Below, piece after piece: positions 1 through 64,000 of a stretch of 64,000 nucleotides of DNA (its first letter is position 1; each line of letters begins with the position of its first letter). The notes beneath the pieces are model-generated. The model did not search any database and was not told where the DNA came from. It saw only the letters and a list, made by a program, of their open reading frames with translations. Source of the DNA: Flammeovirgaceae bacterium SG7u.111 (GTDB taxonomy: Bacteria > Bacteroidota > Bacteroidia > Cytophagales > Flammeovirgaceae); the NCBI GenBank assembly GCA_034044135.1, contig CP139021.1, positions 5,161,635 through 5,225,634 on the forward strand, in the 5' to 3' direction. The translations under genes were made by a program, and so were the position numbers.

Positions 1-179
1 AGGACAATAAAGAGGGGACAATCAATATTACAAGGGAAAACCTTGCAGGTATTGTGGGTACAGCCATCGAGTCTGTCATCAGGACCCTATCGGATTTTAA
101 AGAGGAGAAATTGATAGAAATAAAAGGCAAGAAAATTACGATTATCAACGATGCGGGGCTTAACCGCATACGTTCATAA
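1..179 (+). CDS. Crp/Fnr-family transcriptional regulator, C-terminal part
   Basis: Partial gene entering from the left edge, read in frame 3 and ending at TAA 177-179; about 58 residues are visible. They contain the C-terminal winged helix-turn-helix of Crp/Fnr regulators: LAGIVGTAIESVIRTLSDF matches the recognition-helix region (typically LA...G...ETV.R.L..F), followed by a short wing with KGKKITIIND. The cyclic-nucleotide or effector domain lies outside the window, so the ligand and targets cannot be stated. A strong terminator follows at 256-297. Confidence 0.8.
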   Translation, partial: DNKEGTINITRENLAGIVGTAIESVIRTLSDFKEEKLIEIKGKKITIINDAGLNRIRS

Positions 180-548
180 CACTTGGCAATTTGCTGATTT
201 CCTAACCCAATACTTGGTGCATTTTGTAATATATCCTTTGTTCAAACTCATCAAAAACAGAAGTTTGTCCTTATTGAGGAAAGCTTCTGTTTTTTGTTTC
301 CTCTTGTTTGTAAAACAGATCACTGAGTGAGAAATTCACAAACAAAAATAGTTTTGAGTACCAAATCGTTTAGTGATCTAAAGTATTTTTAAAATTTTAC
401 AAAACAATTAAGTATTTTTAAAGAGAAGACAAGTCTTGCCAAAGGTATTTTTTACTCTATAAACCAACTTTTGAACCACTATACTTTGGTAATACAATCA
501 AACTTCTTTGAGTCCACTCAAAATAAAAACACCTTGTAACCTAGCGGA
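180..548. other. Intergenic stretch, 369 bases
   Basis: Apart from the terminator at 256-297, this AT-rich stretch shows no supportable gene. Around 469-496 there is TTTG followed by a TATACTTTGG-like block, which resembles but does not match the Bacteroidota promoter (TTTG, then TAnnTTTG). It could serve the gene starting at 549. Confidence 0.4.
256..297 (+). terminator. Rho-independent terminator after the Crp/Fnr gene
   Basis: AACAGAAG (256-263) pairs with CTTCTGTT (284-291), with further TCC/GGA pairing inside, followed by a run of T. It lies 77 bases past the Crp/Fnr stop codon. Confidence 0.65.
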
Positions 549-923
549 ATGATGGCGCAAAACAATTATATAGATGAACTAGAACAAAACCACAACCTCT
601 GGTTAGAGGATATCAACACTATTAAGGAAGAAATCTCTGACTTGATCACCGAGCTTGCTGAAAAAATAGACGACAATGAGGAGTTGCCCATTTGCAAAAA
701 GTTGTCCGATGCTCAAAACAACCTTGTAGGCCTACACATGCTTTTTGAGAACCTCGTTACAGACATCATTAACTTTCGGTATGCACTCAGGCGCTACTCT
801 AAGCACCACGCAATGGCTCTCCAGAGTAATTATTTCCAAAAGCATAAAAAGCTAGCGACCGCCATCCAGCGCAACAAAAATCAATTTGATGCTTACAAAG
901 CAGAGGCTCGTTCTCTCTTATAG
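549..923 (+). CDS. Hypothetical protein, helical, 124 aa
   Basis: Not recognised. The protein is predicted helical and charged, with heptad-like leucines and isoleucines in residues 8-40 (NLWLEDINTIKEEISDLITE) and a second helical, Lys/Gln/His-rich half containing RRYSKHH. It has no signal peptide or membrane segment, so it is probably a cytosolic coiled-coil protein. Two ATGs lie in tandem at 549 and 552 and either could be the start. It stands alone, with the convergent gene at 935-1258 beginning 11 bases after its stop. Confidence 0.6.
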   Translation: MMAQNNYIDELEQNHNLWLEDINTIKEEISDLITELAEKIDDNEELPICKKLSDAQNNLVGLHMLFENLVTDIINFRYALRRYSKHHAMALQSNYFQKHKKLATAIQRNKNQFDAYKAEARSLL

Positions 924-934
924 CGAAAGCACTT

Positions 935-1258
935 TTACTGTTTCCTCCTTTTTTTCAAGTCCTTTTCCGCCAATATCCTTATCTCTTTTTCACCGCCTTC
1001 CTGAACGTACTCCACCCCTATCTCGCCAGCTTGCTGCCAAGCTTTCCATTCTGTTTCAGACATACTTATTTCCACAATACCATTTTTGAAAGATGCTTTC
1101 AGTTTTACATCTTGTTTTTCCAACAACAACCTAAAAAACAAAAAAGACGCTCCGGGGAAAAACAGTTTGACCTCTAATACTTCCCCATTTCCAAGAGCTA
1201 TAATTTCATTCTCTTGCAAGCGTACATTCAAAAAATTTTCTGATATCCTAACCTTCAT
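935..1258 (-). CDS. Small hypothetical protein (DUF7009-like)
   Basis: A 107-residue protein opening MKVRISENFLNVRLQENEI. This resembles the short Bacteroidota family that begins MKIRIKxNSLRxRLTxxEV (annotated as DUF7009 from memory, not searched). The middle alternates short beta-like segments (VEISMSETEWKAWQQAGEIG) and the C-terminus is basic (DLKKRRKQ). There is no signal peptide. Function is unknown. It is convergent with the 549-923 gene. Confidence 0.6.
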   Translation of the reverse strand: MKVRISENFLNVRLQENEIIALGNGEVLEVKLFFPGASFLFFRLLLEKQDVKLKASFKNGIVEISMSETEWKAWQQAGEIGVEYVQEGGEKEIRILAEKDLKKRRKQ

Positions 1259-1708
1259 TTTAATAGAGTTTGTACCGACGACGGTTTACTTTGTTAATAA
1301 GTGGTAACTACAGTGCAATAAACTAAAAGAAACCAACCTTACAAACGTACAATAAAACGACAATACTTACATGAAACAGTTTTTTAACTTATGAACAGCA
1401 AAAAAGTATCTTGTTAATTAGTATTAAGCGATTTTTAGATTAAAAACCAAACATGTACTTTTAATCTTGAATAAAATCCCGTGTACAAAAACACAGGTCA
1501 ATTCAACAAAAAACCAACTAAAAATTACATTTCCTTAAATTATCTTACTTAGGCGAAAGCTAACAAACTCATACTCACGCTCCTTGCCTTCATTCTGGAG
1601 GGAAACAGGAAAAATAATTAATGGCTTAGGCAAACTTCTTAAAAACGAAATGAATTAAGCCACAAACTAATTAAGCCTAAAAAACTAAGGTAATTGAATT
1701 AAATAGCT
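1259..1708. other. Intergenic region upstream of the adhesin operon, 450 bases
   Basis: AT-rich sequence between the divergent genes at 1258 (minus) and 1709 (plus). It must hold the adhesin operon promoter, but I find no exact TTTG-N19-TAnnTTTG. The nearest is TTTG at about 1268 with a TACTTTG block about 20 bases later, one base short of the consensus -7 element. No RNA gene is recognised. Confidence 0.4.
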
Positions 1709-4700
1709 ATGAAGATAACACTTCGACTACTTCTTGTAGGTTTTCTATCCCTTGCGATAACCGAACAAAGCATTTCTCAGCAGTTCACTGAACGTGCAGC
1801 TGACTATAACATCAACCTTGCCGGGGCTAAGGATGGCGGGTTCTCATTTGGCTATCTTAATGGAGATGAACACCTTGACCTCATAGTAAATACTTACGAT
1901 GGTCAGAAACGCAGTAGGGTTTACTTCTTTGAACCTGCTTCGGGAAAGTATATTGATGTAACAAGTACACATGCAAAAGGTATATTGGCAGATGTGCTAG
2001 AGGGCAGCACTGCCTTGGAACGCTCGTTGGTCATCGTAGATTTCAACAATGATGGATACTACGATTTTGTAAGGAACTCTGCTTTTAGAGTAGAAGTATA
2101 CCTCAATAACGGACCTGGTGCTGGTTATACTTTTGGTCGGCTCCCAAGCCAATTACCCAATTTTGTGTTGTACACAGCCGATATAAACGACCCTTCTGAT
2201 CATCCCTTCAAAATTCCTGGAGGTATGAACACAGAAGGTATTGGCGCATTGGATTACGATAATGATGGTGACTTAGACCTTTTCATAGAAAACCACAACT
2301 GGGGCGTAGAGATATATGAAAACACAACCATAGGTGCAAAAAGTGGCGATAATCTTTTTGTTCATGTTCTCCCAACTAGCATTGGATTGCCTTTAGGTGG
2401 CGGTACTGACCCGTCTTTCACTTATTACGATGGTGATTATGCAACCGTAACCGATATCAATAATGATGGATATATTGATATGTTGGCCAGAAAGAACGGT
2501 AGAAACGCTGTTGACCTCTACATAAACAACCCAGAAAACCCTGGGAATTTCATGCAGAAGTATGACATTCAGAATGCTAGCAATGAAAACAAGGGCGCGG
2601 TTTCTTTTTACGACTTGGACAATGACAACGACTTTGACCTGATCTGGACTGCTTCAAAAACGACAGAGATATATGAACTTGACGCCAACGGAGACTTTGT
2701 TCTTGTTCCTGGCGCATTTCCTTCTAACACAAACCTAGATAACATCGATGGTTTGGCAGGTGGAGATATTGACCACGATGGTGATATTGATATTTTCTTG
2801 GCCGATGACCAAGGTAGCAGCTTCTTAATGATAAATGAAACTGAAGCTGGAGGACCAATCAAATTTGTACAGTCAAATAACGGAATAGATGTCAATGGTG
2901 ATGCAGAAGGCGCTCTTTTCACGGATGTAGATGAAGATGGCGACCTTGATTTGTATGTAAATCTTAATGGACTCGAAAACCAATTGTGGATCAACGATCT
3001 GAACACAACTGAAAAAGGAAATGATTTTATAATAGTTAAGGTTTTGGAAAATAGGGATACTGATGGAAACATCGGCAACCCAACTTTTGAAAACGCAGAG
3101 GGAGCTAGATTAGCCCATGGTGCAAATGCTGTTATTCTCGATTACTGCGGAAATGTAGTAAGCGGATTGAGAGAGCTAAACGGTGGAAATGGCCATGGTA
3201 CTCAAGGACCTCCTCTCGTGCATTTCGGCTTGCCAAATGGTTACAAAGACAAGTTTTTTGTGCGCGTTTCTTACCCTGATCTATTGAACGACCCTAATGG
3301 TCGATTGATCATTGAAAAAGAGGTAAAACTAGCAGAACTACAAAATGGCAATTTGTTGGTAGTTAGTCCTGATATGGAATCGGATACAATTAATAGAGTG
3401 CCAGTTGCCGTAGATGATAGCTACACTATTATTTGCCCTGCTGATTCTATAGCAGGAAATGTTGGGGACAATGACTATGACCCAGACAGTACTGTTTCTG
3501 TATTCTCACTCGCAACTGATAAAGATGAAATAAGCGGAGACCTAACTTTCAACGAAGACGGTTCTTTTGTGTACTACAACAATGGATTTGTAGGAATTGA
3601 TAGCTTTCAATATGTTATAGCTGATCCTTGTGGAACTACTGATTCTGCAATGGTAAGAATTGACGTTACATGTGATGGTGAAGAGTGCCTCCCTCCTACA
3701 GCCGGTGCAGATACGTTGTCAGCCGCTTTCTGTGGCGAGCCGATACTGATCGATGTGGCGCAGAACGACTCTAGCTCGAATGGGCTTGACCTTGTTTACG
3801 ATTCTACCTTGGTGATCGAGGCTCAGCACGGAACGGTCGCTTACAAAGAAAATGGAATTTATGCCTACATGCCTGAAAACGGGTTCTTGGGTGAAGACTC
3901 TTTCTCCTACAGGGTATGCACTACCGGCGACACTTGCGGAATGATGTGCGATACCGCTTCTGTCACCATCAACGTGCTGGAATGTCCCGCGGATTGCGTG
4001 CCGCCGACCGCCGGTGCGGATACCTTGTCAGCCGCTTTCTGTGGAGAACCGATTTTGATCGACGTGGCACAGAACGACTCTAGCTCGAACGGGCTGGATC
4101 TTGTTTACGATTCTGCACTTGTAATTGAAGCACAGCACGGTTCGGTTGTATTGAAAGAAAATGGAATTTATGCCTACATGCCTGAAAACGGCTTCTTGGG
4201 AGAAGATACTTTCTCGTACCGGGTTTGTACTACCGATGATAAATGTGGGACTATGTGCGACACCGCTTCGGTTGCGATTACCGTCTTGGAATGCCCTGTG
4301 GATTGTGTGCCACCGACTGCCAATGCAGATTCAGCTTCTGCACTTGTTTGCGACCCTTTCATAAATATTGATGTTTCGGCAAATGATGAAAGCCCTAGCG
4401 GAGAAGAGCTTGTTTATGACTCCGTACTGGTTCAAAACCCTGCTTTTGGTAGTGTGAAAATGAGCAGCAACGGTACATTTACCTACACCCCAGATTTCAT
4501 CACCGTAGGTTTGGACTCGTTCGCTTACCGAGTTTGTACAGTAGATACAAAATGCGGCACTCAATGCGATACTGCTTATGTATTTGTAGAAGTAGAAAGC
4601 TGTGACCTAGCTCCTCCAGTTTGTAAGGAAGTGATAGCCATAGACGACACGTTGGCAAATGCAATCTGCGGCGAAGTAATAGTAATTGATGCAACCGCTA

Positions 4701-6790
4701 ACGATTCTATCCCAGAAGGTGTCATAGCAATTTATAGCGATGTCACCCTCAATGGACCTGAGCACGGCACTATCTCCATGACGGTCAATGGTATTTACAA
4801 CTATACTCCTGATAAGGAATACGACGGGGAAGATAAGTTCAGTTATGTGGTTTGCACAGAAGCTACTGATACTTGTGAAGCTACTTGCGATACGGCTACG
4901 GTTTATATCAATGTAAGCTGCGGCACGGAAAACTGCCTACCACCAGTTGCCGAAGCCGATACCACTTCGGGGCAAAACTGTGGAGAGCCGTTCTTCATTG
5001 ATGTTGCCGCGAATGATTTCAGCCCCAACGGCATCGACCTTGTTTACGATACGCTACCTGTGGTATTGCCAGAACACGGCTCGGTTAGCTTGATGGCCAA
5101 TGGAACATACTCTTATCTTCCTGAAGCTGGGTTTGAGGGCGAAGACTCGTTCTCTTATAGAGTTTGCACCAGCAACGATACTTGCGCTACACTTTGCGAC
5201 ACGGCCACGGTAACTATCACCGTATTGCCTTGTGACGACATTGAAGAGTGCGAAGAAGTGATAGCTATGGACGACAGTGTTTCTTCTGCTACTTGTGGAG
5301 TGGAAGTTGTAATTGATGTAACCACAAATGATTCTATTCCAAAGGGAATTAGGCCTATTTACAGCGACATCACACTTGACGGACCTAAGTTCGGTACACT
5401 TATAATGACTGACAATGGTATTTATACCTACACAGCCACAGAGAACTTTAGTGGAGAGGATAAGTTTAGCTATATCGTTTGCACTGAAGCTGCTGGATTA
5501 TGTGAATCGTCTTGCGATACGGCTACGGTTTATATCAATGTAAGCTGCGACACGGAAAACTGCCTACCACCAGTTGCCGAAGCCGATACCGCTTCGGGGC
5601 AAAACTGTGGAGAGCCGTTCTTCATTGATGTTGCGGCGAATGACTTCAGCCCCAACGGCATCGACCTTGTTTACGATACGCTACCTGTGGTATTGCCACA
5701 GCACGGCTCGGTTTCGTTGATGTCAAACAGTACATATTCATACATCCCTGAAAGTGGATTTGAAGGAGAAGACACCTTCTCTTACAGAGTATGTACCAGT
5801 AACGATACTTGTGCTACGCTCTGCGATACAGCTATGGTAACCATCACTGTATTGCCTTGCAACATAATAGAATGCGAAGAAGTAGTTGCTGTGGACGACA
5901 CGGTTGCTTCGGCTTCTTGTGGAGTTGAAATTTCAATTGATGTAAGTGCCAATGACCTTATCCCGAGCGGCGTTACTGCAACATATAATGCGACAACGCT
6001 TGACGGCCCTGAGCACGGCACTATCACAATGAATGCAAACGGAGTTTACCAATACACTGCCGAAGCGGATTATACTGGTGAAGACATGTTTAGCTATATA
6101 GTTTGTACAGAAGCTACAAGTCTTTGCGAAGCATCTTGCGACACGGCAACGGTTTATATAACCGTAGAATGTGAAACTGGTTGTGATCCAGCTTGTACAG
6201 ACCCAATAGCAAACGATGACGAATATACAGTAACCGATTGTAGCATAGAATCACTCACTGAGAATGTGGCGCTTAATGATGAGCTTTCAATAGCATGTGG
6301 AAGCCATATATTCAGCGTAGTGGAAGAGCCACAGTTCGGTACGGTAGAATTCGAAAACAACGGAGACTTTGTTTATACTCCTACTAATGTCGGGACAGGA
6401 TTCTCAGGAGATCAATTTGTGTACGAAGTATGCAATGACTGTGGAAAATGTGATACAGCTACGGTACAGATCAATATTCAACCAGAAATATTTACCATGT
6501 TCTCACCAAATAATGATGGGGTGAACGACTTCTGGCAAATAGACTGTGTAACACCAGGTTATAAGGTACAGATCTTCAACAGGTGGGGCAACTTGGTATT
6601 TGAAGCCAGAGGCGGAAATGATCCAAATTACTCATATGCCATCACTTGGAAAGGTGAAACCAACAAAAACACTGGCATAAGCGCAGGAACTGATGTAGTG
6701 CCAGACGGAACATACTTCTTCTTATTGTATGACCAAACTGGAAAACTGATAGAAACTGCTGAGACATTTATAGTTGTAAAAACTAAATAA
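1709..6790 (+). CDS. Giant secreted adhesin-like protein: FG-GAP/ASPIC-UnbV head, ten Cys-rich Ig-like repeats, CHU_C T9SS signal
   Basis: A 1693-residue cell-surface protein. Residues 1-24 are a signal peptide. Residues about 45-430 carry FG-GAP/VCBS calcium-type motifs (DFNNDGYYD, DYDNDGDLD, DINNDGYID, DLDNDNDFD, DIDHDGDID, DVDEDGDLD). Residues about 460-555 resemble ASPIC/UnbV (GARLAHGANAVI... LVHFGLPNGY). Ten cadherin/Ig-like repeats of about 100 residues follow (about 565-1590), each ending in a pattern such as FSYRVCT...CDTATV and rich in paired cysteines. The last 100 residues are the gliding-motility CHU_C domain (FSPNNDGVNDFW, FNRWGNLVFEA, DGTYFFLLYD), the type B signal for secretion by T9SS. 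Large size, the repeats and the sprF-like gene 8 bases downstream point to a SprB-type adhesin or other large surface protein. The bound ligand is unknown. Confidence 0.85.
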   Translation: MKITLRLLLVGFLSLAITEQSISQQFTERAADYNINLAGAKDGGFSFGYLNGDEHLDLIVNTYDGQKRSRVYFFEPASGKYIDVTSTHAKGILADVLEGSTALERSLVIVDFNNDGYYDFVRNSAFRVEVYLNNGPGAGYTFGRLPSQLPNFVLYTADINDPSDHPFKIPGGMNTEGIGALDYDNDGDLDLFIENHNWGVEIYENTTIGAKSGDNLFVHVLPTSIGLPLGGGTDPSFTYYDGDYATVTDINNDGYIDMLARKNGRNAVDLYINNPENPGNFMQKYDIQNASNENKGAVSFYDLDNDNDFDLIWTASKTTEIYELDANGDFVLVPGAFPSNTNLDNIDGLAGGDIDHDGDIDIFLADDQGSSFLMINETEAGGPIKFVQSNNGIDVNGDAEGALFTDVDEDGDLDLYVNLNGLENQLWINDLNTTEKGNDFIIVKVLENRDTDGNIGNPTFENAEGARLAHGANAVILDYCGNVVSGLRELNGGNGHGTQGPPLVHFGLPNGYKDKFFVRVSYPDLLNDPNGRLIIEKEVKLAELQNGNLLVVSPDMESDTINRVPVAVDDSYTIICPADSIAGNVGDNDYDPDSTVSVFSLATDKDEISGDLTFNEDGSFVYYNNGFVGIDSFQYVIADPCGTTDSAMVRIDVTCDGEECLPPTAGADTLSAAFCGEPILIDVAQNDSSSNGLDLVYDSTLVIEAQHGTVAYKENGIYAYMPENGFLGEDSFSYRVCTTGDTCGMMCDTASVTINVLECPADCVPPTAGADTLSAAFCGEPILIDVAQNDSSSNGLDLVYDSALVIEAQHGSVVLKENGIYAYMPENGFLGEDTFSYRVCTTDDKCGTMCDTASVAITVLECPVDCVPPTANADSASALVCDPFINIDVSANDESPSGEELVYDSVLVQNPAFGSVKMSSNGTFTYTPDFITVGLDSFAYRVCTVDTKCGTQCDTAYVFVEVESCDLAPPVCKEVIAIDDTLANAICGEVIVIDATANDSIPEGVIAIYSDVTLNGPEHGTISMTVNGIYNYTPDKEYDGEDKFSYVVCTEATDTCEATCDTATVYINVSCGTENCLPPVAEADTTSGQNCGEPFFIDVAANDFSPNGIDLVYDTLPVVLPEHGSVSLMANGTYSYLPEAGFEGEDSFSYRVCTSNDTCATLCDTATVTITVLPCDDIEECEEVIAMDDSVSSATCGVEVVIDVTTNDSIPKGIRPIYSDITLDGPKFGTLIMTDNGIYTYTATENFSGEDKFSYIVCTEAAGLCESSCDTATVYINVSCDTENCLPPVAEADTASGQNCGEPFFIDVAANDFSPNGIDLVYDTLPVVLPQHGSVSLMSNSTYSYIPESGFEGEDTFSYRVCTSNDTCATLCDTAMVTITVLPCNIIECEEVVAVDDTVASASCGVEISIDVSANDLIPSGVTATYNATTLDGPEHGTITMNANGVYQYTAEADYTGEDMFSYIVCTEATSLCEASCDTATVYITVECETGCDPACTDPIANDDEYTVTDCSIESLTENVALNDELSIACGSHIFSVVEEPQFGTVEFENNGDFVYTPTNVGTGFSGDQFVYEVCNDCGKCDTATVQINIQPEIFTMFSPNNDGVNDFWQIDCVTPGYKVQIFNRWGNLVFEARGGNDPNYSYAITWKGETNKNTGISAGTDVVPDGTYFFLLYDQTGKLIETAETFIVVKTK
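3701..4310 (+). repeat. Tandem intragenic repeat, 309-base period
   Basis: Two adjacent Ig-like units of the adhesin (starting near 3701 and 4010) are highly similar in DNA, both encoding the AGADTLSAAFCGEPILIDVA region and a shared Y-x-YMPENGFLGED block. The offset is 309 bases, exactly 103 codons. Most differences between the copies are silent. Confidence 0.8.
4884..5714 (+). repeat. Two-domain super-repeat, 627-base period
   Basis: About 204 bases at 4884-5087 recur almost unchanged at 5511-5714 (offset 627 bases, 209 codons, only a handful of mismatches). The unit spans the end of one Ig-like repeat (CDTATVYINVSC) and the start of the next (CLPPVAEADT...NCGEPFFIDVAAND). Repeats 5 to 9 of the protein alternate between two types in an A-B-A-B-A order. 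Confidence 0.8.
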
Positions 6791-6798
6791 CAACAACA

Positions 6799-7737
6799 AT
6801 GAAACTACTGAAGATAAATTTAACTACCCTACTAGCAGCTTTATTGACATTAATTGGTACACAAGCTTTTGCCCAGCAAGAGCCCATGTATTCTCAATAC
6901 ATGTTCAATGGCGTAAGTATCAACCCTGCTTATGTGGGCAGTCACGAAGCCGTTAGCCTTTCGGCTTTGGCAAGAAGGCAATGGACAGGGCTAGAAGGCT
7001 CGCCTACCACCGAAACCTTTACTATCCACAGTCCTTTAGGCAAAGGTACCGGACTAGCAGGAGGACTCAATATTATTCATGACCAGATCGGCGCTACCAA
7101 TAGGGTTTCAGTTGCCACGGCATTTGCTTACCAAATACCGCTAGGCTTCGGCAAGTTATCTTTCGGGGTAAAAACTGGTTTGATCAACTACCGCACTGAT
7201 TACTCAAAGTTGACAGTTCAAAACCCCAACGATTTTGTATACGGAGGGGCACAAGTTGTTTCTGAAGTTACACCCGATGTAGGAGCTGGGGTATACTACT
7301 ATAGTGATAAGTTTTTTGCTGGACTTTCTGTACCATCTATCCTCAATACTGGCAGTACTTCATCGGAAGGTATTTCAATAGAAAATATCAAAAAACATTA
7401 TTTCTTATACTCTGGCTATGTGTTCACCCTTTCAGAAACGCTTAAGCTAAAACCAAATGTATTGGTGAAGGCTGTAGAAGGGGCACCTGTTCAGCTTGAC
7501 CTGAATGCCAATATGTATTACAAAGATATTTTCGGTGTAGGGCTGTCGTACCGTTCACTCGATGCTCTGGCACTTATTATGCAATACAATATTTCACCGA
7601 AACTTAGCTTCGGCTATTCGTATGATTTTGTAACCACTACCGAGCTCAGCCAAGTTCAGTACGGTTCACATGAATTTGTACTCAATTACAGATTTAGTTT
7701 CGATAAAAATATATTGTTGACCCCAAGGTATTTCTAA
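6799..7737 (+). CDS. PorP/SprF family T9SS-associated outer-membrane protein
   Basis: A 312-residue beta-barrel protein. It has a signal peptide (about 1-25, cleaved after AQ) and the family signature just after it: EPMYSQYMFNGVSINPAYVG. The rest is alternating beta strands ending in an aromatic-rich C-terminal strand (FVLNYRFSFDKNILLTPRYF). SprF-like proteins act with T9SS in delivering a large partner protein encoded just upstream to the cell surface. Here the gap to the adhesin gene is 8 bases, so the two are almost certainly co-transcribed and functionally paired. Confidence 0.9.
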   Translation: MKLLKINLTTLLAALLTLIGTQAFAQQEPMYSQYMFNGVSINPAYVGSHEAVSLSALARRQWTGLEGSPTTETFTIHSPLGKGTGLAGGLNIIHDQIGATNRVSVATAFAYQIPLGFGKLSFGVKTGLINYRTDYSKLTVQNPNDFVYGGAQVVSEVTPDVGAGVYYYSDKFFAGLSVPSILNTGSTSSEGISIENIKKHYFLYSGYVFTLSETLKLKPNVLVKAVEGAPVQLDLNANMYYKDIFGVGLSYRSLDALALIMQYNISPKLSFGYSYDFVTTTELSQVQYGSHEFVLNYRFSFDKNILLTPRYF

Positions 7738-7832
7738 TACCAAAAGGGATAGAATTTGTTACCAAATAAAGAAGAAGATAAAATAGGGCATCCTTCAGAG
7801 GATAGCCTTCTCATCAGCAATTTTGAACTGAA

Positions 7833-10800
7833 ATGAAGATATACTTTATACGCTTAATGGTTTGTGTTGGGTTAATAGGCTTCCTATTAAGCCCTGCTCT
7901 TGCTCAAGATGTAAACTTGCGCCAAGAAGCCGATAGTCTATTTGAAGCTAAAGCTTTTAAGCAAGCAGCAGACCTCTACAAAAAGCTTTTAAAACAGCCT
8001 TCTGAAAAAGATCACGCCTATGAACACCTAGTAGCGAGTTACGATAGAATGGCTGAGCAATTGCTGAGCAATGATGAAACTACCAAAGAACAGTTTCAGG
8101 CAGCAGCTGTTTATTTCGACAAAGGCATAAAAATCCAAAAGAAATACGGAGAAGGTATACCCGAGTCGGAAATACTAAGCGAACAAGCAAGAAACTATAC
8201 TAGAATAGGCAGAGGCCTGATGGATATAAGAGAATTTCAACCAGCAGGTAGATTTCTCAAAAAGGCTATTGCAATTTGTGATAAAAACGACATAGTTTAT
8301 CCAACTACTTTTATGAATGAAAGGCTTGCTGGGTGCTACATAGAATTGGGCAACTTCGCGGCAGCAAAAAAATATGTTTATAAAATATACGAGCCACAAA
8401 ACCTTGAAACAATAGCAGATAGCCTTTACTGCAAAGAAGGTGAATATGCCTTGGCGGCAAAAGTATATATGCTCATTAAACACGACGCTGATTTGGAAAA
8501 AGCGAAAGGATGTGACTTACAAATAGCCCGTTGTTACTGGTTTTTGAGAGATGTACAAAGAGCAATTGACTGGTACAGCAGAATTATCACCCCTGAAGAT
8601 GTAAATAGCCTTGAAGGGGACATCGTAATTCGTTCGCGAACTGATGAGTGCCTTGACCTTCAGGCAGGTCAGCATATTGCAGATGACAATGAGCCTACAA
8701 AACTCGATATCTTACGCTTCGCACAAGCCTTGCTCAACGGCAGGGGGAAATACGCCGAGGCAAGAAGCTTTTTTGATAACATCTCCGTTGTGTTAGCAAA
8801 CGATGATATCACCAAGGAATACAAGGCGATAAGAAATACCTACTATGTCAAAAAATTGGGAGGATATATCAACACGCCTAACCACGAATTTAGCCCTGCC
8901 TTCCACGCTAAGGATAGTTCTATCATTTTTGTGTCTGACCGCGACCCTAATAACGAGAAAAAAGACAAGGTAAATAATGAGGTAAGAAAAGTTTCAGACC
9001 TGTACAAAGTCAAATTGATGGAAGAAGACTTTGGAGGAATGTTTGTCTGGACCGATGAGTACATAAGAGAAACAAAAAGCACTTATTCGCCAGGAGGAAG
9101 TGATCCTGAACGAGCAGGAAATAATTTGAATTTAGCCCCTGCTGATAGTGTTGCAGGCGTGCCAGAGCGCTTTTTTGCTATAGAGAGGGAATTGCAGTAC
9201 AACGAAGGTCCTATGACTTTTTACCCAAACGACCCTCACAAACTAATCTTTACTGGCAACGCTTATGATTCACTCAAATACCTTAAAAAAAGTGCCCCAG
9301 GAGAGAAATACAAGCTGAACACGTTAAGACTATTTCTAGCTGAGTGGAATGAAGCTGATAGTGCGTGGCAGACGTCACCCCTCCGCTTTTCAGGCGAAAA
9401 TTCCGATATACTCAATAGTCCAAAATACAACACAGGCCACCCTTCATTCAATAAAAAAGGTGATAAATTATATTTTTCATCCGACGCACCTGTACCCGGA
9501 AGCATGGGCAACTCCGATATTTATGTAGCTCAATGGGATGAAGGATCTAAAACATGGAAGAACCCAATTAATTTAGATCAACCGATCAATTCGAATGGAA
9601 ATGAAGTATTCCCTTTTTTACATACAAATAATACTGGGTCAGAATCACTCTACTTTTCTTCCAACAGATCTGGGAGTATGGGCGGGCTTGATATCTACAA
9701 ATCATTTAAGCTTAGAGGTTCATTTACCGAACCTCTGAACCTTGCCGATACGGTGAACATGGCCTATTCGCTCAACTCCAAGAAAGACGATTTTGGCTTG
9801 ATCCTCAATGAAAATGAAACGTATGGCTTCTTTACTTCGGACAGGGATAGTGCCATTATAGATGGAAAATACACTAATAATGATAACATCTATAAGTTCA
9901 AGATAGCAAAGCTAGAAGTATTCGTTTGTGACAAAAGAACCGGAGAACCGCTCGTAGATGCATCTATCATGCTCCACAGTGACGTGAATAGCACCTACTA
10001 CAAAGACGAGCCATTTTACGAAGCCAAACCAACGAACCAGTATGGCAAAAATTTATTCCTGAATTTTAGGTTGAACGAAGATTTCAAGATTGTAGCAGAA
10101 GCGGAAGGGTATTTACCCGATTCGGTTTTCACAAATACCTACATCGAAAAAATCCCTAAAGATGGAATTATCAGAGCAATGATTTGCTTGGAAAAAAGAC
10201 CAAAAGCAGAGCTGATCGTTTTAGCAAACATCAAAAGTGAGCAGCAAATATTTGTTACTTTTGACAGCGAGCCATTCAGCTTAGGCGAAGGAATAGGCCA
10301 AGGTGAGCTTTATGAACTTTTCTATCAAGATGGCATCAACTTTTTGGCAGAAATCAAGCCTTCAGGCTCTAACCTATTTATCAACTTAAATTCACCTTTT
10401 GAGGTTGATAGCATGGAAAATCCTGAAAGAATCAAACGCCTAAAAGATTTATTATACGACAAAAAGATTGATGTGGAGAAGGTAACTATTATCCGAAATA
10501 TCCGCTACAATTTTGCCGTACCAGATCCGCGTTTCCCAAATAGACCAGTATTTGAAAACAAATTGGTGAAACCAGAAACCGAGCTAGCCAAAATCACGGA
10601 AATCATGAAACGCTTTCCCGATTTGGACTTGAAAATGAGCTCTCATACAGACGCTTGCCCTCTCAATAATGAGAACCACCGCATCTATGACAACCTAGCT
10701 CTTTCAAACAGAAGAAATGCAAAGGCTACATCTTTCTTGCTCGAAAATGACTTAAAACCATCGAGAATAAAAAGGTGTGCTTACGAATACGAATATCCCG

Positions 10801-10970
10801 TTGACCTAGAAAGTACGTACGACAACTGTAAAAATGATTATAACCGACGTACTGAATTCAAATTTGTATACAGAGGCAGGGATGGGTATGTAATGGACTG
10901 CAACTGCTCCGATTCTATGTTGCACTACATTAAGCCAAGTACCGCCGAAGCAAAAGGCAACAAGAAATAA
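7833..10970 (+). CDS. PorE-like outer-membrane protein: TPR, PD40 propeller, carboxypeptidase-like domain, OmpA
   Basis: A 1045-residue protein with a signal peptide (1-24, ending ALAQ), TPR-like helices (about 28-340) and WD40-like PD40 blades (e.g. HPSFNKKGDKLYFSSD near 536, YFSSNRSGSMGGLDIY near 610). A carboxypeptidase-regulatory/CNA-B-like domain begins near 696 (DKRTGEPLVDASIM). The C-terminal OmpA peptidoglycan-binding domain (about 925-1025) contains SSHTDACPLNN and a final NRRTEFKF. This order matches PorE of the T9SS, which anchors the machinery to peptidoglycan. It is third in the operon after the adhesin and SprF-like genes, with a 95-base gap. The OmpA domain is divergent, so a paralogue of PorE serving this adhesin is also possible. 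Confidence 0.85.
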   Translation: MKIYFIRLMVCVGLIGFLLSPALAQDVNLRQEADSLFEAKAFKQAADLYKKLLKQPSEKDHAYEHLVASYDRMAEQLLSNDETTKEQFQAAAVYFDKGIKIQKKYGEGIPESEILSEQARNYTRIGRGLMDIREFQPAGRFLKKAIAICDKNDIVYPTTFMNERLAGCYIELGNFAAAKKYVYKIYEPQNLETIADSLYCKEGEYALAAKVYMLIKHDADLEKAKGCDLQIARCYWFLRDVQRAIDWYSRIITPEDVNSLEGDIVIRSRTDECLDLQAGQHIADDNEPTKLDILRFAQALLNGRGKYAEARSFFDNISVVLANDDITKEYKAIRNTYYVKKLGGYINTPNHEFSPAFHAKDSSIIFVSDRDPNNEKKDKVNNEVRKVSDLYKVKLMEEDFGGMFVWTDEYIRETKSTYSPGGSDPERAGNNLNLAPADSVAGVPERFFAIERELQYNEGPMTFYPNDPHKLIFTGNAYDSLKYLKKSAPGEKYKLNTLRLFLAEWNEADSAWQTSPLRFSGENSDILNSPKYNTGHPSFNKKGDKLYFSSDAPVPGSMGNSDIYVAQWDEGSKTWKNPINLDQPINSNGNEVFPFLHTNNTGSESLYFSSNRSGSMGGLDIYKSFKLRGSFTEPLNLADTVNMAYSLNSKKDDFGLILNENETYGFFTSDRDSAIIDGKYTNNDNIYKFKIAKLEVFVCDKRTGEPLVDASIMLHSDVNSTYYKDEPFYEAKPTNQYGKNLFLNFRLNEDFKIVAEAEGYLPDSVFTNTYIEKIPKDGIIRAMICLEKRPKAELIVLANIKSEQQIFVTFDSEPFSLGEGIGQGELYELFYQDGINFLAEIKPSGSNLFINLNSPFEVDSMENPERIKRLKDLLYDKKIDVEKVTIIRNIRYNFAVPDPRFPNRPVFENKLVKPETELAKITEIMKRFPDLDLKMSSHTDACPLNNENHRIYDNLALSNRRNAKATSFLLENDLKPSRIKRCAYEYEYPVDLESTYDNCKNDYNRRTEFKFVYRGRDGYVMDCNCSDSMLHYIKPSTAEAKGNKK

Positions 10971-11035
10971 CTATTAGTACAAAATCATCAAAAAGCTAAC
11001 TAAAATAACCATTTAATGACAAGTAGAAAAGCCCT

Positions 11036-11058
11036 TGCCTAAGGTGCTAGGCACTTTT
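11036..11058 (+). terminator. Terminator after the adhesin operon
   Basis: TGCCTA (11036-11041) and TAGGCA (11047-11052) form a 6-bp stem with a 5-base loop, followed by CTTTTT. It lies 65 bases past the PorE-like stop codon and before folA. Confidence 0.5.
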
Positions 11059-11112
11059 TAAAAGATATCCTTACCTTTACTTCATATTCCTAAACCTTTC
11101 AATTTATTCCCT

Positions 11113-11604
11113 ATGCTTTTGACTATCATAGTTGCTGTTGCCAAAAATGGCGTTATCGGTGTAAACAATACGTTACCTTGGCGCTTATCTGCCGACCTCA
11201 AATTTTTTAAGCAGACAACCACAGGACACCATATCATTATGGGAAGAAAAACCTACGAGTCTATAGGCAAGCCACTGCCCAACCGAACCACAGTGATTGT
11301 GACCCGTCAGAAAGCCTATTCGGCAGAGGGTTGTTTAGTAGCACACTCGTTAGAAGAAGGGGTTGAAATAGCAAAAAAGAATGGAGACGCAGAGGCTTTC
11401 CTGATTGGTGGTGGAGAGCTTTACCAGCAAGGGGTAACGCTTTGTGATAAGATACACCTCACCAAAGTGGACGCCAGTCCTGAGGGTGATGCATTCTTTC
11501 CTGAGCTTGATCCGAAAGAATGGCTAATAGTAAATGAAGAACAGCATAAAGCTGATGAGAAAAACCAGTTTGACTTTACCTTTGTAGAAATGAAAAAAGC
11601 CTGA
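11113..11604 (+). CDS. folA: Dihydrofolate reductase
   Basis: A 163-residue enzyme that reduces dihydrofolate to tetrahydrofolate with NADPH in the cytosol. Family motifs are complete: AVAKNGVIGVNNTLPWRLSADL at the N-terminus, with the WR-L-x-A-D substrate-site segment whose Asp is the proton-donor residue, then IMGRKTYESIG (cofactor site) and LIGGGELYQQ (glycine pair of the NADPH site). Length is normal. thyA, a frequent neighbour, is not present here. The gene is convergent with rpoD, leaving only 26 bases between them. Confidence 0.95.
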   Translation: MLLTIIVAVAKNGVIGVNNTLPWRLSADLKFFKQTTTGHHIIMGRKTYESIGKPLPNRTTVIVTRQKAYSAEGCLVAHSLEEGVEIAKKNGDAEAFLIGGGELYQQGVTLCDKIHLTKVDASPEGDAFFPELDPKEWLIVNEEQHKADEKNQFDFTFVEMKKA

Positions 11605-11630
11605 TAATTTCGGGTTTTTCTTTTTAGAAC

Positions 11631-12494
11631 TTACCCTAAATAGGGTTTTAAGGTTTTGCTGCGAGAGGTATGTCGCAATCTCCTTATTGCTTTTTCCTTA
11701 ATTTGCCTAACTCGTTCTCGGGTTAGATTAAAAGCCTCCCCTATTTCTTCCAACGTCATGGAAGTTTCCCCATTTAAGCCGAAGTAGAGTGTAATCACAT
11801 CGCCTTCTCTCTTACTGAGCGTAGAAAGGGCACGTTGAACTTCTCTTCGCAGCGAGTCGTTCATAAGCTCGGTATCGGGCTTTTTCCCTGTTTCGCTCTC
11901 CATTACATCGTACAAATTATTTTCTTCTCCCGACTTGAATGGTGCATCCATAGAAACATGGCGACCAGATATTTTCATAGTATCTACCACCTCATTGATG
12001 GTAACTTCCAATACTTCGGCGATTTCATCAGGCGATGGTTCACGCTCAAAGCGTTGTTCCAGTTCCGAAAACTTTTTAGAAATCTTATTGAGAGAGCCAA
12101 CTCTATTGAGTGGCAAACGCACTATCCGTGATTGCTCTGCAAGTGCTTGAAGAATCGATTGTCTTATCCACCAAACTGCATAAGAAATAAACTTAAAGCC
12201 GCGGGTCTCGTCGAAGCGTTGGGCTGCTTTTATCAAACCAAGGTTTCCCTCATTTATCAAGTCTCCTAATGAAAGGCCTTGATTTTGGTATTGTTTGGCA
12301 ACAGACACCACAAATCGCAGATTGGCTTTGGTTAGTTTTTCTAGTGCTAACTGATCTCCTTCCCTTATCCGCATGGCCAACTCCACTTCCTCATCGGGAG
12401 ATAGTAAATCTACTTTGCCGATTTCTTGTAAGTACTTGTCAAGTGATTGACTTTCACGGTTGGTGATCTGTTTACTTATTTTTAATTGTCTCAT
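11631..12494 (-). CDS. rpoD: Primary RNA polymerase sigma factor (RpoD/SigA type)
   Basis: A 287-residue sigma-70 factor. It has region 1.2 (about 15-48), region 2 with the highly conserved [20 protein letters not shown] block and [10 protein letters not shown] (-10 recognition and melting), region 3 (about 135-200), and region 4 with [19 protein letters not shown] as the -35 helix-turn-helix. It lacks the long region 1.1 and non-conserved insert of the E. coli protein. This short form is normal for Bacteroidota, whose housekeeping sigma reads TTTG/TAnnTTTG promoters. Start ATG at 12494. Confidence 0.93.
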
Positions 12495-12699
12495 TCCGCT
12501 ACCTAAAACTTTAAAGTGAATGTTCGTACAAAAACATCAACAACACTTCATCATAAGCTTTTAGAGGAAACTTACAGATGCCTAACCCCGAAGAGCATTA
12601 AATCCCTAGTATTTTATAAACGCATGGCGCTTTAAAAACAAAGAAACTCGTACTCTATTTATAAGTAATTGATTTAATACAAGACAAGTTTCAATTATA

Positions 12700-12764
12700 C
12701 TGGAAATTGTACAAAAAGTACAATTTCCAGCTTATTTTTTTGGTGCTTGCGGCAATCAAGCACC
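12700..12764. terminator. Two adjacent perfect stem-loops between pnp and rpoD
   Basis: CTGGAAATTGTAC (12700-12712) pairs perfectly with 12718-12730 around an AAAAA loop (13 bp). Immediately beside it GGTGCTTG (12742-12749) pairs with CAAGCACC (12757-12764). They lie downstream of pnp on the minus strand and probably form its transcript 3' end, although the long T run (12734-12741) between them favours the plus-strand orientation for the first hairpin. Confidence 0.5.
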
Positions 12765-12786
12765 GAATGGTATTTTATATAAAATA

Positions 12787-14952
12787 TTAGTTGCGAGGAG
12801 GCCTTCTCCTTCCGCCACCACCTTGAGGAGCTTTGTAACCCTCTGGTTTTGGCAGCAATACTTTTCTTGACAATCTGTATTTACCAGATTTTTTATCAAC
12901 TTCTACCAACTTCACTTTTATTTCCTCACCTTCTTCCATCACACCATCCATAGTTTCTAGCCTTTCCCAAGTAATCTCAGAAATGTGCAACAACCCTTCT
13001 TTGCCCTTCATAAATTCTACGAATGCTCCAAATGGTGTTATAGACTTAACGATTCCATCATACACAGTATCTACTTCAGGAATAGCAATAATTGCTCTAA
13101 TTCTGCCTAAGGCATCGTCCATAGAGTCGCCGTCAGTAGCAAATACATTTACTACACCACACTTTTCAGTTTCTTCGATCACAACCGTAGCCCCAGATTC
13201 CTTTTGGATCTCTTGGACGACTTTACCACCAGGCCCAATCAAAGCACCGATCATGTCTTTTTCGATCTCAACAATTACCGACCTTGGAGCGTGAGCTTTA
13301 TAATCTTCTCTAGGCTCGCTGATCACCTTGTTCATTTCGCCCAAGATATGCGCGCGACCTTCTTTTGCTTGCAACAATGCTTCTTTCAGCACATCATAAG
13401 ACAAACCATCAATTTTGATGTCCATTTGGCAAGCTGTGATCCCTTTTGCAGTACCAGTCACTTTGAAGTCCATGTCTCCTAAATGGTCCTCGTCTCCCAA
13501 AATATCTGAAAGGATAGCATACTTTCCAGTTTCAGGATCTGATATCATACCCATAGCAATACCCGATACAGGAGCTTTAACTTTTAAGCCACTATCCATC
13601 ATTGCCAAAGAACCAGCGCAAACAGTAGCCATTGAAGACGATCCGTTTGATTCCAAAATATCAGAAACTACACGAATTGTGTAAGGGTTATCCTCTGGCA
13701 ACATACCTACAAGTGCTCTGTACGCTAAGTTACCATGACCAACTTCCCTACGTCCTGGTCCACGGTTAGGTCTTACCTCACCAGTAGAAAAACCTGGGAA
13801 ATTATAATGAAGGATAAATTTGTTATATCCCTTGCGCATTGCGCTATCAATCATTTGCTCGTCAAGCTTGGTGCCCAAAGTAACAGAAGTTAGCGATTGG
13901 GTTTCACCACGAGTAAATACCGCTGAACCGTGTGCAGAAGGCAAGTAATCTACTTCCCCCCAGATAGGACGGATCTCGTTAAGAGCACGACCATCTAGCC
14001 TTCCACCTGTATTCAATACCAAATCACGACAAGCTTTCTTCTCAATAGACTTAAGGTAACGACCTATCAAGTCCATATCCAATGTATCATCGTCTTCTGG
14101 CAAAGATTCTAGGTACGCATCTTTTACCTCCGAAAATGCTTTCTTACGCAAGTCTTTGTTATTGATTTGCTTAAGAGCAACTTCGTAAAACTTATCGAAA
14201 AGCTCGTCCATCATTTTGGCTTTAAGCTCAGCATCTTCCTTATCGCCTGCATATTCACGCTTTTTGGTAGAGCCTACTTCTTCAGAGAGTTCTATCTGTA
14301 CTTGGCACTGTGTTTTGATAGCATCATGTGCTACTTGCAGTGCCTCAAGAATATCTTCCTCGCTAGATTCATCCATCTCACCTTCTACCATGGTAATGTT
14401 ATCAATGGTAGCAGCCACTATCAGGTTGAGGCTAGATTCTTCTATTACCGCAGGAGTTGGGTTTACCACGTACTCATCGCCGTGTTTCACTACCCTTACT
14501 TCTGAAATAGGACCGTTGAACGGAATATCTGAAACTGCCAAAGCAGCAGAAGCAGCAAGTGCCGCCAACTGGTCTGGAAGTGAATTTTCATCTGCCGAGA
14601 TCATTGAAATAAAGATCTGGGTTTCGCAGTGGTAGTCGTCTGGGAACATAGGCCTACAAGCCCTATCTACCAAGCGTGAAATCAATATCTCATAATCGCT
14701 CAGCCTGCCCTCACGCTTCAAAAAGCCACCAGGAATCTTACCTGCTGCTGCAAATTTTTCTTGATAGTCTACAGACATCGGCAAGAAATCAACTCCTTCT
14801 CTAGCTTCTTCATTTGCCACTACTGTTGCCAATAGCATGGTGTTACCCATTCTCACTACTACTGATCCGTCTGCTTGTTTGGCAAGTTTACCTGTCTCAA
14901 TTGAAATTACCCGTCCATCAGGCAACTCAAAACTTTTGTTTACTACTTTCAT
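12787..14952 (-). CDS. pnp: Polyribonucleotide nucleotidyltransferase (PNPase)
   Basis: A 721-residue 3'-5' phosphorolytic exoribonuclease. The domains are in the standard order: RNase PH-like domain 1 (about 10-145, with [20 protein letters not shown] and DRACRPMFP), an all-helical linker (about 235-310), RNase PH-like domain 2 (about 325-540, with [23 protein letters not shown] and the catalytic [16 protein letters not shown] aspartates), a KH domain (about 555-615, [16 protein letters not shown]), and an S1 RNA-binding domain (about 625-695, [17 protein letters not shown]). The tail is Arg/Gly-rich. It lies downstream of rpsO in the classic rpsO-pnp order but with an unusually long gap. 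Confidence 0.97.
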
Positions 14953-15758
14953 GTTTAATTAAAATAATCTTGATAATCAATATGATTTTTTGATGTGTTA
15001 TTTATTTCCACCTATTAAAATATAAATTCGTTTATGATTTTCTTGTTGGAGAGTTTTCTCTTGTAAACAACTAAGTATATTGTTACTTATGATGTCCTAT
15101 AAAAAATCAACACCATTTACAAGAGAGTTACTTGGGCAAAACACCCATAAATATCGTTTCCAACGTATGATACTACCAGGTTGCTGACCGATTTTGTCCT
15201 TCCTTAAGTTGTCTGTTTAGCTCGATCTAGGCGATTACGCCTTTACACTGGTGGTTTTTAATGAATTGCGGGGCTTTTACTGGTCAATTAGGAAGGTTGA
15301 TTTCCCCCATTTTCTTAGAGGGAGCCGCTTTTTTTCAATACCCAAACATATGGGTCATTTCTTCATCTTTTTTGTCGTTTTCTTTTTTCTTCTTTTCTTA
15401 AACATCTCAACAATTGGGAAGTCGTTTATCCCAATCTTTTTTATAGAAAGGCTTTTTTATTTTTCTCTAACTATCATCAGTTTTGCCTTTATACCTCCAA
15501 ATATATTTTTTTTATACTCAAACTAAAATGGTTTAGGGAAATTTCTCTTTCATTCTCCACAAAAAACGAGTAAAAAGTGCCAATAACTTTGTGGGAATTC
15601 CAATTGCCTTGCTGAGGGAAGGTGGGTGGGCAGGCTAAAAAAAGGAACAGGGAACTCCTAAAGAAGAATCCCCTGCTGGATTATTTTGGGAGTGTGTTTA
15701 TAAAAGAACACACATTAGAATATTTTTTTAGTCCTCAGGAATACTCCAAAGGGAAAAA
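14953..15758. other. Intergenic region between rpsO and pnp, 806 bases
   Basis: This is the longest gap in the housekeeping block. It holds a hairpin at 15693-15714 and otherwise no coding sequence I can support. A Phe-rich plus-strand reading frame at 15251-15526 looks like chance. A stretch of higher GC with short inverted repeats (15130-15320, including GGCGATTACGCC at 15232-15243) could be part of a structured pnp leader, as PNPase is often regulated through its 5' leader, but no known RNA family is recognised. Confidence 0.4.
15693..15714 (-). terminator. Hairpin downstream of rpsO
   Basis: GTGTGTT and AACACAC form a 7-bp stem with an 8-base loop 45-66 bases past the rpsO stop. There is no clear T run on the minus strand, so it may be an attenuator or 3'-end stabiliser rather than a full terminator. 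Confidence 0.35.
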
Positions 15759-16034
15759 TTACTTTCTGATACCTAATTCTTTGATGATAGCTCTGTAACG
15801 AGTAATATCTTTCTTGATCAAGTAATCCAACAATTTTCTTCTCTTACCAACAAGCATCAAAAGACCTCTACGAGTAGAAGCATCTTTCTTGTTTTCTTTC
15901 AAATGCTCAGTCAAGTGACTGATTCTGTGTGTAAAAAGAGCAATTTGAGCCTCAGGTGAACCTGTATCCGCTGCCGATTTATTAAAACCGTGCTTCTCGA
16001 AAATCTCTGCCTTCGTTTCTTTTTCTAGGTACAT
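15759..16034 (-). CDS. rpsO: 30S ribosomal protein S15
   Basis: A 91-residue small-subunit protein that binds the central domain of 16S rRNA. It shows the S15 signatures [28 protein letters not shown] and [18 protein letters not shown]. Length is normal (about 89). An ideal Bacteroidota promoter lies 54-84 bases upstream of its ATG. Confidence 0.97.
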
Positions 16035-16087
16035 ATCAACAAAATCCTTATAAATGATTAATTCCTTGCCTTAAATAAAATTATCCG

Positions 16088-16118
16088 CAAAAGTAGCTTA
16101 TATATAGAAATAAACAAA
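16088..16118 (-). promoter_or_regulatory. Promoter of rpsO, Bacteroidota consensus
   Basis: On the minus strand TTTG (16118-16115) is followed after exactly 19 bases by TACTTTTG (16095-16088). This is a full match to TTTG-N19-TAnnTTTG, the consensus recognised by the Bacteroidota primary sigma factor. Transcription would start near 16080, giving a leader of about 45 bases. Confidence 0.75.
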
Positions 16119-16202
16119 CAGCTGTGCTATTAAATTAATGATTTCCTTCCAGAAAATGGCAATGTTTAGTTGCATAAAGCCGCAAATGATATAAAAAAAG
16201 CA

Positions 16203-16787
16203 CTATTGCCCTTTGCCTGTCGTAATTGCTTCCACTTCTTGCTTGAGCCGAGGCAGTATTTCTAGTTCGAACCACGGATTATTTTTTAACCAAAACCTAT
16301 TGCGGGGAGAAGGATGTGGCAAAACGAAGAAAGTAGGCAAATACTCTTCATAGTTACGCACCGTTTCCGTTAGGTTTTTCTTCCGCTTGGCTTGTAGATA
16401 ATAAGCTTGAGCATATTGCCCTATGAGCAAAGTGAGCCTAAGCTGCGGCATCTGGCTGAACAATGGCTCATGCCACAAGGAAGCGCACTCTGGCCTGGGT
16501 GGCAAATCGCCAGATTTTCCTTTGCCGGGGTAGCAAAACCCCATAGGCACTATAGCAACATGCTCTTTATCATAAAATAATTCATCGGTCATGCCTAACC
16601 ATTTCCGCAACTGCCTACCGCTTGGGTCGTTCCAAGGAATACCTGTCTGGTGCACTTTTGTTCCAGGTGCTTGCCCAATGATGACCAGCTTTGCCTCTGG
16701 ATGGGCAACCACTACTGGATTTGTGCCTAAAGGCAATTCAGCCTTACATATTTCACATTTTTTTATTTCAGAAAGCAATTTTTCCAT
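16203..16787 (-). CDS. Uracil-DNA glycosylase family protein with four cysteines placed for an Fe-S cluster
   Basis: A 194-residue protein of the uracil-DNA glycosylase superfamily. The active-site segment is IIGQAPGTKVHQTGIPWNDP (residues 36-55), followed by GRQLRKWLG. The C-terminal motif is LPHPSPRNRFW, matching the HPSP-x-x-N motif. Cysteines at 11, 14, 85 and 101 have the spacing of the 4Fe-4S cluster ligands of family 4/5 glycosylases. The protein probably removes uracil or related damaged bases. The first motif has Gln-Ala-Pro-Gly where family 4 has Glu-Ala-Pro-Gly, so substrate range is uncertain. It stands alone and is divergent from lysA. Confidence 0.8.
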   Translation of the reverse strand: MEKLLSEIKKCEICKAELPLGTNPVVVAHPEAKLVIIGQAPGTKVHQTGIPWNDPSGRQLRKWLGMTDELFYDKEHVAIVPMGFCYPGKGKSGDLPPRPECASLWHEPLFSQMPQLRLTLLIGQYAQAYYLQAKRKKNLTETVRNYEEYLPTFFVLPHPSPRNRFWLKNNPWFELEILPRLKQEVEAITTGKGQ

Positions 16788-16905
16788 CGTACAATCCTCT
16801 TCAAACTAATACAACTTATTACTGACTATCAACTATTTACACACAAATAAGATTTTTACTGCTGCTTCAACCGCATTTCTTGATAGGTTTTAATAATAAA
16901 CCACC

Positions 16906-16913
16906 TAGTTTTG
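16906..16913 (+). promoter_or_regulatory. Possible -7 promoter element for lysA
   Basis: TAGTTTTG fits TAnnTTTG. No good TTTG lies 19-21 bases upstream (only GGTTTT), so this is a half-match. It would give a leader of about 90 bases before lysA. Confidence 0.3.
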
Positions 16914-17008
16914 TGGTAATTTCATAAAATCTATAATCAAAAAAATCCTTCTAACACGAACAAGAAGGTAGTAAAACTTGGCCGCTTGGCCACTGTTAAT
17001 TGTAAATC

Positions 17009-18286
17009 ATGGAACTTAACGGAAACCAGTATCAAATCCAAGGGGTAAACCTCCTTGACATCGCCGAGGAGTTTGGAACTCCTGTCTATGTGTATGACGC
17101 GGAAAAAATCACTTCCCAAGTTGAAAAGCTCAAGAAGTCTTTTGACAAGAGTACATTAAAGATAAAGTATGCGATGAAATCTCTCTCTAACATCAGTATT
17201 TTGCAACTGATGCGAAAGGCGGGAACTGGGCTAGACGTAGTTTCCATCCAAGAAGCACAAATTGGCTTGAAAGCTGGCTACAAAGCTAGCGATATACTTT
17301 TCACGCCCAATTGCGTAGGGTTTGAGGAAATAGAGGAAGCAGTTGAATTGGGCTTAGCGATCAACATTGACAATATCTCTATCTTAGAGCAATTTGGACA
17401 CAAATACCATGGGACTGTTCCGTGTTGCATTAGGCTCAACCCGCACATTATGGCAGGTGGAAATGCTAAAATCTCCGTAGGACATTTGGACTCGAAATTT
17501 GGTATTTCCATTTTCCAACTCCGCCATATTCTCCGAGTTGTAAAAACATACGGGATAAAAGTAAATGGTCTACACATGCACACTGGCTCGGATATTTTGA
17601 ATAGCGAAGTTTTTTTACAAGGTGCAGAAATCTTATTTGATGCGGCTAAGGAGTTTAAAGACCTAGAGTTCATAGACTTTGGTAGCGGGTTCAAAGTGGC
17701 CTACAAAGAAGACGACGTGACCACAGATATGGAAGAGCTCGGCAAAAAAATACAAACTGCTTTCAAAAGCTTCTGCAAAGAATACGGAAGGGAGTTGGAA
17801 ATTTGGTTTGAGCCAGGGAAATTCTTGGTGAGCGAATCAGGCTTTTTCCTTACCAAAGCCAATGTAATCAAACACACTCCCTCAGCTGTATTTGTGGGGG
17901 TCGATTCGGGCTTGAACCACCTTATACGCCCAATGATGTACGACTCGTACCATGAAATAATGAATGTGAGCAACCCCCATGGGAAAAGCAGGATCTACGC
18001 AGTGGTTGGCTATATCTGCGAAACTGACACTTTCGGTTGGGACAGAAAGCTTAACGAAGTAAGGGAAAATGACATCATTGCCATCAAAAATGCGGGTGCC
18101 TATGGCTACAGCATGAGCTCTAATTATAATTCTAGGTTTAGACCTGCAGAAATATTAATTCATGAAGGCAAAGCTCATCTGATTAGGAAAAGAGAAAACA
18201 TGGATGATTTAATGCGCAATCAGGTAGATATTTTTGCCAATAAGGAGGTGGAATTAGCACCGGTAGAGGATTCTGCAAAGTCATAA
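17009..18286 (+). CDS. lysA: Diaminopimelate decarboxylase
   Basis: A 425-residue PLP enzyme of the alanine-racemase/ornithine-decarboxylase fold that converts meso-diaminopimelate to lysine. The PLP lysine lies in KIKYAMKSLSN (about residue 53). Other landmarks are HMHTGSDI (about 190), EFIDFGSGFKV at the phosphate-binding glycine loop (with GSG in place of the usual GGG), WFEPGKFLVSESG (about 270), the CETDTFG catalytic cysteine segment (about 337) and NAGAYGYSMSSNYNSR (about 363). Length is normal. The related carboxynorspermidine decarboxylases share these motifs, but the EPG and CE-x-D pattern supports LysA. Confidence 0.88.
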   Translation: MELNGNQYQIQGVNLLDIAEEFGTPVYVYDAEKITSQVEKLKKSFDKSTLKIKYAMKSLSNISILQLMRKAGTGLDVVSIQEAQIGLKAGYKASDILFTPNCVGFEEIEEAVELGLAINIDNISILEQFGHKYHGTVPCCIRLNPHIMAGGNAKISVGHLDSKFGISIFQLRHILRVVKTYGIKVNGLHMHTGSDILNSEVFLQGAEILFDAAKEFKDLEFIDFGSGFKVAYKEDDVTTDMEELGKKIQTAFKSFCKEYGRELEIWFEPGKFLVSESGFFLTKANVIKHTPSAVFVGVDSGLNHLIRPMMYDSYHEIMNVSNPHGKSRIYAVVGYICETDTFGWDRKLNEVRENDIIAIKNAGAYGYSMSSNYNSRFRPAEILIHEGKAHLIRKRENMDDLMRNQVDIFANKEVELAPVEDSAKS

Positions 18287-18308
18287 AGAAAACAAGCATT
18301 CTGTTAAG

Positions 18309-18341
18309 AGCCATTTCCTTTTTGTTGGAAATGGCTTTTTT
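18309..18341 (+). terminator. Terminator after lysA
   Basis: AGCCATTTCC (18309-18318) pairs with GGAAATGGCT (18327-18336), an 8-base loop, then TTTTTT. It is 23 bases past the lysA stop. Confidence 0.85.
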
Positions 18342-18430
18342 GGTATATTGAGCACAAGAATACGTGCCTGTCCCAAAAACAGGTGCTATAAAAAAAATAA
18401 CCATCAGGATCAGATAAACACAACAAACCT

Positions 18431-19360
18431 ATGTATGATATCTCAAGACTATTAGTCATTTTAGACAAAGATAAAGATGACGCCCAGCTGATAAAAAGTG
18501 TGGGAAATTTTTGTAAAAGAGCTCCTGTGCTGCAAGTTTATTTTTTGCATGTAGCAAAATCACTCGAAATCCCTGATGACTTGAAGGAAAAATACCCCAA
18601 CCTTTTAGCCCCTGTTGATGAAAGCATTCGGAAAGAAATAGAAACAGAGGTTGAAAAAAGCTTTATTGACAGCCCCGATGTAGCCATCGAAGTATTGGTA
18701 GAAGAAGGGAATGAGGTCAAAACTATCTTGAAAAAGATAAAGATCAAAGAAATAGACCTGACCATTATAAACCTTGACAAAGAAAATAAGAAGAGCACTC
18801 ACTTAGTTGAAAAAGTGGTTCAACTTGCGAAATGTAGCGTGGTGGTAGTTCCGAAAGATCGGGTGATTCACGATAGGGAAATCAATAAGATGTTGGTACC
18901 AATCGATTTTTCTGAGACTTCAAAAATGGCCGTGCAGATGGCATTAGCCTTCCAAAAAGGATTAGACAATGCTGAAATCATTTTCCAGCACGTGTATTCT
19001 GTCCCAGCTGGCTACCATACATCAGGCAAGTCTTACGAGGAGTTTGCTAAGGTAATGGAAGAGAATGCTAAGAAGATGCATAAAAAATTCACTGCAAACA
19101 TTGAAATGGGTGAAGTCAAATCTAAATGTATTTACACGCTAGATGAAAATGAAGAGCCTTCAGATAAAATCCATTTGGCAGCTTTGGAAGAAAAGGTGAA
19201 TGCTATAGCCATAGGTTCTAAGGGACGCTCAGGGGCAGCCTCTTTTTTACTTGGCAGTACTACAGAAAGGCTTCTTCGCTACCATGCAGACCTTCCTATT
19301 TTTGTGGTAAAAGACAAAAAAGAACAGTTTGATATATTTGATGCACTAAAGGCAATTTAG
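18431..19360 (+). CDS. Universal stress protein, two tandem UspA domains
   Basis: A 309-residue cytosolic protein of two UspA-like domains (about 1-145 and 150-300). The second has the nucleotide-binding signature GSKGRSGAASFLLGSTTER, of the G-x2-G-x9-G-S/T type found in ATP-binding members, and ends LPIFVVK. The first domain has lost this motif (LDKENKKSTHLVEKV), so it is probably structural. Tandem UspA proteins are induced in many bacteria by starvation or stress; the specific role is not deducible here. It stands alone, flanked by terminators on both sides. Confidence 0.85.
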   Translation: MYDISRLLVILDKDKDDAQLIKSVGNFCKRAPVLQVYFLHVAKSLEIPDDLKEKYPNLLAPVDESIRKEIETEVEKSFIDSPDVAIEVLVEEGNEVKTILKKIKIKEIDLTIINLDKENKKSTHLVEKVVQLAKCSVVVVPKDRVIHDREINKMLVPIDFSETSKMAVQMALAFQKGLDNAEIIFQHVYSVPAGYHTSGKSYEEFAKVMEENAKKMHKKFTANIEMGEVKSKCIYTLDENEEPSDKIHLAALEEKVNAIAIGSKGRSGAASFLLGSTTERLLRYHADLPIFVVKDKKEQFDIFDALKAI

Positions 19361-19383
19361 TTTGAGTACTTGCCCAGCAAATT

Positions 19384-19420
19384 AAAAATCCCCGAACATG
19401 TAACATGTTCGGGGATTTTT
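19384..19420. terminator. Bidirectional terminator between the usp gene and secG
   Basis: A near-perfect inverted repeat AAAAATCCCCGAACATGT / ACATGTTCGGGGATTTTT with a minimal loop and T runs in both directions, between the convergent genes ending at 19360 and 19445. Confidence 0.9.
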
Positions 19421-19444
19421 TTGAATTCTTTGAAAGACTAAATC

Positions 19445-19873
19445 TTAGTTACCTCCATCTTCAGTTTCTTCAGTAATAGTAGCATCACCGTCTTCAGCAG
19501 GCTCGGTAAGTTCTAAAATAGCGTCGTCAGACCCCTCACCTTCTTCAGGAAGAGGAACTTCCAAATCCTCAGGAATAACACTTCCACCTACAGCACCACC
19601 ATCGGTAGCACGCTCAATGTTTGGAGAGTTTATCCCTTGGCTATTACCACTTCTATCGATAAAAACCTGAGAACCAAGAGCCAATACAAACAATGCAACT
19701 GCAAGAGTCCATGTCGCTTTTTCTATCCAATCAGTAGTGCGGCGAGTACCCATAAGCTGGCTAGCACCACCCATATTACCTGTCAATCCTCCGCCCTTCG
19801 AATCTTGCGCAAGGACTACCAACACCAAAAGGGTTGCAATTACCAGAATCAATACTATTATAAAAACTAACAT
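19445..19873 (-). CDS. secG: Preprotein translocase subunit SecG
   Basis: A 142-residue inner-membrane subunit of SecYEG. Two transmembrane segments (about 2-22 and 52-72) flank the SecG signature VLAQDSKGGGLTGNMGGASQ and RRTTDWIEKATW. The C-terminal 60 residues are a hydrophilic, Asp/Glu-rich extension, common in Bacteroidota SecG. The gene is 6 bases after the small TPR gene and last in the run from 21204. Confidence 0.93.
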   Translation of the reverse strand: MLVFIIVLILVIATLLVLVVLAQDSKGGGLTGNMGGASQLMGTRRTTDWIEKATWTLAVALFVLALGSQVFIDRSGNSQGINSPNIERATDGGAVGGSVIPEDLEVPLPEEGEGSDDAILELTEPAEDGDATITEETEDGGN

Positions 19874-19879
19874 TTTTTT

Positions 19880-20170
19880 CTACTCTTTTCTTAGATTTTC
19901 AATAAGGTTTGCAAAGTAACTGCTTTTTTGGGGATATTTCAATATCAACTGCTCATAAATATTAATAGCTTTCTCATTTTTCCCCTGCTTAGCCAAAATC
20001 CTTGCATAAGTTTCGGTTGCTTTGAAACCTTCCGTCGCTACACTTTTTTCATACAGATCAAGGGCTAGATCCACCGAAACCTCCTCTTTTACATTTGGTC
20101 TTATGCTTGGCAGCTTGTGCATAAAGTTGTCTATAATCTCTTTTTGCCGCTCACTAGTAATATCAATCAT
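19880..20170 (-). CDS. Small TPR-like protein, probably the C-terminal part of the preceding gene product
   Basis: A 96-residue protein with a TPR-like pair of helices: TYARILAKQGKNEKAINIYEQL (about 58-79) and a final LKYPQKSSYFANLIENL. Bacteroidota usually carry one longer protein at this place before secG, with an acidic middle and exactly this C-terminus (family knowledge, not searched). Here the ATG overlaps the TGA of the upstream gene (ATGA) at an 11-A tract, so the two may be made as one protein by slippage, or be translationally coupled. Confidence 0.65.
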   Translation of the reverse strand: MIDITSERQKEIIDNFMHKLPSIRPNVKEEVSVDLALDLYEKSVATEGFKATETYARILAKQGKNEKAINIYEQLILKYPQKSSYFANLIENLRKE

Positions 20171-21204
20171 TTTTTTTTTTCGTCTTTATTCGAATCCTCG
20201 TCTTCGTCAATCATTGTGTTCAAATCAAAAAACGAAGAATCTATATCCACATCATCATCGTCGTCATCCAATACTTCAAAGGCATCATCTTCTAGTTTTT
20301 CATCACTAGGAAAGATAATGGCATCGTCCTCTTTCGTATCCAATTCTTTAAGCTCGCCCAAGTCATCACCTAGACCAAGATCTTCCATATCTTCAAAGTC
20401 TTCTTCTTTAGGAATTGGAATGGGTTCTGGAACAACTGGGTCTGGAATAGGAGTATCCTCCACTACCCTCGCAGATTCATCTTCAGCCACCTGCTCTCTT
20501 GTCCTTTTTAAGTCTTCCAAGCTCTTCATCAACTCAGACCTAAACACATCCTCGTCTTCTAAATTCAGTTCTTTTGAAATAGGCTCTACAGCCGGAACTT
20601 CTTCCACTTCATTTGTCACTGTTTCGGTTTCATCTTCACTATCCTCAACAGAGTGTTCTTCTTGCTCTAATTTACCATAATCAGCAGGCAAATCATACTC
20701 AGGAGCATCAAACTCCACAGACTTCTCTTCTATTTCAGCTTTATATTCTTGGTAGCCCTCATCCACCGCTTCTTCTTCAAATGTTTCTTTTTCAAAGGGT
20801 TCATCGACAGGCATAGTTTCTTGACCATACTCCACAGAAGAAAACTCTTCTTCTACTATTGGCACAGAAACCTCAGGCTCTTCTGTAACCTGCGTTTCTG
20901 CCTCATCGCCCGAAAGGCTAGAAAAAGCATTTACAGCACCATCTTCTACATTTATATGGTCGATATTAGGCAAGTTGATGTCTTTATCGAAACTGCTATT
21001 GATCAGTTTCATAAGCAAGACCCTATCGGAGGTAAGCACTGCCGCAGACTTGATTGCCTCCGAGGTTTTTAATGCTTTGGCCCTCAACAACTTTACCGCT
21101 TGGAAATAGGGATATTCCTCTGCCAAACTATCGAGCATCGCTACATCCGACTCACTTACAGCATCGGGCTCTTTTATCAATACGGCTAGCCTATCTAATT
21201 CCAC
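20167..21204 (-). CDS. Acidic TPR-associated protein, upstream part of a split gene
   Basis: A 345-residue, strongly acidic protein. Residues 1-80 are helical (LAEEYPYFQAVKLLRAKALK), as in the N-terminal domain of Bacteroidota TPR proteins near secG. Residues 85-340 are low-complexity Glu/Asp/Val-rich with no fold recognised. It ends ...SNKDEKKK at GAA AAA AAA AAA TGA. The only in-frame start after the upstream stop is GTG at 21204 (no ATG). One extra A read at the A11 tract (20170-20180) would continue into the 96-residue TPR protein. It may be a scaffold linked to envelope genes (lptE, secG). Confidence 0.65.
   Translation of the reverse strand: MELDRLAVLIKEPDAVSESDVAMLDSLAEEYPYFQAVKLLRAKALKTSEAIKSAAVLTSDRVLLMKLINSSFDKDINLPNIDHINVEDGAVNAFSSLSGDEAETQVTEEPEVSVPIVEEEFSSVEYGQETMPVDEPFEKETFEEEAVDEGYQEYKAEIEEKSVEFDAPEYDLPADYGKLEQEEHSVEDSEDETETVTNEVEEVPAVEPISKELNLEDEDVFRSELMKSLEDLKRTREQVAEDESARVVEDTPIPDPVVPEPIPIPKEEDFEDMEDLGLGDDLGELKELDTKEDDAIIFPSDEKLEDDAFEVLDDDDDDVDIDSSFFDLNTMIDEDEDSNKDEKKK
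20170..20180 (-). promoter_or_regulatory. A11 homopolymer at a gene junction, possible slippage site
   Basis: Eleven consecutive A on the coding strand sit immediately before TGATTGAT. In frame 0 this reads AAA AAA AAA TGA. With one added A, or a -1 slip, it reads AAA AAA AAA ATG ATT GAT and enters the downstream frame. Confidence 0.5.
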
Positions 21205-21345
21205 TTTTATGAAGGGTTTATTGGTGTTCTAAAAGAATAATGTTAAAGATACAAGATTTTGAAAAATAACCCATTGCATTTGGCAGAAATACTTCTATTA
21301 AATATGCTGCTTTTCAAATAACATTGGGAATAATTCCATTGGAAA

Positions 21346-21876
21346 CTACCAATCTGCCACTGTCTTGTTATAGATATCAAAAATTATCTGTTCAAAAATC
21401 TCGTCAATCAGACCCTGCTCCACATCGGAAATATTTTCATCTGCAGGAAAGTCCGCCCAAAATTGGAAACTTTGATTTTCGAAACTTGTCTCCTCGTCAA
21501 AAAGATTGATATAGTTAACAGATACAGAGATAGTTAAACGCTGCAATTGCGCTCCTTGGAACTCTCCCGCCCCAGCTGCCACCGGGTTGATTCTATATCC
21601 TGTAATCCGACCTGAAAACTGTAAATCGCCATTTCCAATTTTCTGTTCCAAAGGCGAATTTCGTTGGTAATACTCTCGCATTTCCTCGGTAAACCTAATG
21701 GCCAAGTCAGCAGGCCCATCGAATGCCTCAAAGGCAAAGTTATCTACTGAAAATGTCTTTACTTCAGGAGGCAGATTAAAGCCTGTGAACGTAGCATTTG
21801 GCAACCTCCTACAAGAAGCCAAGACAATGAGCAAGGGCAATCCTACCCTCAACAAAAACATATATTTTCTATTCAT
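21346..21876 (-). CDS. lptE: LptE-like LPS-assembly lipoprotein
   Basis: A 176-residue outer-membrane lipoprotein that would plug and assist LptD in inserting LPS. I chose ATG 21876 because it gives a proper lipoprotein signal (MNRKYMFLLRVGLPLLIVLA) with lipobox ASC. The core beta-sandwich signature of Bacteroidota LptE (FTEEMREYYQRNSPLE, LQFSGRITGYRINPVA, SFENQSFQFWADFPADENI) is clear. The start lies 8 bases inside the end of the sigma-54 regulator gene, so translation is coupled. This regulator-lptE pairing is common in Bacteroidota. Confidence 0.85.
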   Translation of the reverse strand: MNRKYMFLLRVGLPLLIVLASCRRLPNATFTGFNLPPEVKTFSVDNFAFEAFDGPADLAIRFTEEMREYYQRNSPLEQKIGNGDLQFSGRITGYRINPVAAGAGEFQGAQLQRLTISVSVNYINLFDEETSFENQSFQFWADFPADENISDVEQGLIDEIFEQIIFDIYNKTVADW

Positions 21877-23164
21877 CAATGTCATAAAGCTTAATTTTCC
21901 TATACAGCGTCCTCTCCGAAATACCCAAATCTCTCGCCGCATCTTTTCGTTTCTTACTGTTCTTTTTCAAGGCTTTCACTATCATCTCTTTCTCATTTTT
22001 TTGCAAAGAAAAAGACTCATCTTCCATCTCGTGGGTAATATCGTCAATAGTGTCGATATTCAATGTTTTTTTAGAAGCCCTGCCTTCGTTACCAACATAG
22101 GACAAGTAACCATCGTCATCGGACTCATCATCTGTGTGAGTATCGTGCGCATGAGGCACAGTAGGCATTAGTGAATCGGGTTTGGCATACACGGGACTCT
22201 GCCGTTCTACGCCCGGGCCAGCGCCCATTCCCAACACTATTTTTTTCAACTCCGCAACATCTCTTTTGAGTTCAAAAAGAACTTTATAAAGCAGATCCCG
22301 CTCGGAAAAACTATCAGATGTGTTTGCGTTGATTCTATCTTGTTGATTTACCAATGCAGGGAGATAGTTTGATTGGTTGGCAGGCAAGTACCTGCGCAAG
22401 GTTTCCGCAGAAATGAATCTATCGGACTCCATCACAGACATTTGCTCTGCAATATTTTTAAGTTGGCGGATGTTCCCTGGAAACCTAAACCCCATCAATA
22501 AATGTTGGGCCTGTTCGTCAAGCACCAATGGTTTCGCACGGTTTATTTCTGCAAAATCGGAAGAAAACTTCCTAAAAAGCAAAAGGATATCATCGCCTCG
22601 CTCCCTCAATGGGGGCACATAAATGGGGATAGTACTGAGTCTGTAGTACAAGTCTTTTCTAAACTTTCCATCTTCTACATGCTTCCACAAATCCACATTG
22701 GTAGCTGCAACCACCCTCACATCGGTCTTTCTTATTTTTGAAGAACCAACCTTTATAAACTCTCTGTTTTCAAGTAGCCTCAATAGTCTAGCTTGAGTTT
22801 CCAAAGGCATTTCGGCAATTTCATCTAGGAAAATAGTACCCTTATCAGTTACCTCAAAATAACCTTTTCTGGCCTCTGTAGCACCTGTAAAAGCTCCTTT
22901 TTCATGTCCAAAAAGTTCAGAATCAATGGTTCCTTCTGGCAACGCACCACAGTTAAGGGCAATAAACTCACCGTGTTTTCTATGGCTGAGCTGATGGATG
23001 ATTTTGGAAAAAGACTCTTTACCACTACCACTCTCTCCCGTTATGAGCACCGTAGAATCCTTAGGTGCAACCAGCATAGCCACCTCTATAGCTCTATTGA
23101 GCGAGGGGGCGTTTCCAATGATACCAAAGCGTTGTTTAACCGATTGAATGTCTTCTATATCCAT
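21869..23164 (-). CDS. Sigma-54 interaction domain / Fis-family transcriptional activator
   Basis: A 431-residue AAA+ enhancer-binding protein. There is no N-terminal receiver domain; the AAA+ domain begins almost at once. Walker A is GESGSGKES (about 43-51), the sigma-54 contact motif GAFTGA is intact (about 90), Walker B is GTIFLDEIAEM (about 108-118), and the arginine-finger region includes FRKDLYYRLS and PLRERGDD. A 120-residue acidic linker follows, then a C-terminal Fis-type helix-turn-helix (KRKDAARDLGISERTLYRKI). Lack of a sensor domain suggests control by level or a partner. Its targets are unknown; it overlaps lptE. Confidence 0.9.
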   Translation of the reverse strand: MDIEDIQSVKQRFGIIGNAPSLNRAIEVAMLVAPKDSTVLITGESGSGKESFSKIIHQLSHRKHGEFIALNCGALPEGTIDSELFGHEKGAFTGATEARKGYFEVTDKGTIFLDEIAEMPLETQARLLRLLENREFIKVGSSKIRKTDVRVVAATNVDLWKHVEDGKFRKDLYYRLSTIPIYVPPLRERGDDILLLFRKFSSDFAEINRAKPLVLDEQAQHLLMGFRFPGNIRQLKNIAEQMSVMESDRFISAETLRRYLPANQSNYLPALVNQQDRINANTSDSFSERDLLYKVLFELKRDVAELKKIVLGMGAGPGVERQSPVYAKPDSLMPTVPHAHDTHTDDESDDDGYLSYVGNEGRASKKTLNIDTIDDITHEMEDESFSLQKNEKEMIVKALKKNSKKRKDAARDLGISERTLYRKIKLYDIDE

Positions 23165-23366
23165 AAAGCAAATCCTGCCTTTCTCTTCCTAAAAATCTAT
23201 AAAAACAATAGCTAGGCGATTAGTTAGGGATTCCGAAGTTGGAAAACCCTACCGAATTAAAGCCCAAAGTTAAGTGAAAAAAGAAAGCCCTTGCAATTGT
23301 TTCCAATTAAAATGCAAGAGCTTTAAAGCTATAACAAAAAAAGAAGGGTTTGGTTACCCAAAATAC

Positions 23367-25427
23367 CTACTGGCGCTGACTACTTGCTCCACAAAGATCG
23401 AGGTAGCGCTTATCAATGGTCATTCCCATAGCTCTTGCTTTTTGAAATTCGTTGCAAGCCGCCAATTGATTGCCCGTATTGGCTATCACCCTACCCTTCT
23501 GATAATGCAAACTTCCTTTTAAGAAGTTGTATTGAGTAACTATTTCTGGCTGGCCTTTGTACCTCTCTATCTGAGCCAAAGCCAAATCTATATCTCTCAA
23601 ACTACTTCTAAAATCCCTAATATTATAAAAAGCAATAGCTCTTCCGTCCAAGGCTTTCAACATGTCCAACGACCTGTTTGTACCTTCCTTGAAGCCATTT
23701 ATAAATACATTGTAATAAGAAATAGCTTGTGGAAACTCACCGCTTTCAGAGTAGATATCACCAATGATTCGGTAAATACCCAAATCTAGTTGAGAAGGGT
23801 TTTTCTGGGCAATTTCCAAGTATTTTTGAGCTAACTGCAAACCTTTTTGGTTAGTGTTTTCTTCTCCTGGCAAAAGCTTTTCAGAATACATAAATGCCAG
23901 CTCTTTCATTGCCCCTATGTGATTGCTTTTTGCTGCCATGTAGTACCACGAAGCCGCTTCTCTTGCATCTACCACCACTTTACACTTACCATAAAGGTAA
24001 ATATCTCCCAGAAGTTTTTGTGCCTCTGCATTATTCAGCTCGGCAGCCATCCTAAACCAATCTATTGCCTTTGCATTTCCCTCGGAAAGATAATATTGAC
24101 CCAATCTCATCTGAGCCGAAACATTCCCTTTCAAACCCAAATAACTGATATAATCTAAATCGTTCTGATCAACATATTGTAAAATATTGTACCTGCTAAG
24201 TTTGTACATCGCCCTTGCGGAAAGTTCTCCTCTTGAAGAAGTTGCTACCTTGAGGTTGTACCTCACTGACTTGGCAACATCTATTTCCGTTCCTCTTCCT
24301 GTTGCATACATATCGGCCAGGGCAAACAAGGCCGTATCGCTTTTGAGACGAGCAGCTTCTTTGTACCAAACAAAAGCATTCCTTAGATTTTTTTCGAGCA
24401 TCATGCCTTTTTCATACATATCGGCCAAAGCCAAAGCAGCATCAGCATTCCCCGAAAGAGCAGCCATTTGACAATATTCCAACGCTTTTTTCTCATCCTT
24501 GGGAACACCATTGCCATTCAGGTACCTCAAGTACAATTGATATTGCTTATTCTCGCTTCCTCCTCCACCTTTGCGGGCTTCGTAGATCTGGTAATCTTTA
24601 TCATCTACAGAAAGAAAATTCCTAACTGTATAGTTTTCAAGCTCTTTGTCTGCTGCAGCTACACCTTTGTTAGCAGCCCTTACATAATTCACCACCGCAA
24701 GCCTTACGCTCGGTGGCTGCACATATTCCTCGTTCACCTTCAAGCCCTTTGCATAGATTTTACCCAACTCATACTGCGCTGGTCCATATTCTTTCCTTGC
24801 AGCCAACCTAAATAGTTCAAATGATTTCTTAGTATTTTTTTCAACGCCTGCTCCGTTGGCATAAGCCAAGCCGAGTTTGTACATGCTTTCAGGATCGCCT
24901 TTTTCAGCCATATACATAATGTAAGAAGGGCGATTTTTATTAGCCAATTGCGCTACAGGAAGCGTTTCTAACTTTGAACCAGCTTCGGCATAACCTCGGG
25001 TAAAGGCAGTCAGATAATAATCAATCGCCAATTCCTGATTTTTCTCACGTTCATAGATCTGAGCCAACCGAAATGCCGCTTTAGCATGGTTCTGATCTGC
25101 AGCTCCTTTGTAGTAATTCTTTGCATTTTGTAGGTCCATGTTGGTGCCTGTACCCGATTCTGACAACCGCCCCACTTCATACTGAGCCGAATCATAACTA
25201 TAATTAGCTGATTCTAGGTACAAGGAGTAAATCCGCTTAGAATTCACCCGATCACCAGATTTCCCCTCTTCATAAATTTTTGCCAACTGGTAAATCGCCT
25301 CAGGCTTGCCTTGCCTTGCTTGTGATTTTATTTCGTTCAGGCGTATGACATTTTGTCCAAAACCTGCAGAGCAAAAGCATAGGTTAGTAAAAAACAGAAT
25401 TGTGATTTTTTGAAGATAATTCCCCAT
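23367..25427 (-). CDS. Sel1-like repeat (TPR) exported protein
   Basis: A 686-residue protein. ATG 25427 is preferred because it follows a good ribosome site (GAGGAAA) and opens a signal peptide (MGNYLQKITILFFTNLCFCS, cleaved near GFGQ). About a dozen Sel1-type repeats of about 36 residues follow, with the A-x-x-G-x-x-x-A pattern (e.g. PEAIYQLAKIYEEGKSGDR, ADALALADMYEKGMMLEK style units), then conventional TPRs near 560-680 ending in Cys-containing repeats. Such proteins are protein-protein scaffolds; location is periplasmic or outer-surface. No partner is indicated by neighbours. Confidence 0.8.
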   Translation of the reverse strand: MGNYLQKITILFFTNLCFCSAGFGQNVIRLNEIKSQARQGKPEAIYQLAKIYEEGKSGDRVNSKRIYSLYLESANYSYDSAQYEVGRLSESGTGTNMDLQNAKNYYKGAADQNHAKAAFRLAQIYEREKNQELAIDYYLTAFTRGYAEAGSKLETLPVAQLANKNRPSYIMYMAEKGDPESMYKLGLAYANGAGVEKNTKKSFELFRLAARKEYGPAQYELGKIYAKGLKVNEEYVQPPSVRLAVVNYVRAANKGVAAADKELENYTVRNFLSVDDKDYQIYEARKGGGGSENKQYQLYLRYLNGNGVPKDEKKALEYCQMAALSGNADAALALADMYEKGMMLEKNLRNAFVWYKEAARLKSDTALFALADMYATGRGTEIDVAKSVRYNLKVATSSRGELSARAMYKLSRYNILQYVDQNDLDYISYLGLKGNVSAQMRLGQYYLSEGNAKAIDWFRMAAELNNAEAQKLLGDIYLYGKCKVVVDAREAASWYYMAAKSNHIGAMKELAFMYSEKLLPGEENTNQKGLQLAQKYLEIAQKNPSQLDLGIYRIIGDIYSESGEFPQAISYYNVFINGFKEGTNRSLDMLKALDGRAIAFYNIRDFRSSLRDIDLALAQIERYKGQPEIVTQYNFLKGSLHYQKGRVIANTGNQLAACNEFQKARAMGMTIDKRYLDLCGASSQRQ

Positions 25428-25680
25428 TTTCCTCGGATTAAAGATAAAGAAAAAGATTTCGGACCATTGGCAAGATTTACATATTTCGCAAAACATGCCG
25501 CAAAAGTTGTTATTGGTTCAATCGCACAGGTTGGTTACTGCTAAAAACAATACATGCAATAGCAACGCAGGTTATATGGAATAAGTACTGCATTTGCATG
25601 AAATTAAAAAAAGTACTTTCGTTAAAATACGAGTTTGTAATCTATTTTCAAAGTATATCATTTTTTTTCCATAAAACATA

Positions 25681-25715
25681 AAAGGGGAAGCCTCACGACA
25701 AGGCTTCCCCTTTTT
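25681..25715 (-). terminator. Terminator after the response regulator
   Basis: AAAGGGGAAGCC (25681-25692) pairs with GGCTTCCCCTTT (25702-25713), 22 bases past the stop of the response-regulator gene on the minus strand. Confidence 0.75.
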
Positions 25716-25736
25716 AGCTCTACAAAAGCTGTTTAT

Positions 25737-26132
25737 CTATAACAAGTTTTTTACATTGTCCAAAGCCTCTTCAGTAAGCGGCTTGGTAATAAACTTGATC
25801 ACATAATCGTTGTTCACTATCTTATCGATATCTCTTTTGTTGTCGCTGCTCGACAAGATGACAATCTTGCATTTTTTCTTGATTGCCTCAGGGAAACTTT
25901 CAAATTCGTATAGGAAAACAAAGCCATCAACTATTGGCATATTGATGTCGAGAAAAATCAGATCTGGCAAATTTTCCTCGTCGTCCTTCACGCTATTCAA
26001 ATATTCCAAGGCACTTTTCCCAGAATTTTTTATCTCTATCCGATAGGCAAAGCTCGTAAGCTCAATTATACGTTTATTAATAAAATTGTCGGTATCATTA
26101 TCATCCACCAACATTACTAAATCTATTGCCAT
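25737..26132 (-). CDS. Single-domain response regulator
   Basis: A 131-residue receiver domain without an output domain. The acidic pocket is in MLVDDNDTDNF (D10, D11), the phosphorylated Asp is in DLIFLDINMPIVDGF (about D64), the Thr/Ser is in VILSSSDN, and the conserved Lys is in KFITKPLTEE (about K115). It is flanked by terminator and intergenic DNA, not by a histidine kinase, so the partner kinase must be elsewhere (orphan regulator). CheY-like stand-alone regulators of this type are abundant in Bacteroidota. Confidence 0.9.
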   Translation of the reverse strand: MAIDLVMLVDDNDTDNFINKRIIELTSFAYRIEIKNSGKSALEYLNSVKDDEENLPDLIFLDINMPIVDGFVFLYEFESFPEAIKKKCKIVILSSSDNKRDIDKIVNNDYVIKFITKPLTEEALDNVKNLL

Positions 26133-26474
26133 ATTTCTTACACTTAAAAGTATTTATATCCTTTCTTTATAGCCCTGTGTTGAAAGCCAAAATTTAATAG
26201 ATGAGAAAACGTGCCAAAAAAGTGATGCGTTTCTTTCTTTACCTTTGTCTAAAAGATCAAAAAAATGCCGCAACAAGAATTGAAGACTTTTCACCCATTG
26301 CAAGTTGCATTGCGAAAGTAAACTATTTTTTGTTAATACTACAAGCTATTCATAAAGATTTTGAATTAAACTTAAGACTAACATCGCCCCTTTACAATTA
26401 AAAAACAACAAGTATGCAACCTTCCTTCCAATACAAGCCCTTTCCATACTCCATCAGCTAAGCAATGGATTCAT
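26133..26474. other. Intergenic stretch, 342 bases
   Basis: No gene is supported. A 66-codon plus-strand frame at 26201-26401 has no recognisable features or ribosome site. The region should contain the promoter of the response regulator gene. Confidence 0.35.
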
Positions 26475-28124
26475 TTACCTTAAAACTACCGTAGCATCAA
26501 ACATGGCTTTTTTCAAGGTGTCAAGCTCTTTTCTTTTCCTAGCCTCATCCCATGCAAAGTGCTCCGCCATGAATCTCAATACGATAGGCATATCCTTCTT
26601 AATTTCTGATATATGAAAAAATAATTTGCCCGTACGTTGATTAAAGAAATCGACCATTTTAAGCAGCATTTCCTCTTTTAGGGCATAACCTAAGGTTGCC
26701 TGCACAAGTGCTTCTTCTTTCATTAATCCGCCTTCTACTCCTCGAATATACTCTTCTACAATACCCGAAGATCTCGTTCCATAACAAAACACGAGTTCCC
26801 GCACATCCCCTCTTACTAAGCCGAAGGGCTTTGCTCGGGCACAAAGCTCCACAAAGAATTTTTCCACTTCATGATAACTTCTAAACTCTCCTCCAAAAAG
26901 CTTCAAAGATTTCGTTTTCGCTTTACCTAGCTCCTCTTTTTTATTTATAAAAAACTTATTTATCACTCCATCTACCACCATTTCGGCCATTTTCCTGAAC
27001 CCTGTCAACTTCCCGCCTGCTATGGTCACCAGCCCCGAACTATCAAAATACAACTCGTCTTTCCTAGACATCTCAGAAGCTTTTTTCCCTTCCTCAAATA
27101 TCAACGGGCGCAGCCCAGCCCACGATGATTCAACACCTTTTATACTAAGGTTCAAGGTTGGGAAAACCTGATTTACAGCGCTGATCAAATACTCAACATC
27201 TTCAACTGCAACCTTTACTTCGTCGGGCGAACCAGCGTGCGGAGTATCGGTTGTGCCTATATACGTCGCCCTGCCCCTCGGGATCAAAAAGATCATTCTT
27301 CCATCGGAATGGTTGAAATAGATAGCTTGCTTGATGGGCACCAACTCATGTGCCAGCACTATGTGCACCCCTTTGGTAAGGAATAACTTCTTAGACTGGG
27401 GCAAATTTTTCAGCTTTTCTGCCCAAGGACCCGTAGCATTTACCACCACTTGCGCATCAATCTGAAACTCATCTCCTACCAACCCGTCTTTACATGCTAG
27501 ACCAGCCACCTTACCCGCAGAATCGTACACTACTGATTGTGCCTGGACATAGTTTATGCACCGGGCATCAAAAGTTGCCGCTGTTTTTAATGTTTCGAGC
27601 GTAAGGCGAGCATCATCGGTGCGGTACTCTGCATAGTAGCCTGCCCCTATAATAGGAATCCCGCTCAGAAGCGGTTCGAGCAACTCTCCTTCGCTTGGCT
27701 TTAGCATTTGGTAGCGGTCGCGTGCAGGAACTCCCGCCAACCTATCGTACAAAAACAGCCCAACAGAAAGGATGAACTTGGAAAATATATTTCCAGAAAA
27801 TAACGGAAGCAACATCTTTTCGGGGCGAACCAAATGCGGCGCCATCTTGTGTACAATTGCCCGCTCTTTACCAACTTTGGCAACAAGGGCCAATTCGAGC
27901 TGCTTTAGGTAGCGCAAGCCTCCGTGGATAAGCTTGGTAGACCGACTGCTCGTCCCCGAGGCAAAATCCCCTTTTTCGACCAAGGCAACGTTTAGCCCAC
28001 GAGATGCCGCATCGAGTGCGATTCCCGCACCTGTTATCCCCCCTCCTACTATCACTAGGTCAAAAGTTTTTTTCTTGAGTTCGCTTATTAGAAGATGCCT
28101 GTTTTGAGAGTTGAAAAAATTCAT
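26475..28124 (-). CDS. glpD: Glycerol-3-phosphate dehydrogenase (FAD-dependent, GlpD type)
   Basis: A 549-residue membrane-associated flavoenzyme that oxidises sn-glycerol 3-phosphate to dihydroxyacetone phosphate and passes electrons to quinone. The dinucleotide-binding motif is DLVIVGGGITGAGIALDAAS (residues 22-41), followed by VEKGDFASGTSSRSTKLIHGG, a hallmark of this family. VVNATGPWAEKL and RPLIFEEGKK complete the FAD domain, and ITIAGGKLTGFRKMAE-type text leads to the C-terminal helical domain. Length is normal. No glpK or glpF neighbour is seen. Confidence 0.92.
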   Translation of the reverse strand: MNFFNSQNRHLLISELKKKTFDLVIVGGGITGAGIALDAASRGLNVALVEKGDFASGTSSRSTKLIHGGLRYLKQLELALVAKVGKERAIVHKMAPHLVRPEKMLLPLFSGNIFSKFILSVGLFLYDRLAGVPARDRYQMLKPSEGELLEPLLSGIPIIGAGYYAEYRTDDARLTLETLKTAATFDARCINYVQAQSVVYDSAGKVAGLACKDGLVGDEFQIDAQVVVNATGPWAEKLKNLPQSKKLFLTKGVHIVLAHELVPIKQAIYFNHSDGRMIFLIPRGRATYIGTTDTPHAGSPDEVKVAVEDVEYLISAVNQVFPTLNLSIKGVESSWAGLRPLIFEEGKKASEMSRKDELYFDSSGLVTIAGGKLTGFRKMAEMVVDGVINKFFINKKEELGKAKTKSLKLFGGEFRSYHEVEKFFVELCARAKPFGLVRGDVRELVFCYGTRSSGIVEEYIRGVEGGLMKEEALVQATLGYALKEEMLLKMVDFFNQRTGKLFFHISEIKKDMPIVLRFMAEHFAWDEARKRKELDTLKKAMFDATVVLR

Positions 28125-28284
28125 AGAAACATGAGGGTTAGCGTGTACTATTTCGGTTTTTATACATCAACACGAAAATGAAGGAAGGTGTTACAAAAGG
28201 GTACACTGGTAAGGGAATTTCTATTTTTTTTACCTCAAGATGTGATTTTTTGCAAGGTCTTCTTACTAACGTAGTGTAATCAAT

Positions 28285-28797
28285 TTGAAAAATGTGAAAA
28301 ACAGAGATGACTTTATAAAAGTGGTTCAGGCAAACGAGGCGATCATTTATAAAATCACCAAGGTATATACCACAGACTCGGAAGATCAGAAAGACCTTTA
28401 CCAAGAGGTAGTCTTTCAGCTATGGAAGTCTTTTGAATCTTTCCGAGGAGAATCGGGCATAGGGACGTGGATTTACCGTGTCGCTTTGAATACTGCCATT
28501 TCCCACCTCAACAAAGAAAAAAAGAAGGGCAACCATTTTTCGATGGACGATGGCATATTGGAAAAATTTGAGCCCCAAGACCAAACCCTCGAAGAGCAAA
28601 CAAAAGTACTTTATGCCCATATAAAAGAGCTGGGCATAGTGGAAAAAGGACTCGTACTGCTCTATTTGGAAGGGAAAAGCTATGACGAAATTGCAGAAAT
28701 AACGGGGTTTTCCATATCGAATGTGGGCACTCGCCTATCGAGAATAAAGCAAAAATTGAAAACACAGGTCAGTAAAAAACAAGAGCTATGGAACTAG
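28285..28797 (+). CDS. ECF-type RNA polymerase sigma factor
   Basis: A 170-residue sigma-70 ECF factor. Region 2 is KVYTTDSEDQKDLYQEVVFQLWKSF...GIGTWIYRVALNTAI, and region 4 is KGLVLLYLEGKSYDEIAEIT with the helix-turn-helix ISNVGTRLSRIKQKLK. No in-frame ATG exists downstream of the upstream stop (28267-28269) near the conserved N-terminus. The start is TTG at 28285 or GTG at 28294. Its 3' end overlaps the downstream membrane-protein gene by 10 bases, suggesting an operon in which that protein controls it. Confidence 0.85.
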   Translation: MKNVKNRDDFIKVVQANEAIIYKITKVYTTDSEDQKDLYQEVVFQLWKSFESFRGESGIGTWIYRVALNTAISHLNKEKKKGNHFSMDDGILEKFEPQDQTLEEQTKVLYAHIKELGIVEKGLVLLYLEGKSYDEIAEITGFSISNVGTRLSRIKQKLKTQVSKKQELWN

Positions 28798-29387
28798 ATG
28801 AAATGAAAGCCCTGTGGGAAAACATGGGCAAAGAAATGGAAAAACAAAAAGTATTAACCCATAAACTTATAGTAGACATGACGAAGGAAAAATACCAGAA
28901 CAGATTACAAAAAATTATCCGCATTGAAGGCGCTGGCACTATTATATGCATAATATACGCTGGCGTAATCTTATTCAACTTTGGCAAACTGGAGGCTTGG
29001 TACTTGGAAGCCCTTGGGATATTTTCCATTTTGGTGTTCCTGCTGTTGCCCTATTTCTCTCTAAAAACGATAGTTAACCTCAAAAAGCTAGACATAGGAA
29101 TAGCGACATACAAACAACTGCTTTCTCAGTTTGCCATCAGACGAAAACGCTTTTTCTATGTTCAAAAAATGGGAGTGGTTCTCGGCTTTTTGTTGGGGGT
29201 GGCTATTCTCCCCGTAGTTTCCAAAATAACGAGTAACAAGGATTTCCTTGCCGAAAGCCAATATTGGATGTTTCTATACATTCCTTTTCTAGTCATCTCC
29301 TTGTTCTTTTTTAGCCGCTGGACATTGGGTAAATATGCCCGGATAGCCGACTCTGCAGAGAACTTATTAAAAGACCTTGAGGAATAA
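28788..29387 (+). CDS. Membrane protein co-translated with the ECF sigma factor, possible anti-sigma
   Basis: A 199-residue protein with a cytosolic N-terminal helix (MELDEMKALWENMGKEMEKQ) and hydrophobic segments near 52-66, 75-92, 128-145 and 162-178. The topology and gene order (ATG inside the sigma gene) fit the sigma partner proteins seen widely in Bacteroidota. It has no recognised anti-sigma domain such as FecR or zinc-finger, so anti-sigma function is inference from context only. A terminator follows. Confidence 0.6.
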   Translation: MELDEMKALWENMGKEMEKQKVLTHKLIVDMTKEKYQNRLQKIIRIEGAGTIICIIYAGVILFNFGKLEAWYLEALGIFSILVFLLLPYFSLKTIVNLKKLDIGIATYKQLLSQFAIRRKRFFYVQKMGVVLGFLLGVAILPVVSKITSNKDFLAESQYWMFLYIPFLVISLFFFSRWTLGKYARIADSAENLLKDLEE

Positions 29388-29402
29388 ACCCAAAACAACC
29401 CG

Positions 29403-29442
29403 AACTATTTCCCTCTTTAGTTTCCTAAAGGGGAAATAGTTT
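29403..29442. terminator. Bidirectional terminator
   Basis: AACTATTTCCC and GGGAAATAGTT pair across an internal TTTAG/CTAAA step. It lies between the convergent genes ending at 29387 and 29455. Confidence 0.7.
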
Positions 29443-29454
29443 GCTAAATTTTAG

Positions 29455-30753
29455 CTACTGCACTTTAGCCAAATCTTTAATACCCTCAACCAACCTATCC
29501 ATTTCTTTGGTATTGGTGTACACATGCGGGGTTACCCTCATTCCTGTATACTTCCCGTTTTTATCAGATTTATAGGTCAGGTGAACGTGATAATCTTTGT
29601 ATAATCTGTCAACCACATCTCTTTCATCCATATTTTTTAGAGAAAAAGAACCTAATGCACAGGCATACTCGGGTTTTAAAGAAGTTTTAACTTCTACATT
29701 AGGAATATCGGCTACTCGTGTAATCCAATAATCCTTCAGATAGCGCAACCTTGCTTCTTTGCGCTCGCCCCCAATGGTGTTGTGAAAATAAATAGCCCTG
29801 GCTATGGAAAGCTCGGCCGGCAGGTTGCGAGTGCCAAATGTTGAAAACTTGTTTATATCATCGCTCTGAGGATCTTCATGGGTAAAGAGTGGCCAAAGTT
29901 TTTTGATCTCCTTCTTTTTCACATACAACATCCCCGTGCCAAAAGGAGCACAAAGCCACTTATGTAGGCTTGTCCCATAAAAATCACAGCCGAGATCTGA
30001 AATCTTAAAATTAAGGTGGGCAAATGCATGGGCTCCATCTACCAACACTTTTATTTCCGGATTGATTTTCTTTACCGCAGCGGTGATTTTCTTCACGGGC
30101 ATGATATTTCCGTTCAGGTTATTTACATGGGTGATGGTAACTACTTTGGTTTTCTCAGTAACAGCATTTGTGTAAGCATTTACTATTGTATCATCATCTT
30201 CAATAGGGAGGTCGAACGAAACCCACTTCAACACTATACCGTACCTCGCTTCTGCCTCTTCCCATGTGTTCATTACCGAAGTATAATCTTGCTCACACAA
30301 AACCACTTCGTCACCCTTGGCGTAATCCATTCCCCAAATCACCGTATTAATCGCTTCAGTCGTATTTCTGTTGACAGCAATCTCTTCAGGACTACACCCA
30401 GCCAAGACAGCAAGTTGTTCCCTTACCGAATCCGAAATAGAACCTTTGCTCCACATATGCATAGAAGGGATAGTATTGAACTCCTTTGTATAATGTTCAA
30501 ATACTTCCTGAACCACTTTGGGTTGTGGGCTCACACCTCCATTATTGAGGTTGGCAATGGTGGTAGAAACTGAATATTCATTTCGCACCCAATCCCAAAT
30601 AAATTCATCTTCTGCAAATTGGGGAAGCCCCCTCCAAACTTGCTGTTCTTCCAATGAGGCATTTGCCAAATGGGGAAAGCCGATACTGGCTGTAGTTGCT
30701 AAAGCTGTAGCCGCTTTGCATCCTTTTTTCAAGAATTTTCTTCTACTACTCAT
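29455..30753 (-). CDS. Class V aminotransferase, Tat-exported (isopenicillin-N epimerase-like)
   Basis: A 432-residue PLP enzyme of aminotransferase class V. The N-terminus has a twin-arginine signal (SRRKFLKKG, then a hydrophobic stretch to about residue 32), implying export of the folded, PLP-loaded enzyme. Cofactor contacts are visible: NRNTTEAINTVIWG (about 125), the Asp in LVDGAHAFAHL (about 238) and the Schiff-base lysine in YGTSLHKWLCAPFGTGML (about 263). Relatives include isopenicillin N epimerases and cysteine desulfurase-like enzymes; the substrate is unknown. It is convergent with the sigma-partner gene. Confidence 0.85.
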   Translation of the reverse strand: MSSRRKFLKKGCKAATALATTASIGFPHLANASLEEQQVWRGLPQFAEDEFIWDWVRNEYSVSTTIANLNNGGVSPQPKVVQEVFEHYTKEFNTIPSMHMWSKGSISDSVREQLAVLAGCSPEEIAVNRNTTEAINTVIWGMDYAKGDEVVLCEQDYTSVMNTWEEAEARYGIVLKWVSFDLPIEDDDTIVNAYTNAVTEKTKVVTITHVNNLNGNIMPVKKITAAVKKINPEIKVLVDGAHAFAHLNFKISDLGCDFYGTSLHKWLCAPFGTGMLYVKKKEIKKLWPLFTHEDPQSDDINKFSTFGTRNLPAELSIARAIYFHNTIGGERKEARLRYLKDYWITRVADIPNVEVKTSLKPEYACALGSFSLKNMDERDVVDRLYKDYHVHLTYKSDKNGKYTGMRVTPHVYTNTKEMDRLVEGIKDLAKVQ

Positions 30754-31070
30754 AGTGATTTTAGGTCAATAATGTGATAAATACTCGTGTTCCCGATAGT
30801 TGTTGGTAGTAAATAACATTGGCTTTGGTAAATAAATACCTTGGGGAGGGATAGGGTGCGGTTAATACCTAAAGGATAGTTATTCCTAAATTTAATAATT
30901 AAGCGGTCATTATGGGCATGCAAAAACACTTTTCTCATGAAAAAGAAACCAACATATATTGATTTGAAGAGTCAAATTCATTGAGTTTGGTTTGTTAAAA
31001 ACAAGCAAGTTTTTTTTACAACAAGAGACATCGATCCGTATCTTAGTCAAAGACTTCAACCAAACATAAA
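30754..31070. other. Intergenic stretch, 317 bases
   Basis: AT-rich. No RNA gene or reliable promoter is identified. It separates the divergent aminotransferase gene and the small membrane ORFs at 31071-31303. Confidence 0.35.
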
Positions 31071-31181
31071 ATGGAAAGCTCCTATTTTTTACTCGTATTC
31101 ATCATAGGGATAATTCTTTACATTAGGGTTTTTAGCGATTTAACAAAAGCCGAGTTCAAAAGCGATCAACCAAAACACTGA
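31071..31181 (+). CDS. Mini-protein with one membrane segment, first half of a PLDc_N-like pair
   Basis: A 36-codon frame beginning MESSYFLLVFIIGIILYIRV and continuing with FSDLTKAEFKSDQPKH. One transmembrane helix is followed by a polar D-L-x-K-x-x-F stretch, which resembles the first helix of small PLDc_N-type membrane proteins. The TGA at 31179-31181 overlaps the ATG of the next frame by one base (TGATG). Either the two are translationally coupled or they are one gene broken by a frameshift. Confidence 0.4.
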   Translation: MESSYFLLVFIIGIILYIRVFSDLTKAEFKSDQPKH

Positions 31182-31303
31182 TGGCATTATGCATCATTTG
31201 TTCTCCAATTTTAGGGGCAATTCTTTATTTCAGTTCAAGGAACAGGCTGCATGCTTCAAAACCAAGGGAATTTAACCCCCTCTTCAGGAAGACAAGTTTT
31301 TAA
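31181..31303 (+). CDS. Mini-protein with one membrane segment, second half of a PLDc_N-like pair
   Basis: A 40-codon frame (MALCIICSPILGAILYFSSR, then NRLHASKPREF...). The P-I-L-G-A-I-L-Y-F pattern is the hallmark second helix of PLDc_N domains (PLLG-x-x-x-Y). Combined with the preceding 36-residue ORF it would make a normal two-helix protein of about 75 residues. No homology search was possible. Confidence 0.4.
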   Translation: MALCIICSPILGAILYFSSRNRLHASKPREFNPLFRKTSF

Positions 31304-31365
31304 ATGCTTGCTTCTGAGTGGTAAAAAGGTTATATTGATGTATCTCATACACAAAACCAATAGCC

Positions 31366-31821
31366 ATGTCAACTAATGAAAACTTAGGAGGTATATATGC
31401 CCTCAAAGCCTTGTTCTTAGCCGAGTTCATCATAGCATTTTTAATCACTTCTTTTGTCGCACTAGCCACTCACTCCTTTATTTATCTCGACACCGTATTT
31501 AATGGAATAGGAATACTAAATATTGCCACATTTGTAGTGCTATCGGCTATTTTAGCTTATTTGGTAGGAAAACAAGCAAAAAAAATAAGGATAGAGAAAA
31601 CGGGGAAAAGAATCCTGATCAGCTTTACCGCCGCTCTGTTCATTACCCTGCTAGCCACATTACTGACAAGCGTACTTGCCCTGATCTTTAGCCAAACCCC
31701 ACACAGCTTTGCACAAACCCTACAATTACTTGCCCGCAACATATTATGGATGGCTGTTTTGAGCATTTTTCCCCTAACCGTTGCCAGTATCTGGTTTGCC
31801 TATAAGTTGGGAAGAAAGTAA
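31366..31821 (+). CDS. Hypothetical four-helix membrane protein, 151 aa
   Basis: Not recognised. There are four hydrophobic segments (about 15-37, 45-65, 84-105 and 122-145), a basic loop after the second (GKQAKKIRIEKTGKR) and a short cytosolic C-terminus (YKLGRK). No conserved catalytic motif is visible. The start ATG is at 31366. It is convergent with the solute-binding protein gene at 31854. Confidence 0.6.
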   Translation: MSTNENLGGIYALKALFLAEFIIAFLITSFVALATHSFIYLDTVFNGIGILNIATFVVLSAILAYLVGKQAKKIRIEKTGKRILISFTAALFITLLATLLTSVLALIFSQTPHSFAQTLQLLARNILWMAVLSIFPLTVASIWFAYKLGRK

Positions 31822-31853
31822 AAAAAAGTACTGTGCTACATAAAAGTAAAAGC

Positions 31854-32828
31854 CTAAAAATTAAAATTCAGGATTTTTACTTTGCCCATATCCTCTTGCG
31901 ATACTTGTGGCTGTTTGTACTGTTGGGGCACGTTGTCCCAATTTTTGTATTTATTTCCTCCTACGTAATAGCCTCCACTTGAAGAGAGGGTGGAAGGTGT
32001 GTTCTGAAGATATACATTGTAGCTGCTTGTGGGCGCCGAGTTGCCCGCTTTCCCGTTGAGCACCATTTCCAATTTCCCATCACCATCTATATCGACATTT
32101 ATCCAGTTGAGCTTTAGAATACGGTTATAACTTCCATCAACCACCATTTTCATGATTTCTTCATTGAACCCATCAATAATTTTTTGGGCATCGGGCAAAT
32201 CTTTGCGAAGGGCAAAATGTAATGATCGAACCACTAGTGGAACAGCACCTACTTCAAGGTATGTGGCAACCTCTTCTTGCTGATAAAGCAACATATTTTG
32301 AATCAATAGCGCATCTACTAACATGTATTCTACTTCACTCTTAAGCAAACTTTCTAGGTTCGCTTGGTCACTTTCTCCTGGCACAAATTCTATATCGATA
32401 GCAGACTCTACCTGCTCTCCATAAGCATACGAGCCTACTACCGCCACTTTTTTACCTTTCAAGTCGGAAAGTGAACTTGCACTTACATCCGAGCCTTTTC
32501 GCCCGACCAAAATCAACTGATTTTGTAAATAAGGCATTGAAAACAAGAGAAACTCTTCACGCTCAGGGCTTTTCCAAAGCGCCGCACTTCCATCATACGT
32601 TCCATCTTTGAGACTTGACAATACATCTTCAAAAGCAAGAATTTCAGTAGATGTTTTATTACCCTTTCTGTTCAAGGCATTTTCTACCAAATCGCTGGCG
32701 AAAGCCTTTTCGCCTTCTACATTGGTAAAAGGAGGCCATACATCGGAGGCTAATTTGAGTTGGACAGACTGGGCAAAAGCGCCGAACGTACACAAAAAGA
32801 ATAGAATAGGTAAGAGAAGAGGTCTCAT
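31854..32828 (-). CDS. Periplasmic solute-binding protein, family 3
   Basis: A 324-residue exported protein. Signal peptide 1-19 (cleaved after AFA), then a family 3 (PAAT type) fold: LKLASDVWPPFTNVEGEKAF (about 24-43), GKKVAVVGSYAYG (about 129-141) and YMLVDALLIQNML (about 168-180). The C-terminal tail beyond the normal fold carries DIDGDGKLEMVLNGK (about 249-263), an EF-hand/FG-GAP-like calcium loop, and a low-complexity Tyr/Gln/Asn-rich end. No ABC permease is nearby, so it may act as a sensor or lone binder. A terminator for the next gene separates it from the SpoIIE operon. Confidence 0.75.
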   Translation of the reverse strand: MRPLLLPILFFLCTFGAFAQSVQLKLASDVWPPFTNVEGEKAFASDLVENALNRKGNKTSTEILAFEDVLSSLKDGTYDGSAALWKSPEREEFLLFSMPYLQNQLILVGRKGSDVSASSLSDLKGKKVAVVGSYAYGEQVESAIDIEFVPGESDQANLESLLKSEVEYMLVDALLIQNMLLYQQEEVATYLEVGAVPLVVRSLHFALRKDLPDAQKIIDGFNEEIMKMVVDGSYNRILKLNWINVDIDGDGKLEMVLNGKAGNSAPTSSYNVYLQNTPSTLSSSGGYYVGGNKYKNWDNVPQQYKQPQVSQEDMGKVKILNFNF

Positions 32829-32908
32829 ACAGCTTTAGTTAAATGTTAAGAGCTGTAATATAAGTTGAATTTTGGATAAGAAAAGAAAATATATAGATGG
32901 AAATAAAA

Positions 32909-32932
32909 AAAGCAGCGGTATCCCGCTGCTTT
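32909..32932 (-). terminator. Terminator after the SpoIIE phosphatase gene
   Basis: AAAGCAGCGG and CCGCTGCTTT form a 10-bp stem with a 4-base loop; on the minus strand it is followed by TTTTTT. It begins 5 bases past the stop codon of the gene at 32937. Confidence 0.85.
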
Positions 32933-32936
32933 CTTC

Positions 32937-35522
32937 CTACGCTTTTAGTGCTATTACCGTAATATCATCTCGCTGCTCGGTAAACTCTTGATGTTTGTCC
33001 AAAGCCTCCTCAAACTCGCCTTGCTGTTTCTCCATAGAAAAACTGTTATTGGCTTCTATCAGGTCTTTAAATTTCTTAGAGCCAAACCTTCTCCTGTTAA
33101 CATCATTCTGATCAATATATCCATCAGTGGTAAGGTACAACAAATCACCTTTGTGAATTAAAAGCTCTCTCGTATTAAAACTCTTGAGCTCTCCTACACT
33201 TTTCCTTCCTCCAATGGAAAGACGATCACTTTTGAGCTGAACTAGCTCTCCTCCTGTTATCACAAACAGAACATGCTTAGCGCCTGCGTACTTTAGCTTC
33301 ACAGTTTCATGCTCTCCATATTCCAATATACAAAAACCTACATCCATCCCATCGTTAATGCTCTGGTCATTACTACTCAGTCTTTCTATTAGGTTTTTGT
33401 TCAAATAATTTAATATGTCGGCAGGATCGTCAAGTTTTTGACGTACAATAGCTTCCGTCAGAATACTATTGCCCATTATAGACATCAAAGCGCCAGGAAC
33501 ACCGTGCCCTGTACAATCTACCACAGCAATAAACTTGAAATTGTCCCTTTCAGAAGCCCAATAGAAATCTCCCGAAACAATATCCTTTGGTTTATAGATC
33601 AAAAAGCTTTCGGGTAGGATATTGTGAAACTTATCTCCAGAAGGTAAAATGCTATTTTGAATTCGCTTTGCATACGCAATACTTTCCATTGTTTTTTGAT
33701 TTTCAACTTCAAGTATTTCCTTTTGCTGAGCTATCATCTCCTGGTTTACCTGTAGCTCTTCGTTGGTCTCATTAATGATAGCATTTTTCTCTTCCAGCTT
33801 TTTACGAGATTTCCTGTTATGAATTAAGCCAAAAACAGCCATCAAGATAATGATTAACGCCAGACCAATAATACCAATTCCATATTTCTTAATCCTTTCT
33901 GCTTCTTTAAGGGCTATATCTTGTAGTTCCTTGTCTTTTTGTAAAAGTGAAATAGCATTTTCTTTCTTCTTCTTCTCTGCCTCTTGCAACTCCTTATTCT
34001 TCTCCAAAAGGGCAATTTGCTGATCTTGCTGCTGTGCTTGAAACTGTTGCTCGGTAAGCATAAGCAATTGCTTCACCCTATCTTTTTCAAGCTGCTGATT
34101 TTTGAGCTCAATAGCTTGCAGTTCTTGATTCCTTTTGGCAAGATCCAATTCTTTCGCTTGCATCGCCATTTGGTTTTCTCTTCTTTCCGCTTCCAAAGCA
34201 AGCTTCTTTAGCTCTTTAGATTTCCTCTCATTTTCCTGGATTAGCTCTCTAATTTCCTCCTCTAGCTGATTAGCATCTGCCTGTTGTTTCAGCATATCTT
34301 CCTGCCTTTCCTTCTCTAAGGCTTTTAACTCCTCATCTAAATCACTGTACTTTTTGCCATACTCCTTCGCTTTTTTTTGCATATCTTCCTTGAGATATAT
34401 CAAGGAAAGTAGTTTATAACTAGTTAGCAATGTCTTTTTTGACTCGATACTTTCACCTATTCTAATAGCAGAAAGAACATCTTTCATTGCTTGGATATTA
34501 TTTCCGCTTATGTAGTAATTAGCTGCTAAATAGTTGAGTGTTTCAGCTTTGCCTTTTTCGTTTTCATTGGTTTTATAAAGATCAAGTGCCTGATTGAAAT
34601 AGAATTTAGCCTTGGCAAATGCTTTCAAATTAGTGTGAGCAACGCCAACATTATTAAGTATTGTTGCTTTTTGCTCTAAAGCCAAGTCTTCTATACTATT
34701 TGCTAAGTCAATAGACTTTTGAAAATACTCGAAAGACTTTTTTTCTTTTTCAAGCCTTTTATAATTAAAGCCCAAATTATTATAAGTTGTACTTAGTTCT
34801 GAAACGTATGCAGGTTCTGTTTCAAGAATCTCAGCAACTTTTTCAGTATATGTCATCGATTTTTCAAAGTCATTTGAAAGCTTTGCCAATGTCGATAAGT
34901 AATTGAGTGTATTGATACTTCCATTGATGTTTTTCTCTTTTTGAAAAATAAGAAGGATGCGAGAATAAACAGTGAATGCCTTATCATAGTTACGAGACTC
35001 TACTTCACAAGCTGCCCAATTTTGTAGAGAGTTCATCTTCATTTCCTTCTCTAGTCTCCCTTCTTTGCTATTAACACAGCTTTTATAATACTCTACTGCT
35101 TTTGGGTAATTTTTTTGAGATTGGTAAAGAAGGGCTATTTGATAGTGCAAGCTCCTGATTTCATTCTCTTTATCGGGAAGTTCTAATAAATATTTCTCCG
35201 CTCTTAAATAGAAAAACATGGCTTCGTCATACTTCTCCAAACGATAGTTACACTGCCCTTGAAGGATTGTACTATTAACCTTACCGTCGAAATAGATGAT
35301 ACTATCCGCCAGGTTAAAAGCTGTTTCAGCATAATCTAGCGATAGCTCAAATTGCTGTCTATAAAAAGCCTTTTTAGAATATGCTAAGAGCTCATCAATC
35401 TTCAACGTATCAGACGACGACTCTATATTATTGAATGACAATGCTTCCACTTCATTTGGCTTAGCTAGTAAACCTACTAAAAGTAAAATAACCAAGGTGT
35501 TATATATTAAAATGATCTTCAT
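32937..35522 (-). CDS. TPR sensor with SpoIIE-type serine phosphatase domain
   Basis: An 861-residue membrane protein. Signal-like N-terminus (1-26), periplasmic TPR array (about 40-400), long Glu/Lys/Gln-rich coiled coil (about 400-545), one transmembrane helix (about 547-567, GIGIIGLALIIILMAVFGLI), a cytosolic coiled coil, and a PP2C/SpoIIE phosphatase domain (about 620-861). The metal-site motifs are present: SGDFYW, VDCTGHGVPGALMS, TDGYIDQ and RDDITVIALKA. Such proteins dephosphorylate phosphoserine, often on anti-sigma antagonists, in response to a periplasmic signal. It is the last gene of the operon starting at 41371, 20 bases after the TonB receptor stop, and lies downstream of the IS. 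Confidence 0.88.
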   Translation of the reverse strand: MKIILIYNTLVILLLVGLLAKPNEVEALSFNNIESSSDTLKIDELLAYSKKAFYRQQFELSLDYAETAFNLADSIIYFDGKVNSTILQGQCNYRLEKYDEAMFFYLRAEKYLLELPDKENEIRSLHYQIALLYQSQKNYPKAVEYYKSCVNSKEGRLEKEMKMNSLQNWAACEVESRNYDKAFTVYSRILLIFQKEKNINGSINTLNYLSTLAKLSNDFEKSMTYTEKVAEILETEPAYVSELSTTYNNLGFNYKRLEKEKKSFEYFQKSIDLANSIEDLALEQKATILNNVGVAHTNLKAFAKAKFYFNQALDLYKTNENEKGKAETLNYLAANYYISGNNIQAMKDVLSAIRIGESIESKKTLLTSYKLLSLIYLKEDMQKKAKEYGKKYSDLDEELKALEKERQEDMLKQQADANQLEEEIRELIQENERKSKELKKLALEAERRENQMAMQAKELDLAKRNQELQAIELKNQQLEKDRVKQLLMLTEQQFQAQQQDQQIALLEKNKELQEAEKKKKENAISLLQKDKELQDIALKEAERIKKYGIGIIGLALIIILMAVFGLIHNRKSRKKLEEKNAIINETNEELQVNQEMIAQQKEILEVENQKTMESIAYAKRIQNSILPSGDKFHNILPESFLIYKPKDIVSGDFYWASERDNFKFIAVVDCTGHGVPGALMSIMGNSILTEAIVRQKLDDPADILNYLNKNLIERLSSNDQSINDGMDVGFCILEYGEHETVKLKYAGAKHVLFVITGGELVQLKSDRLSIGGRKSVGELKSFNTRELLIHKGDLLYLTTDGYIDQNDVNRRRFGSKKFKDLIEANNSFSMEKQQGEFEEALDKHQEFTEQRDDITVIALKA

Positions 35523-35691
35523 ATCAAATCAGTCATTTTCAGTTAGTAAGAATAATTTAAGCCTAGTAAATAAATCGGCCTTACCCTATCTGAGTAAATA
35601 AATTCAGGGTTGTCACTTGACAATAAATTTTTAGCATTTACAAAAACACTAAACCTTTCAAAAATATTATTGTACGAAACCTTTATATTAA

Positions 35692-36558
35692 GAGCATGTT
35701 TAAATTTTGAAAAGAGCCGGGCAGGCTAAAACTTTGTAGTGACGAAACAACAAAGTTTATGGAAACAGGATATACCCGCTTGACCTCCCGGCAATGGCAA
35801 TATATAAAAGAATATCTTCCCGTGGAAAGGAAACGCAAATATGACCTCAGGGACGTGGTGGACTCGATCTTGTACTGCATGCGCAGCGGACAGCAGTGGC
35901 GCAGCCTCTCGGGCGAGGGACGCCCTCCTTGGAATGTGGTATACTATTATTTCCGCAAGTGGCAGGGGGACAACACGCTTTTTCGGCTGAACGCGGCACT
36001 CAACCAACTAGAGCGCAAGAGGAAGGGCAAGAAGGCGACCCCGAGCATGCTTTCCATTGATAGCCAGTCGGTAAAGTGCGCGCCTTTTATCGGGCAGGAC
36101 ACGGGGCTGGACGGCAACAAGAAGGTGAACGGGAGAAAAAGGCACGTCATCACCGATACGCTCGGGCTGGTATGGGGAGTGGTCGCCACTGGCGCCAACG
36201 AGCATGACGGCACGATAGGGCAACGGGTGGTGGAGCCCCTCTTGGGCTACCTGCACAGGATGGAAAAGATCCTGGCAGACCAGGCCTATAAAAAGAAGTT
36301 CACCGGATGGGTAGAGGACAACATAAGGGGCGTAGAGGTCGAGATATCCTCTTGTCCCCCAACCCCCAGGGGCTTTGTGCCCATCAAGTGGAGATGGGTC
36401 ACCGAGAGGACATTCGGCACGTTCAATTTCTTCCGGAGGCTGTCCAAAGACTATGAAAAAACTACCAAAAGCCAAGAAGCTTGGGTTTTATGGCAAAACT
36501 GCCAAATAATACTTAATAGGATCAAAAAAATGCCTATTTAAAATTTTTAAACATGATC
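35692..36558 (+). mobile_element. IS5-family insertion sequence, 867 bp, with TAA target duplication
   Basis: Terminal inverted repeats: left GAGCATGTTTAAA at 35692, right complement GATCATGTTTAAA ending at 36558 (12 of 13 identical). Direct TAA repeats flank it at 35689-35691 and 36559-36561, the TNA duplication expected for several IS5 subgroups. A single transposase gene fills the element, on the strand opposite to the interrupted receptor gene. It looks recent and complete. Confidence 0.93.
35759..36541 (+). CDS. IS5-family transposase
   Basis: A 260-residue DDE transposase. The N-terminal helix-turn-helix region is LTSRQWQYIKEYLPVERKRKY and WRSLSGEGRPPWNVVYYYFR, typical of the family. 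Catalytic triad candidates: first Asp in SIDSQSVK (about 98), second Asp in ILADQAYKKKF (about 178), Glu in WVTERTFGTFNFFRRLSKDYE (about 220). The length is normal for a single-frame IS5/ISL2-type enzyme, with no frameshift. It appears intact. Confidence 0.93.
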   Translation: METGYTRLTSRQWQYIKEYLPVERKRKYDLRDVVDSILYCMRSGQQWRSLSGEGRPPWNVVYYYFRKWQGDNTLFRLNAALNQLERKRKGKKATPSMLSIDSQSVKCAPFIGQDTGLDGNKKVNGRKRHVITDTLGLVWGVVATGANEHDGTIGQRVVEPLLGYLHRMEKILADQAYKKKFTGWVEDNIRGVEVEISSCPPTPRGFVPIKWRWVTERTFGTFNFFRRLSKDYEKTTKSQEAWVLWQNCQIILNRIKKMPI

Positions 36559-38638
36559 TAAGGCTGAATGATCCATTCATAGGTCTTTCTGTATTTCGGT
36601 CCATTAAGGAATGCCCACTGAAGTAATACATATTAGCAAAAGTGCTAAGGTTTTTTAGCGGACTATATTCTAAATAAGCACCCCCATAAAACTGAGGCGT
36701 AGGAGTATAACTTACTACGGTAGAATCAAAGTTGTTATTAAATATCACATTAGTTCCTACTTGGTTCAAGTTTGTAAATTGAGTGCTTTGAAGAGTGATA
36801 AAAGTACCAAGTTGAACTCTTGAGAATAAGGCTATAATAGCCTTGGCAGTTACACCAAATTGCTTGGTTTCCAAAGAAGAATTTTCCTTTTTTCTATAAA
36901 ACAACAGACTATCTTGAGATTGGGCTTCTTCTAGGTAATTATTTGAGTTATTAAAAAAGAACTCAAGGTCAAATTCAGTATTTTGAATTGCCTTTGTTCT
37001 CAACCCAACCTGTATCGAGTTCTTGGAAACTGATTTCAAGCCTTTATTGGCCTGCAGAATCAAAACATTCTCCTCTTCTACATTAGCTATTTGGTTTTGA
37101 GGGTAGTTCCGCAAAAAAGGGGAAGCATTCATAGACGTTATGCCAGCTCTAAATATAAAATCATTAGTAACCTTATAAGTACCTGTAAGAGCACCATTGA
37201 AAACAAAGGACTCCGCAATGTTATAAGTCTCCAATCGAGTAACCCCTAATAGCCTCAGTTTATCATTAACCTTTAAATCTCCATTGAGGTAAAATGATGT
37301 GTTTTGGTAAGAAAGGTCTAATGGCGGTCCGAGATTACTTCCTCCCCCTTGGTTTTCAGGGTTAAAACTCGTCACCTCACTTATATTTGAATATTTGCCT
37401 GTCTGGTAACTTATTCCAGGAATAACAACTAGCTTGTTAAACTTAAAGTTATAACTAACATTGACAAACGTTTGGCTAAAGTTATAATCACTATTAGGGT
37501 AATCAACAGAGTAATTACGCTCCCCATTCGTTAACCCTACTTGGATGTTTAGCCCATGAATATTGCCATTCACTTTGAAAAAATTACTCTTTGAGCGCCG
37601 CATAACCATCGCCATAAGGGTGTCGATACCCATAGATGTTGTTTGTGCAAGTGAGTTTTGAAGGCCTAATTGCGCATCAAAACTAATTCCCTCACTTAGC
37701 TTGAGCGTTAAGAAACCATTTGCCCCATATTTTTGGAGTGCCGCATCTGAATAGGTATTAGTTTCAAATGCATTAGGATTATAAAACAAAAGAGAATCAC
37801 TTTGTATATATTGATCTTTTACCAATGAGTAATAATCGGTGAACGGGCGGTTTAGTGTATGATAATAACCTGATAACCGAGCCTGCAGCTTATTTTCGAT
37901 ACCATAATTAATAGCTCCATTATATTGGTAATTGTTATCAGTGCCAGCTGAAGCCATTGCCTCACCACTTAACCCATTTTTTCTCTTGCTTTTTGTTACA
38001 ATATTAATTGACCCTGCTACAGCATTATTCCCATAAACGGGATTTCCGCCTCTCACCACCTCAATTCTTTCAATATCGTTCATATCTACTGGAAGTGCCT
38101 CCCATAGTATATCTCCCCATAAGTAATCTATCATAGGGATGCCATCGATCATGACCAACAGTTGCGAAGTCTGGTCGTAGCCAGAAAGGACATCTCCACC
38201 GGGAAAATAACCTGCACCACGTATTTGCACATCATAATTACCATTCGACTTTTGTCTAACTATTACACCTGGGCATAATTTTAAAACTTCGGGAACGGAG
38301 TTAGCACCAGAAAGCTCAATTTGCCTTTTCCCGATTACCGAAAGGTCAAAAGGAGAATCGAAAGCTCTCTCAAGCTTATTGGAAGCACCATAAACTTTCA
38401 GTCCTTGAATACCTTCTACTGGTAGGTTTAAAATATCTTCCTCTACAGTAAGCTTAAAACCCTTTTCACTTACAAGCGTGTCAGGTTGGGAAAGAACAGG
38501 CTTAACAAAGCCTGTAACTAGCAGCAATAAAATTAGTGTTTTCAGTAAGTGGTTCATCATATTTCGATACAATCTGTATATCATAACTGACAATTAGTAG
38601 ATATCATATTGAGAAATGCTTTTTTAGTTTAACTAATG

Positions 38639-41371
38639 CTAAATATCTGTGTGAATCGATTGGACTACTGAATTGCTAGATATAGACGTACCCTGAATAG
38701 CTCTTACCCTTGTATAATAAGTAGTATTAGGCTGTAGACCTTCAACAATAATGTTATTAGAGTCTACGAACTTGGCATCGTATGCTGTCAAGATATTACT
38801 GAAACTTGCATCAGTTGCAACGTCTATCAAATAGCCATCTATATTAGAAATAGCATCCCATCCGATTTCATAAGAAAATACAGCTTTCTCTCCTTCGGTC
38901 AGTGTACTGCCATAGGTCATAATAGCCTTTATCTGATCTCGGGTTATTGGAGTATTATAAATCCTTAAATCATCTACCATACCGTGTAGGTATTCACTCC
39001 CCAAACTTGAAATGATTACCGCTCCATTGGCTCCCCCCATTCCAGGTTGACCACCATGATAACTTATTTCACCTTTTAGAAAATCGGTGTTAGCACTTAC
39101 AGCATCCCCTCCATCGATATGCAAACGTATTTCACCATTGTCATAAATGGCTGTGATATGATACCAAATATCTGGGCTAAGACTTACAGATGTAACATAG
39201 TCATATTCATCATCGTCCCCTGCCGTTACAATTATTTGGTTGTTCACTAGCCCTATGGCCATGCCATTTGTTGCCCCTCCTTCTTCATAAATCAACCCCG
39301 ACTCATTTATCCCAAAAAATTTGACCCATAATGCTATGGTTCTTTCTCTAAAAGATGCCTTAAGAAAAGCGGCATCATCAGTAAGGTTTATCCTATCATC
39401 AATTCCATCAAAACTCAAAGCACCATCAACAGCACCCGTAACCCAGCAAGTCGAAAGATCCATGTCTTTCAGTATGCCTGACTGAGTACCTAACTCATTA
39501 TATACATACTCTCCAGAAGCTTCATCAAATTTGAAGTGTACATCTAAGTCTTGGGAAGATGTCGGAGGGTAGACATCTGTGATTGCATCTAGATCTGGTA
39601 TAGGAAGAGCCGCCAGCGAAGTAGCTATTGTCTCCGAGTAGCCAGATGTATAACCTTTAGCAGAGGTCCTCACTCTGTAGTAATAGGTATTCCCTGCATA
39701 TACCCCATGATTTGTACTATTTAATTCGAAGGAAGTAGCCGTACCGACTACCTTGCCATCAAAGTCTGGTAACATTTGTGTAAATTCAGCATCTCTCGAT
39801 ACGTCAAGAATATAGTTATCAGCATCTCCTACCGACTCCCATCTGGCACTGAACTTATAATAAGATGAACTACCATCATCTACGGCTAAAGGAGCCTCTA
39901 GTTCTTGGGTTATGGCACTATGTGTATCTGAATAAACGGAATAAGAATTATCCCTTTTTGCCTTTATCCTAAAGTAATATTCCTTTTGGGGCTCTAGCTC
40001 GGTAACTGTTTCCGAAGTACTTGCCAATTCTTTCGCCTCATAGCCATCTACAAAATCACTGAAACTAGAATCTGTAGCTACATCCAATAAATAAACCGTT
40101 GCACCTTCCTCCTCTGCCCAAGTGACCTTGAAGGAAACCAGCCCAACGTCAGACGTGCCCAAGATCAATGGCTTCCCAAAGCCTTGCGTGCCGGCCTCCA
40201 CAATATTGGAATATCCAGAAACAGAGCTATTCCTTTTCGCCCTGATCCTGTAATAATACGTATGGTCCACCTCAAGCCCTTCTACCAAAGCAGTGGTCCC
40301 AACTATCTCCTTTTCTGTATAGTTTTCCAGCTTCTGAGAAAAACCCTTGTCCAGCGCCACGTCGAGCAGATACGTGGAGGCACCTTCCACAGCCTCCCAG
40401 TTTGCATGGAAGTCCAACAGGCCCCCATCGCTCGCGGCAAGCGCCCTAGGCGCTTCAAAGGCTTCCGTTTTGGTCCCGACCACATTTGAGTACGGGGAAA
40501 CGCTTTTGCCATTCACGCCCCTTACCCTATAGAAATACCCTTGCCCCACCTCTAGGTTCTTCACCTCTAGCAAGGTATCGCCCAGCGATAACCCGGAATA
40601 ATCGGGAAGGATATTTTCGAAAGCTTCGTCTGTAGCTATATCCAGCAAATAAGACTTTGCACCTTCTAACTGATGCCAAACAGCCACAAAACCGGTAAGG
40701 CTATATTCTGTGGGATGGAGAGCAACAGGCCTATCGAATGCCGGCATTTCTATTACTGTCACTCCAGAGTAACCCGAAAACTCAACGGCACCTTTGCCCC
40801 GCGCCCTAAAGTAGTAGGTTTCCCCGGGCTGTAAGTCGCTTAGTAGTAATTCAAGCGCTTCCACCTTTACGCTTGAATAACTGCTCAACAGGTTCTCGAA
40901 ACCCTCATCTGTGGCTATATCGATGTAATAGCTCGTAGAGCCCTCCAGCTCATGCCATTCTATTGTTGCCTCGGTATTGGAAATGAAATCCACCGATTTG
41001 AACTGTGGGACGCTCAATGCCTCGGTACGAAGTCCAATTACATTCGAATGCCCCTGACCCGCCTTCCACGCGCTCACCCTGTAATAATACGATTGGTTCA
41101 CATCTAGGCCCTCGACCAGAATTGTAGTATCGGCTACTTCCTTGTTGCTGTATTCATCAACTATGTTTGAGAAGCTCTCGTCGGTAGCAACTTCCAGCCA
41201 ATACGTCTCATATCCTATGATCTTGCTCCATTTCGCCTCAAAGGTAGTAGAGGTCACTTGCCCAGGTTCGTAGGCTATCGGACGGGGAACAATGTATTCT
41301 GTCTCTTCTAGCTTACAGCCAAATAAAAGAAACAATAATAAAAAGTTAATTAGAGTGGTAGTTCTTAGCAT
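38639..41371 (-). CDS. Surface lipoprotein with FN3 repeats and a LamG-like domain
   Basis: A 910-residue lipoprotein. Signal MLRTTTLINFLLLFLLFG precedes the lipobox Cys. Six fibronectin type III repeats (about 30-595) share the pattern ...YLLDVATD..F...YYYRIRA, followed by a LamG/concanavalin-like domain (about 605-810, DLDVHFKFDEASGEYVYNEL, LSFDGIDDRINL, GMVDDLRIYNTPITRDQI) and a seventh FN3 (about 815-910). FN3 plus LamG proteins bind glycans or form surface stalks. It is first in an operon with the TonB receptor (45-base gap to TTG 38593, 78 to ATG 38560) and the SpoIIE phosphatase. Confidence 0.85.
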   Translation of the reverse strand: MLRTTTLINFLLLFLLFGCKLEETEYIVPRPIAYEPGQVTSTTFEAKWSKIIGYETYWLEVATDESFSNIVDEYSNKEVADTTILVEGLDVNQSYYYRVSAWKAGQGHSNVIGLRTEALSVPQFKSVDFISNTEATIEWHELEGSTSYYIDIATDEGFENLLSSYSSVKVEALELLLSDLQPGETYYFRARGKGAVEFSGYSGVTVIEMPAFDRPVALHPTEYSLTGFVAVWHQLEGAKSYLLDIATDEAFENILPDYSGLSLGDTLLEVKNLEVGQGYFYRVRGVNGKSVSPYSNVVGTKTEAFEAPRALAASDGGLLDFHANWEAVEGASTYLLDVALDKGFSQKLENYTEKEIVGTTALVEGLEVDHTYYYRIRAKRNSSVSGYSNIVEAGTQGFGKPLILGTSDVGLVSFKVTWAEEEGATVYLLDVATDSSFSDFVDGYEAKELASTSETVTELEPQKEYYFRIKAKRDNSYSVYSDTHSAITQELEAPLAVDDGSSSYYKFSARWESVGDADNYILDVSRDAEFTQMLPDFDGKVVGTATSFELNSTNHGVYAGNTYYYRVRTSAKGYTSGYSETIATSLAALPIPDLDAITDVYPPTSSQDLDVHFKFDEASGEYVYNELGTQSGILKDMDLSTCWVTGAVDGALSFDGIDDRINLTDDAAFLKASFRERTIALWVKFFGINESGLIYEEGGATNGMAIGLVNNQIIVTAGDDDEYDYVTSVSLSPDIWYHITAIYDNGEIRLHIDGGDAVSANTDFLKGEISYHGGQPGMGGANGAVIISSLGSEYLHGMVDDLRIYNTPITRDQIKAIMTYGSTLTEGEKAVFSYEIGWDAISNIDGYLIDVATDASFSNILTAYDAKFVDSNNIIVEGLQPNTTYYTRVRAIQGTSISSNSVVQSIHTDI

Positions 41372-42224
41372 TAGTTATCTTGAAATTGTTTTTTTACTGT
41401 TAACCAACATCAGCCTAACGCCCACTCTAAAAATGTTAGTACTTACTATTTTTTTAAAACTTACATCTGTAAAATCGGGTTTTGAAAATATTATTGGATA
41501 GTTTATATCAATCTCACTATTCGAATCTTTTTTATTTTTCTACAACAACACCTATCATTTATACTAGTCCGAAAGAGTTCTTCATTTAATAAGTTATAAT
41601 TAACAAATCGGGCTTTTTTCTGCTTACATAAAAAGGTAATCCCATAACCACCACTGATTCACCCACTAACAAGCATATTCGAAAAGCTCAAAACACCATA
41701 AAACAAGCATAGTATAACATGCGCTTAGAATAGCTATAAGTTATTCACTTGTTAATAACAATTCAAATATTTAACAACAAGCAAAAACCCCTTCTTTAGA
41801 TAATACAATCAATCCAATTTATGAGACCAATAGATTTTTTATCATTTATCCTCTACTTGTACAAATCTTCTCATTGTTAGTTTACAACACATAGCTTATA
41901 ATTTCTTTCATAAAACCAATTTTCCTACATCTGACTATTCGGCTTTTTAACAATCGTTCACCAAGCTTTTACAAACAAAAATAACGCTCAAGTCACTCAT
42001 AGGCAATTTACCTAGCTTTTCCCAAAAAAAGCTACAGACCAAAGCAGGGAGAAATTATAATTAATATAAGTAGTCATTACCCCTATTTAAAACCGCTCTT
42101 CAAATAGACTTACCGACAAAACTCAATTGCCATTGATTCAGGTAAAATCTCTTGAGCACTCAAGCTATTTACCCTAAATTGATTGTTCATTTCAATTTGT
42201 CACTGTCACCTATCTACCGCACTT
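41372..42224. other. Intergenic region, about 850 bases
   Basis: Very AT-rich sequence between the divergent FN3 lipoprotein operon and the permease gene. No coding frame, RNA gene or repeat is supportable; short frames here (e.g. 41292-41501) lack features. I find no exact TTTG-N19-TAnnTTTG. It may hold regulatory elements for the FN3/TonB/SpoIIE operon. Confidence 0.35.
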
Positions 42225-44597
42225 ATGCTAAAGCACCATATTCTCATCTCGTATAGAAACTTGGTAAGAAATAAGCTTTTTTCCACTATCAACATCCTTG
42301 GGTTGGCTCTTGGGCTTGCCTGTGCGCTTCTCATTTTACTTTGGGTAAATGACGAACTGAAAACCAATCGCTTCCACGAGAAAAACGACAGGCTCTTTCA
42401 AGTAATCTCTGAAGTAGAATTTACCAATGGAAAAGTGGAATATGGACACACCGTGGCAAGCCCTTTAGCAGAAGCCCTAAAAGCAAAAATCCCTGAAATA
42501 GAAGATGTGATACGGATGGACTGGGGCTCTCGTAATTTGCTTTTGGTTGAAGGAAATGGTATTCAAGAGCTCGGTCTCCATGCCGATGCCAGTTTTTTCA
42601 AAGTATTCAGCTTCGAATTAAAACAAGGAAACCCTGCAACGGTACTTGAAGACATGTATTCCATTGTTATTTCCCAAAACTTGGCAGACAAGTTTTTCCC
42701 AAACTCCCCTAACCTCCTCGGAAAGATCATCAACGTAAGAAACTGGGATGGCGATACCCCTTTCAAGGTCACAGGAGTATTTGACAAAGTCCCAGTACAT
42801 TCATCTCTAAAATTCGACTATGTTCTTCCTTATAACTTCTAGCTTAGCAAGCGTGATTGGCTGAACAAATGGGGAAATATGTCGATCAAAATGAATGTTC
42901 TCCTAAAAGAAGGAACTGATTATGAAAAGGTAAATAAAAAGCTTAGCGGATTTATCGCACACCATATTGATGAAGAAAAAAGTACTGAAGTATTTCTGCA
43001 ACCTTATAAGGACGTACACCTCTACCAACAGTTTTCCAAAGGAAGAAAAGCTAGGGGAAGGATTGCTTATGTTCGCCTTTTTAGCATTGTAGCCATATTT
43101 ATATTGATAATAGGCTGCATCAACTTCATGAACCTTTCTACGGCAAAAGCTGGAAATAGAGCAAAGGAGGTGGGGATAAGAAAAGTAGTTGGGGCAAAAA
43201 AGCGATCACTTATGGGACAGTTTTTGGGGGAGTCGATGTTTATCACGTTCATAGCCATGCTGCTGGCAGTAGCCTTTGTAGAAGTATTCCGACCTACTTT
43301 CAACCAACTTACCAATAAGGAAATAGAAATCCCCTATTTCAACTCGGAATTTCTACTTTTTGTACTCATAATTAGCCTTATCACAAGTACCCTTTCGGGA
43401 AGTTACCCAGCAGTTTTCCTTTCTTCGTTTGTTCCCGTAAAAGTCCTTAAAGGGACATTTAAGCTCGGTGCTGGTGGCGACTGGGTACGTCGTTCTTTGG
43501 TTGTTTTCCAATTTGTACTTTCGTCCACGCTCATTACCTGCACGCTGCTTATCCACGATCAGATTTCCTTTATCCAAACCAAGAACTTGGGAATGGACAG
43601 GGAAAATGTATTGTACTTTGGCATCAATGAAGGCATTAGCAAACATGATGTTGCCTTTATGAATGAGTTTAAGCAGTTACCCGGAATTACGCAAGCCGCT
43701 TATGCAGGAGAAATCCCCCTCTCGGTTGGGAACTGAACCACGGATCCTAGGTGGGAGGGGAAAAAGGAGGGCGAAGAAATAGCTTTCCACGTCATCAGCT
43801 GCGATTATGGTTTTTTGGAAACCATGAAAATGGAGCTTGCCGAAGGGAGAAGTTTCGATGTAAAAATGTCCACTGATAGCCTCAACTACATTGTAAATGA
43901 AGAAGCGATAAAACAGATGGGCATTGAAAACCCGATAGGCAAAAGTTTGAGATTTTGGAGAGACGAACCAGGAACCATCATTGGCGTAGTGAAAAACTTT
44001 CATCACCAATCCCTCCACTCGCCCATCGAGCCAATCATCATCCGCCTAGACCCTAACCAGACCTGGAATGTATTTGCCAAGTTAGACAACAACCACCTTT
44101 CAAAAACCTTAGGGGAGATAGAAGAACTATACAAAAAATACGAACCAGCATACCCTTTCCAATACACCTTTATGGATGATAAATTCAAACAAATGTACAG
44201 CAAAGAGCTGCTTGTAGGCACACTTTCAAACTACGCTGCAGGTCTGGCAATTTTCATTTCCTGTTTAGGTTTATTTGGGCTCACGGTTTACACTACCAGC
44301 CAGCGTACCAAGGAAATCGGCATCCGCAAAGTGATGGGAGCATCCATCCCTCGCCTTGTACTGATGCTCACCTCAAAGTTCACTGTACTGATTCTCCTTT
44401 CCCTGCTCATCGCCTTTCCAGCCTCCTATTTTATTATGGACAACTGGATGGAAGATTTTACCTTTAGGGCAGGAATAAGTCTTGAAAAATTCCTGATAGC
44501 GGGCGGATTAGCCCTTACCATAGCATGGCTCACCATTGGCTACCAAGCCATTAAAGTTTCTGTAAGAAACCCTATCGATGCATTGAAGTATGAATAG
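42225..44597 (+). pseudogene. FtsX-like ABC transporter permease gene with two in-frame stops
   Basis: A single 790-codon reading frame (42225-44597) encodes a MacB-type permease: MacB_PCD 1 (about 20-250), FtsX core 1 (about 280-400, with EVGIRKVVGAKKRSLMGQFL), MacB_PCD 2 (about 435-640), FtsX core 2 (about 670-785, with KEIGIRKVMGASIPRLVLML). It is broken by TAG at codon 206 (42840-42842) and TGA at codon 504 (43734-43736), yet there is no frameshift and the protein text is continuous across both. The TGA lies where relatives usually have Trp or a polar residue before T-T-D-P-x-W-E-G. The product may be dead, or the stops read through. Start ATG 42225 (MLKHHILISYRNLVRNK) is preferred. Confidence 0.85.
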
Positions 44598-44728
44598 GGA
44601 AAGGAGGTAACACTGCTACGTTGCTAAACTATTCTAAAAGAGAATGTCAAAAAAACTTTGAATTAACCTTATTTTTTGTTTAATGAGAGCAGAAAAAAGA
44701 ACCTATATAAACATAAGGACAACAAACT

Positions 44729-45616
44729 ATGAGAATAGCCGCAATTGACATCGGATCAAATGCCATTAGATTTAGAGTAGTAGATGTTTTTGAAACAAAA
44801 TCGGGAGCTGTATTTAGAAGTCTCGAAAATGTTCGCTTTCCCCTCAGGTTGGGTACAGAAGTTTTTACCAACTCCTTTATTAGCCCTGAAACTGAAGATA
44901 AGTTCATCAAACTTATTCAAGCCTACCGGGTACTGATTGACCTCTACGAGGTGGAACATTACCTGGCTTATGCTACTTCTGCTATGCGAGAAGCTGAAAA
45001 TGGTGAAGCATTGGCTAAAAAATGTGGAAAAATATGCGACATGGACATTACGCTGATTGACGGTAAAAAAGAATCTGCAGTATTGAGTATGGCTATAGAA
45101 GAGTTCTTAGGAGAAAGTTGTTACATACATGTGGATGTAGGTGGAGGGAGCACCGAAATCAATCTTTACAAAAACAAAGCAAACGTGGACAGCAGATCTT
45201 TTACAATTGGTGCAGTGAGAGGTCTGGGGAAAGGGCTGGACAAAGAAACGCTATTCAATGAAATGGGCGAGTGGATTTCTAGCACACTTGGTGAGTGTGT
45301 ACAAGTACCTGTTGCCATTGGAACAGGAGGAAATATAAATGCGCTTATGGAACATTCAGGAAATGACAACCTCAAATTTCTATCCTTGGAAGACCTTATT
45401 TCTACCAGAGATAAAATCAACCAACTAGATGTCCTCCAGCGAGTGAGAGTACTAAACATGCCAAAAGACCGAGCCGATGTGATAGTTCCCGGTGCAGATA
45501 TTTACATAAAAGCAATGCAAAAAGCAGGTGCTGAAAGCATAATTGCCCCAGGAACAGGGTTGATAGATGGCATCATCAGGGAAGCGTATATCCAACATAC
45601 TGAGCAAGGAGTTTAG
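44729..45616 (+). CDS. ppx: Ppx/GppA family exopolyphosphatase
   Basis: A 295-residue ASKHA-fold phosphatase of polyphosphate or pppGpp. Motifs: IAAIDIGSNAIRF (phosphate 1 loop, about 3-15), YATSAMREAENGE (about 88-100), VDVGGGSTEINLY (phosphate 2 loop, about 137-149) and AIGTGGNINALME (about 197-209). It is shorter than E. coli Ppx and lacks the C-terminal HD-like domain, like other Bacteroidota short forms. Polyphosphatase versus pppGpp phosphatase cannot be decided from sequence. Confidence 0.88.
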   Translation: MRIAAIDIGSNAIRFRVVDVFETKSGAVFRSLENVRFPLRLGTEVFTNSFISPETEDKFIKLIQAYRVLIDLYEVEHYLAYATSAMREAENGEALAKKCGKICDMDITLIDGKKESAVLSMAIEEFLGESCYIHVDVGGGSTEINLYKNKANVDSRSFTIGAVRGLGKGLDKETLFNEMGEWISSTLGECVQVPVAIGTGGNINALMEHSGNDNLKFLSLEDLISTRDKINQLDVLQRVRVLNMPKDRADVIVPGADIYIKAMQKAGAESIIAPGTGLIDGIIREAYIQHTEQGV

Positions 45617-45638
45617 CACTTCTGTTTCATATAAAAGC

Positions 45639-45675
45639 AAAAAGGCTGATAGGTATCGTGCTATCAGCCTTTTTG
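45639..45675. terminator. Bidirectional terminator between ppx and the YfhO-like gene
   Basis: AAAAAGGCTGATAG (45639-45652) and CTATCAGCCTTTTT (45661-45674) form a 14-bp stem around an 8-base loop, with T runs both ways, between genes ending at 45616 and 45700. Confidence 0.9.
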
Positions 45676-45699
45676 TATTGAAATAAGTAGTACCAAAGC

Positions 45700-48252
45700 C
45701 TATTCCTCTTTCCCTCCTTTTACTTCCTTCACTACCATAAACCCACAAGCGCCAATTACAATAAGTAGTACCAAATAGCTACTTATATTCGTAATGGTCG
45801 CCCCATTTTCAAATGATTTGGGGTGGAACTCCATCGTGATTTCATGTTCTCCTGCCGGAACTTCCAACCCCCTCAATACATAGTTTACACTTACAAGTTC
45901 TGCGGGATTCCCATCTATTTTCACTTCCCAACCTTTGGGGTAATATATCTCAGAAAATACAGCCAGTCCAGGGTTTGAATTAGATGATTTGAATGCCAAT
46001 CGCCTTGGGCTGTATTTTGTTAATTCAATACTTGCCGCACTATCCACTTGGAAATTCGTAGCCGAAACCTCGAATCGAGAGGCATCTATCACTGCCTCTT
46101 TTGTAGGATTAAGCCTAGCTAATGCATCCATTTCTTCATCGGGGCTGGTCACCGTCTTCACTGATTCCACAAACCAAGCATTACCCGCTGCTTCTGGGTT
46201 TTGCAAAACAGCACGAGCTTCGTTTCCAAACTTTATATACTTTACATTCAGCATGTTGCTCACAGGAACTTGACTAAAATCTGGTCGCTTTCCTTCTTTC
46301 AACGAAGCAATCATTTTGTTCTGCTCAGGAAAAAGTTGACGGTCTATAAGGTCACGATAACGAAGCATTTTTGCTGCAAAATACCCCCCTACCGACTTGT
46401 GGTAATAAGAAGTTTGGGCTTCTCGGTCGAACTGGCCCAATGAGAACACGCGGTAATGCATGTCTTTGTCTTTTAAAATAGCCTTATCTGCCTCGGTAAT
46501 TTGGTGTGAGCGCTGCACAGCATTTTTTTGGAATTTCTCAGAGTTCAAATAACGTTTCCCCACTAGCCACAAATCCCCGACCATGATCACGCCCGTTACC
46601 ATAATGGCTACCTGTGGTTTTACCTTGCCTTGCAGGGTAAAATACAGTAATCCAGCTACTATCAAGATCAAAATGGCGGTACGAATAGAATCACTAATCA
46701 ATACGGACTGCCTGTCGTCATGAAGAGCATCTATCAGTCTATTAGCGGTAGCTTGATCTTGTACCCCCAACCTTTGCGGAAACGATTGATCCACGTTGAT
46801 CACCTGCCCTTGTTGCTCTATGTAGCGGGTATAATCGGGTATTCCTGAAAGCAAAATTGCCAGCACCGCTACTCCAGCCGTAGCCCCAACAGCAATAAAA
46901 AACTGTTTCTGCAATTCTTTATTCCATTTAGAGTCCAATAATTTTTGCAAGGCAAGCATGCCTGCCAAAGGCATCAGTAAAACTGCTAAACTCAGCGCCA
47001 TTGCCACAGTTCGAAACTTGTTGAAACCAGGGAAATAATCGAACAAGAAGTAATTGAATGTAGAGAAATTCCTGCCCCAAGCAAAGAACATCATCAACAC
47101 AAAACCTCCTAATATCCACCAACGATACCGGTTATCAAGAATCAGCATTGCAAGTACAAACAAGAAACAGACAATTGCCCCGGCATAAGCAGGTCCGCCA
47201 GTAAACGGCTGATCGCCACGATACAAAGGAATCCCACCCGATTGCACAATCTGCTCGGCTTGCTTCGCTCCATAGCTTGCAGCAAGAGCTTCATACATAT
47301 TGCTATTAATTGAAAGTTTTTCACCACTTGCTCCTCCATAAAAATAAGGGATGAGCAAGGTCAAACTCTCCCATTTTCCCTCGCTCCAACTGTAAGCATA
47401 TTCTTTGTCCAAGCCTCCATCAGCCTGAATCTCTTGCTTTGCACCTTCAACCGGTTTTAGCTGGGCTTCTCCTCGTATCGAATATGGAGTGTATTCCATC
47501 GTCATCCAAATTCGGGCTACACTTGTCCCTGAAGCCAATACTATCGCTAATAGTATCACTGCCGATTGCTTGGCAAAAGCAGGAATCTCCTTGTTTTTCA
47601 CTGCAAAAACCAACTCGCTTATTGCATATATTATGCATATAAATATGAGATAGAATGTGATTTGAAAATGACTTGGCTCTAGCTCCAAAGCGAGTCCCAT
47701 AGCAAAAATGGCAAAGCCCATGAGGTATTTCTTAGAGAAGATCAAATGCATACCGCCAATCACCAATGCAGCATAGGCAATAGCCCACATTTTGGTAGTA
47801 TGTCCCGCTTCTATGCTCATCACATTAAAAGTGGTGAGGGCAAAGGCGATAGCCCCAAACATAGCCAAATAGGGTTTTACCCTAAAGCAGAGTGCCATTA
47901 TCGAAAATGAAAACATTAAGGTGAAAAGCAGATGGGCTGTAGTTTCTTTCCCAATAAAACCTCTGGTGATGGTTTTCAAAATCAAAATTCCTCTGACCGG
48001 AACGCCCGTAGCAATCAAATAATTGGGCAGACCCGAAAACATAGCATCGTTCCAAAGTGCTTGTTCTCCCGTCTTTTTATTGTAATCGACAGCAGCTTTA
48101 GACATACCCGCAAATTGGATCACGTCCGTTTGATGCAAGGTCTCTTTTTTTACCAACTCAGGGTAGAAATAAGACAAGGTAACCAAATAAAAAGCAGCTA
48201 TACCTACTATATAAGGTGTTAAATGTTTCAGAGATAACTTCTGTTTGCTCAT
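45700..48252 (-). CDS. YfhO-family large membrane protein
   Basis: An 850-residue polytopic protein, about a dozen membrane segments (first about 12-30, last about 822-842), with a large soluble region at about 560-815. It opens with the conserved WNDAMFSGLPNYL (about 67-79) and has EAGHTTKMWAIAYA (about 148-161). YfhO-like proteins are GT-C-like membrane glycosyltransferases thought to modify surface polymers such as lipoteichoic acid in Firmicutes; the role in Bacteroidota is not settled. The divergent neighbours at 48508-50792 are an O-acylation pair. Confidence 0.8.
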   Translation of the reverse strand: MSKQKLSLKHLTPYIVGIAAFYLVTLSYFYPELVKKETLHQTDVIQFAGMSKAAVDYNKKTGEQALWNDAMFSGLPNYLIATGVPVRGILILKTITRGFIGKETTAHLLFTLMFSFSIMALCFRVKPYLAMFGAIAFALTTFNVMSIEAGHTTKMWAIAYAALVIGGMHLIFSKKYLMGFAIFAMGLALELEPSHFQITFYLIFICIIYAISELVFAVKNKEIPAFAKQSAVILLAIVLASGTSVARIWMTMEYTPYSIRGEAQLKPVEGAKQEIQADGGLDKEYAYSWSEGKWESLTLLIPYFYGGASGEKLSINSNMYEALAASYGAKQAEQIVQSGGIPLYRGDQPFTGGPAYAGAIVCFLFVLAMLILDNRYRWWILGGFVLMMFFAWGRNFSTFNYFLFDYFPGFNKFRTVAMALSLAVLLMPLAGMLALQKLLDSKWNKELQKQFFIAVGATAGVAVLAILLSGIPDYTRYIEQQGQVINVDQSFPQRLGVQDQATANRLIDALHDDRQSVLISDSIRTAILILIVAGLLYFTLQGKVKPQVAIMVTGVIMVGDLWLVGKRYLNSEKFQKNAVQRSHQITEADKAILKDKDMHYRVFSLGQFDREAQTSYYHKSVGGYFAAKMLRYRDLIDRQLFPEQNKMIASLKEGKRPDFSQVPVSNMLNVKYIKFGNEARAVLQNPEAAGNAWFVESVKTVTSPDEEMDALARLNPTKEAVIDASRFEVSATNFQVDSAASIELTKYSPRRLAFKSSNSNPGLAVFSEIYYPKGWEVKIDGNPAELVSVNYVLRGLEVPAGEHEITMEFHPKSFENGATITNISSYLVLLIVIGACGFMVVKEVKGGKEE

Positions 48253-48416
48253 GCTAAGTTGGTGTATAAAACTCAGGATTTATTTATTTCGGCTTAAATA
48301 TAGCACGACTTAAGCATACAGCTAAAATTCTGAGAAGTTTCTTTAAGAAACCTTGTCTACGAAATAGGGCTTTCGGAAATACACCAACAAATCCTCAATA
48401 TTTTTTTACCTTTGGA

Positions 48417-48424
48417 GCTGCGCT
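48417..48424 (+). promoter_or_regulatory. Possible -7 promoter element for the MBOAT operon
   Basis: TACCTTTG fits TAnnTTTG and lies about 84 bases before the MBOAT start. No TTTG at the expected distance upstream (about 48394), so confidence is low. Confidence 0.3.
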
Positions 48425-48507
48425 TAACGGTCCATCCTATAAAAAAACAAGTAGCTTGTTCAAAAGCCATTTTTGATTCTAAAAACCAACAATTTTAAAA
48501 AGGCAAC

Positions 48508-49956
48508 ATGCTTTTTAATTCACTAGACTTCGCTATCTTCCTTCCTGTTGTCTTCCTTTTGTACTGGTTGGTTACCAATAAAAATCTTCGCTTACAAAAC
48601 CTATTGATAGTTGTTGCCAGTTATGTGTTTTATGGTTGGTGGGACTGGCGCTTTCTTTCGCTCATTTTCTTCAGTTCTGTTGTAGATTATTCAGTTGGGC
48701 TGGCTCTTCACAAGCAAAAAAATGAACACTTCCGAAGGATACTTCTCTGGACTAGTATAACTGTCAACCTCGGTTTTTTGGGCTTTTTCAAATACTATAA
48801 CTTTTTTTTAGAGAATGTTGAAAGTGCATTTTCCCTCATGGGAACGCCCATACAAGGCAGTTCTTTACACATCATTTTGCCTGTGGGCATCAGTTTTTAT
48901 ACCTTCCAAACTCTTAGCTATACCTTAGATATTTACAAGAAAAAGCTGAGCCCCACAAAGGACTTTATCTCATTTTTAGCTTTTGTAAGTTTTTTTCCAC
49001 AACTAGTAGCTGGTCCCATAGAACGGGCTTCCCACCTCCTTCCCCAGTTTTATAAAAAAAGAGAATTTGAATACGCCAAAGCTGTTGATGGGCTAAGACA
49101 AGTCCTTTGGGGACTGTTCAAAAAAATGGTGATAGCAGACAATGCCGCTGAGCTGGCAAACCTCATTTTCAACAATTCCAGCTCCTACTCGGGAAGCACG
49201 CTGATGCTAGGAGCAGTCTTTTTTGCCTTTCAGATTTACGGAGACTTTTCGGGATATTCTGACATTGCCATAGGTACCTCCAGACTGTTTGGCTTTGACC
49301 TGATGCAAAACTTTGCTTTCCCTTATTTCTCCAGAGACATTGCAGAATTTTGGAGGCGCTGGCACATTTCTCTTTCTACTTGGTTCAGAGATTATCTCTA
49401 CATCCCCTTGGGCGGAAGCCGTGGAAATATCTTAAAAAAAGTCAGAAACACATTTGTGGTTTTTATCGTGAGCGGATTTTGGCATGGGGCAAATTGGACC
49501 TATATTGTTTGGGGAACACTCAATGCAATTTACTTCTTGCCGCTGCTCCTCTTCAACATAAATAGGAAAAACACAGACGTGGTAGCTGAAGGAAAGATTT
49601 TCCCGACCATTCGGGAATTTGCAGGGATTCTCGCAACCTTTTTACTGAGCACTTTGGCTTGGATATTTTTTAGGGCTGAAAATATCGACCACGCCACAAA
49701 GTACATAGCAACTATTTTTTCAAAATCATCACTAATTGCGCCAAATTTTATAGGTATGCGGCATGCTTTGGTCACATTAGCCCTAATCTTTCTCTTTTGC
49801 ATTATTGAATGGACTGGCAGGGAAAATAAATTTGCACTTGAGAAAATAGGACTCAAATGGAGCACCCCTGCCCGATGGGTTTTCTATCTTATTATCGCAT
49901 TTTTCATCTTCTATTTCCAAGGAGACCAACAGGAATTCATCTATTTCCAGTTTTAA
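48508..49956 (+). CDS. MBOAT family O-acyltransferase (AlgI/DltB-like)
   Basis: A 482-residue polytopic membrane-bound O-acyltransferase. The family signature FWRRWHISLSTWFRDYLYIPLGG (about 287-309) precedes the catalytic histidine in VSGFWHGANWTYIVWG (about 325-340). This class transfers acyl groups across the membrane onto secreted polysaccharides (alginate, teichoic acid, cellulose). The next gene, 8 bases later, is an SGNH-like partner of the kind that completes such transfers. Substrate is unknown; no alginate or cellulose synthesis genes are in the window. Confidence 0.9.
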   Translation: MLFNSLDFAIFLPVVFLLYWLVTNKNLRLQNLLIVVASYVFYGWWDWRFLSLIFFSSVVDYSVGLALHKQKNEHFRRILLWTSITVNLGFLGFFKYYNFFLENVESAFSLMGTPIQGSSLHIILPVGISFYTFQTLSYTLDIYKKKLSPTKDFISFLAFVSFFPQLVAGPIERASHLLPQFYKKREFEYAKAVDGLRQVLWGLFKKMVIADNAAELANLIFNNSSSYSGSTLMLGAVFFAFQIYGDFSGYSDIAIGTSRLFGFDLMQNFAFPYFSRDIAEFWRRWHISLSTWFRDYLYIPLGGSRGNILKKVRNTFVVFIVSGFWHGANWTYIVWGTLNAIYFLPLLLFNINRKNTDVVAEGKIFPTIREFAGILATFLLSTLAWIFFRAENIDHATKYIATIFSKSSLIAPNFIGMRHALVTLALIFLFCIIEWTGRENKFALEKIGLKWSTPARWVFYLIIAFFIFYFQGDQQEFIYFQF

Positions 49957-49964
49957 TTGAGAGC

Positions 49965-50792
49965 ATGAAAAAATTTCTTTCCAGAACGGGTTTATATATC
50001 ATTCTTTCTTTGTTATTCATTGAACTGATGTCCTTTTTGGTATTAAAATCAGGACTTTACACCTATGATTACCCTGGTCATGAAATCTACGATGCCATTG
50101 CGAAAAGCAAAAAAAAGAACCCTGCTAAAAAAGTACTGATAGGAGACAGCGTGGGAATGCAGCTTTTTCCTAACCATGCAAAAAACGATTCTGTCAATTA
50201 CCTCACAAGCAACCAGTCTATCAGCATGGTAGGGCAATATATTTTATTGAAAAATCACTTAGAAGCTGGAAATGAAATAGATACTCTTTTTATGCTTTTC
50301 AGTCCTCTTGTTTTTGACAACAACCTCGACCAGAACTTTACCTACCACTATTTCCTAAAACCGTTTGACAAACCCCAGTACCAGCCATTGTTCACAGAAA
50401 CGGTAAAACAACAAATCGCAAAAATCCCTTATAGTAACTTTTCCCAAGTACCTCATATTTTGGTCACCTCATGGGCACCCAATTTTACTTCTACAGACTC
50501 GCTCGACTTCACCTTCTTATCTCCTATTTCTGTAGAATATCTCTCAAAAATAAAAGAGCTTTCAGAGAAAAATGGGTTTGATATCGTAATACTTCCTGCT
50601 CCTGTTTCTAATGCCAAAAAGGGCTTGGTGGAACAGCTAGACAAGAGCGAGGCTATCGAATGTGGAATGGAAACAGAGTTCAACAGCTATTTCGACGAAC
50701 TCTTTTATTTGGATAGCACGCTGTTTTCTGATGGGACACATTTGATAAAGCCTGAGGAGTACAGCGAGTATTATTTGAAAAACTACTTCTAG
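49965..50792 (+). CDS. SGNH-hydrolase-like periplasmic protein paired with MBOAT
   Basis: A 275-residue protein; ATG 49965 follows the MBOAT stop by 8 bases and gives an N-terminal membrane anchor (MKKFLSRTGLYIILSLLFIE). The catalytic pieces of an SGNH fold are visible: VLIGDSVGMQ (block I, Ser, about residue 52) and SDGTHLIKPEEYSEY (block V, DxxH, near 257). Like AlgJ/AlgX or DltD it probably accepts the acyl group from the MBOAT partner and places it on an exported polymer. The target is unknown. Confidence 0.78.
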   Translation: MKKFLSRTGLYIILSLLFIELMSFLVLKSGLYTYDYPGHEIYDAIAKSKKKNPAKKVLIGDSVGMQLFPNHAKNDSVNYLTSNQSISMVGQYILLKNHLEAGNEIDTLFMLFSPLVFDNNLDQNFTYHYFLKPFDKPQYQPLFTETVKQQIAKIPYSNFSQVPHILVTSWAPNFTSTDSLDFTFLSPISVEYLSKIKELSEKNGFDIVILPAPVSNAKKGLVEQLDKSEAIECGMETEFNSYFDELFYLDSTLFSDGTHLIKPEEYSEYYLKNYF

Positions 50793-50796
50793 TCAC

Positions 50797-50832
50797 AAAA
50801 AAGCCAGCATTGCTTTCGCAACACTGGCCTGA
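50797..50832 (-). terminator. Terminator after the VWA lipoprotein gene
   Basis: On the minus strand GCCAGTGTTG...CAATGCTGGC forms a stem-loop with a mismatched middle and is followed by TTTTTTG; it lies about 25 bases past the stop at 50856. The same hairpin could also end the MBOAT/SGNH operon. Confidence 0.6.
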
Positions 50833-50855
50833 TAGTTAATATTCTTCTATTCGGA

Positions 50856-51932
50856 CTACTTTCCTTCTACTACACAACCGCCAGAAAACCCGTTGGCAGA
50901 AAAACAGGTAGTTAGCGAGCCACTTTGGTCACCATAATCTACTTTTATTTGTAACTCATGGCTTCCTGCACGCTTTGGTGAGCAATATTGGAACAGATAA
51001 GTACTGTTCACTTCAGCCCTGATTATTCCTGCTGCCTCTTTAAATTTAGGACCAAGCTCGTTCACATCTTGGGCAAAAAAGAAGCCGTCTGGTCCGTATG
51101 CTTCCAGATTGGTTTCATTGATAGAGCCTCCCAAACCAATCGTGTTCATGATGATTCCTTTTGATTGCGCCTGAGCCACAGATTTCAATGCATCAGTTTT
51201 TGTTCTCCTTCCTGCTTGGTCAGAACCATCGGTAAACACCGCAATAGATCCCATTCTAATGATGCTTCCGCCCTGTCCTAATACATTTTCCATAATACTT
51301 ACACCCTCTATCACCGCACCATTGAGGTTGGTCGAGTTATCGTTGCTTAGGTCTTCTGTAATATTTTCAACACCAGCTATCAGCTTAGAGCGCTCTTGAG
51401 TAAAAGCGACCAATGTGTTGAGTTTTGCCCCACCGTCAAACCACATAATCTGCATTTCTACCTCACCAAATTCATCGCTGTCTGTCGTAGGGACGATCTC
51501 TTGGATAAAACTAACCGTTGCCGCTTTTAGCTCCGTAAGCGAAGTTGAGGTTACACTACCACTCAAATCGAGCACCAAAAGCGTATGTGACTTAAAAATA
51601 TTAGGCTTTGGCAAAATCCCAAAATCACTTTCGAAAGGGGAAATAGGATCGCCATTCTCAAATACACTAATATTAGCTACTTTCAAGTCTTTTACAGGTA
51701 CTGTATCATTTCCTACACGCTGGTGTGCATTAAATAACACAGAAACATTTGCCGGATTAGCCGATCCGCTGGTGCGGAAAGTCAAGAAAACCCCATTTTC
51801 TTCGGTAGTAGTCGGCGTATTGCAACTATTTACATCTACAGGGTCAGGATCATTGCCTCCGCAAGAAAAGAAAAACAAAGGAGCTGTTACCAAAGTGATA
51901 AAAAATAAGAATACTTTTAAATTAGCCTTCAT
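50856..51932 (-). CDS. VWA-domain lipoprotein
   Basis: A 358-residue lipoprotein. ATG 51932 gives the signal MKANLKVFLFFITLVTAPLF with lipobox FFFSC. A von Willebrand factor A domain (about 115-310) carries the MIDAS motif DLSGSVTS, a DGG and AVFTDGSDQAG in the fold. It probably binds a protein ligand through a divalent metal. The C-terminus ends in a Cys-rich beta segment (CFSANGFSGGCVVEG). It is single, convergent with the SGNH gene. Confidence 0.82.
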   Translation of the reverse strand: MKANLKVFLFFITLVTAPLFFFSCGGNDPDPVDVNSCNTPTTTEENGVFLTFRTSGSANPANVSVLFNAHQRVGNDTVPVKDLKVANISVFENGDPISPFESDFGILPKPNIFKSHTLLVLDLSGSVTSTSLTELKAATVSFIQEIVPTTDSDEFGEVEMQIMWFDGGAKLNTLVAFTQERSKLIAGVENITEDLSNDNSTNLNGAVIEGVSIMENVLGQGGSIIRMGSIAVFTDGSDQAGRRTKTDALKSVAQAQSKGIIMNTIGLGGSINETNLEAYGPDGFFFAQDVNELGPKFKEAAGIIRAEVNSTYLFQYCSPKRAGSHELQIKVDYGDQSGSLTTCFSANGFSGGCVVEGK

Positions 51933-52199
51933 AAGATATTTGGTTGATACAAGTACGTTTATACGGAGCTTTGCAAAAAATGTGCGCAAAAAATCAGGAT
52001 TTCTTACATAAAGGTTTGTACCCTACTGGCTATCAACTCACTAAATAGGATGAAAAAATATTCTCTTTAACCGCACCATCTTTACTTTTAGAGAAAGGAA
52101 GAAGTATTTGTTCAAGATATTTTTTTCTAAAAAAAACTGGTAAAAAGCACGCCTAAAAAAAAGGAAGTCCACAAAAAGAAAACAAGCTTAATAAAACAC

Positions 52200-52236
52200 A
52201 AAAAGAGCCGTTACACCAACATGTAACAACTCTTTT
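52200..52236 (-). terminator. Terminator after the OmpA/PD40 protein gene
   Basis: An inverted repeat AAAAGAG..GTTACA / TGTAAC..CTCTTTT lies 24 bases past the stop; on the minus strand it ends in CTCTTTTTG. Confidence 0.7.
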
Positions 52237-52259
52237 GCCATTTAAACTTTGCAAAAAAA

Positions 52260-54173
52260 CTAGATGATTTTAAATTCAATTCTACGGTTTTGAGCTTTCC
52301 CTTCATCTGTTTCATTACTAGCTACAGGTTCGGTTTCTCCGTATCCTTTATAAGTCATTCTTTTTTCGGGAACACCCGCACTTTCAAGATACTGCACCAC
52401 TGACCTTGCCCGATTGAGCGAAAGAACTTTATTGTCCGTATCGCTGCCCACATCATCTGTATGACCACCAATCTCTATTTTCATGTCCTCATTTTCCTTT
52501 AGGAACTGGATCAACTTGAGTAACTCTGTCTTTGATTTTGGCAGCAACTCATAAGAACCAGATTCGAAGAAAATATTGCTAAGCGTTACTGTTGAGCCTT
52601 CTTTTATCGGATCCAAATATATATCTAGCTCTATTCCATTCTGATGCTTTTCACTGTAATTGAAACTCAAACTTTTGTATAGATACCCTTTCTTTTGCAC
52701 ATGCAAGGCATATTCCGAACCTTCGGTAAGTACTATGAGGTAATCGCCATCTTTTGGATCGGAAACTACATTACTAATCACATCTCGAGATACGATGTCC
52801 GTAAGGTCGATATTAGCACCGAGCGGCTCTTTCGTTTCTGCATCAAATACTTTTCCCTTCACATAATCGCTAATATTTTTGATTCGGATTTCTTCGGGTA
52901 CATCAAAACTTGTAAGCACGCTACTGATTACCCTTCCATCTTGGATGTCCTCATGCGAGTAAAATCCTTTTAGCCCATCAGCCGAAATGAACAAAGAAAC
53001 CTGAGCATTATGATCGTTTATTGGATAGCCTAGGTTAGAAGGCTCAGCCCAAGTCTCATTTTCCAATTCTGTTTGAAACAAATCTAGCTTTCCATAGCCC
53101 ATTAAGCCATCTGAAGAAAAAAACAAAGTTTTTCCATTTGCATGAATAAAAGGAGAAACCTCATCACCAGGCGTATTGATAGGATTGCCAAGGTTAGTTG
53201 GATGTGTCCATTGGTCATCACTATTCATCCTCGTAACCCAAATATCATTTCCACCTAATGTCCCGCTCCTGTCCGATACAAAATATAGCGTTCTTCCATC
53301 GGCAGACAACGAAGGCTGCGATTCCCACGACCTTCCATTCACCACATTGCCCATGTTTTCTGGCTTACTCCAAACCCCACCTACTTTTCTGGAAATAAAC
53401 AAATCACAAGCACCTATTACTTGCCTTTCCCTAGAGCCTTCACAAGCTGTGAAAATCAAGGTTTTACCATCGGCAGAAATACTGCAAGTACCTTCATTGA
53501 AATGTGTATTCAGTTCCTCCATGTAGACAGGCTCTTGCCAAGCACTATCTACAAACTGGCTTTCATACATGTTCTCGTCGTTGTGACCTACCCTTGCGGT
53601 GAATATCAATGTTTTCTGATCGGCAGTGAGTACAGGAAAGTACTGTTGAGAATACCTATTCACTATTTTTGAGAGAGGTGTAGGGTTAAAATTCAGAGGG
53701 TTTTTCATGCCCTCTAGCGCATAATCAGCAGTGGCAATAATCTTTTTTGCAAGGTTGATATCTCTTTGGTAACGAGTACTGGGGTTAAAAGACAGAAACT
53801 TCTCTGCGTTCACCTTTGCCGAGCTGTACAGCCCATCACCAATGTGGAACTGAGCCACCATGATATACGGAATAATATAATCCTTATTATCTGGAGCAAG
53901 CTCTGCAGCTTTTTCATAATGAACCCGCGACTTTTTCACCTCACGGAGAACCAAATAAAAATAACCCAGCTCACGGTGAGCATCGGCAAAGTTTGGATCA
54001 ATACGTACCGACTTTTCAAGTTCTTCTATTGCCTTATCGAAGTTGCGGGACTGCTTGTACTTCTGAGCACTTTCGTAGAGCTTCAGTGCTTTTTTGGACT
54101 CCGTGCCTTGGGCAAATACGCTTAATACAGGAAACAATATAAGCGCAAAAAACAATAGCTTCTTTGGATTCAT
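52260..54173 (-). CDS. PorE-like protein: TPR, PD40 propeller, CNA-B-like and OmpA domains
   Basis: A 637-residue outer-membrane or periplasmic protein. ATG 54173 opens a signal peptide (MNPKKLLFFALILFPVLS, cleaved after VFAQ). TPRs span about 25-130, PD40/WD40-like blades about 150-390 (SADGKTLIFTAC, YFVSDRSGTLGGNDIW, NGKTLFFSSDG), a CNA-B/carboxypeptidase-like beta domain about 405-490 (GKVFDAETKEPLGANI), and OmpA about 525-635 with IEIGGHTDDVGSDTDN and a classic GKAQNRRIEFKII end. It is the second PorE-like architecture in the window. A role in T9SS or in anchoring another surface complex is inferred. Confidence 0.88.
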   Translation of the reverse strand: MNPKKLLFFALILFPVLSVFAQGTESKKALKLYESAQKYKQSRNFDKAIEELEKSVRIDPNFADAHRELGYFYLVLREVKKSRVHYEKAAELAPDNKDYIIPYIMVAQFHIGDGLYSSAKVNAEKFLSFNPSTRYQRDINLAKKIIATADYALEGMKNPLNFNPTPLSKIVNRYSQQYFPVLTADQKTLIFTARVGHNDENMYESQFVDSAWQEPVYMEELNTHFNEGTCSISADGKTLIFTACEGSRERQVIGACDLFISRKVGGVWSKPENMGNVVNGRSWESQPSLSADGRTLYFVSDRSGTLGGNDIWVTRMNSDDQWTHPTNLGNPINTPGDEVSPFIHANGKTLFFSSDGLMGYGKLDLFQTELENETWAEPSNLGYPINDHNAQVSLFISADGLKGFYSHEDIQDGRVISSVLTSFDVPEEIRIKNISDYVKGKVFDAETKEPLGANIDLTDIVSRDVISNVVSDPKDGDYLIVLTEGSEYALHVQKKGYLYKSLSFNYSEKHQNGIELDIYLDPIKEGSTVTLSNIFFESGSYELLPKSKTELLKLIQFLKENEDMKIEIGGHTDDVGSDTDNKVLSLNRARSVVQYLESAGVPEKRMTYKGYGETEPVASNETDEGKAQNRRIEFKII

Positions 54174-54424
54174 AAGTGTTCTCTCAAAATACCCCATAGC
54201 AATAGCGCTATAAGTAATTAGTTTTCACGATCTAATACCTTATTACCTAAGAGTAGTATCCATGGCAATACAAATATTACTTTATTAATATTTATCTGTC
54301 CTTTTATAAGAAAACTAACGACTCAGCCTATTTGTTAATATCAGTCTATTCACAAAAGTTTGGTAAAATCATTTAAAAAACAGCAAATATTATACATTAT
54401 CACCTATCATTTGTAAAATGATGG

Positions 54425-54952
54425 TTATTTACACTTACTTTCTTCCACTTCTAAGCCAGTACAAGTCCACGCTTCTCCGTAAATAGATTCAAAACAAACT
54501 TCATAACCAAAGCCCTTTTGCAGCATGTAATAATTGACTTTTTCTGCCCATATCTTATCCGTAACTTTGAGCAACCTTATACTTTTTCCTGCTGGCAACA
54601 CCCTATTCTCTACCCTTCCCGTAAGGTGAGGGAACTTCGTCGTGCCAACCAAACCTACAAACATCGAATCCATATTTTCATACACTTTGCCTTCTAACAA
54701 TATTTTCGTCGACTTGATGAGAGCAGGCCCTATCCCATTATTGCTCACTTCCACAGATAACCCATCGTTTTGGTTATAAACCACCTGCCATTCTAAATAA
54801 GGCCATGCAGAAACCTCTTGTTGGGTTTGCATGATCCTAGCTTCGTACACATAGATCGATACGGTGGTAAGGTTTATCAAAATAGCGACCAAGCCAATAA
54901 CCACTCCTGCCTCAATTTTACGTTTCCCTTTTTTTTCAGTGCTTTCTTCCAT
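54425..54952 (-). CDS. Hypothetical protein with N-terminal membrane anchor, 175 aa
   Basis: Not recognised by name. Cytosolic basic start (EKKGKRKIEAG), one transmembrane segment (about 14-35), and a beta-rich extracytoplasmic domain with SAWPYLEWQ and SNNGIGPALIKS, a pattern shared by a family of small uncharacterised bacterial anchor proteins. Two Cys pairs near the C-terminus (CFESIYGEAWTC). It follows the epimerase gene on the same strand after a terminator, so it is probably separate. Confidence 0.6.
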   Translation of the reverse strand: MEESTEKKGKRKIEAGVVIGLVAILINLTTVSIYVYEARIMQTQQEVSAWPYLEWQVVYNQNDGLSVEVSNNGIGPALIKSTKILLEGKVYENMDSMFVGLVGTTKFPHLTGRVENRVLPAGKSIRLLKVTDKIWAEKVNYYMLQKGFGYEVCFESIYGEAWTCTGLEVEESKCK

Positions 54953-54977
54953 AAAAATGCTAATAGGTTTGCATAAA

Positions 54978-55011
54978 AAAAGCCCTTTTTGACATCATCT
55001 CAAAAGGGCTT
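54978..55011 (-). terminator. Terminator after the SDR epimerase gene
   Basis: AAAGCCCTTTT pairs with AAAAGGGCTT; on the minus strand it ends in a run of T. It is 26 bases past the stop codon at 55037. Confidence 0.85.
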
Positions 55012-55036
55012 AGAAAGTATCTTTTTCGGAAAATAG

Positions 55037-56017
55037 TTATTTCTGGTAAGCGGCTATCACTTTATCCATAAACTGGTTATTTTCTTCTATTATTTTCATG
55101 CGAGAAGATTCTTGTTCAAACCATTTTACAGTCCTTTTTATACCAACTTTAAAAGGGATAGTCGCCTTGAATTCTGGTACAAATGACTTTATTTTCGTAT
55201 TGTCAAAAACCACGCTTACAGCCTTGTCCCCTAATAAGTTTCCTTTTTGGAAATCGTCGAATTTAGCTATAAAATCAGATGGGATATATACTACTTTGGG
55301 CGTTACACCTGCTGCTGCACCTACCGCATCGTAAATCTGGTTCCAGGTCAAAATCTCGTCTGAAGTGATATGAAAGCTATGCCCAATAGCCTGCTGATGC
55401 CCCAAAAGCCCTACAAAGCCTATGGCAAAGTCATCGGAATGCGTAATGGTCCAGAGCGATGAACCATCCCCGTGGATGATTATTGGCTTTCCTTTCCGAA
55501 TCCTATCGATAATGGTAAAATCTTCCCAACTCCCAATGGCCACGGGAATCACGGTATCATAGGTAAGCGAAGGACGGACAATTGTCATGGGGAAATCTTC
55601 TTCTCTATACACTTTATTGAGCAAGTCTTCGCAAGCAATTTTATCCCTCGAATATTGCCAATATGGATTTTTGAGCGGGGTACTCTCGGTTATAACCGGA
55701 TGGGAGGCAGGCTTTTCGTATGCCGAAGCCGAACTGATAAATATGTACTGATCGGTCTTGCCCTTAAATAATTCAATATCGCGCTGTACATCTTCAGGTG
55801 TAAAGGCAATGAAATTTGCAACCACATCAAAATAATGATCTTTGAGAAGCGCTTTCGTTCCTTCAAGGTCTGTTATATCCCCCACCAAAGACTTAGCCCC
55901 TTCAGGAACTGGTCTATTTCCCCTATTGAACAAATACACCTCATACCCTTTCTCAATGGCAAGGCGAGTAGAAGCAGCAGATATATTCCCGGTGCCGCCG
56001 ATAAACAAGATTTTCAT
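55037..56017 (-). CDS. NAD-dependent epimerase/dehydratase (extended SDR)
   Basis: A 326-residue extended SDR. The nucleotide motif is KILFIGGTGNISAAS (residues 2-16), where the third glycine of GxxGxxG is replaced by Ser. Catalytic residues are SSASAYEK (Ser) and YSRDK (YxxxK, about 122-126). VRPSLTYD and the late THSDDFAIGFVGL segment are typical of epimerases or reductases acting on sugar nucleotides or small carbonyls. Substrate is unknown; a terminator follows. Confidence 0.82.
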   Translation of the reverse strand: MKILFIGGTGNISAASTRLAIEKGYEVYLFNRGNRPVPEGAKSLVGDITDLEGTKALLKDHYFDVVANFIAFTPEDVQRDIELFKGKTDQYIFISSASAYEKPASHPVITESTPLKNPYWQYSRDKIACEDLLNKVYREEDFPMTIVRPSLTYDTVIPVAIGSWEDFTIIDRIRKGKPIIIHGDGSSLWTITHSDDFAIGFVGLLGHQQAIGHSFHITSDEILTWNQIYDAVGAAAGVTPKVVYIPSDFIAKFDDFQKGNLLGDKAVSVVFDNTKIKSFVPEFKATIPFKVGIKRTVKWFEQESSRMKIIEENNQFMDKVIAAYQK

Positions 56018-56234
56018 TTTCTATTATTTATGAAGTTAGAAATAAAAGCTTGTTTAAACTTCAGGTTTCCAAGCGAAAAGATCACTGCGGCGGCAAACCG
56101 CTTTAAGGTTTTCACGAAAGAAGATTTTTCGAAGTGAAGTTCTTGAAATGATCATTTGCAGCGAAACAGATAAAATTTATATAAGCTTTAAAGCAATAGC
56201 GAAACGATTGCCACATCCCAAACTTACAAATATT

Positions 56235-56399
56235 CTACTCATCATGCTTGGCTATTACCCATACCGCATGGATTATCCCTGGGATAAAACCTAAAAGCGT
56301 GAGTAAAATATTCAACCAAAAAGCGCCTCGGATTCCTACGGTAAAAAATACGCCCAAAGGGGGTAATAAAATTGCTAAAACCATCCTGATGATACTCAT
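56235..56399 (-). CDS. YqaE/Pmp3 family small membrane protein
   Basis: A 54-residue protein: MSIIRMVLAILLPPLGVFFT then VGIRGAFWLNILLTLLGFIPGIIHAVWVIAKHDE. The two membrane helices and the L-P-P-L-G-V and LGFIPGIIHAVWV motifs are exactly those of the UPF0057/Pmp3 family. Such proteins respond to membrane or salt stress and influence membrane potential. It is short and lies between the SDR and YceI genes. Confidence 0.85.
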   Translation of the reverse strand: MSIIRMVLAILLPPLGVFFTVGIRGAFWLNILLTLLGFIPGIIHAVWVIAKHDE

Positions 56400-56662
56400 A
56401 TACTATAATAGTTTAGGTTTACTGAATGCTCTCCAATGATAACCTTTTGTACGTAAATAGGGAAATTATTTTTGACGAACGGTATTTTTTCCAGCTCTCC
56501 AACCCAACTTACACCCTGACTAACAACCTATTACATAACAGGTATGATTATTTCGAGAAATATTTTAAGGATTTTAATAACCATTTTAAAAGTCATTAGT
56601 TATCCAGTTGAAAATGGAAATAACCTCAATTTTTGATTGTAAAACTAAAACTTAGAAAAAAA

Positions 56663-57325
56663 ATGAAACTTGTTAAATTGAGTAATCTCTTGCTTATTGG
56701 GTTGATCGTATCACTTATTTCATGTAGTGGTGCAAAGAAAACAGAAGAAGTTGCAGAAACTGAAGAAGTAGCTGTAGTCGAAGAAACCCCTGCTGGTAGC
56801 TTAGAAGATGGCACGTACACTTATTCTGCTGAAGATAGCAAAATCAAATGGCACGCATCCAAAATGACTGGCGATCACAACGGTACTGTTGACTTGGCTA
56901 GCGGCAGCTTTACGGTAGAAGGTGGTGAAGTAAAAGGCGGAAGCTTTGATATCGACCTTAACACTATCGTATCTGAAGACTTAGCGGGAAAAGATGAAAT
57001 GAAAGCTAAACTTGAAGGACACTTGAAGTCAGCTGATTTCTTTGATGTAGAAACTAGCCCAATGGCAACTTTCGAAATTTCTGAAGTTACTGCTGATTCT
57101 GTAAAAGGAAACTTGACCATCAAGAATATTTCTAATGAAATTGCATTTCCAGCTACTATTGCTGCTGATAGCACTGGAATTAGCACAAAAGCTTCTTTCA
57201 AATTGGATAGAACAAAGTGGGATATGATGTTCCACTCTGGGTTAGAGCAGTGGGGAGACAAAACCATCAAAGATGAGTTCACTGTAGAGTTTGACTTAGT
57301 AGCAACTAAAGACGCTGTTCAATAA
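56663..57325 (+). CDS. YceI-family lipoprotein
   Basis: A 220-residue lipoprotein. ATG 56663 opens a signal (MKLVKLSNLLLIGLIVSLI) with lipobox SCS; an acidic Glu/Val-rich spacer follows (about 25-50). The YceI beta-barrel domain (about 52-218) has SKIKWHASKMTGDHNGTV, SADFFDVETSPMATFEI and WDMMFHSG. YceI proteins bind polyisoprenoid or related lipids in the periplasm; in Bacteroidota they are mostly uncharacterised. It has its own strong terminator. Confidence 0.9.
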   Translation: MKLVKLSNLLLIGLIVSLISCSGAKKTEEVAETEEVAVVEETPAGSLEDGTYTYSAEDSKIKWHASKMTGDHNGTVDLASGSFTVEGGEVKGGSFDIDLNTIVSEDLAGKDEMKAKLEGHLKSADFFDVETSPMATFEISEVTADSVKGNLTIKNISNEIAFPATIAADSTGISTKASFKLDRTKWDMMFHSGLEQWGDKTIKDEFTVEFDLVATKDAVQ

Positions 57326-57349
57326 AAAAAAATCTACTATACTAATCTG

Positions 57350-57379
57350 GCCCTACGCTTAGTGCGTGGGGCTTTTTTT
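57350..57379 (+). terminator. Terminator after the YceI gene
   Basis: GCCCTACGC and GCGTGGGGC (one G-T wobble) form a stem with a tiny loop, followed by TTTTTTT. Confidence 0.9.
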
Positions 57380-57616
57380 GTTCTATACTTTCTATTTTTT
57401 CACGATTTTGTAGAATCAAACAACACGTTTGTAGAATTAAATTCACACCCCTTCCGCTCTACACCAAATACAAAACGCTAGACTTAAATACCACAAAAAA
57501 CTGGTTTACAGGTGAATAAAACAAAAAGAACACCTCACGTCCCAAAAACAGGAATGCTTTTTTTGTAAGGATAAGGAAAATACAAAATTAATTTATCCAC
57601 AAAAAAACAAACTGAA

Positions 57617-58234
57617 ATGAGACAACTTAAAGCATTCTCCATACTAGCCACTTTAGGGTTATTATTCATCGGCAACCTCAGTAAAACTTATGCACAAGGA
57701 ACTTACCTAGGCCTAAAAGGCGGGGTTAACTTCTCAGAATTCAAAGGTGCTGAATCAGATGTAAAGATGACTCCAGGAGCTGCATTTGGTGCTTTTATTC
57801 GCCAAGAGTCCGCGGGAAACTTTGCCGTTACGGGTGAGGTAAACTATATGGGAAAAGGCACGGAATACAAAGACGGACTGTTAGAGTCGAGCACGGTCAA
57901 CTACTTGGAAATACCTGTTCTCTTCGAATTTATGCTTCCCGGTGAGAGGATTAGACCAAGACTTTTTGCAGGACCCTATGCAGGCTTTATCATGGGCGCA
58001 GAAGACAATGCTGAAGTTGGAGGGGTTTCGGTAGATACAGAGGAGAATTATTCCTCAATTGATGCTGGGGCAATTTTGGGAGCAGGCGTAAACATGAAAG
58101 TATCTGAAGAAAATTGGTTATTGCTCGATGTAAGATACGGGCTAGGTATGAAAGACATCACTACCGACGATGATCTGGACATCAGAAACCGAGGGTTTAA
58201 TGTCAACCTAGGTTTTATTTTCCCCATCTATTAA
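57617..58234 (+). CDS. PorT-family outer-membrane beta-barrel protein
   Basis: A 205-residue protein with a signal peptide (1-26, cleaved after YAQ) and eight or so alternating beta strands: YLGLKGGVNFSEF, AVTGEVNYMGKGTEY, RLFAGPYAGFIMG, LLLDVRYGLGMKDI and a C-terminal NVNLGFIFPIY strand with the terminal aromatic. It matches the small Bacteroidota porin-family barrels. Function is not known. Confidence 0.85.
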   Translation: MRQLKAFSILATLGLLFIGNLSKTYAQGTYLGLKGGVNFSEFKGAESDVKMTPGAAFGAFIRQESAGNFAVTGEVNYMGKGTEYKDGLLESSTVNYLEIPVLFEFMLPGERIRPRLFAGPYAGFIMGAEDNAEVGGVSVDTEENYSSIDAGAILGAGVNMKVSEENWLLLDVRYGLGMKDITTDDDLDIRNRGFNVNLGFIFPIY

Positions 58235-58340
58235 GACCTATAAAAGCAGTGCGAGGAACTAACTCAATCTAGCCCTCCTTAAACCGCTAGTTTTTTTCTA
58301 ACCAATAACATTACAAATTCTCAAACCAAAAGAAGATATC

Positions 58341-59018
58341 ATGAAAAACATAATTAGTTTAATAGCTATAGGACTTACCTCAATTTTTATCTACAGCAGT
58401 TGCTCTTCATGGAGCAATACCGCCAAAGGGGGTTCAGTAGGCGCAGGTGCAGGTGGTGCAATTGGCGGAGTATTAGGCAACAAATCTGGAAATACAACCC
58501 AAGGGGCAATTTTAGGAGCTGCCATTGGTGGCGTGACCGGAGCGGCTATTGGCAGGTACATGGATAAACAAAAAGAAGACTTGGAAGAAGAACTTGGAGA
58601 AGTAGCGGAAGTAGAACGTGTGGGAGAAGGCATAAAAGTCACTTTTGGTTCAGGTATTTTGTTTGATTTTGACTCTGATGGCCTAAAACCAACAGCCAAG
58701 TCAAGTATCCAAAAAATGGTAGAAACCTTAGAAGAATATCCTGACACTGAAATAATGGTAACCGGCCATACAGATAGTGAAGGTTCTGAAAAATATAACC
58801 TTAGGCTTTCAGAAGAAAGGGCTAAAGCTGTAGTAGAATACGCTAAGCTTTTAGGATTAAATAGCGACAGGTTAATACCTTTAGGATTAGGCGAAACACA
58901 GCCAGTTGCCAAAAATGACTCGGAAATTGGTAGAGCTCAAAACAGGCGAGTTGAAATTGCCATTTATGCCAATGAAGAATTGAAACAAAAAGTAAAAGAT
59001 GGCGAAGTAGGTAAATAA
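58341..59018 (+). CDS. Glycine-zipper OmpA lipoprotein
   Basis: A 225-residue lipoprotein. The signal ends at a lipobox with SSCSS. Residues 30-75 are a glycine-zipper (GGSVGAGAGGAIGGVLGN, GAILGAAIGGVTGAAIG), and residues about 100-215 are an OmpA domain (GILFDFDSDGLKP, VTGHTDSEGSEKYN, GRAQNRRVEI), which binds peptidoglycan. It is related to the YfiB/Pal type. The C-terminal tail is short and charged. A perfect hairpin follows. Confidence 0.9.
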   Translation: MKNIISLIAIGLTSIFIYSSCSSWSNTAKGGSVGAGAGGAIGGVLGNKSGNTTQGAILGAAIGGVTGAAIGRYMDKQKEDLEEELGEVAEVERVGEGIKVTFGSGILFDFDSDGLKPTAKSSIQKMVETLEEYPDTEIMVTGHTDSEGSEKYNLRLSEERAKAVVEYAKLLGLNSDRLIPLGLGETQPVAKNDSEIGRAQNRRVEIAIYANEELKQKVKDGEVGK

Positions 59019-59037
59019 TACCACTTCCTGATAAACT

Positions 59038-59074
59038 GAACAGCCCCTAGGAACTATGTTCCTAGGGGCTGTTC
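59038..59074. terminator. 17-bp perfect palindrome, likely bidirectional terminator
   Basis: GAACAGCCCCTAGGAAC (59038-59054), loop TAT, then its exact complement (59058-59074). It lies between convergent genes but lacks a T run on either side. Confidence 0.6.
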
Positions 59075-59092
59075 GTATCGTTATGTATCAAT

Positions 59093-59560
59093 TTAAGCCA
59101 CTTTGTAGTAAAGCAATCGGTAAACCAACAAACCCAGATAGCCTCCACAAGTGTTGAGGATCACATCATCAATATCAAAATTCCCTACGCTCAATGAAAT
59201 TTGGAGGGACTCGATCAGTAAACTTAAGCCACAACAGATTAGCAAAACCCACCCTGTTTTCTCACTCCCCCAACGCATAAATGGTAATAAAAAGCCAAGA
59301 GGCATAAACAAGAGCATATTCCCGAATACATTCACGGCAAACTCAACATATTCATCTTCGCCAGATTCTTCCCAAGTGCATTTGTCAATGTAATGCCCTA
59401 TCATCACAAAGGGAATCGCATTTACATCTCTTTTGAGGGTGTAATCATTACGATTTGGTATCAATCTGTTTCCTGTATAGAAAAATAAAAACCAAACCAG
59501 CACCACCAAATAGATGGGCATAAGGATTTTTGATAGGGTTGATAACCGGTGGAGCAACAT
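59093..59560 (-). CDS. VanZ-like membrane protein
   Basis: A 155-residue membrane protein with four hydrophobic segments (about 13-30, 85-101, 107-125 and 137-152). FGNMLLFMPLGFLLPF and IESLQISLSVGNFDIDDVILNTCGGYLG are hallmarks of the VanZ domain. VanZ-like proteins are linked to teicoplanin resistance in Enterococcus, but most, including those beside polysaccharide loci, have no such known role. Confidence 0.88.
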   Translation of the reverse strand: MLLHRLSTLSKILMPIYLVVLVWFLFFYTGNRLIPNRNDYTLKRDVNAIPFVMIGHYIDKCTWEESGEDEYVEFAVNVFGNMLLFMPLGFLLPFMRWGSEKTGWVLLICCGLSLLIESLQISLSVGNFDIDDVILNTCGGYLGLLVYRLLYYKVA

Positions 59561-59696
59561 ATGGTCAGATGCTAGTAAGTTAATGGATAGTTATTATTTC
59601 AAAACGTTCACGCTTGTAACCAAAAAAAGTGAGCTAGGTTCAAAACCAACGCCCACTTTCAAAGTCTTATACAAATATTCTATTGGAGAGTGTTAT

Positions 59697-60434
59697 TTAT
59701 TTCCCAGCAGCCAATACTCGGAACATAAACTTAAAATTGCCAACCAAATATCGTTTCCACATTCTTTGAGGCTCTAGGTAAAGTCTGTAAAGCCATTCAA
59801 ACTTTACTTTTCTGATCCACATTGGAGCTCGTGTAACCGCTCCAGCAGTGAAATCAAAAAAAGCACCAACACCCATCGCCAATTTTACTTTAAGCGCAGA
59901 CCTATTTTCATAAATCCACATTTCTTGTTTTGGGTTACCCATCGCTACAATCAACACATCCGCACCAGACTCATTTATTTCTTCTACTATGGAAGGCGTA
60001 TCTTCATTGGTAAAAAAGCCATTGCGGTAACCTGCAATATTGAGATTTGGAAATTTAGCTTTTATATTTTTAACCGTTACCTCCAATATCTCTTGCTTGG
60101 TACCAAACAAGAAAACTTTGTATCCTTTCTTTTCGCACAAGCCTAATACCTCTGGGGTAAAATCAGTACCGTTGAGGTTTTCAGAAAACTTTTCTCCTTT
60201 ATAAGAAGCAGCCAAATCAAGACCGATTCCATCATTTAAGACGAAATCAGAAGAAGTGATTGCTTCTTTAGCTTCGGGCTGTTCGCATACAATGTTTACT
60301 GTATGAGCATTTACAAAAGTTAGACTATGGGCTTTCTTAAAAGGCGCACTTAGAAGCACATCCAAATCCTCTAACAATTCGGAAGTAGTAGAGCTAAGCA
60401 CGTCTATTCCCAGAATGTCAATTGTTTTCATCAT
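59697..60434 (-). CDS. WecG/TagA/CpsF family glycosyltransferase
   Basis: A 245-residue GT26-type enzyme. Conserved segments are NAHTVNIV, ITSSDFVLNDGIGLDLAA with the DGIG motif, LFGTKQEILE and the C-terminal VAMGNPKQEMWI (G-x-P-x-Q-E-x-W), all typical of UDP-N-acetylmannosaminuronate-type transferases of surface polymer synthesis. Two ATGs (60434 and 60431) are possible starts. It lies first from the left in a polysaccharide cluster, with a terminator between it and the GT2 gene. Confidence 0.9.
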   Translation of the reverse strand: MMKTIDILGIDVLSSTTSELLEDLDVLLSAPFKKAHSLTFVNAHTVNIVCEQPEAKEAITSSDFVLNDGIGLDLAASYKGEKFSENLNGTDFTPEVLGLCEKKGYKVFLFGTKQEILEVTVKNIKAKFPNLNIAGYRNGFFTNEDTPSIVEEINESGADVLIVAMGNPKQEMWIYENRSALKVKLAMGVGAFFDFTAGAVTRAPMWIRKVKFEWLYRLYLEPQRMWKRYLVGNFKFMFRVLAAGK

Positions 60435-60466
60435 TATCAAAAAAACTAGGTTCAGATAAATAAAAC

Positions 60467-60510
60467 AAAAGGCAAAGTACTCCTATTCAGCTAGGAACAA
60501 TTTGCCTTTT
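60467..60510 (-). terminator. Terminator after the GT2 gene
   Basis: AAAAGGCAAA (60467-60476) pairs with TTTGCCTTTT (60501-60510), with an inner CTA/TAG step, 10 bases past the GT2 stop codon. Confidence 0.75.
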
Positions 60511-60519
60511 CTAATTAAG

Positions 60520-61563
60520 TTAAGCTACTATTTTTTTTTTAGCCTTGTATGTAAAACCTTCATACAGCCCTTTAATAGTATAGCGCAAGTTCTTCTTCTT
60601 TTGAGTGATACGCATAGTATTAAGGAAAGCAGGAACTACCGATACCACATTATAGAACATTCCATAGTGCTTCTTCAGGAAGATCATGTGGTTCTTGTTC
60701 AACTGATAGTAATAGAACTCCTTGATGTCTTTTGTACTTGAGCTATCTTTATGGAACACTTTGCTATCCAAAGCTACAGACAGTTTCCAGCCTTCTTTTT
60801 TCATGCGGTGCATCCAATCCATTTCCTCTACATACACAAAATACTCTTCGTCTATCAAACCAACTTCATCAAGTACTTCCTTACGAACCAATACGGATGC
60901 TCCCATAAGGAAATCAAGCTTTTCTACTGCCTCTTCCTTTGTAACATTGTCAAGCTCAGAAATGTGCATATTCTTATACTGAAGCTTTGTAGCTGACAAT
61001 AGTGGATAGAACTTCCCTCCACCTATGGTCTGAATTTTCTCTTTTTCACCGTGATAAATCAAGACAGAGCCTACCATACCTATTTTCTCATCAGACTCTA
61101 TCTCAGTCACCATAGTAGATAAAGAATCTGGCACTACTTCCGTATCGTTGTTAAGCATCCAAGCATACGAATAATCTCCTTGCTCCATTATGTACTTAAA
61201 ACAAGCGTTTTGCCCACCTGCAAAACCAGCATTTTGTAACTTGTTAACTACAAGCACAGGGTGCTGAAAAGGATTGCTTTCTCTAGAGGTTTTATGCTCA
61301 AACTGAATAGTGTGATCTTCGTTAAGAACAGTAATATCTACATCACCTATTTTCTCTTTAAGGTAGTCAGTGTACTCCTGCTCCTTACACTCTCCTGTCA
61401 TTAAATCTTTGAATACTTCAACTGAGCCATTTGAAGAGCCATTGTCTACTATCAAAATTTGAAAGTTTGGATCTTGAAGCTTTGTTAGGCTAGCGATACA
61501 TTCTACAGTATCATTATAATTGTTCCAGTTAACTAGTGTGATGTAAACTTTAGATTCTGCCAT
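60520..61563 (-). CDS. Glycosyltransferase family 2 (rhamnosyltransferase-like)
   Basis: A 347-residue GT-A glycosyltransferase. ATG 61563 opens MAESKVYITLVNWNNYNDTV. Motifs are LIVDNGSSNGSVEVF, LQNAGFAGGQNACFKY, the metal-binding AWMLNNDTEVVP, ASVLVRKEVLDEVGLIDEEYFVYVEEMDW and a final basic tail. The G-F-A-G-G-x-N stretch and E-E-x-D-W motif resemble rhamnosyltransferases. It likely adds a sugar to a surface polysaccharide. Confidence 0.88.
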   Translation of the reverse strand: MAESKVYITLVNWNNYNDTVECIASLTKLQDPNFQILIVDNGSSNGSVEVFKDLMTGECKEQEYTDYLKEKIGDVDITVLNEDHTIQFEHKTSRESNPFQHPVLVVNKLQNAGFAGGQNACFKYIMEQGDYSYAWMLNNDTEVVPDSLSTMVTEIESDEKIGMVGSVLIYHGEKEKIQTIGGGKFYPLLSATKLQYKNMHISELDNVTKEEAVEKLDFLMGASVLVRKEVLDEVGLIDEEYFVYVEEMDWMHRMKKEGWKLSVALDSKVFHKDSSSTKDIKEFYYYQLNKNHMIFLKKHYGMFYNVVSVVPAFLNTMRITQKKKNLRYTIKGLYEGFTYKAKKKIVA

Positions 61564-61682
61564 AATTTCAGTAGATTGTTTTTCAATAAACAAATTCTTA
61601 ACCTTCTATTTAAATAAATTTAAATTACTAAATATCAATTTGTTATAAAGATAAGGAATTCATTAAAACGAGGTTGTTAGCA

Positions 61683-62939
61683 TTAGTTAATGATCCTCAT
61701 TTTTACTAATTTCTCTTTGCCTAAGAGGTGGCTTACATAGACAAGAATAGCCAGTATGGACATAAAAATCCCTGATTGAAATACAATTTTCAATGCCATT
61801 ACTGAATAAATAATTGAAAAGATTATGTAATCTTTAATCGCTAGCATCATAAGAGGAGCTTCATTATCCTTCATACTAGTTGCCGCTCTAAAAACGGAAA
61901 GGTACAAAAACACAAATACCAACACACCTACAAAACCCAGTTCGAAAGTGATACCAAGCCATCCAATATCTGCCGGCCAAAAGTTAATCCCGTAAATATC
62001 TTGAACTGTCTTATCAAACAACAGTGGATTGAGGAAGCCCGACCCGAAAAGAAAATTAAGAGGATTGTCAAGTAGGAATTCAGTCGCTTGTCCAATCGTA
62101 TTCATACGCACATTCAACGAATCACTTTTTCCACTGGAAGTATCAAGCATTACGCTGAAATACTCAAACTGAGTAAAGAGATAAACAAACGAAAACGAGA
62201 ACAAAGAAATAAACGCTATCTTTTTAGGGAGAGAAACCTTTTGTAAGGCCAATAACCCCAATATTAACAACAAAGTCAACAACTCAACTCGTTGCTTTTG
62301 GTAAATAGCATGATAAACGATGAAAAGCAATACTGGAATAATGTAAAGCGGCTTTTTCTCCATTAAATATTTACGGAAAAAATAAAAAGTTACGATAATT
62401 CCTGGTACTATATCGAATAGAAACCTAAAACCCTTTTCAAAACTAAAATAGACCAGTTGGCTATCGAAATTAGCTTCAAAAATAGGTCTTGGATCTACAA
62501 AAAGATTCACATATAAGTACGACAATGTTGTAAGCGACCCAAACCACAATAAAGACTGAGTGATATCTTTCAGGTCTGCCTTGAGCACTCGCAAAGCTGC
62601 GTATGTCAAGAAAAAGAAGAAAAATGGGAAGATTTTAGCTTGTGCTATTAGCCCATATGACAATGGCTGCCCATAGTGAATTGCAGCAGTAAATGCAGAA
62701 AGCACCATCAAGCCTATGGCAGACCAAAATACCTGCATAGAATATTTAGGCTTTTCCTTCCAAACAAACAAGACAATGAAGGTTACCATAAAACCTAGCA
62801 TAGGCACCCCTCCTTTGGAAATCGCATAAAGAATGGGAAGATCTTTTATATAAAAGAAAATTTGAAAGGTAAATACATAGAGTATTATCAGTGAGATCAC
62901 TGTCACATTTACTCGTAAAAGACCTATTCTAAACTTCAT
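61683..62939 (-). CDS. O-antigen ligase/polymerase-like membrane protein
   Basis: A 418-residue polytopic protein with about ten to twelve hydrophobic segments and a longer loop (about 250-310) containing SGKSDSLNVRMNTIGQATEF and LLDNPLNFLFGSGF. This layout, with the FGSGF-like segment, fits Wzy polymerases or O-antigen ligases. ATG 62939 is preferred; the codon one step upstream (62942) is TTG. Sequence in this family is weakly conserved, so ligase versus polymerase is not decided. Confidence 0.75.
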   Translation of the reverse strand: MKFRIGLLRVNVTVISLIILYVFTFQIFFYIKDLPILYAISKGGVPMLGFMVTFIVLFVWKEKPKYSMQVFWSAIGLMVLSAFTAAIHYGQPLSYGLIAQAKIFPFFFFFLTYAALRVLKADLKDITQSLLWFGSLTTLSYLYVNLFVDPRPIFEANFDSQLVYFSFEKGFRFLFDIVPGIIVTFYFFRKYLMEKKPLYIIPVLLFIVYHAIYQKQRVELLTLLLILGLLALQKVSLPKKIAFISLFSFSFVYLFTQFEYFSVMLDTSSGKSDSLNVRMNTIGQATEFLLDNPLNFLFGSGFLNPLLFDKTVQDIYGINFWPADIGWLGITFELGFVGVLVFVFLYLSVFRAATSMKDNEAPLMMLAIKDYIIFSIIYSVMALKIVFQSGIFMSILAILVYVSHLLGKEKLVKMRIIN

Positions 62940-62988
62940 CAACTCTTTTCTTTATAGAACAAATTTATTTTCAGTGCTAATAACCTCA

Positions 62989-63573
62989 CTATCGAGCACT
63001 CACCCACTCTTTCTTAGCGTGATCGTATTTTTTAAGCACTTTGGCAGGGACTCCCCCAGCAATGCAATAATCGGGAATATCTTTGGTAACTACTGCATTT
63101 GCACCAACTATACTATACTTTCCTACATTAGCCCCAATCACACATACATTTTCTCCTAACCAAGCCCCCTCGCCAATGGTCACATCGCCTTTTAGCTCCA
63201 ATGGTTGGTCTATGATAGGCGTACCTACATCTTTGTAACCATGAAAGTTATCTGTAATGAACACTTTATCGGCCATAATGACCTTACGCTCTATAGTCAC
63301 ATTTCCCAAGGCTACTGCATGAAACAAATGACCAATATACGTTCCGTCACCTATGCTTAGACTTGGATTCTCACTGAGTAAAGTGTCTGTATAAAGCCAT
63401 GCTTTTTCTCTGATATATACACCCGAACCTATTGAAATATTTTTCATCCCATCTATTCGCAATGGAGCGCCAATAACAGAACCTGCGCCGAAAGACTTAA
63501 ACCCACCTTTCCACAATAACACCCATAACCTAGCCTTCACAAACCCGATGATCTTACTCAATTTTTCGTACAT
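62989..63573 (-). CDS. Left-handed beta-helix acetyltransferase (hexapeptide family)
   Basis: A 194-residue acyltransferase. Hexapeptide-repeat text is dense (IGAPLRIDGMKNISIGSG, DVTIGEGAWLGENVCVIG, SIVGANAVVTKDIPDYCIAG), ending VPAKVLKKYD, the standard C-terminus of WbbJ-like O-acetyltransferases. A His in VFITDNFHGYKD (about 112) fits the catalytic position. It likely O-acetylates a sugar of the local polysaccharide. It is 18 bases after the flippase gene. Confidence 0.88.
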   Translation of the reverse strand: MYEKLSKIIGFVKARLWVLLWKGGFKSFGAGSVIGAPLRIDGMKNISIGSGVYIREKAWLYTDTLLSENPSLSIGDGTYIGHLFHAVALGNVTIERKVIMADKVFITDNFHGYKDVGTPIIDQPLELKGDVTIGEGAWLGENVCVIGANVGKYSIVGANAVVTKDIPDYCIAGGVPAKVLKKYDHAKKEWVSAR

Positions 63574-63591
63574 GATGTATGTTGTTTAGTT

Positions 63592-64000
63592 TTATTTCAA
63601 CTTAGAGATAAAGGGGATGTACAGAATAAAAATCCCTAACTTCTTTTTCACTAAAAAGAGGACCAATACATTCCATGAAATCATAGCGATGGCATTTGAC
63701 ATTGCAGCCCCCATCACTCCAAACTCAGGTATAAGCAAGTAATTCAATGCAACATTGAGTGCCGTAGAAGCCACAAGTACATTTCGTACAATTCGCTGGT
63801 TTTCGGTCATCTGCAATACCGAAGCTGCTAAGCCCAATCCTGCAAATACAAACTTGCCTAATGAAAGTACCCAAAGTGGATATACACTTACTTTAAATTC
63901 TTCACCAAACATTCCTAAGATAAACTCTGGTAAAATGATGATGGCAATGATGATTGGAGCAGTGAGTCCCATAATAAGCTTGCCAGCTTGCAATGCAGAC
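63592..64000 (-). CDS. Polysaccharide export flippase (Wzx-like), C-terminal part
   Basis: Partial; the gene continues past the right edge. The visible 136 residues include IMGLTAPIIIAIIILPEFIL, MFGEEFKVSVYPLWVLSLG, VLQMTENQRIVRNVLVAST and LLIPEFGVMGAAMSNAIAMI, typical of the final helices of MATE/PST-type Wzx flippases (the EFG-x-x-GAA motif). It would translocate lipid-linked repeat units. It is upstream of the acetyltransferase in the same direction. Confidence 0.88.
   Translation of the reverse strand, partial: SALQAGKLIMGLTAPIIIAIIILPEFILGMFGEEFKVSVYPLWVLSLGKFVFAGLGLAASVLQMTENQRIVRNVLVASTALNVALNYLLIPEFGVMGAAMSNAIAMISWNVLVLFLVKKKLGIFILYIPFISKLK

Follow-up and report, generated by a model that had tools for sequence, protein, structure and literature searches.

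In the genome of Flammeovirgaceae bacterium SG7u.111 (hereafter G000), a gene adjoining secG is split in two at a run of eleven A's (A11), and we consider it somewhat likelier than even, judging from the sequence, that transcriptional slippage at this run yields both a short and a full-length protein from the one gene. The split, the tract, the relation to unsplit homologues and a recoding design at an A10 run in dnaX, conserved throughout the family, are observed; from these we infer slippage at the A11, its rate and the importance of the two forms.

A split gene beside secG

The A11 tract proposed as the slippage site lies at positions 20170–20180 of the 64-kb window (the whole stretch of DNA analysed) on the minus strand, appearing as T11 on the plus strand. 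The minus-strand junction is GAC GAA AAA AAA AAA TGA, in which ATG ATT overlaps the stop as ATGA (20167–20170, minus strand), an overlap also found after the A12 run of the relative G003. The N-terminal half is a 345-codon ORF (20167–21204, minus strand) with a GTG start, which ends in ...DEKKK and TGA and consists of a conserved N-terminal segment and an acidic linker; a Pfam search with this half retrieved no family at E ≤ 1. The C-terminal half is a 96-codon ORF in the -1 frame (19880–20170, minus strand), the ATG of which overlaps the last A of the tract. The sequence bore out the initial annotation on both ORFs and their overlap. An A-run of at least nine at the frame junction is thus present (A11), with TGA directly 3' of it, followed by 96 codons in the -1 frame that are homologous to unsplit proteins. 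The frames of the two ORFs are joined by one more A or by two fewer.

The initial annotation called the 96-codon ORF a TPR gene. Pfam TPR models do match it, but all of them under their curated cut-offs (TPR_6 at 23.3 bits against 26.3 and TPR_19 at 21.0 bits against 25), so that "TPR-like" is the safe name. Each of the two ORFs matches a different part of the unsplit protein of G003, namely residues 5–141 at 39% for the N-terminal half and residues 469–570 at 53% for the C-terminal half; G003 has the closest C-terminal half (54% identity). These matches show the 345-codon and 96-codon ORFs to be the halves of one gene. The length of the A11 rests on one assembly, and the genus is represented by a single genome in the comparison.

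All neighbouring genes lie on the minus strand. Downstream is secG (19445–19873; Pfam SecG, 2.3e-17) and upstream is an lptE-like gene (21346–21942; Pfam LptE, 7.2e-12), with a sigma-54 interaction-domain regulator (21869–23164; Pfam Sigma54_activat, 3.3e-67) as the next gene beyond it. The lptE-like/secG setting was identified by Pfam in G000 and by eye in four genomes other than G003.

Homologues across the order

The search with the C-terminal half matched 50 of 58 genomes including G000, and the frame containing the match was at least 219 codons long in 45 of the other 49. Among the remaining four, the gene of G019 is split, whereas G042, G043 and G057 each have a short gene with no second half upstream. 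Matches were found in 15 of the 18 genomes of the family of G000; no match was found in G006, nor in G009, which belongs to the same genus as G003 and so is not usable as a near comparison. A profile search with the C-terminal domain across the order matched 353 of 390 genomes, with frame lengths for the best matches; a further search gave frame lengths for 80 of 80 other matching genomes, picked by hand.

Altogether, 142 distinct homologous frames were examined (loci L033–L179 and L195–L202, being other genes or duplicates, and identical sequences were left out), and 140 of them were unsplit, one of these being cut by a contig end. The locus upstream of secG thus normally encodes one protein, as had been claimed at the outset. 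The initial annotation had named a regular split at one position among orthologues as refuting its own proposal, and this was looked for and not found. The set contains six frames open at the locus edge, and some frames may be paralogues. Splits were flagged only where the C-terminal frame was shorter than 185 codons, so that breaks further upstream would escape. Nine of the 142 frames were below this length, comprising the two splits, one contig end and six short genes. The 87-codon frame of G127 was rejected as a split because it is the contig end, as were the short frames (134–181 codons) of G042, G057, G043, G221, G214 and G098, which have no separate upstream half. The short frames of G084, G134, G164, G172 and G179 are known by length only.

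The two split genes, those of G000 and G019, are both interrupted at an A11 with the C-terminal half in the -1 frame. G019 belongs to another family, and its gene (L180/L302, contig C4), which lies between lptE-looking and secG-looking ORFs as judged by eye, is broken as ...SPKKKK-TAA with no ATG at the junction.

As a separate observation, locus L029 (G021 C1:8404103-8404354) has a TPR-like C-terminal domain that lacks the conserved end after LKYPKK, and its profile match reads through a TAG, possibly owing to another frameshift near the gene end. An internal stop was also seen in the C-terminal domain matches of G378, G093 and G077.

Long A-runs in the genome and its relatives

The genome of G000 (7.72 Mb in 2 contigs) contains 11-A matches at seven positions, which come down to six separate tracts, one of them A12 and the other five A11; runs of exactly ten A's number 28 and runs of exactly nine 217. 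Within the window, six A9 matches stand against a shuffle mean of 10.7, and 88 of 100 shuffles reached six; as the count is not above that of the shuffles, there is no general enrichment in runs; the rarity lies in a run this long falling within a gene. In a sample of G000 covering 464 kb (20 stretches and the window), the only run of at least 11 A's inside an ORF of at least 150 codons was that of the TPR-like gene. Lys-Lys-Lys was written as AAA-AAA-AAA in 3 of 78 cases in this sample, against 24.1 expected from codon use, and in 2 of 46 cases in a 400-kb sample of G003, against 19.3 expected. Long A-runs are strongly avoided in both samples, and the TPR-like gene supplies one all-AAA case in each, being by position the sole coding A11 in the former and the coding A12 in the latter. 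The avoidance of long A-runs has been reported in AT-rich genomes, and that of slippage-prone runs is evident from nine A's in many genomes (PMC1088944).

Every tract of A10 or longer and 30 of the 217 A9 tracts in G000 were checked for broken frames. Those found at the former were the TPR-like gene, dnaX and an overlap at L080, and six other A10–A11 runs sit in intact long frames (L033, L039 and L097, judged by frames of at least 80 codons on both sides, and L087, L090 and L076, judged by frame lengths). At L080 (G000 C1:3167645-3167656), an A10 followed by ATGA, the same form of junction as in the TPR-like gene, joins two ORFs that look unrelated and resemble a methyltransferase and a glycosyltransferase by eye. 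At 60531–60540 of the window (L088), an A10 closes a long ORF, which extends for about 355 codons before the run and stops at a TAG just after it; no long continuation of the frame was found downstream by the 80-codon rule.

The homologue of G003 is an unsplit gene of 571 codons with A12 and then TGAGG at the equivalent spot, so that a single A separates the split frame of G000 from the fused frame of G003. The claim that one added A fuses the halves was confirmed both by the frames and by this fused A12 homologue. In genus g8, an in-frame A10 occurs at the aligned Lys-Lys-Lys in G011, and G007 has the gene without the run. Elsewhere in the family, the genera with the gene (g2 with nine species, g3 and g5) show no run of eight or more A's in it. 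Nine other frames of the 142 contain a run of at least ten A's in frame and are unsplit; thus, a gene need not be split because it has a long run. At least seven genes have a run of A9 or longer within 30 codons upstream of the C-terminal domain, a lower bound because an earlier domain was taken as the start of the C-terminal domain in the multi-domain ORFs L005 and L231; the split count is independent of this assignment. Where a run and its length are conserved, this is taken to indicate that slippage serves a purpose (PMC1088944); neither was found to be conserved among the TPR-like homologues (A11, A12, A10 or none). In homologues, most in-frame runs of A9 or longer have a nearby stop after them in the -1 frame, on which we make no claim, since such stops are common in the background, occurring within nine codons of 57% of linker codons generally and after 66% of other Lys triples.

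For the pair of G000 and G003, in contrast to what drift alone would make likely, the evidence suggests that the run has been kept by constraint. Four-fold sites were near saturation, with 0.297 identical against 0.252 expected over 795 sites (from the 16 reciprocal gene pairs, out of 35, with at least 50% identity), Lys codons agreed at 0.625 against 0.597 expected by chance, and all-AAA Lys triples made up about 4% in each genome. It is the persistence of an uninterrupted run in both genomes despite synonymous saturation and the rarity of all-AAA triples that points to constraint, an argument built on small numbers and on a test devised after the site had been seen. In the dnaX tree, G000, G003, G009, G007 and G006 fell in one clade (99/96); no dnaX of G011 was found.

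dnaX, proposed slippage and the alternatives

The dnaX gene of G000 (L110/L086; C1:4810698-4811807, outside the window) has a gamma-like ORF of 370 codons (...KKKIA), which ends at an A10, beyond which the -1 frame stays open for 193 codons; its first half matches the DNA polymerase III gamma/tau models. Among the 17 dnaX loci of the family, of which one is cut by a contig end, all 16 readable ones have two ORFs with an A10 and the tau part matched in the -1 frame. A further 20 loci of the order, the best-matching half of 40 other genomes, comprised 11 with two ORFs (180–235 open codons in the -1 frame) and nine with a single ORF, so that the two-ORF design has been gained or lost between families; our claim of homology is limited to the family loci. 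The run at the 27 two-ORF loci is A10 in 25, A9 in one and A11 in one. This lineage keeps a gene, dnaX, whose long product needs recoding at an A10 in the same direction as at the TPR-like gene. The two-ORF design of dnaX was already published in 2013 (PMC3711429). The dnaX of G019 is a single ORF; hence, a split TPR-like gene and a two-ORF dnaX need not go together.

We propose that one ancestral gene encoded an N-terminal domain, an acidic linker and a TPR-like C-terminal domain, with Lys-Lys-Lys in the linker written as an uninterrupted A-run. Standard reading of the A11 would lead to TGA and to an N-terminal protein that lacks the TPR-like domain. In some of the transcripts, slippage of RNA polymerase on the A11 is expected to insert one more A, which would give ...DEKKK-MIDITSER..., a full-length protein with the junction peptide ...DEKKKMIDITSER..., and hence two length forms from one gene, of about 345 and 441 residues. 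In Escherichia coli and Buchnera, insertions in transcripts become exponentially more frequent as the run lengthens (PMC5574713). Slippage at the TPR-like gene is made more plausible by the dnaX of G000 and by the A11 case of tssM1 in Citrobacter rodentium. In the latter, an A11 before the stop allows about 20–25% frameshifting to full length and both lengths are needed, and slippage was evidenced by mass spectrometry of RT-PCR products, blots and reporters (PMC4256274). The TPR-like gene resembles tssM1 in being broken at an A11 with a stop close behind it, where added A's restore the full protein, and it differs in encoding another protein, in that its slippage is predicted from sequence, and in having its stop directly after the run, where that of tssM1 follows 28 nt after it. 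In the same account, tssM3 of Yersinia pseudotuberculosis is unsplit and slips on its poly-A run to a short form (PMC4256274); the tssM1/tssM3 pairing is the closest parallel to the split A11 gene of G000 and the fused A12 gene of G003.

The likeness to two-ORF dnaX is that the first ORF ends just past the A-run, the -1 frame encodes the C-terminal part and the long form needs recoding (PMC3711429). With the A9 of Thermus thermophilus dnaX, the TPR-like gene would share transcriptional slippage on an A-run and two protein lengths, although standard reading there gives the long form and here the short one (PMC1088944 and PMC3711429). Unlike the dnaX run, which is kept (A9–A11 at 27 of 27 two-ORF loci), the run of the TPR-like gene varies and is mostly absent, so that a selected or programmed two-length switch at the TPR-like gene is no more than a possibility. 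Its extended version, in which a two-length TPR-like protein beside secG depends on a slippage site that selection has kept across three genera (A11, A12 and A10) against strong genome-wide avoidance, with a DNA frame that favours the short form in one genus and the long form in the others, and with a second origin in the family of G019, we put forward tentatively and as unlikely on the whole. No publication naming the TPR-like gene was found among the titles and partial abstracts of the open-licence papers listed, which is weak evidence of absence, and "tetratricopeptide" was not found in the main text of PMC3711429.

If slippage does occur, what is one gene with two products would be misannotated as a pseudogene or as two genes, and this gene adjoins genes for envelope and secretion biogenesis. 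G000 and G003 would also be a matched pair (A11/A12) for testing selection on an A-run in and out of frame.

The main rival is an error of assembly, in which case the gene would be unsplit, its true run being the A12 seen in G003. Long reads tend to miscall homopolymers, the G000 assembly in 2 contigs may rest on such reads, and the deficit against G003 is exactly one base. We nevertheless regard an error as rather improbable: six other coding A10–A11 runs of G000 are intact, so that the assembly is not generally wrong at such runs, dnaX, the other broken gene, is broken alike throughout the family, and G019 provides another split homologue. The split may also be a recent one-base indel in the A-run.

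The same fused protein would be made if ribosomes, rather than RNA polymerase, shifted to the -1 frame on A_AAA_AAA; the slippery heptamer is in phase, GA[A AAA AAA] AAA TGA, with UGA directly after the run. However, no structure was predicted in the 90 nt downstream, where 195 of 200 shuffles folded at least as well (z +1.73; pseudoknots are outside the model). The A11 also exceeds the nine-A threshold of avoidance (PMC1088944), and insertions in transcripts increase with run length (PMC5574713). The ribosomal route therefore appears improbable, and transcriptional slippage remains our preferred reading.

We find it very improbable that the ORFs encode two separate proteins, the second translated by termination-reinitiation at the ATGA with the A-run as a leader. 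An A-rich leader does precede the overlap, and at L080 an ATGA after an A10 likewise joins two ORFs that look unrelated; against this, the homologues are one protein in nearly all frames, and the gene of G019 is split with no ATG at the junction. Phase variation, in which the run length in DNA would switch the TPR-like domain off at A11 and on at A12, is the least probable of all, for though the run is in frame in G003 and out of frame in G000 (one assembly per species) and replication is liable to slip on such runs (PMC1088944 and PMC3711429), a gene adjoining secG does not appear to be an obvious surface gene.

Elsewhere among the homologues, L012 (G026) and L028 (G044), both of family f10, are unsplit and have an in-frame A11 in Lys-rich linkers 17–23 codons before the C-terminal domain, and these runs may be slippage sites toward a short form.
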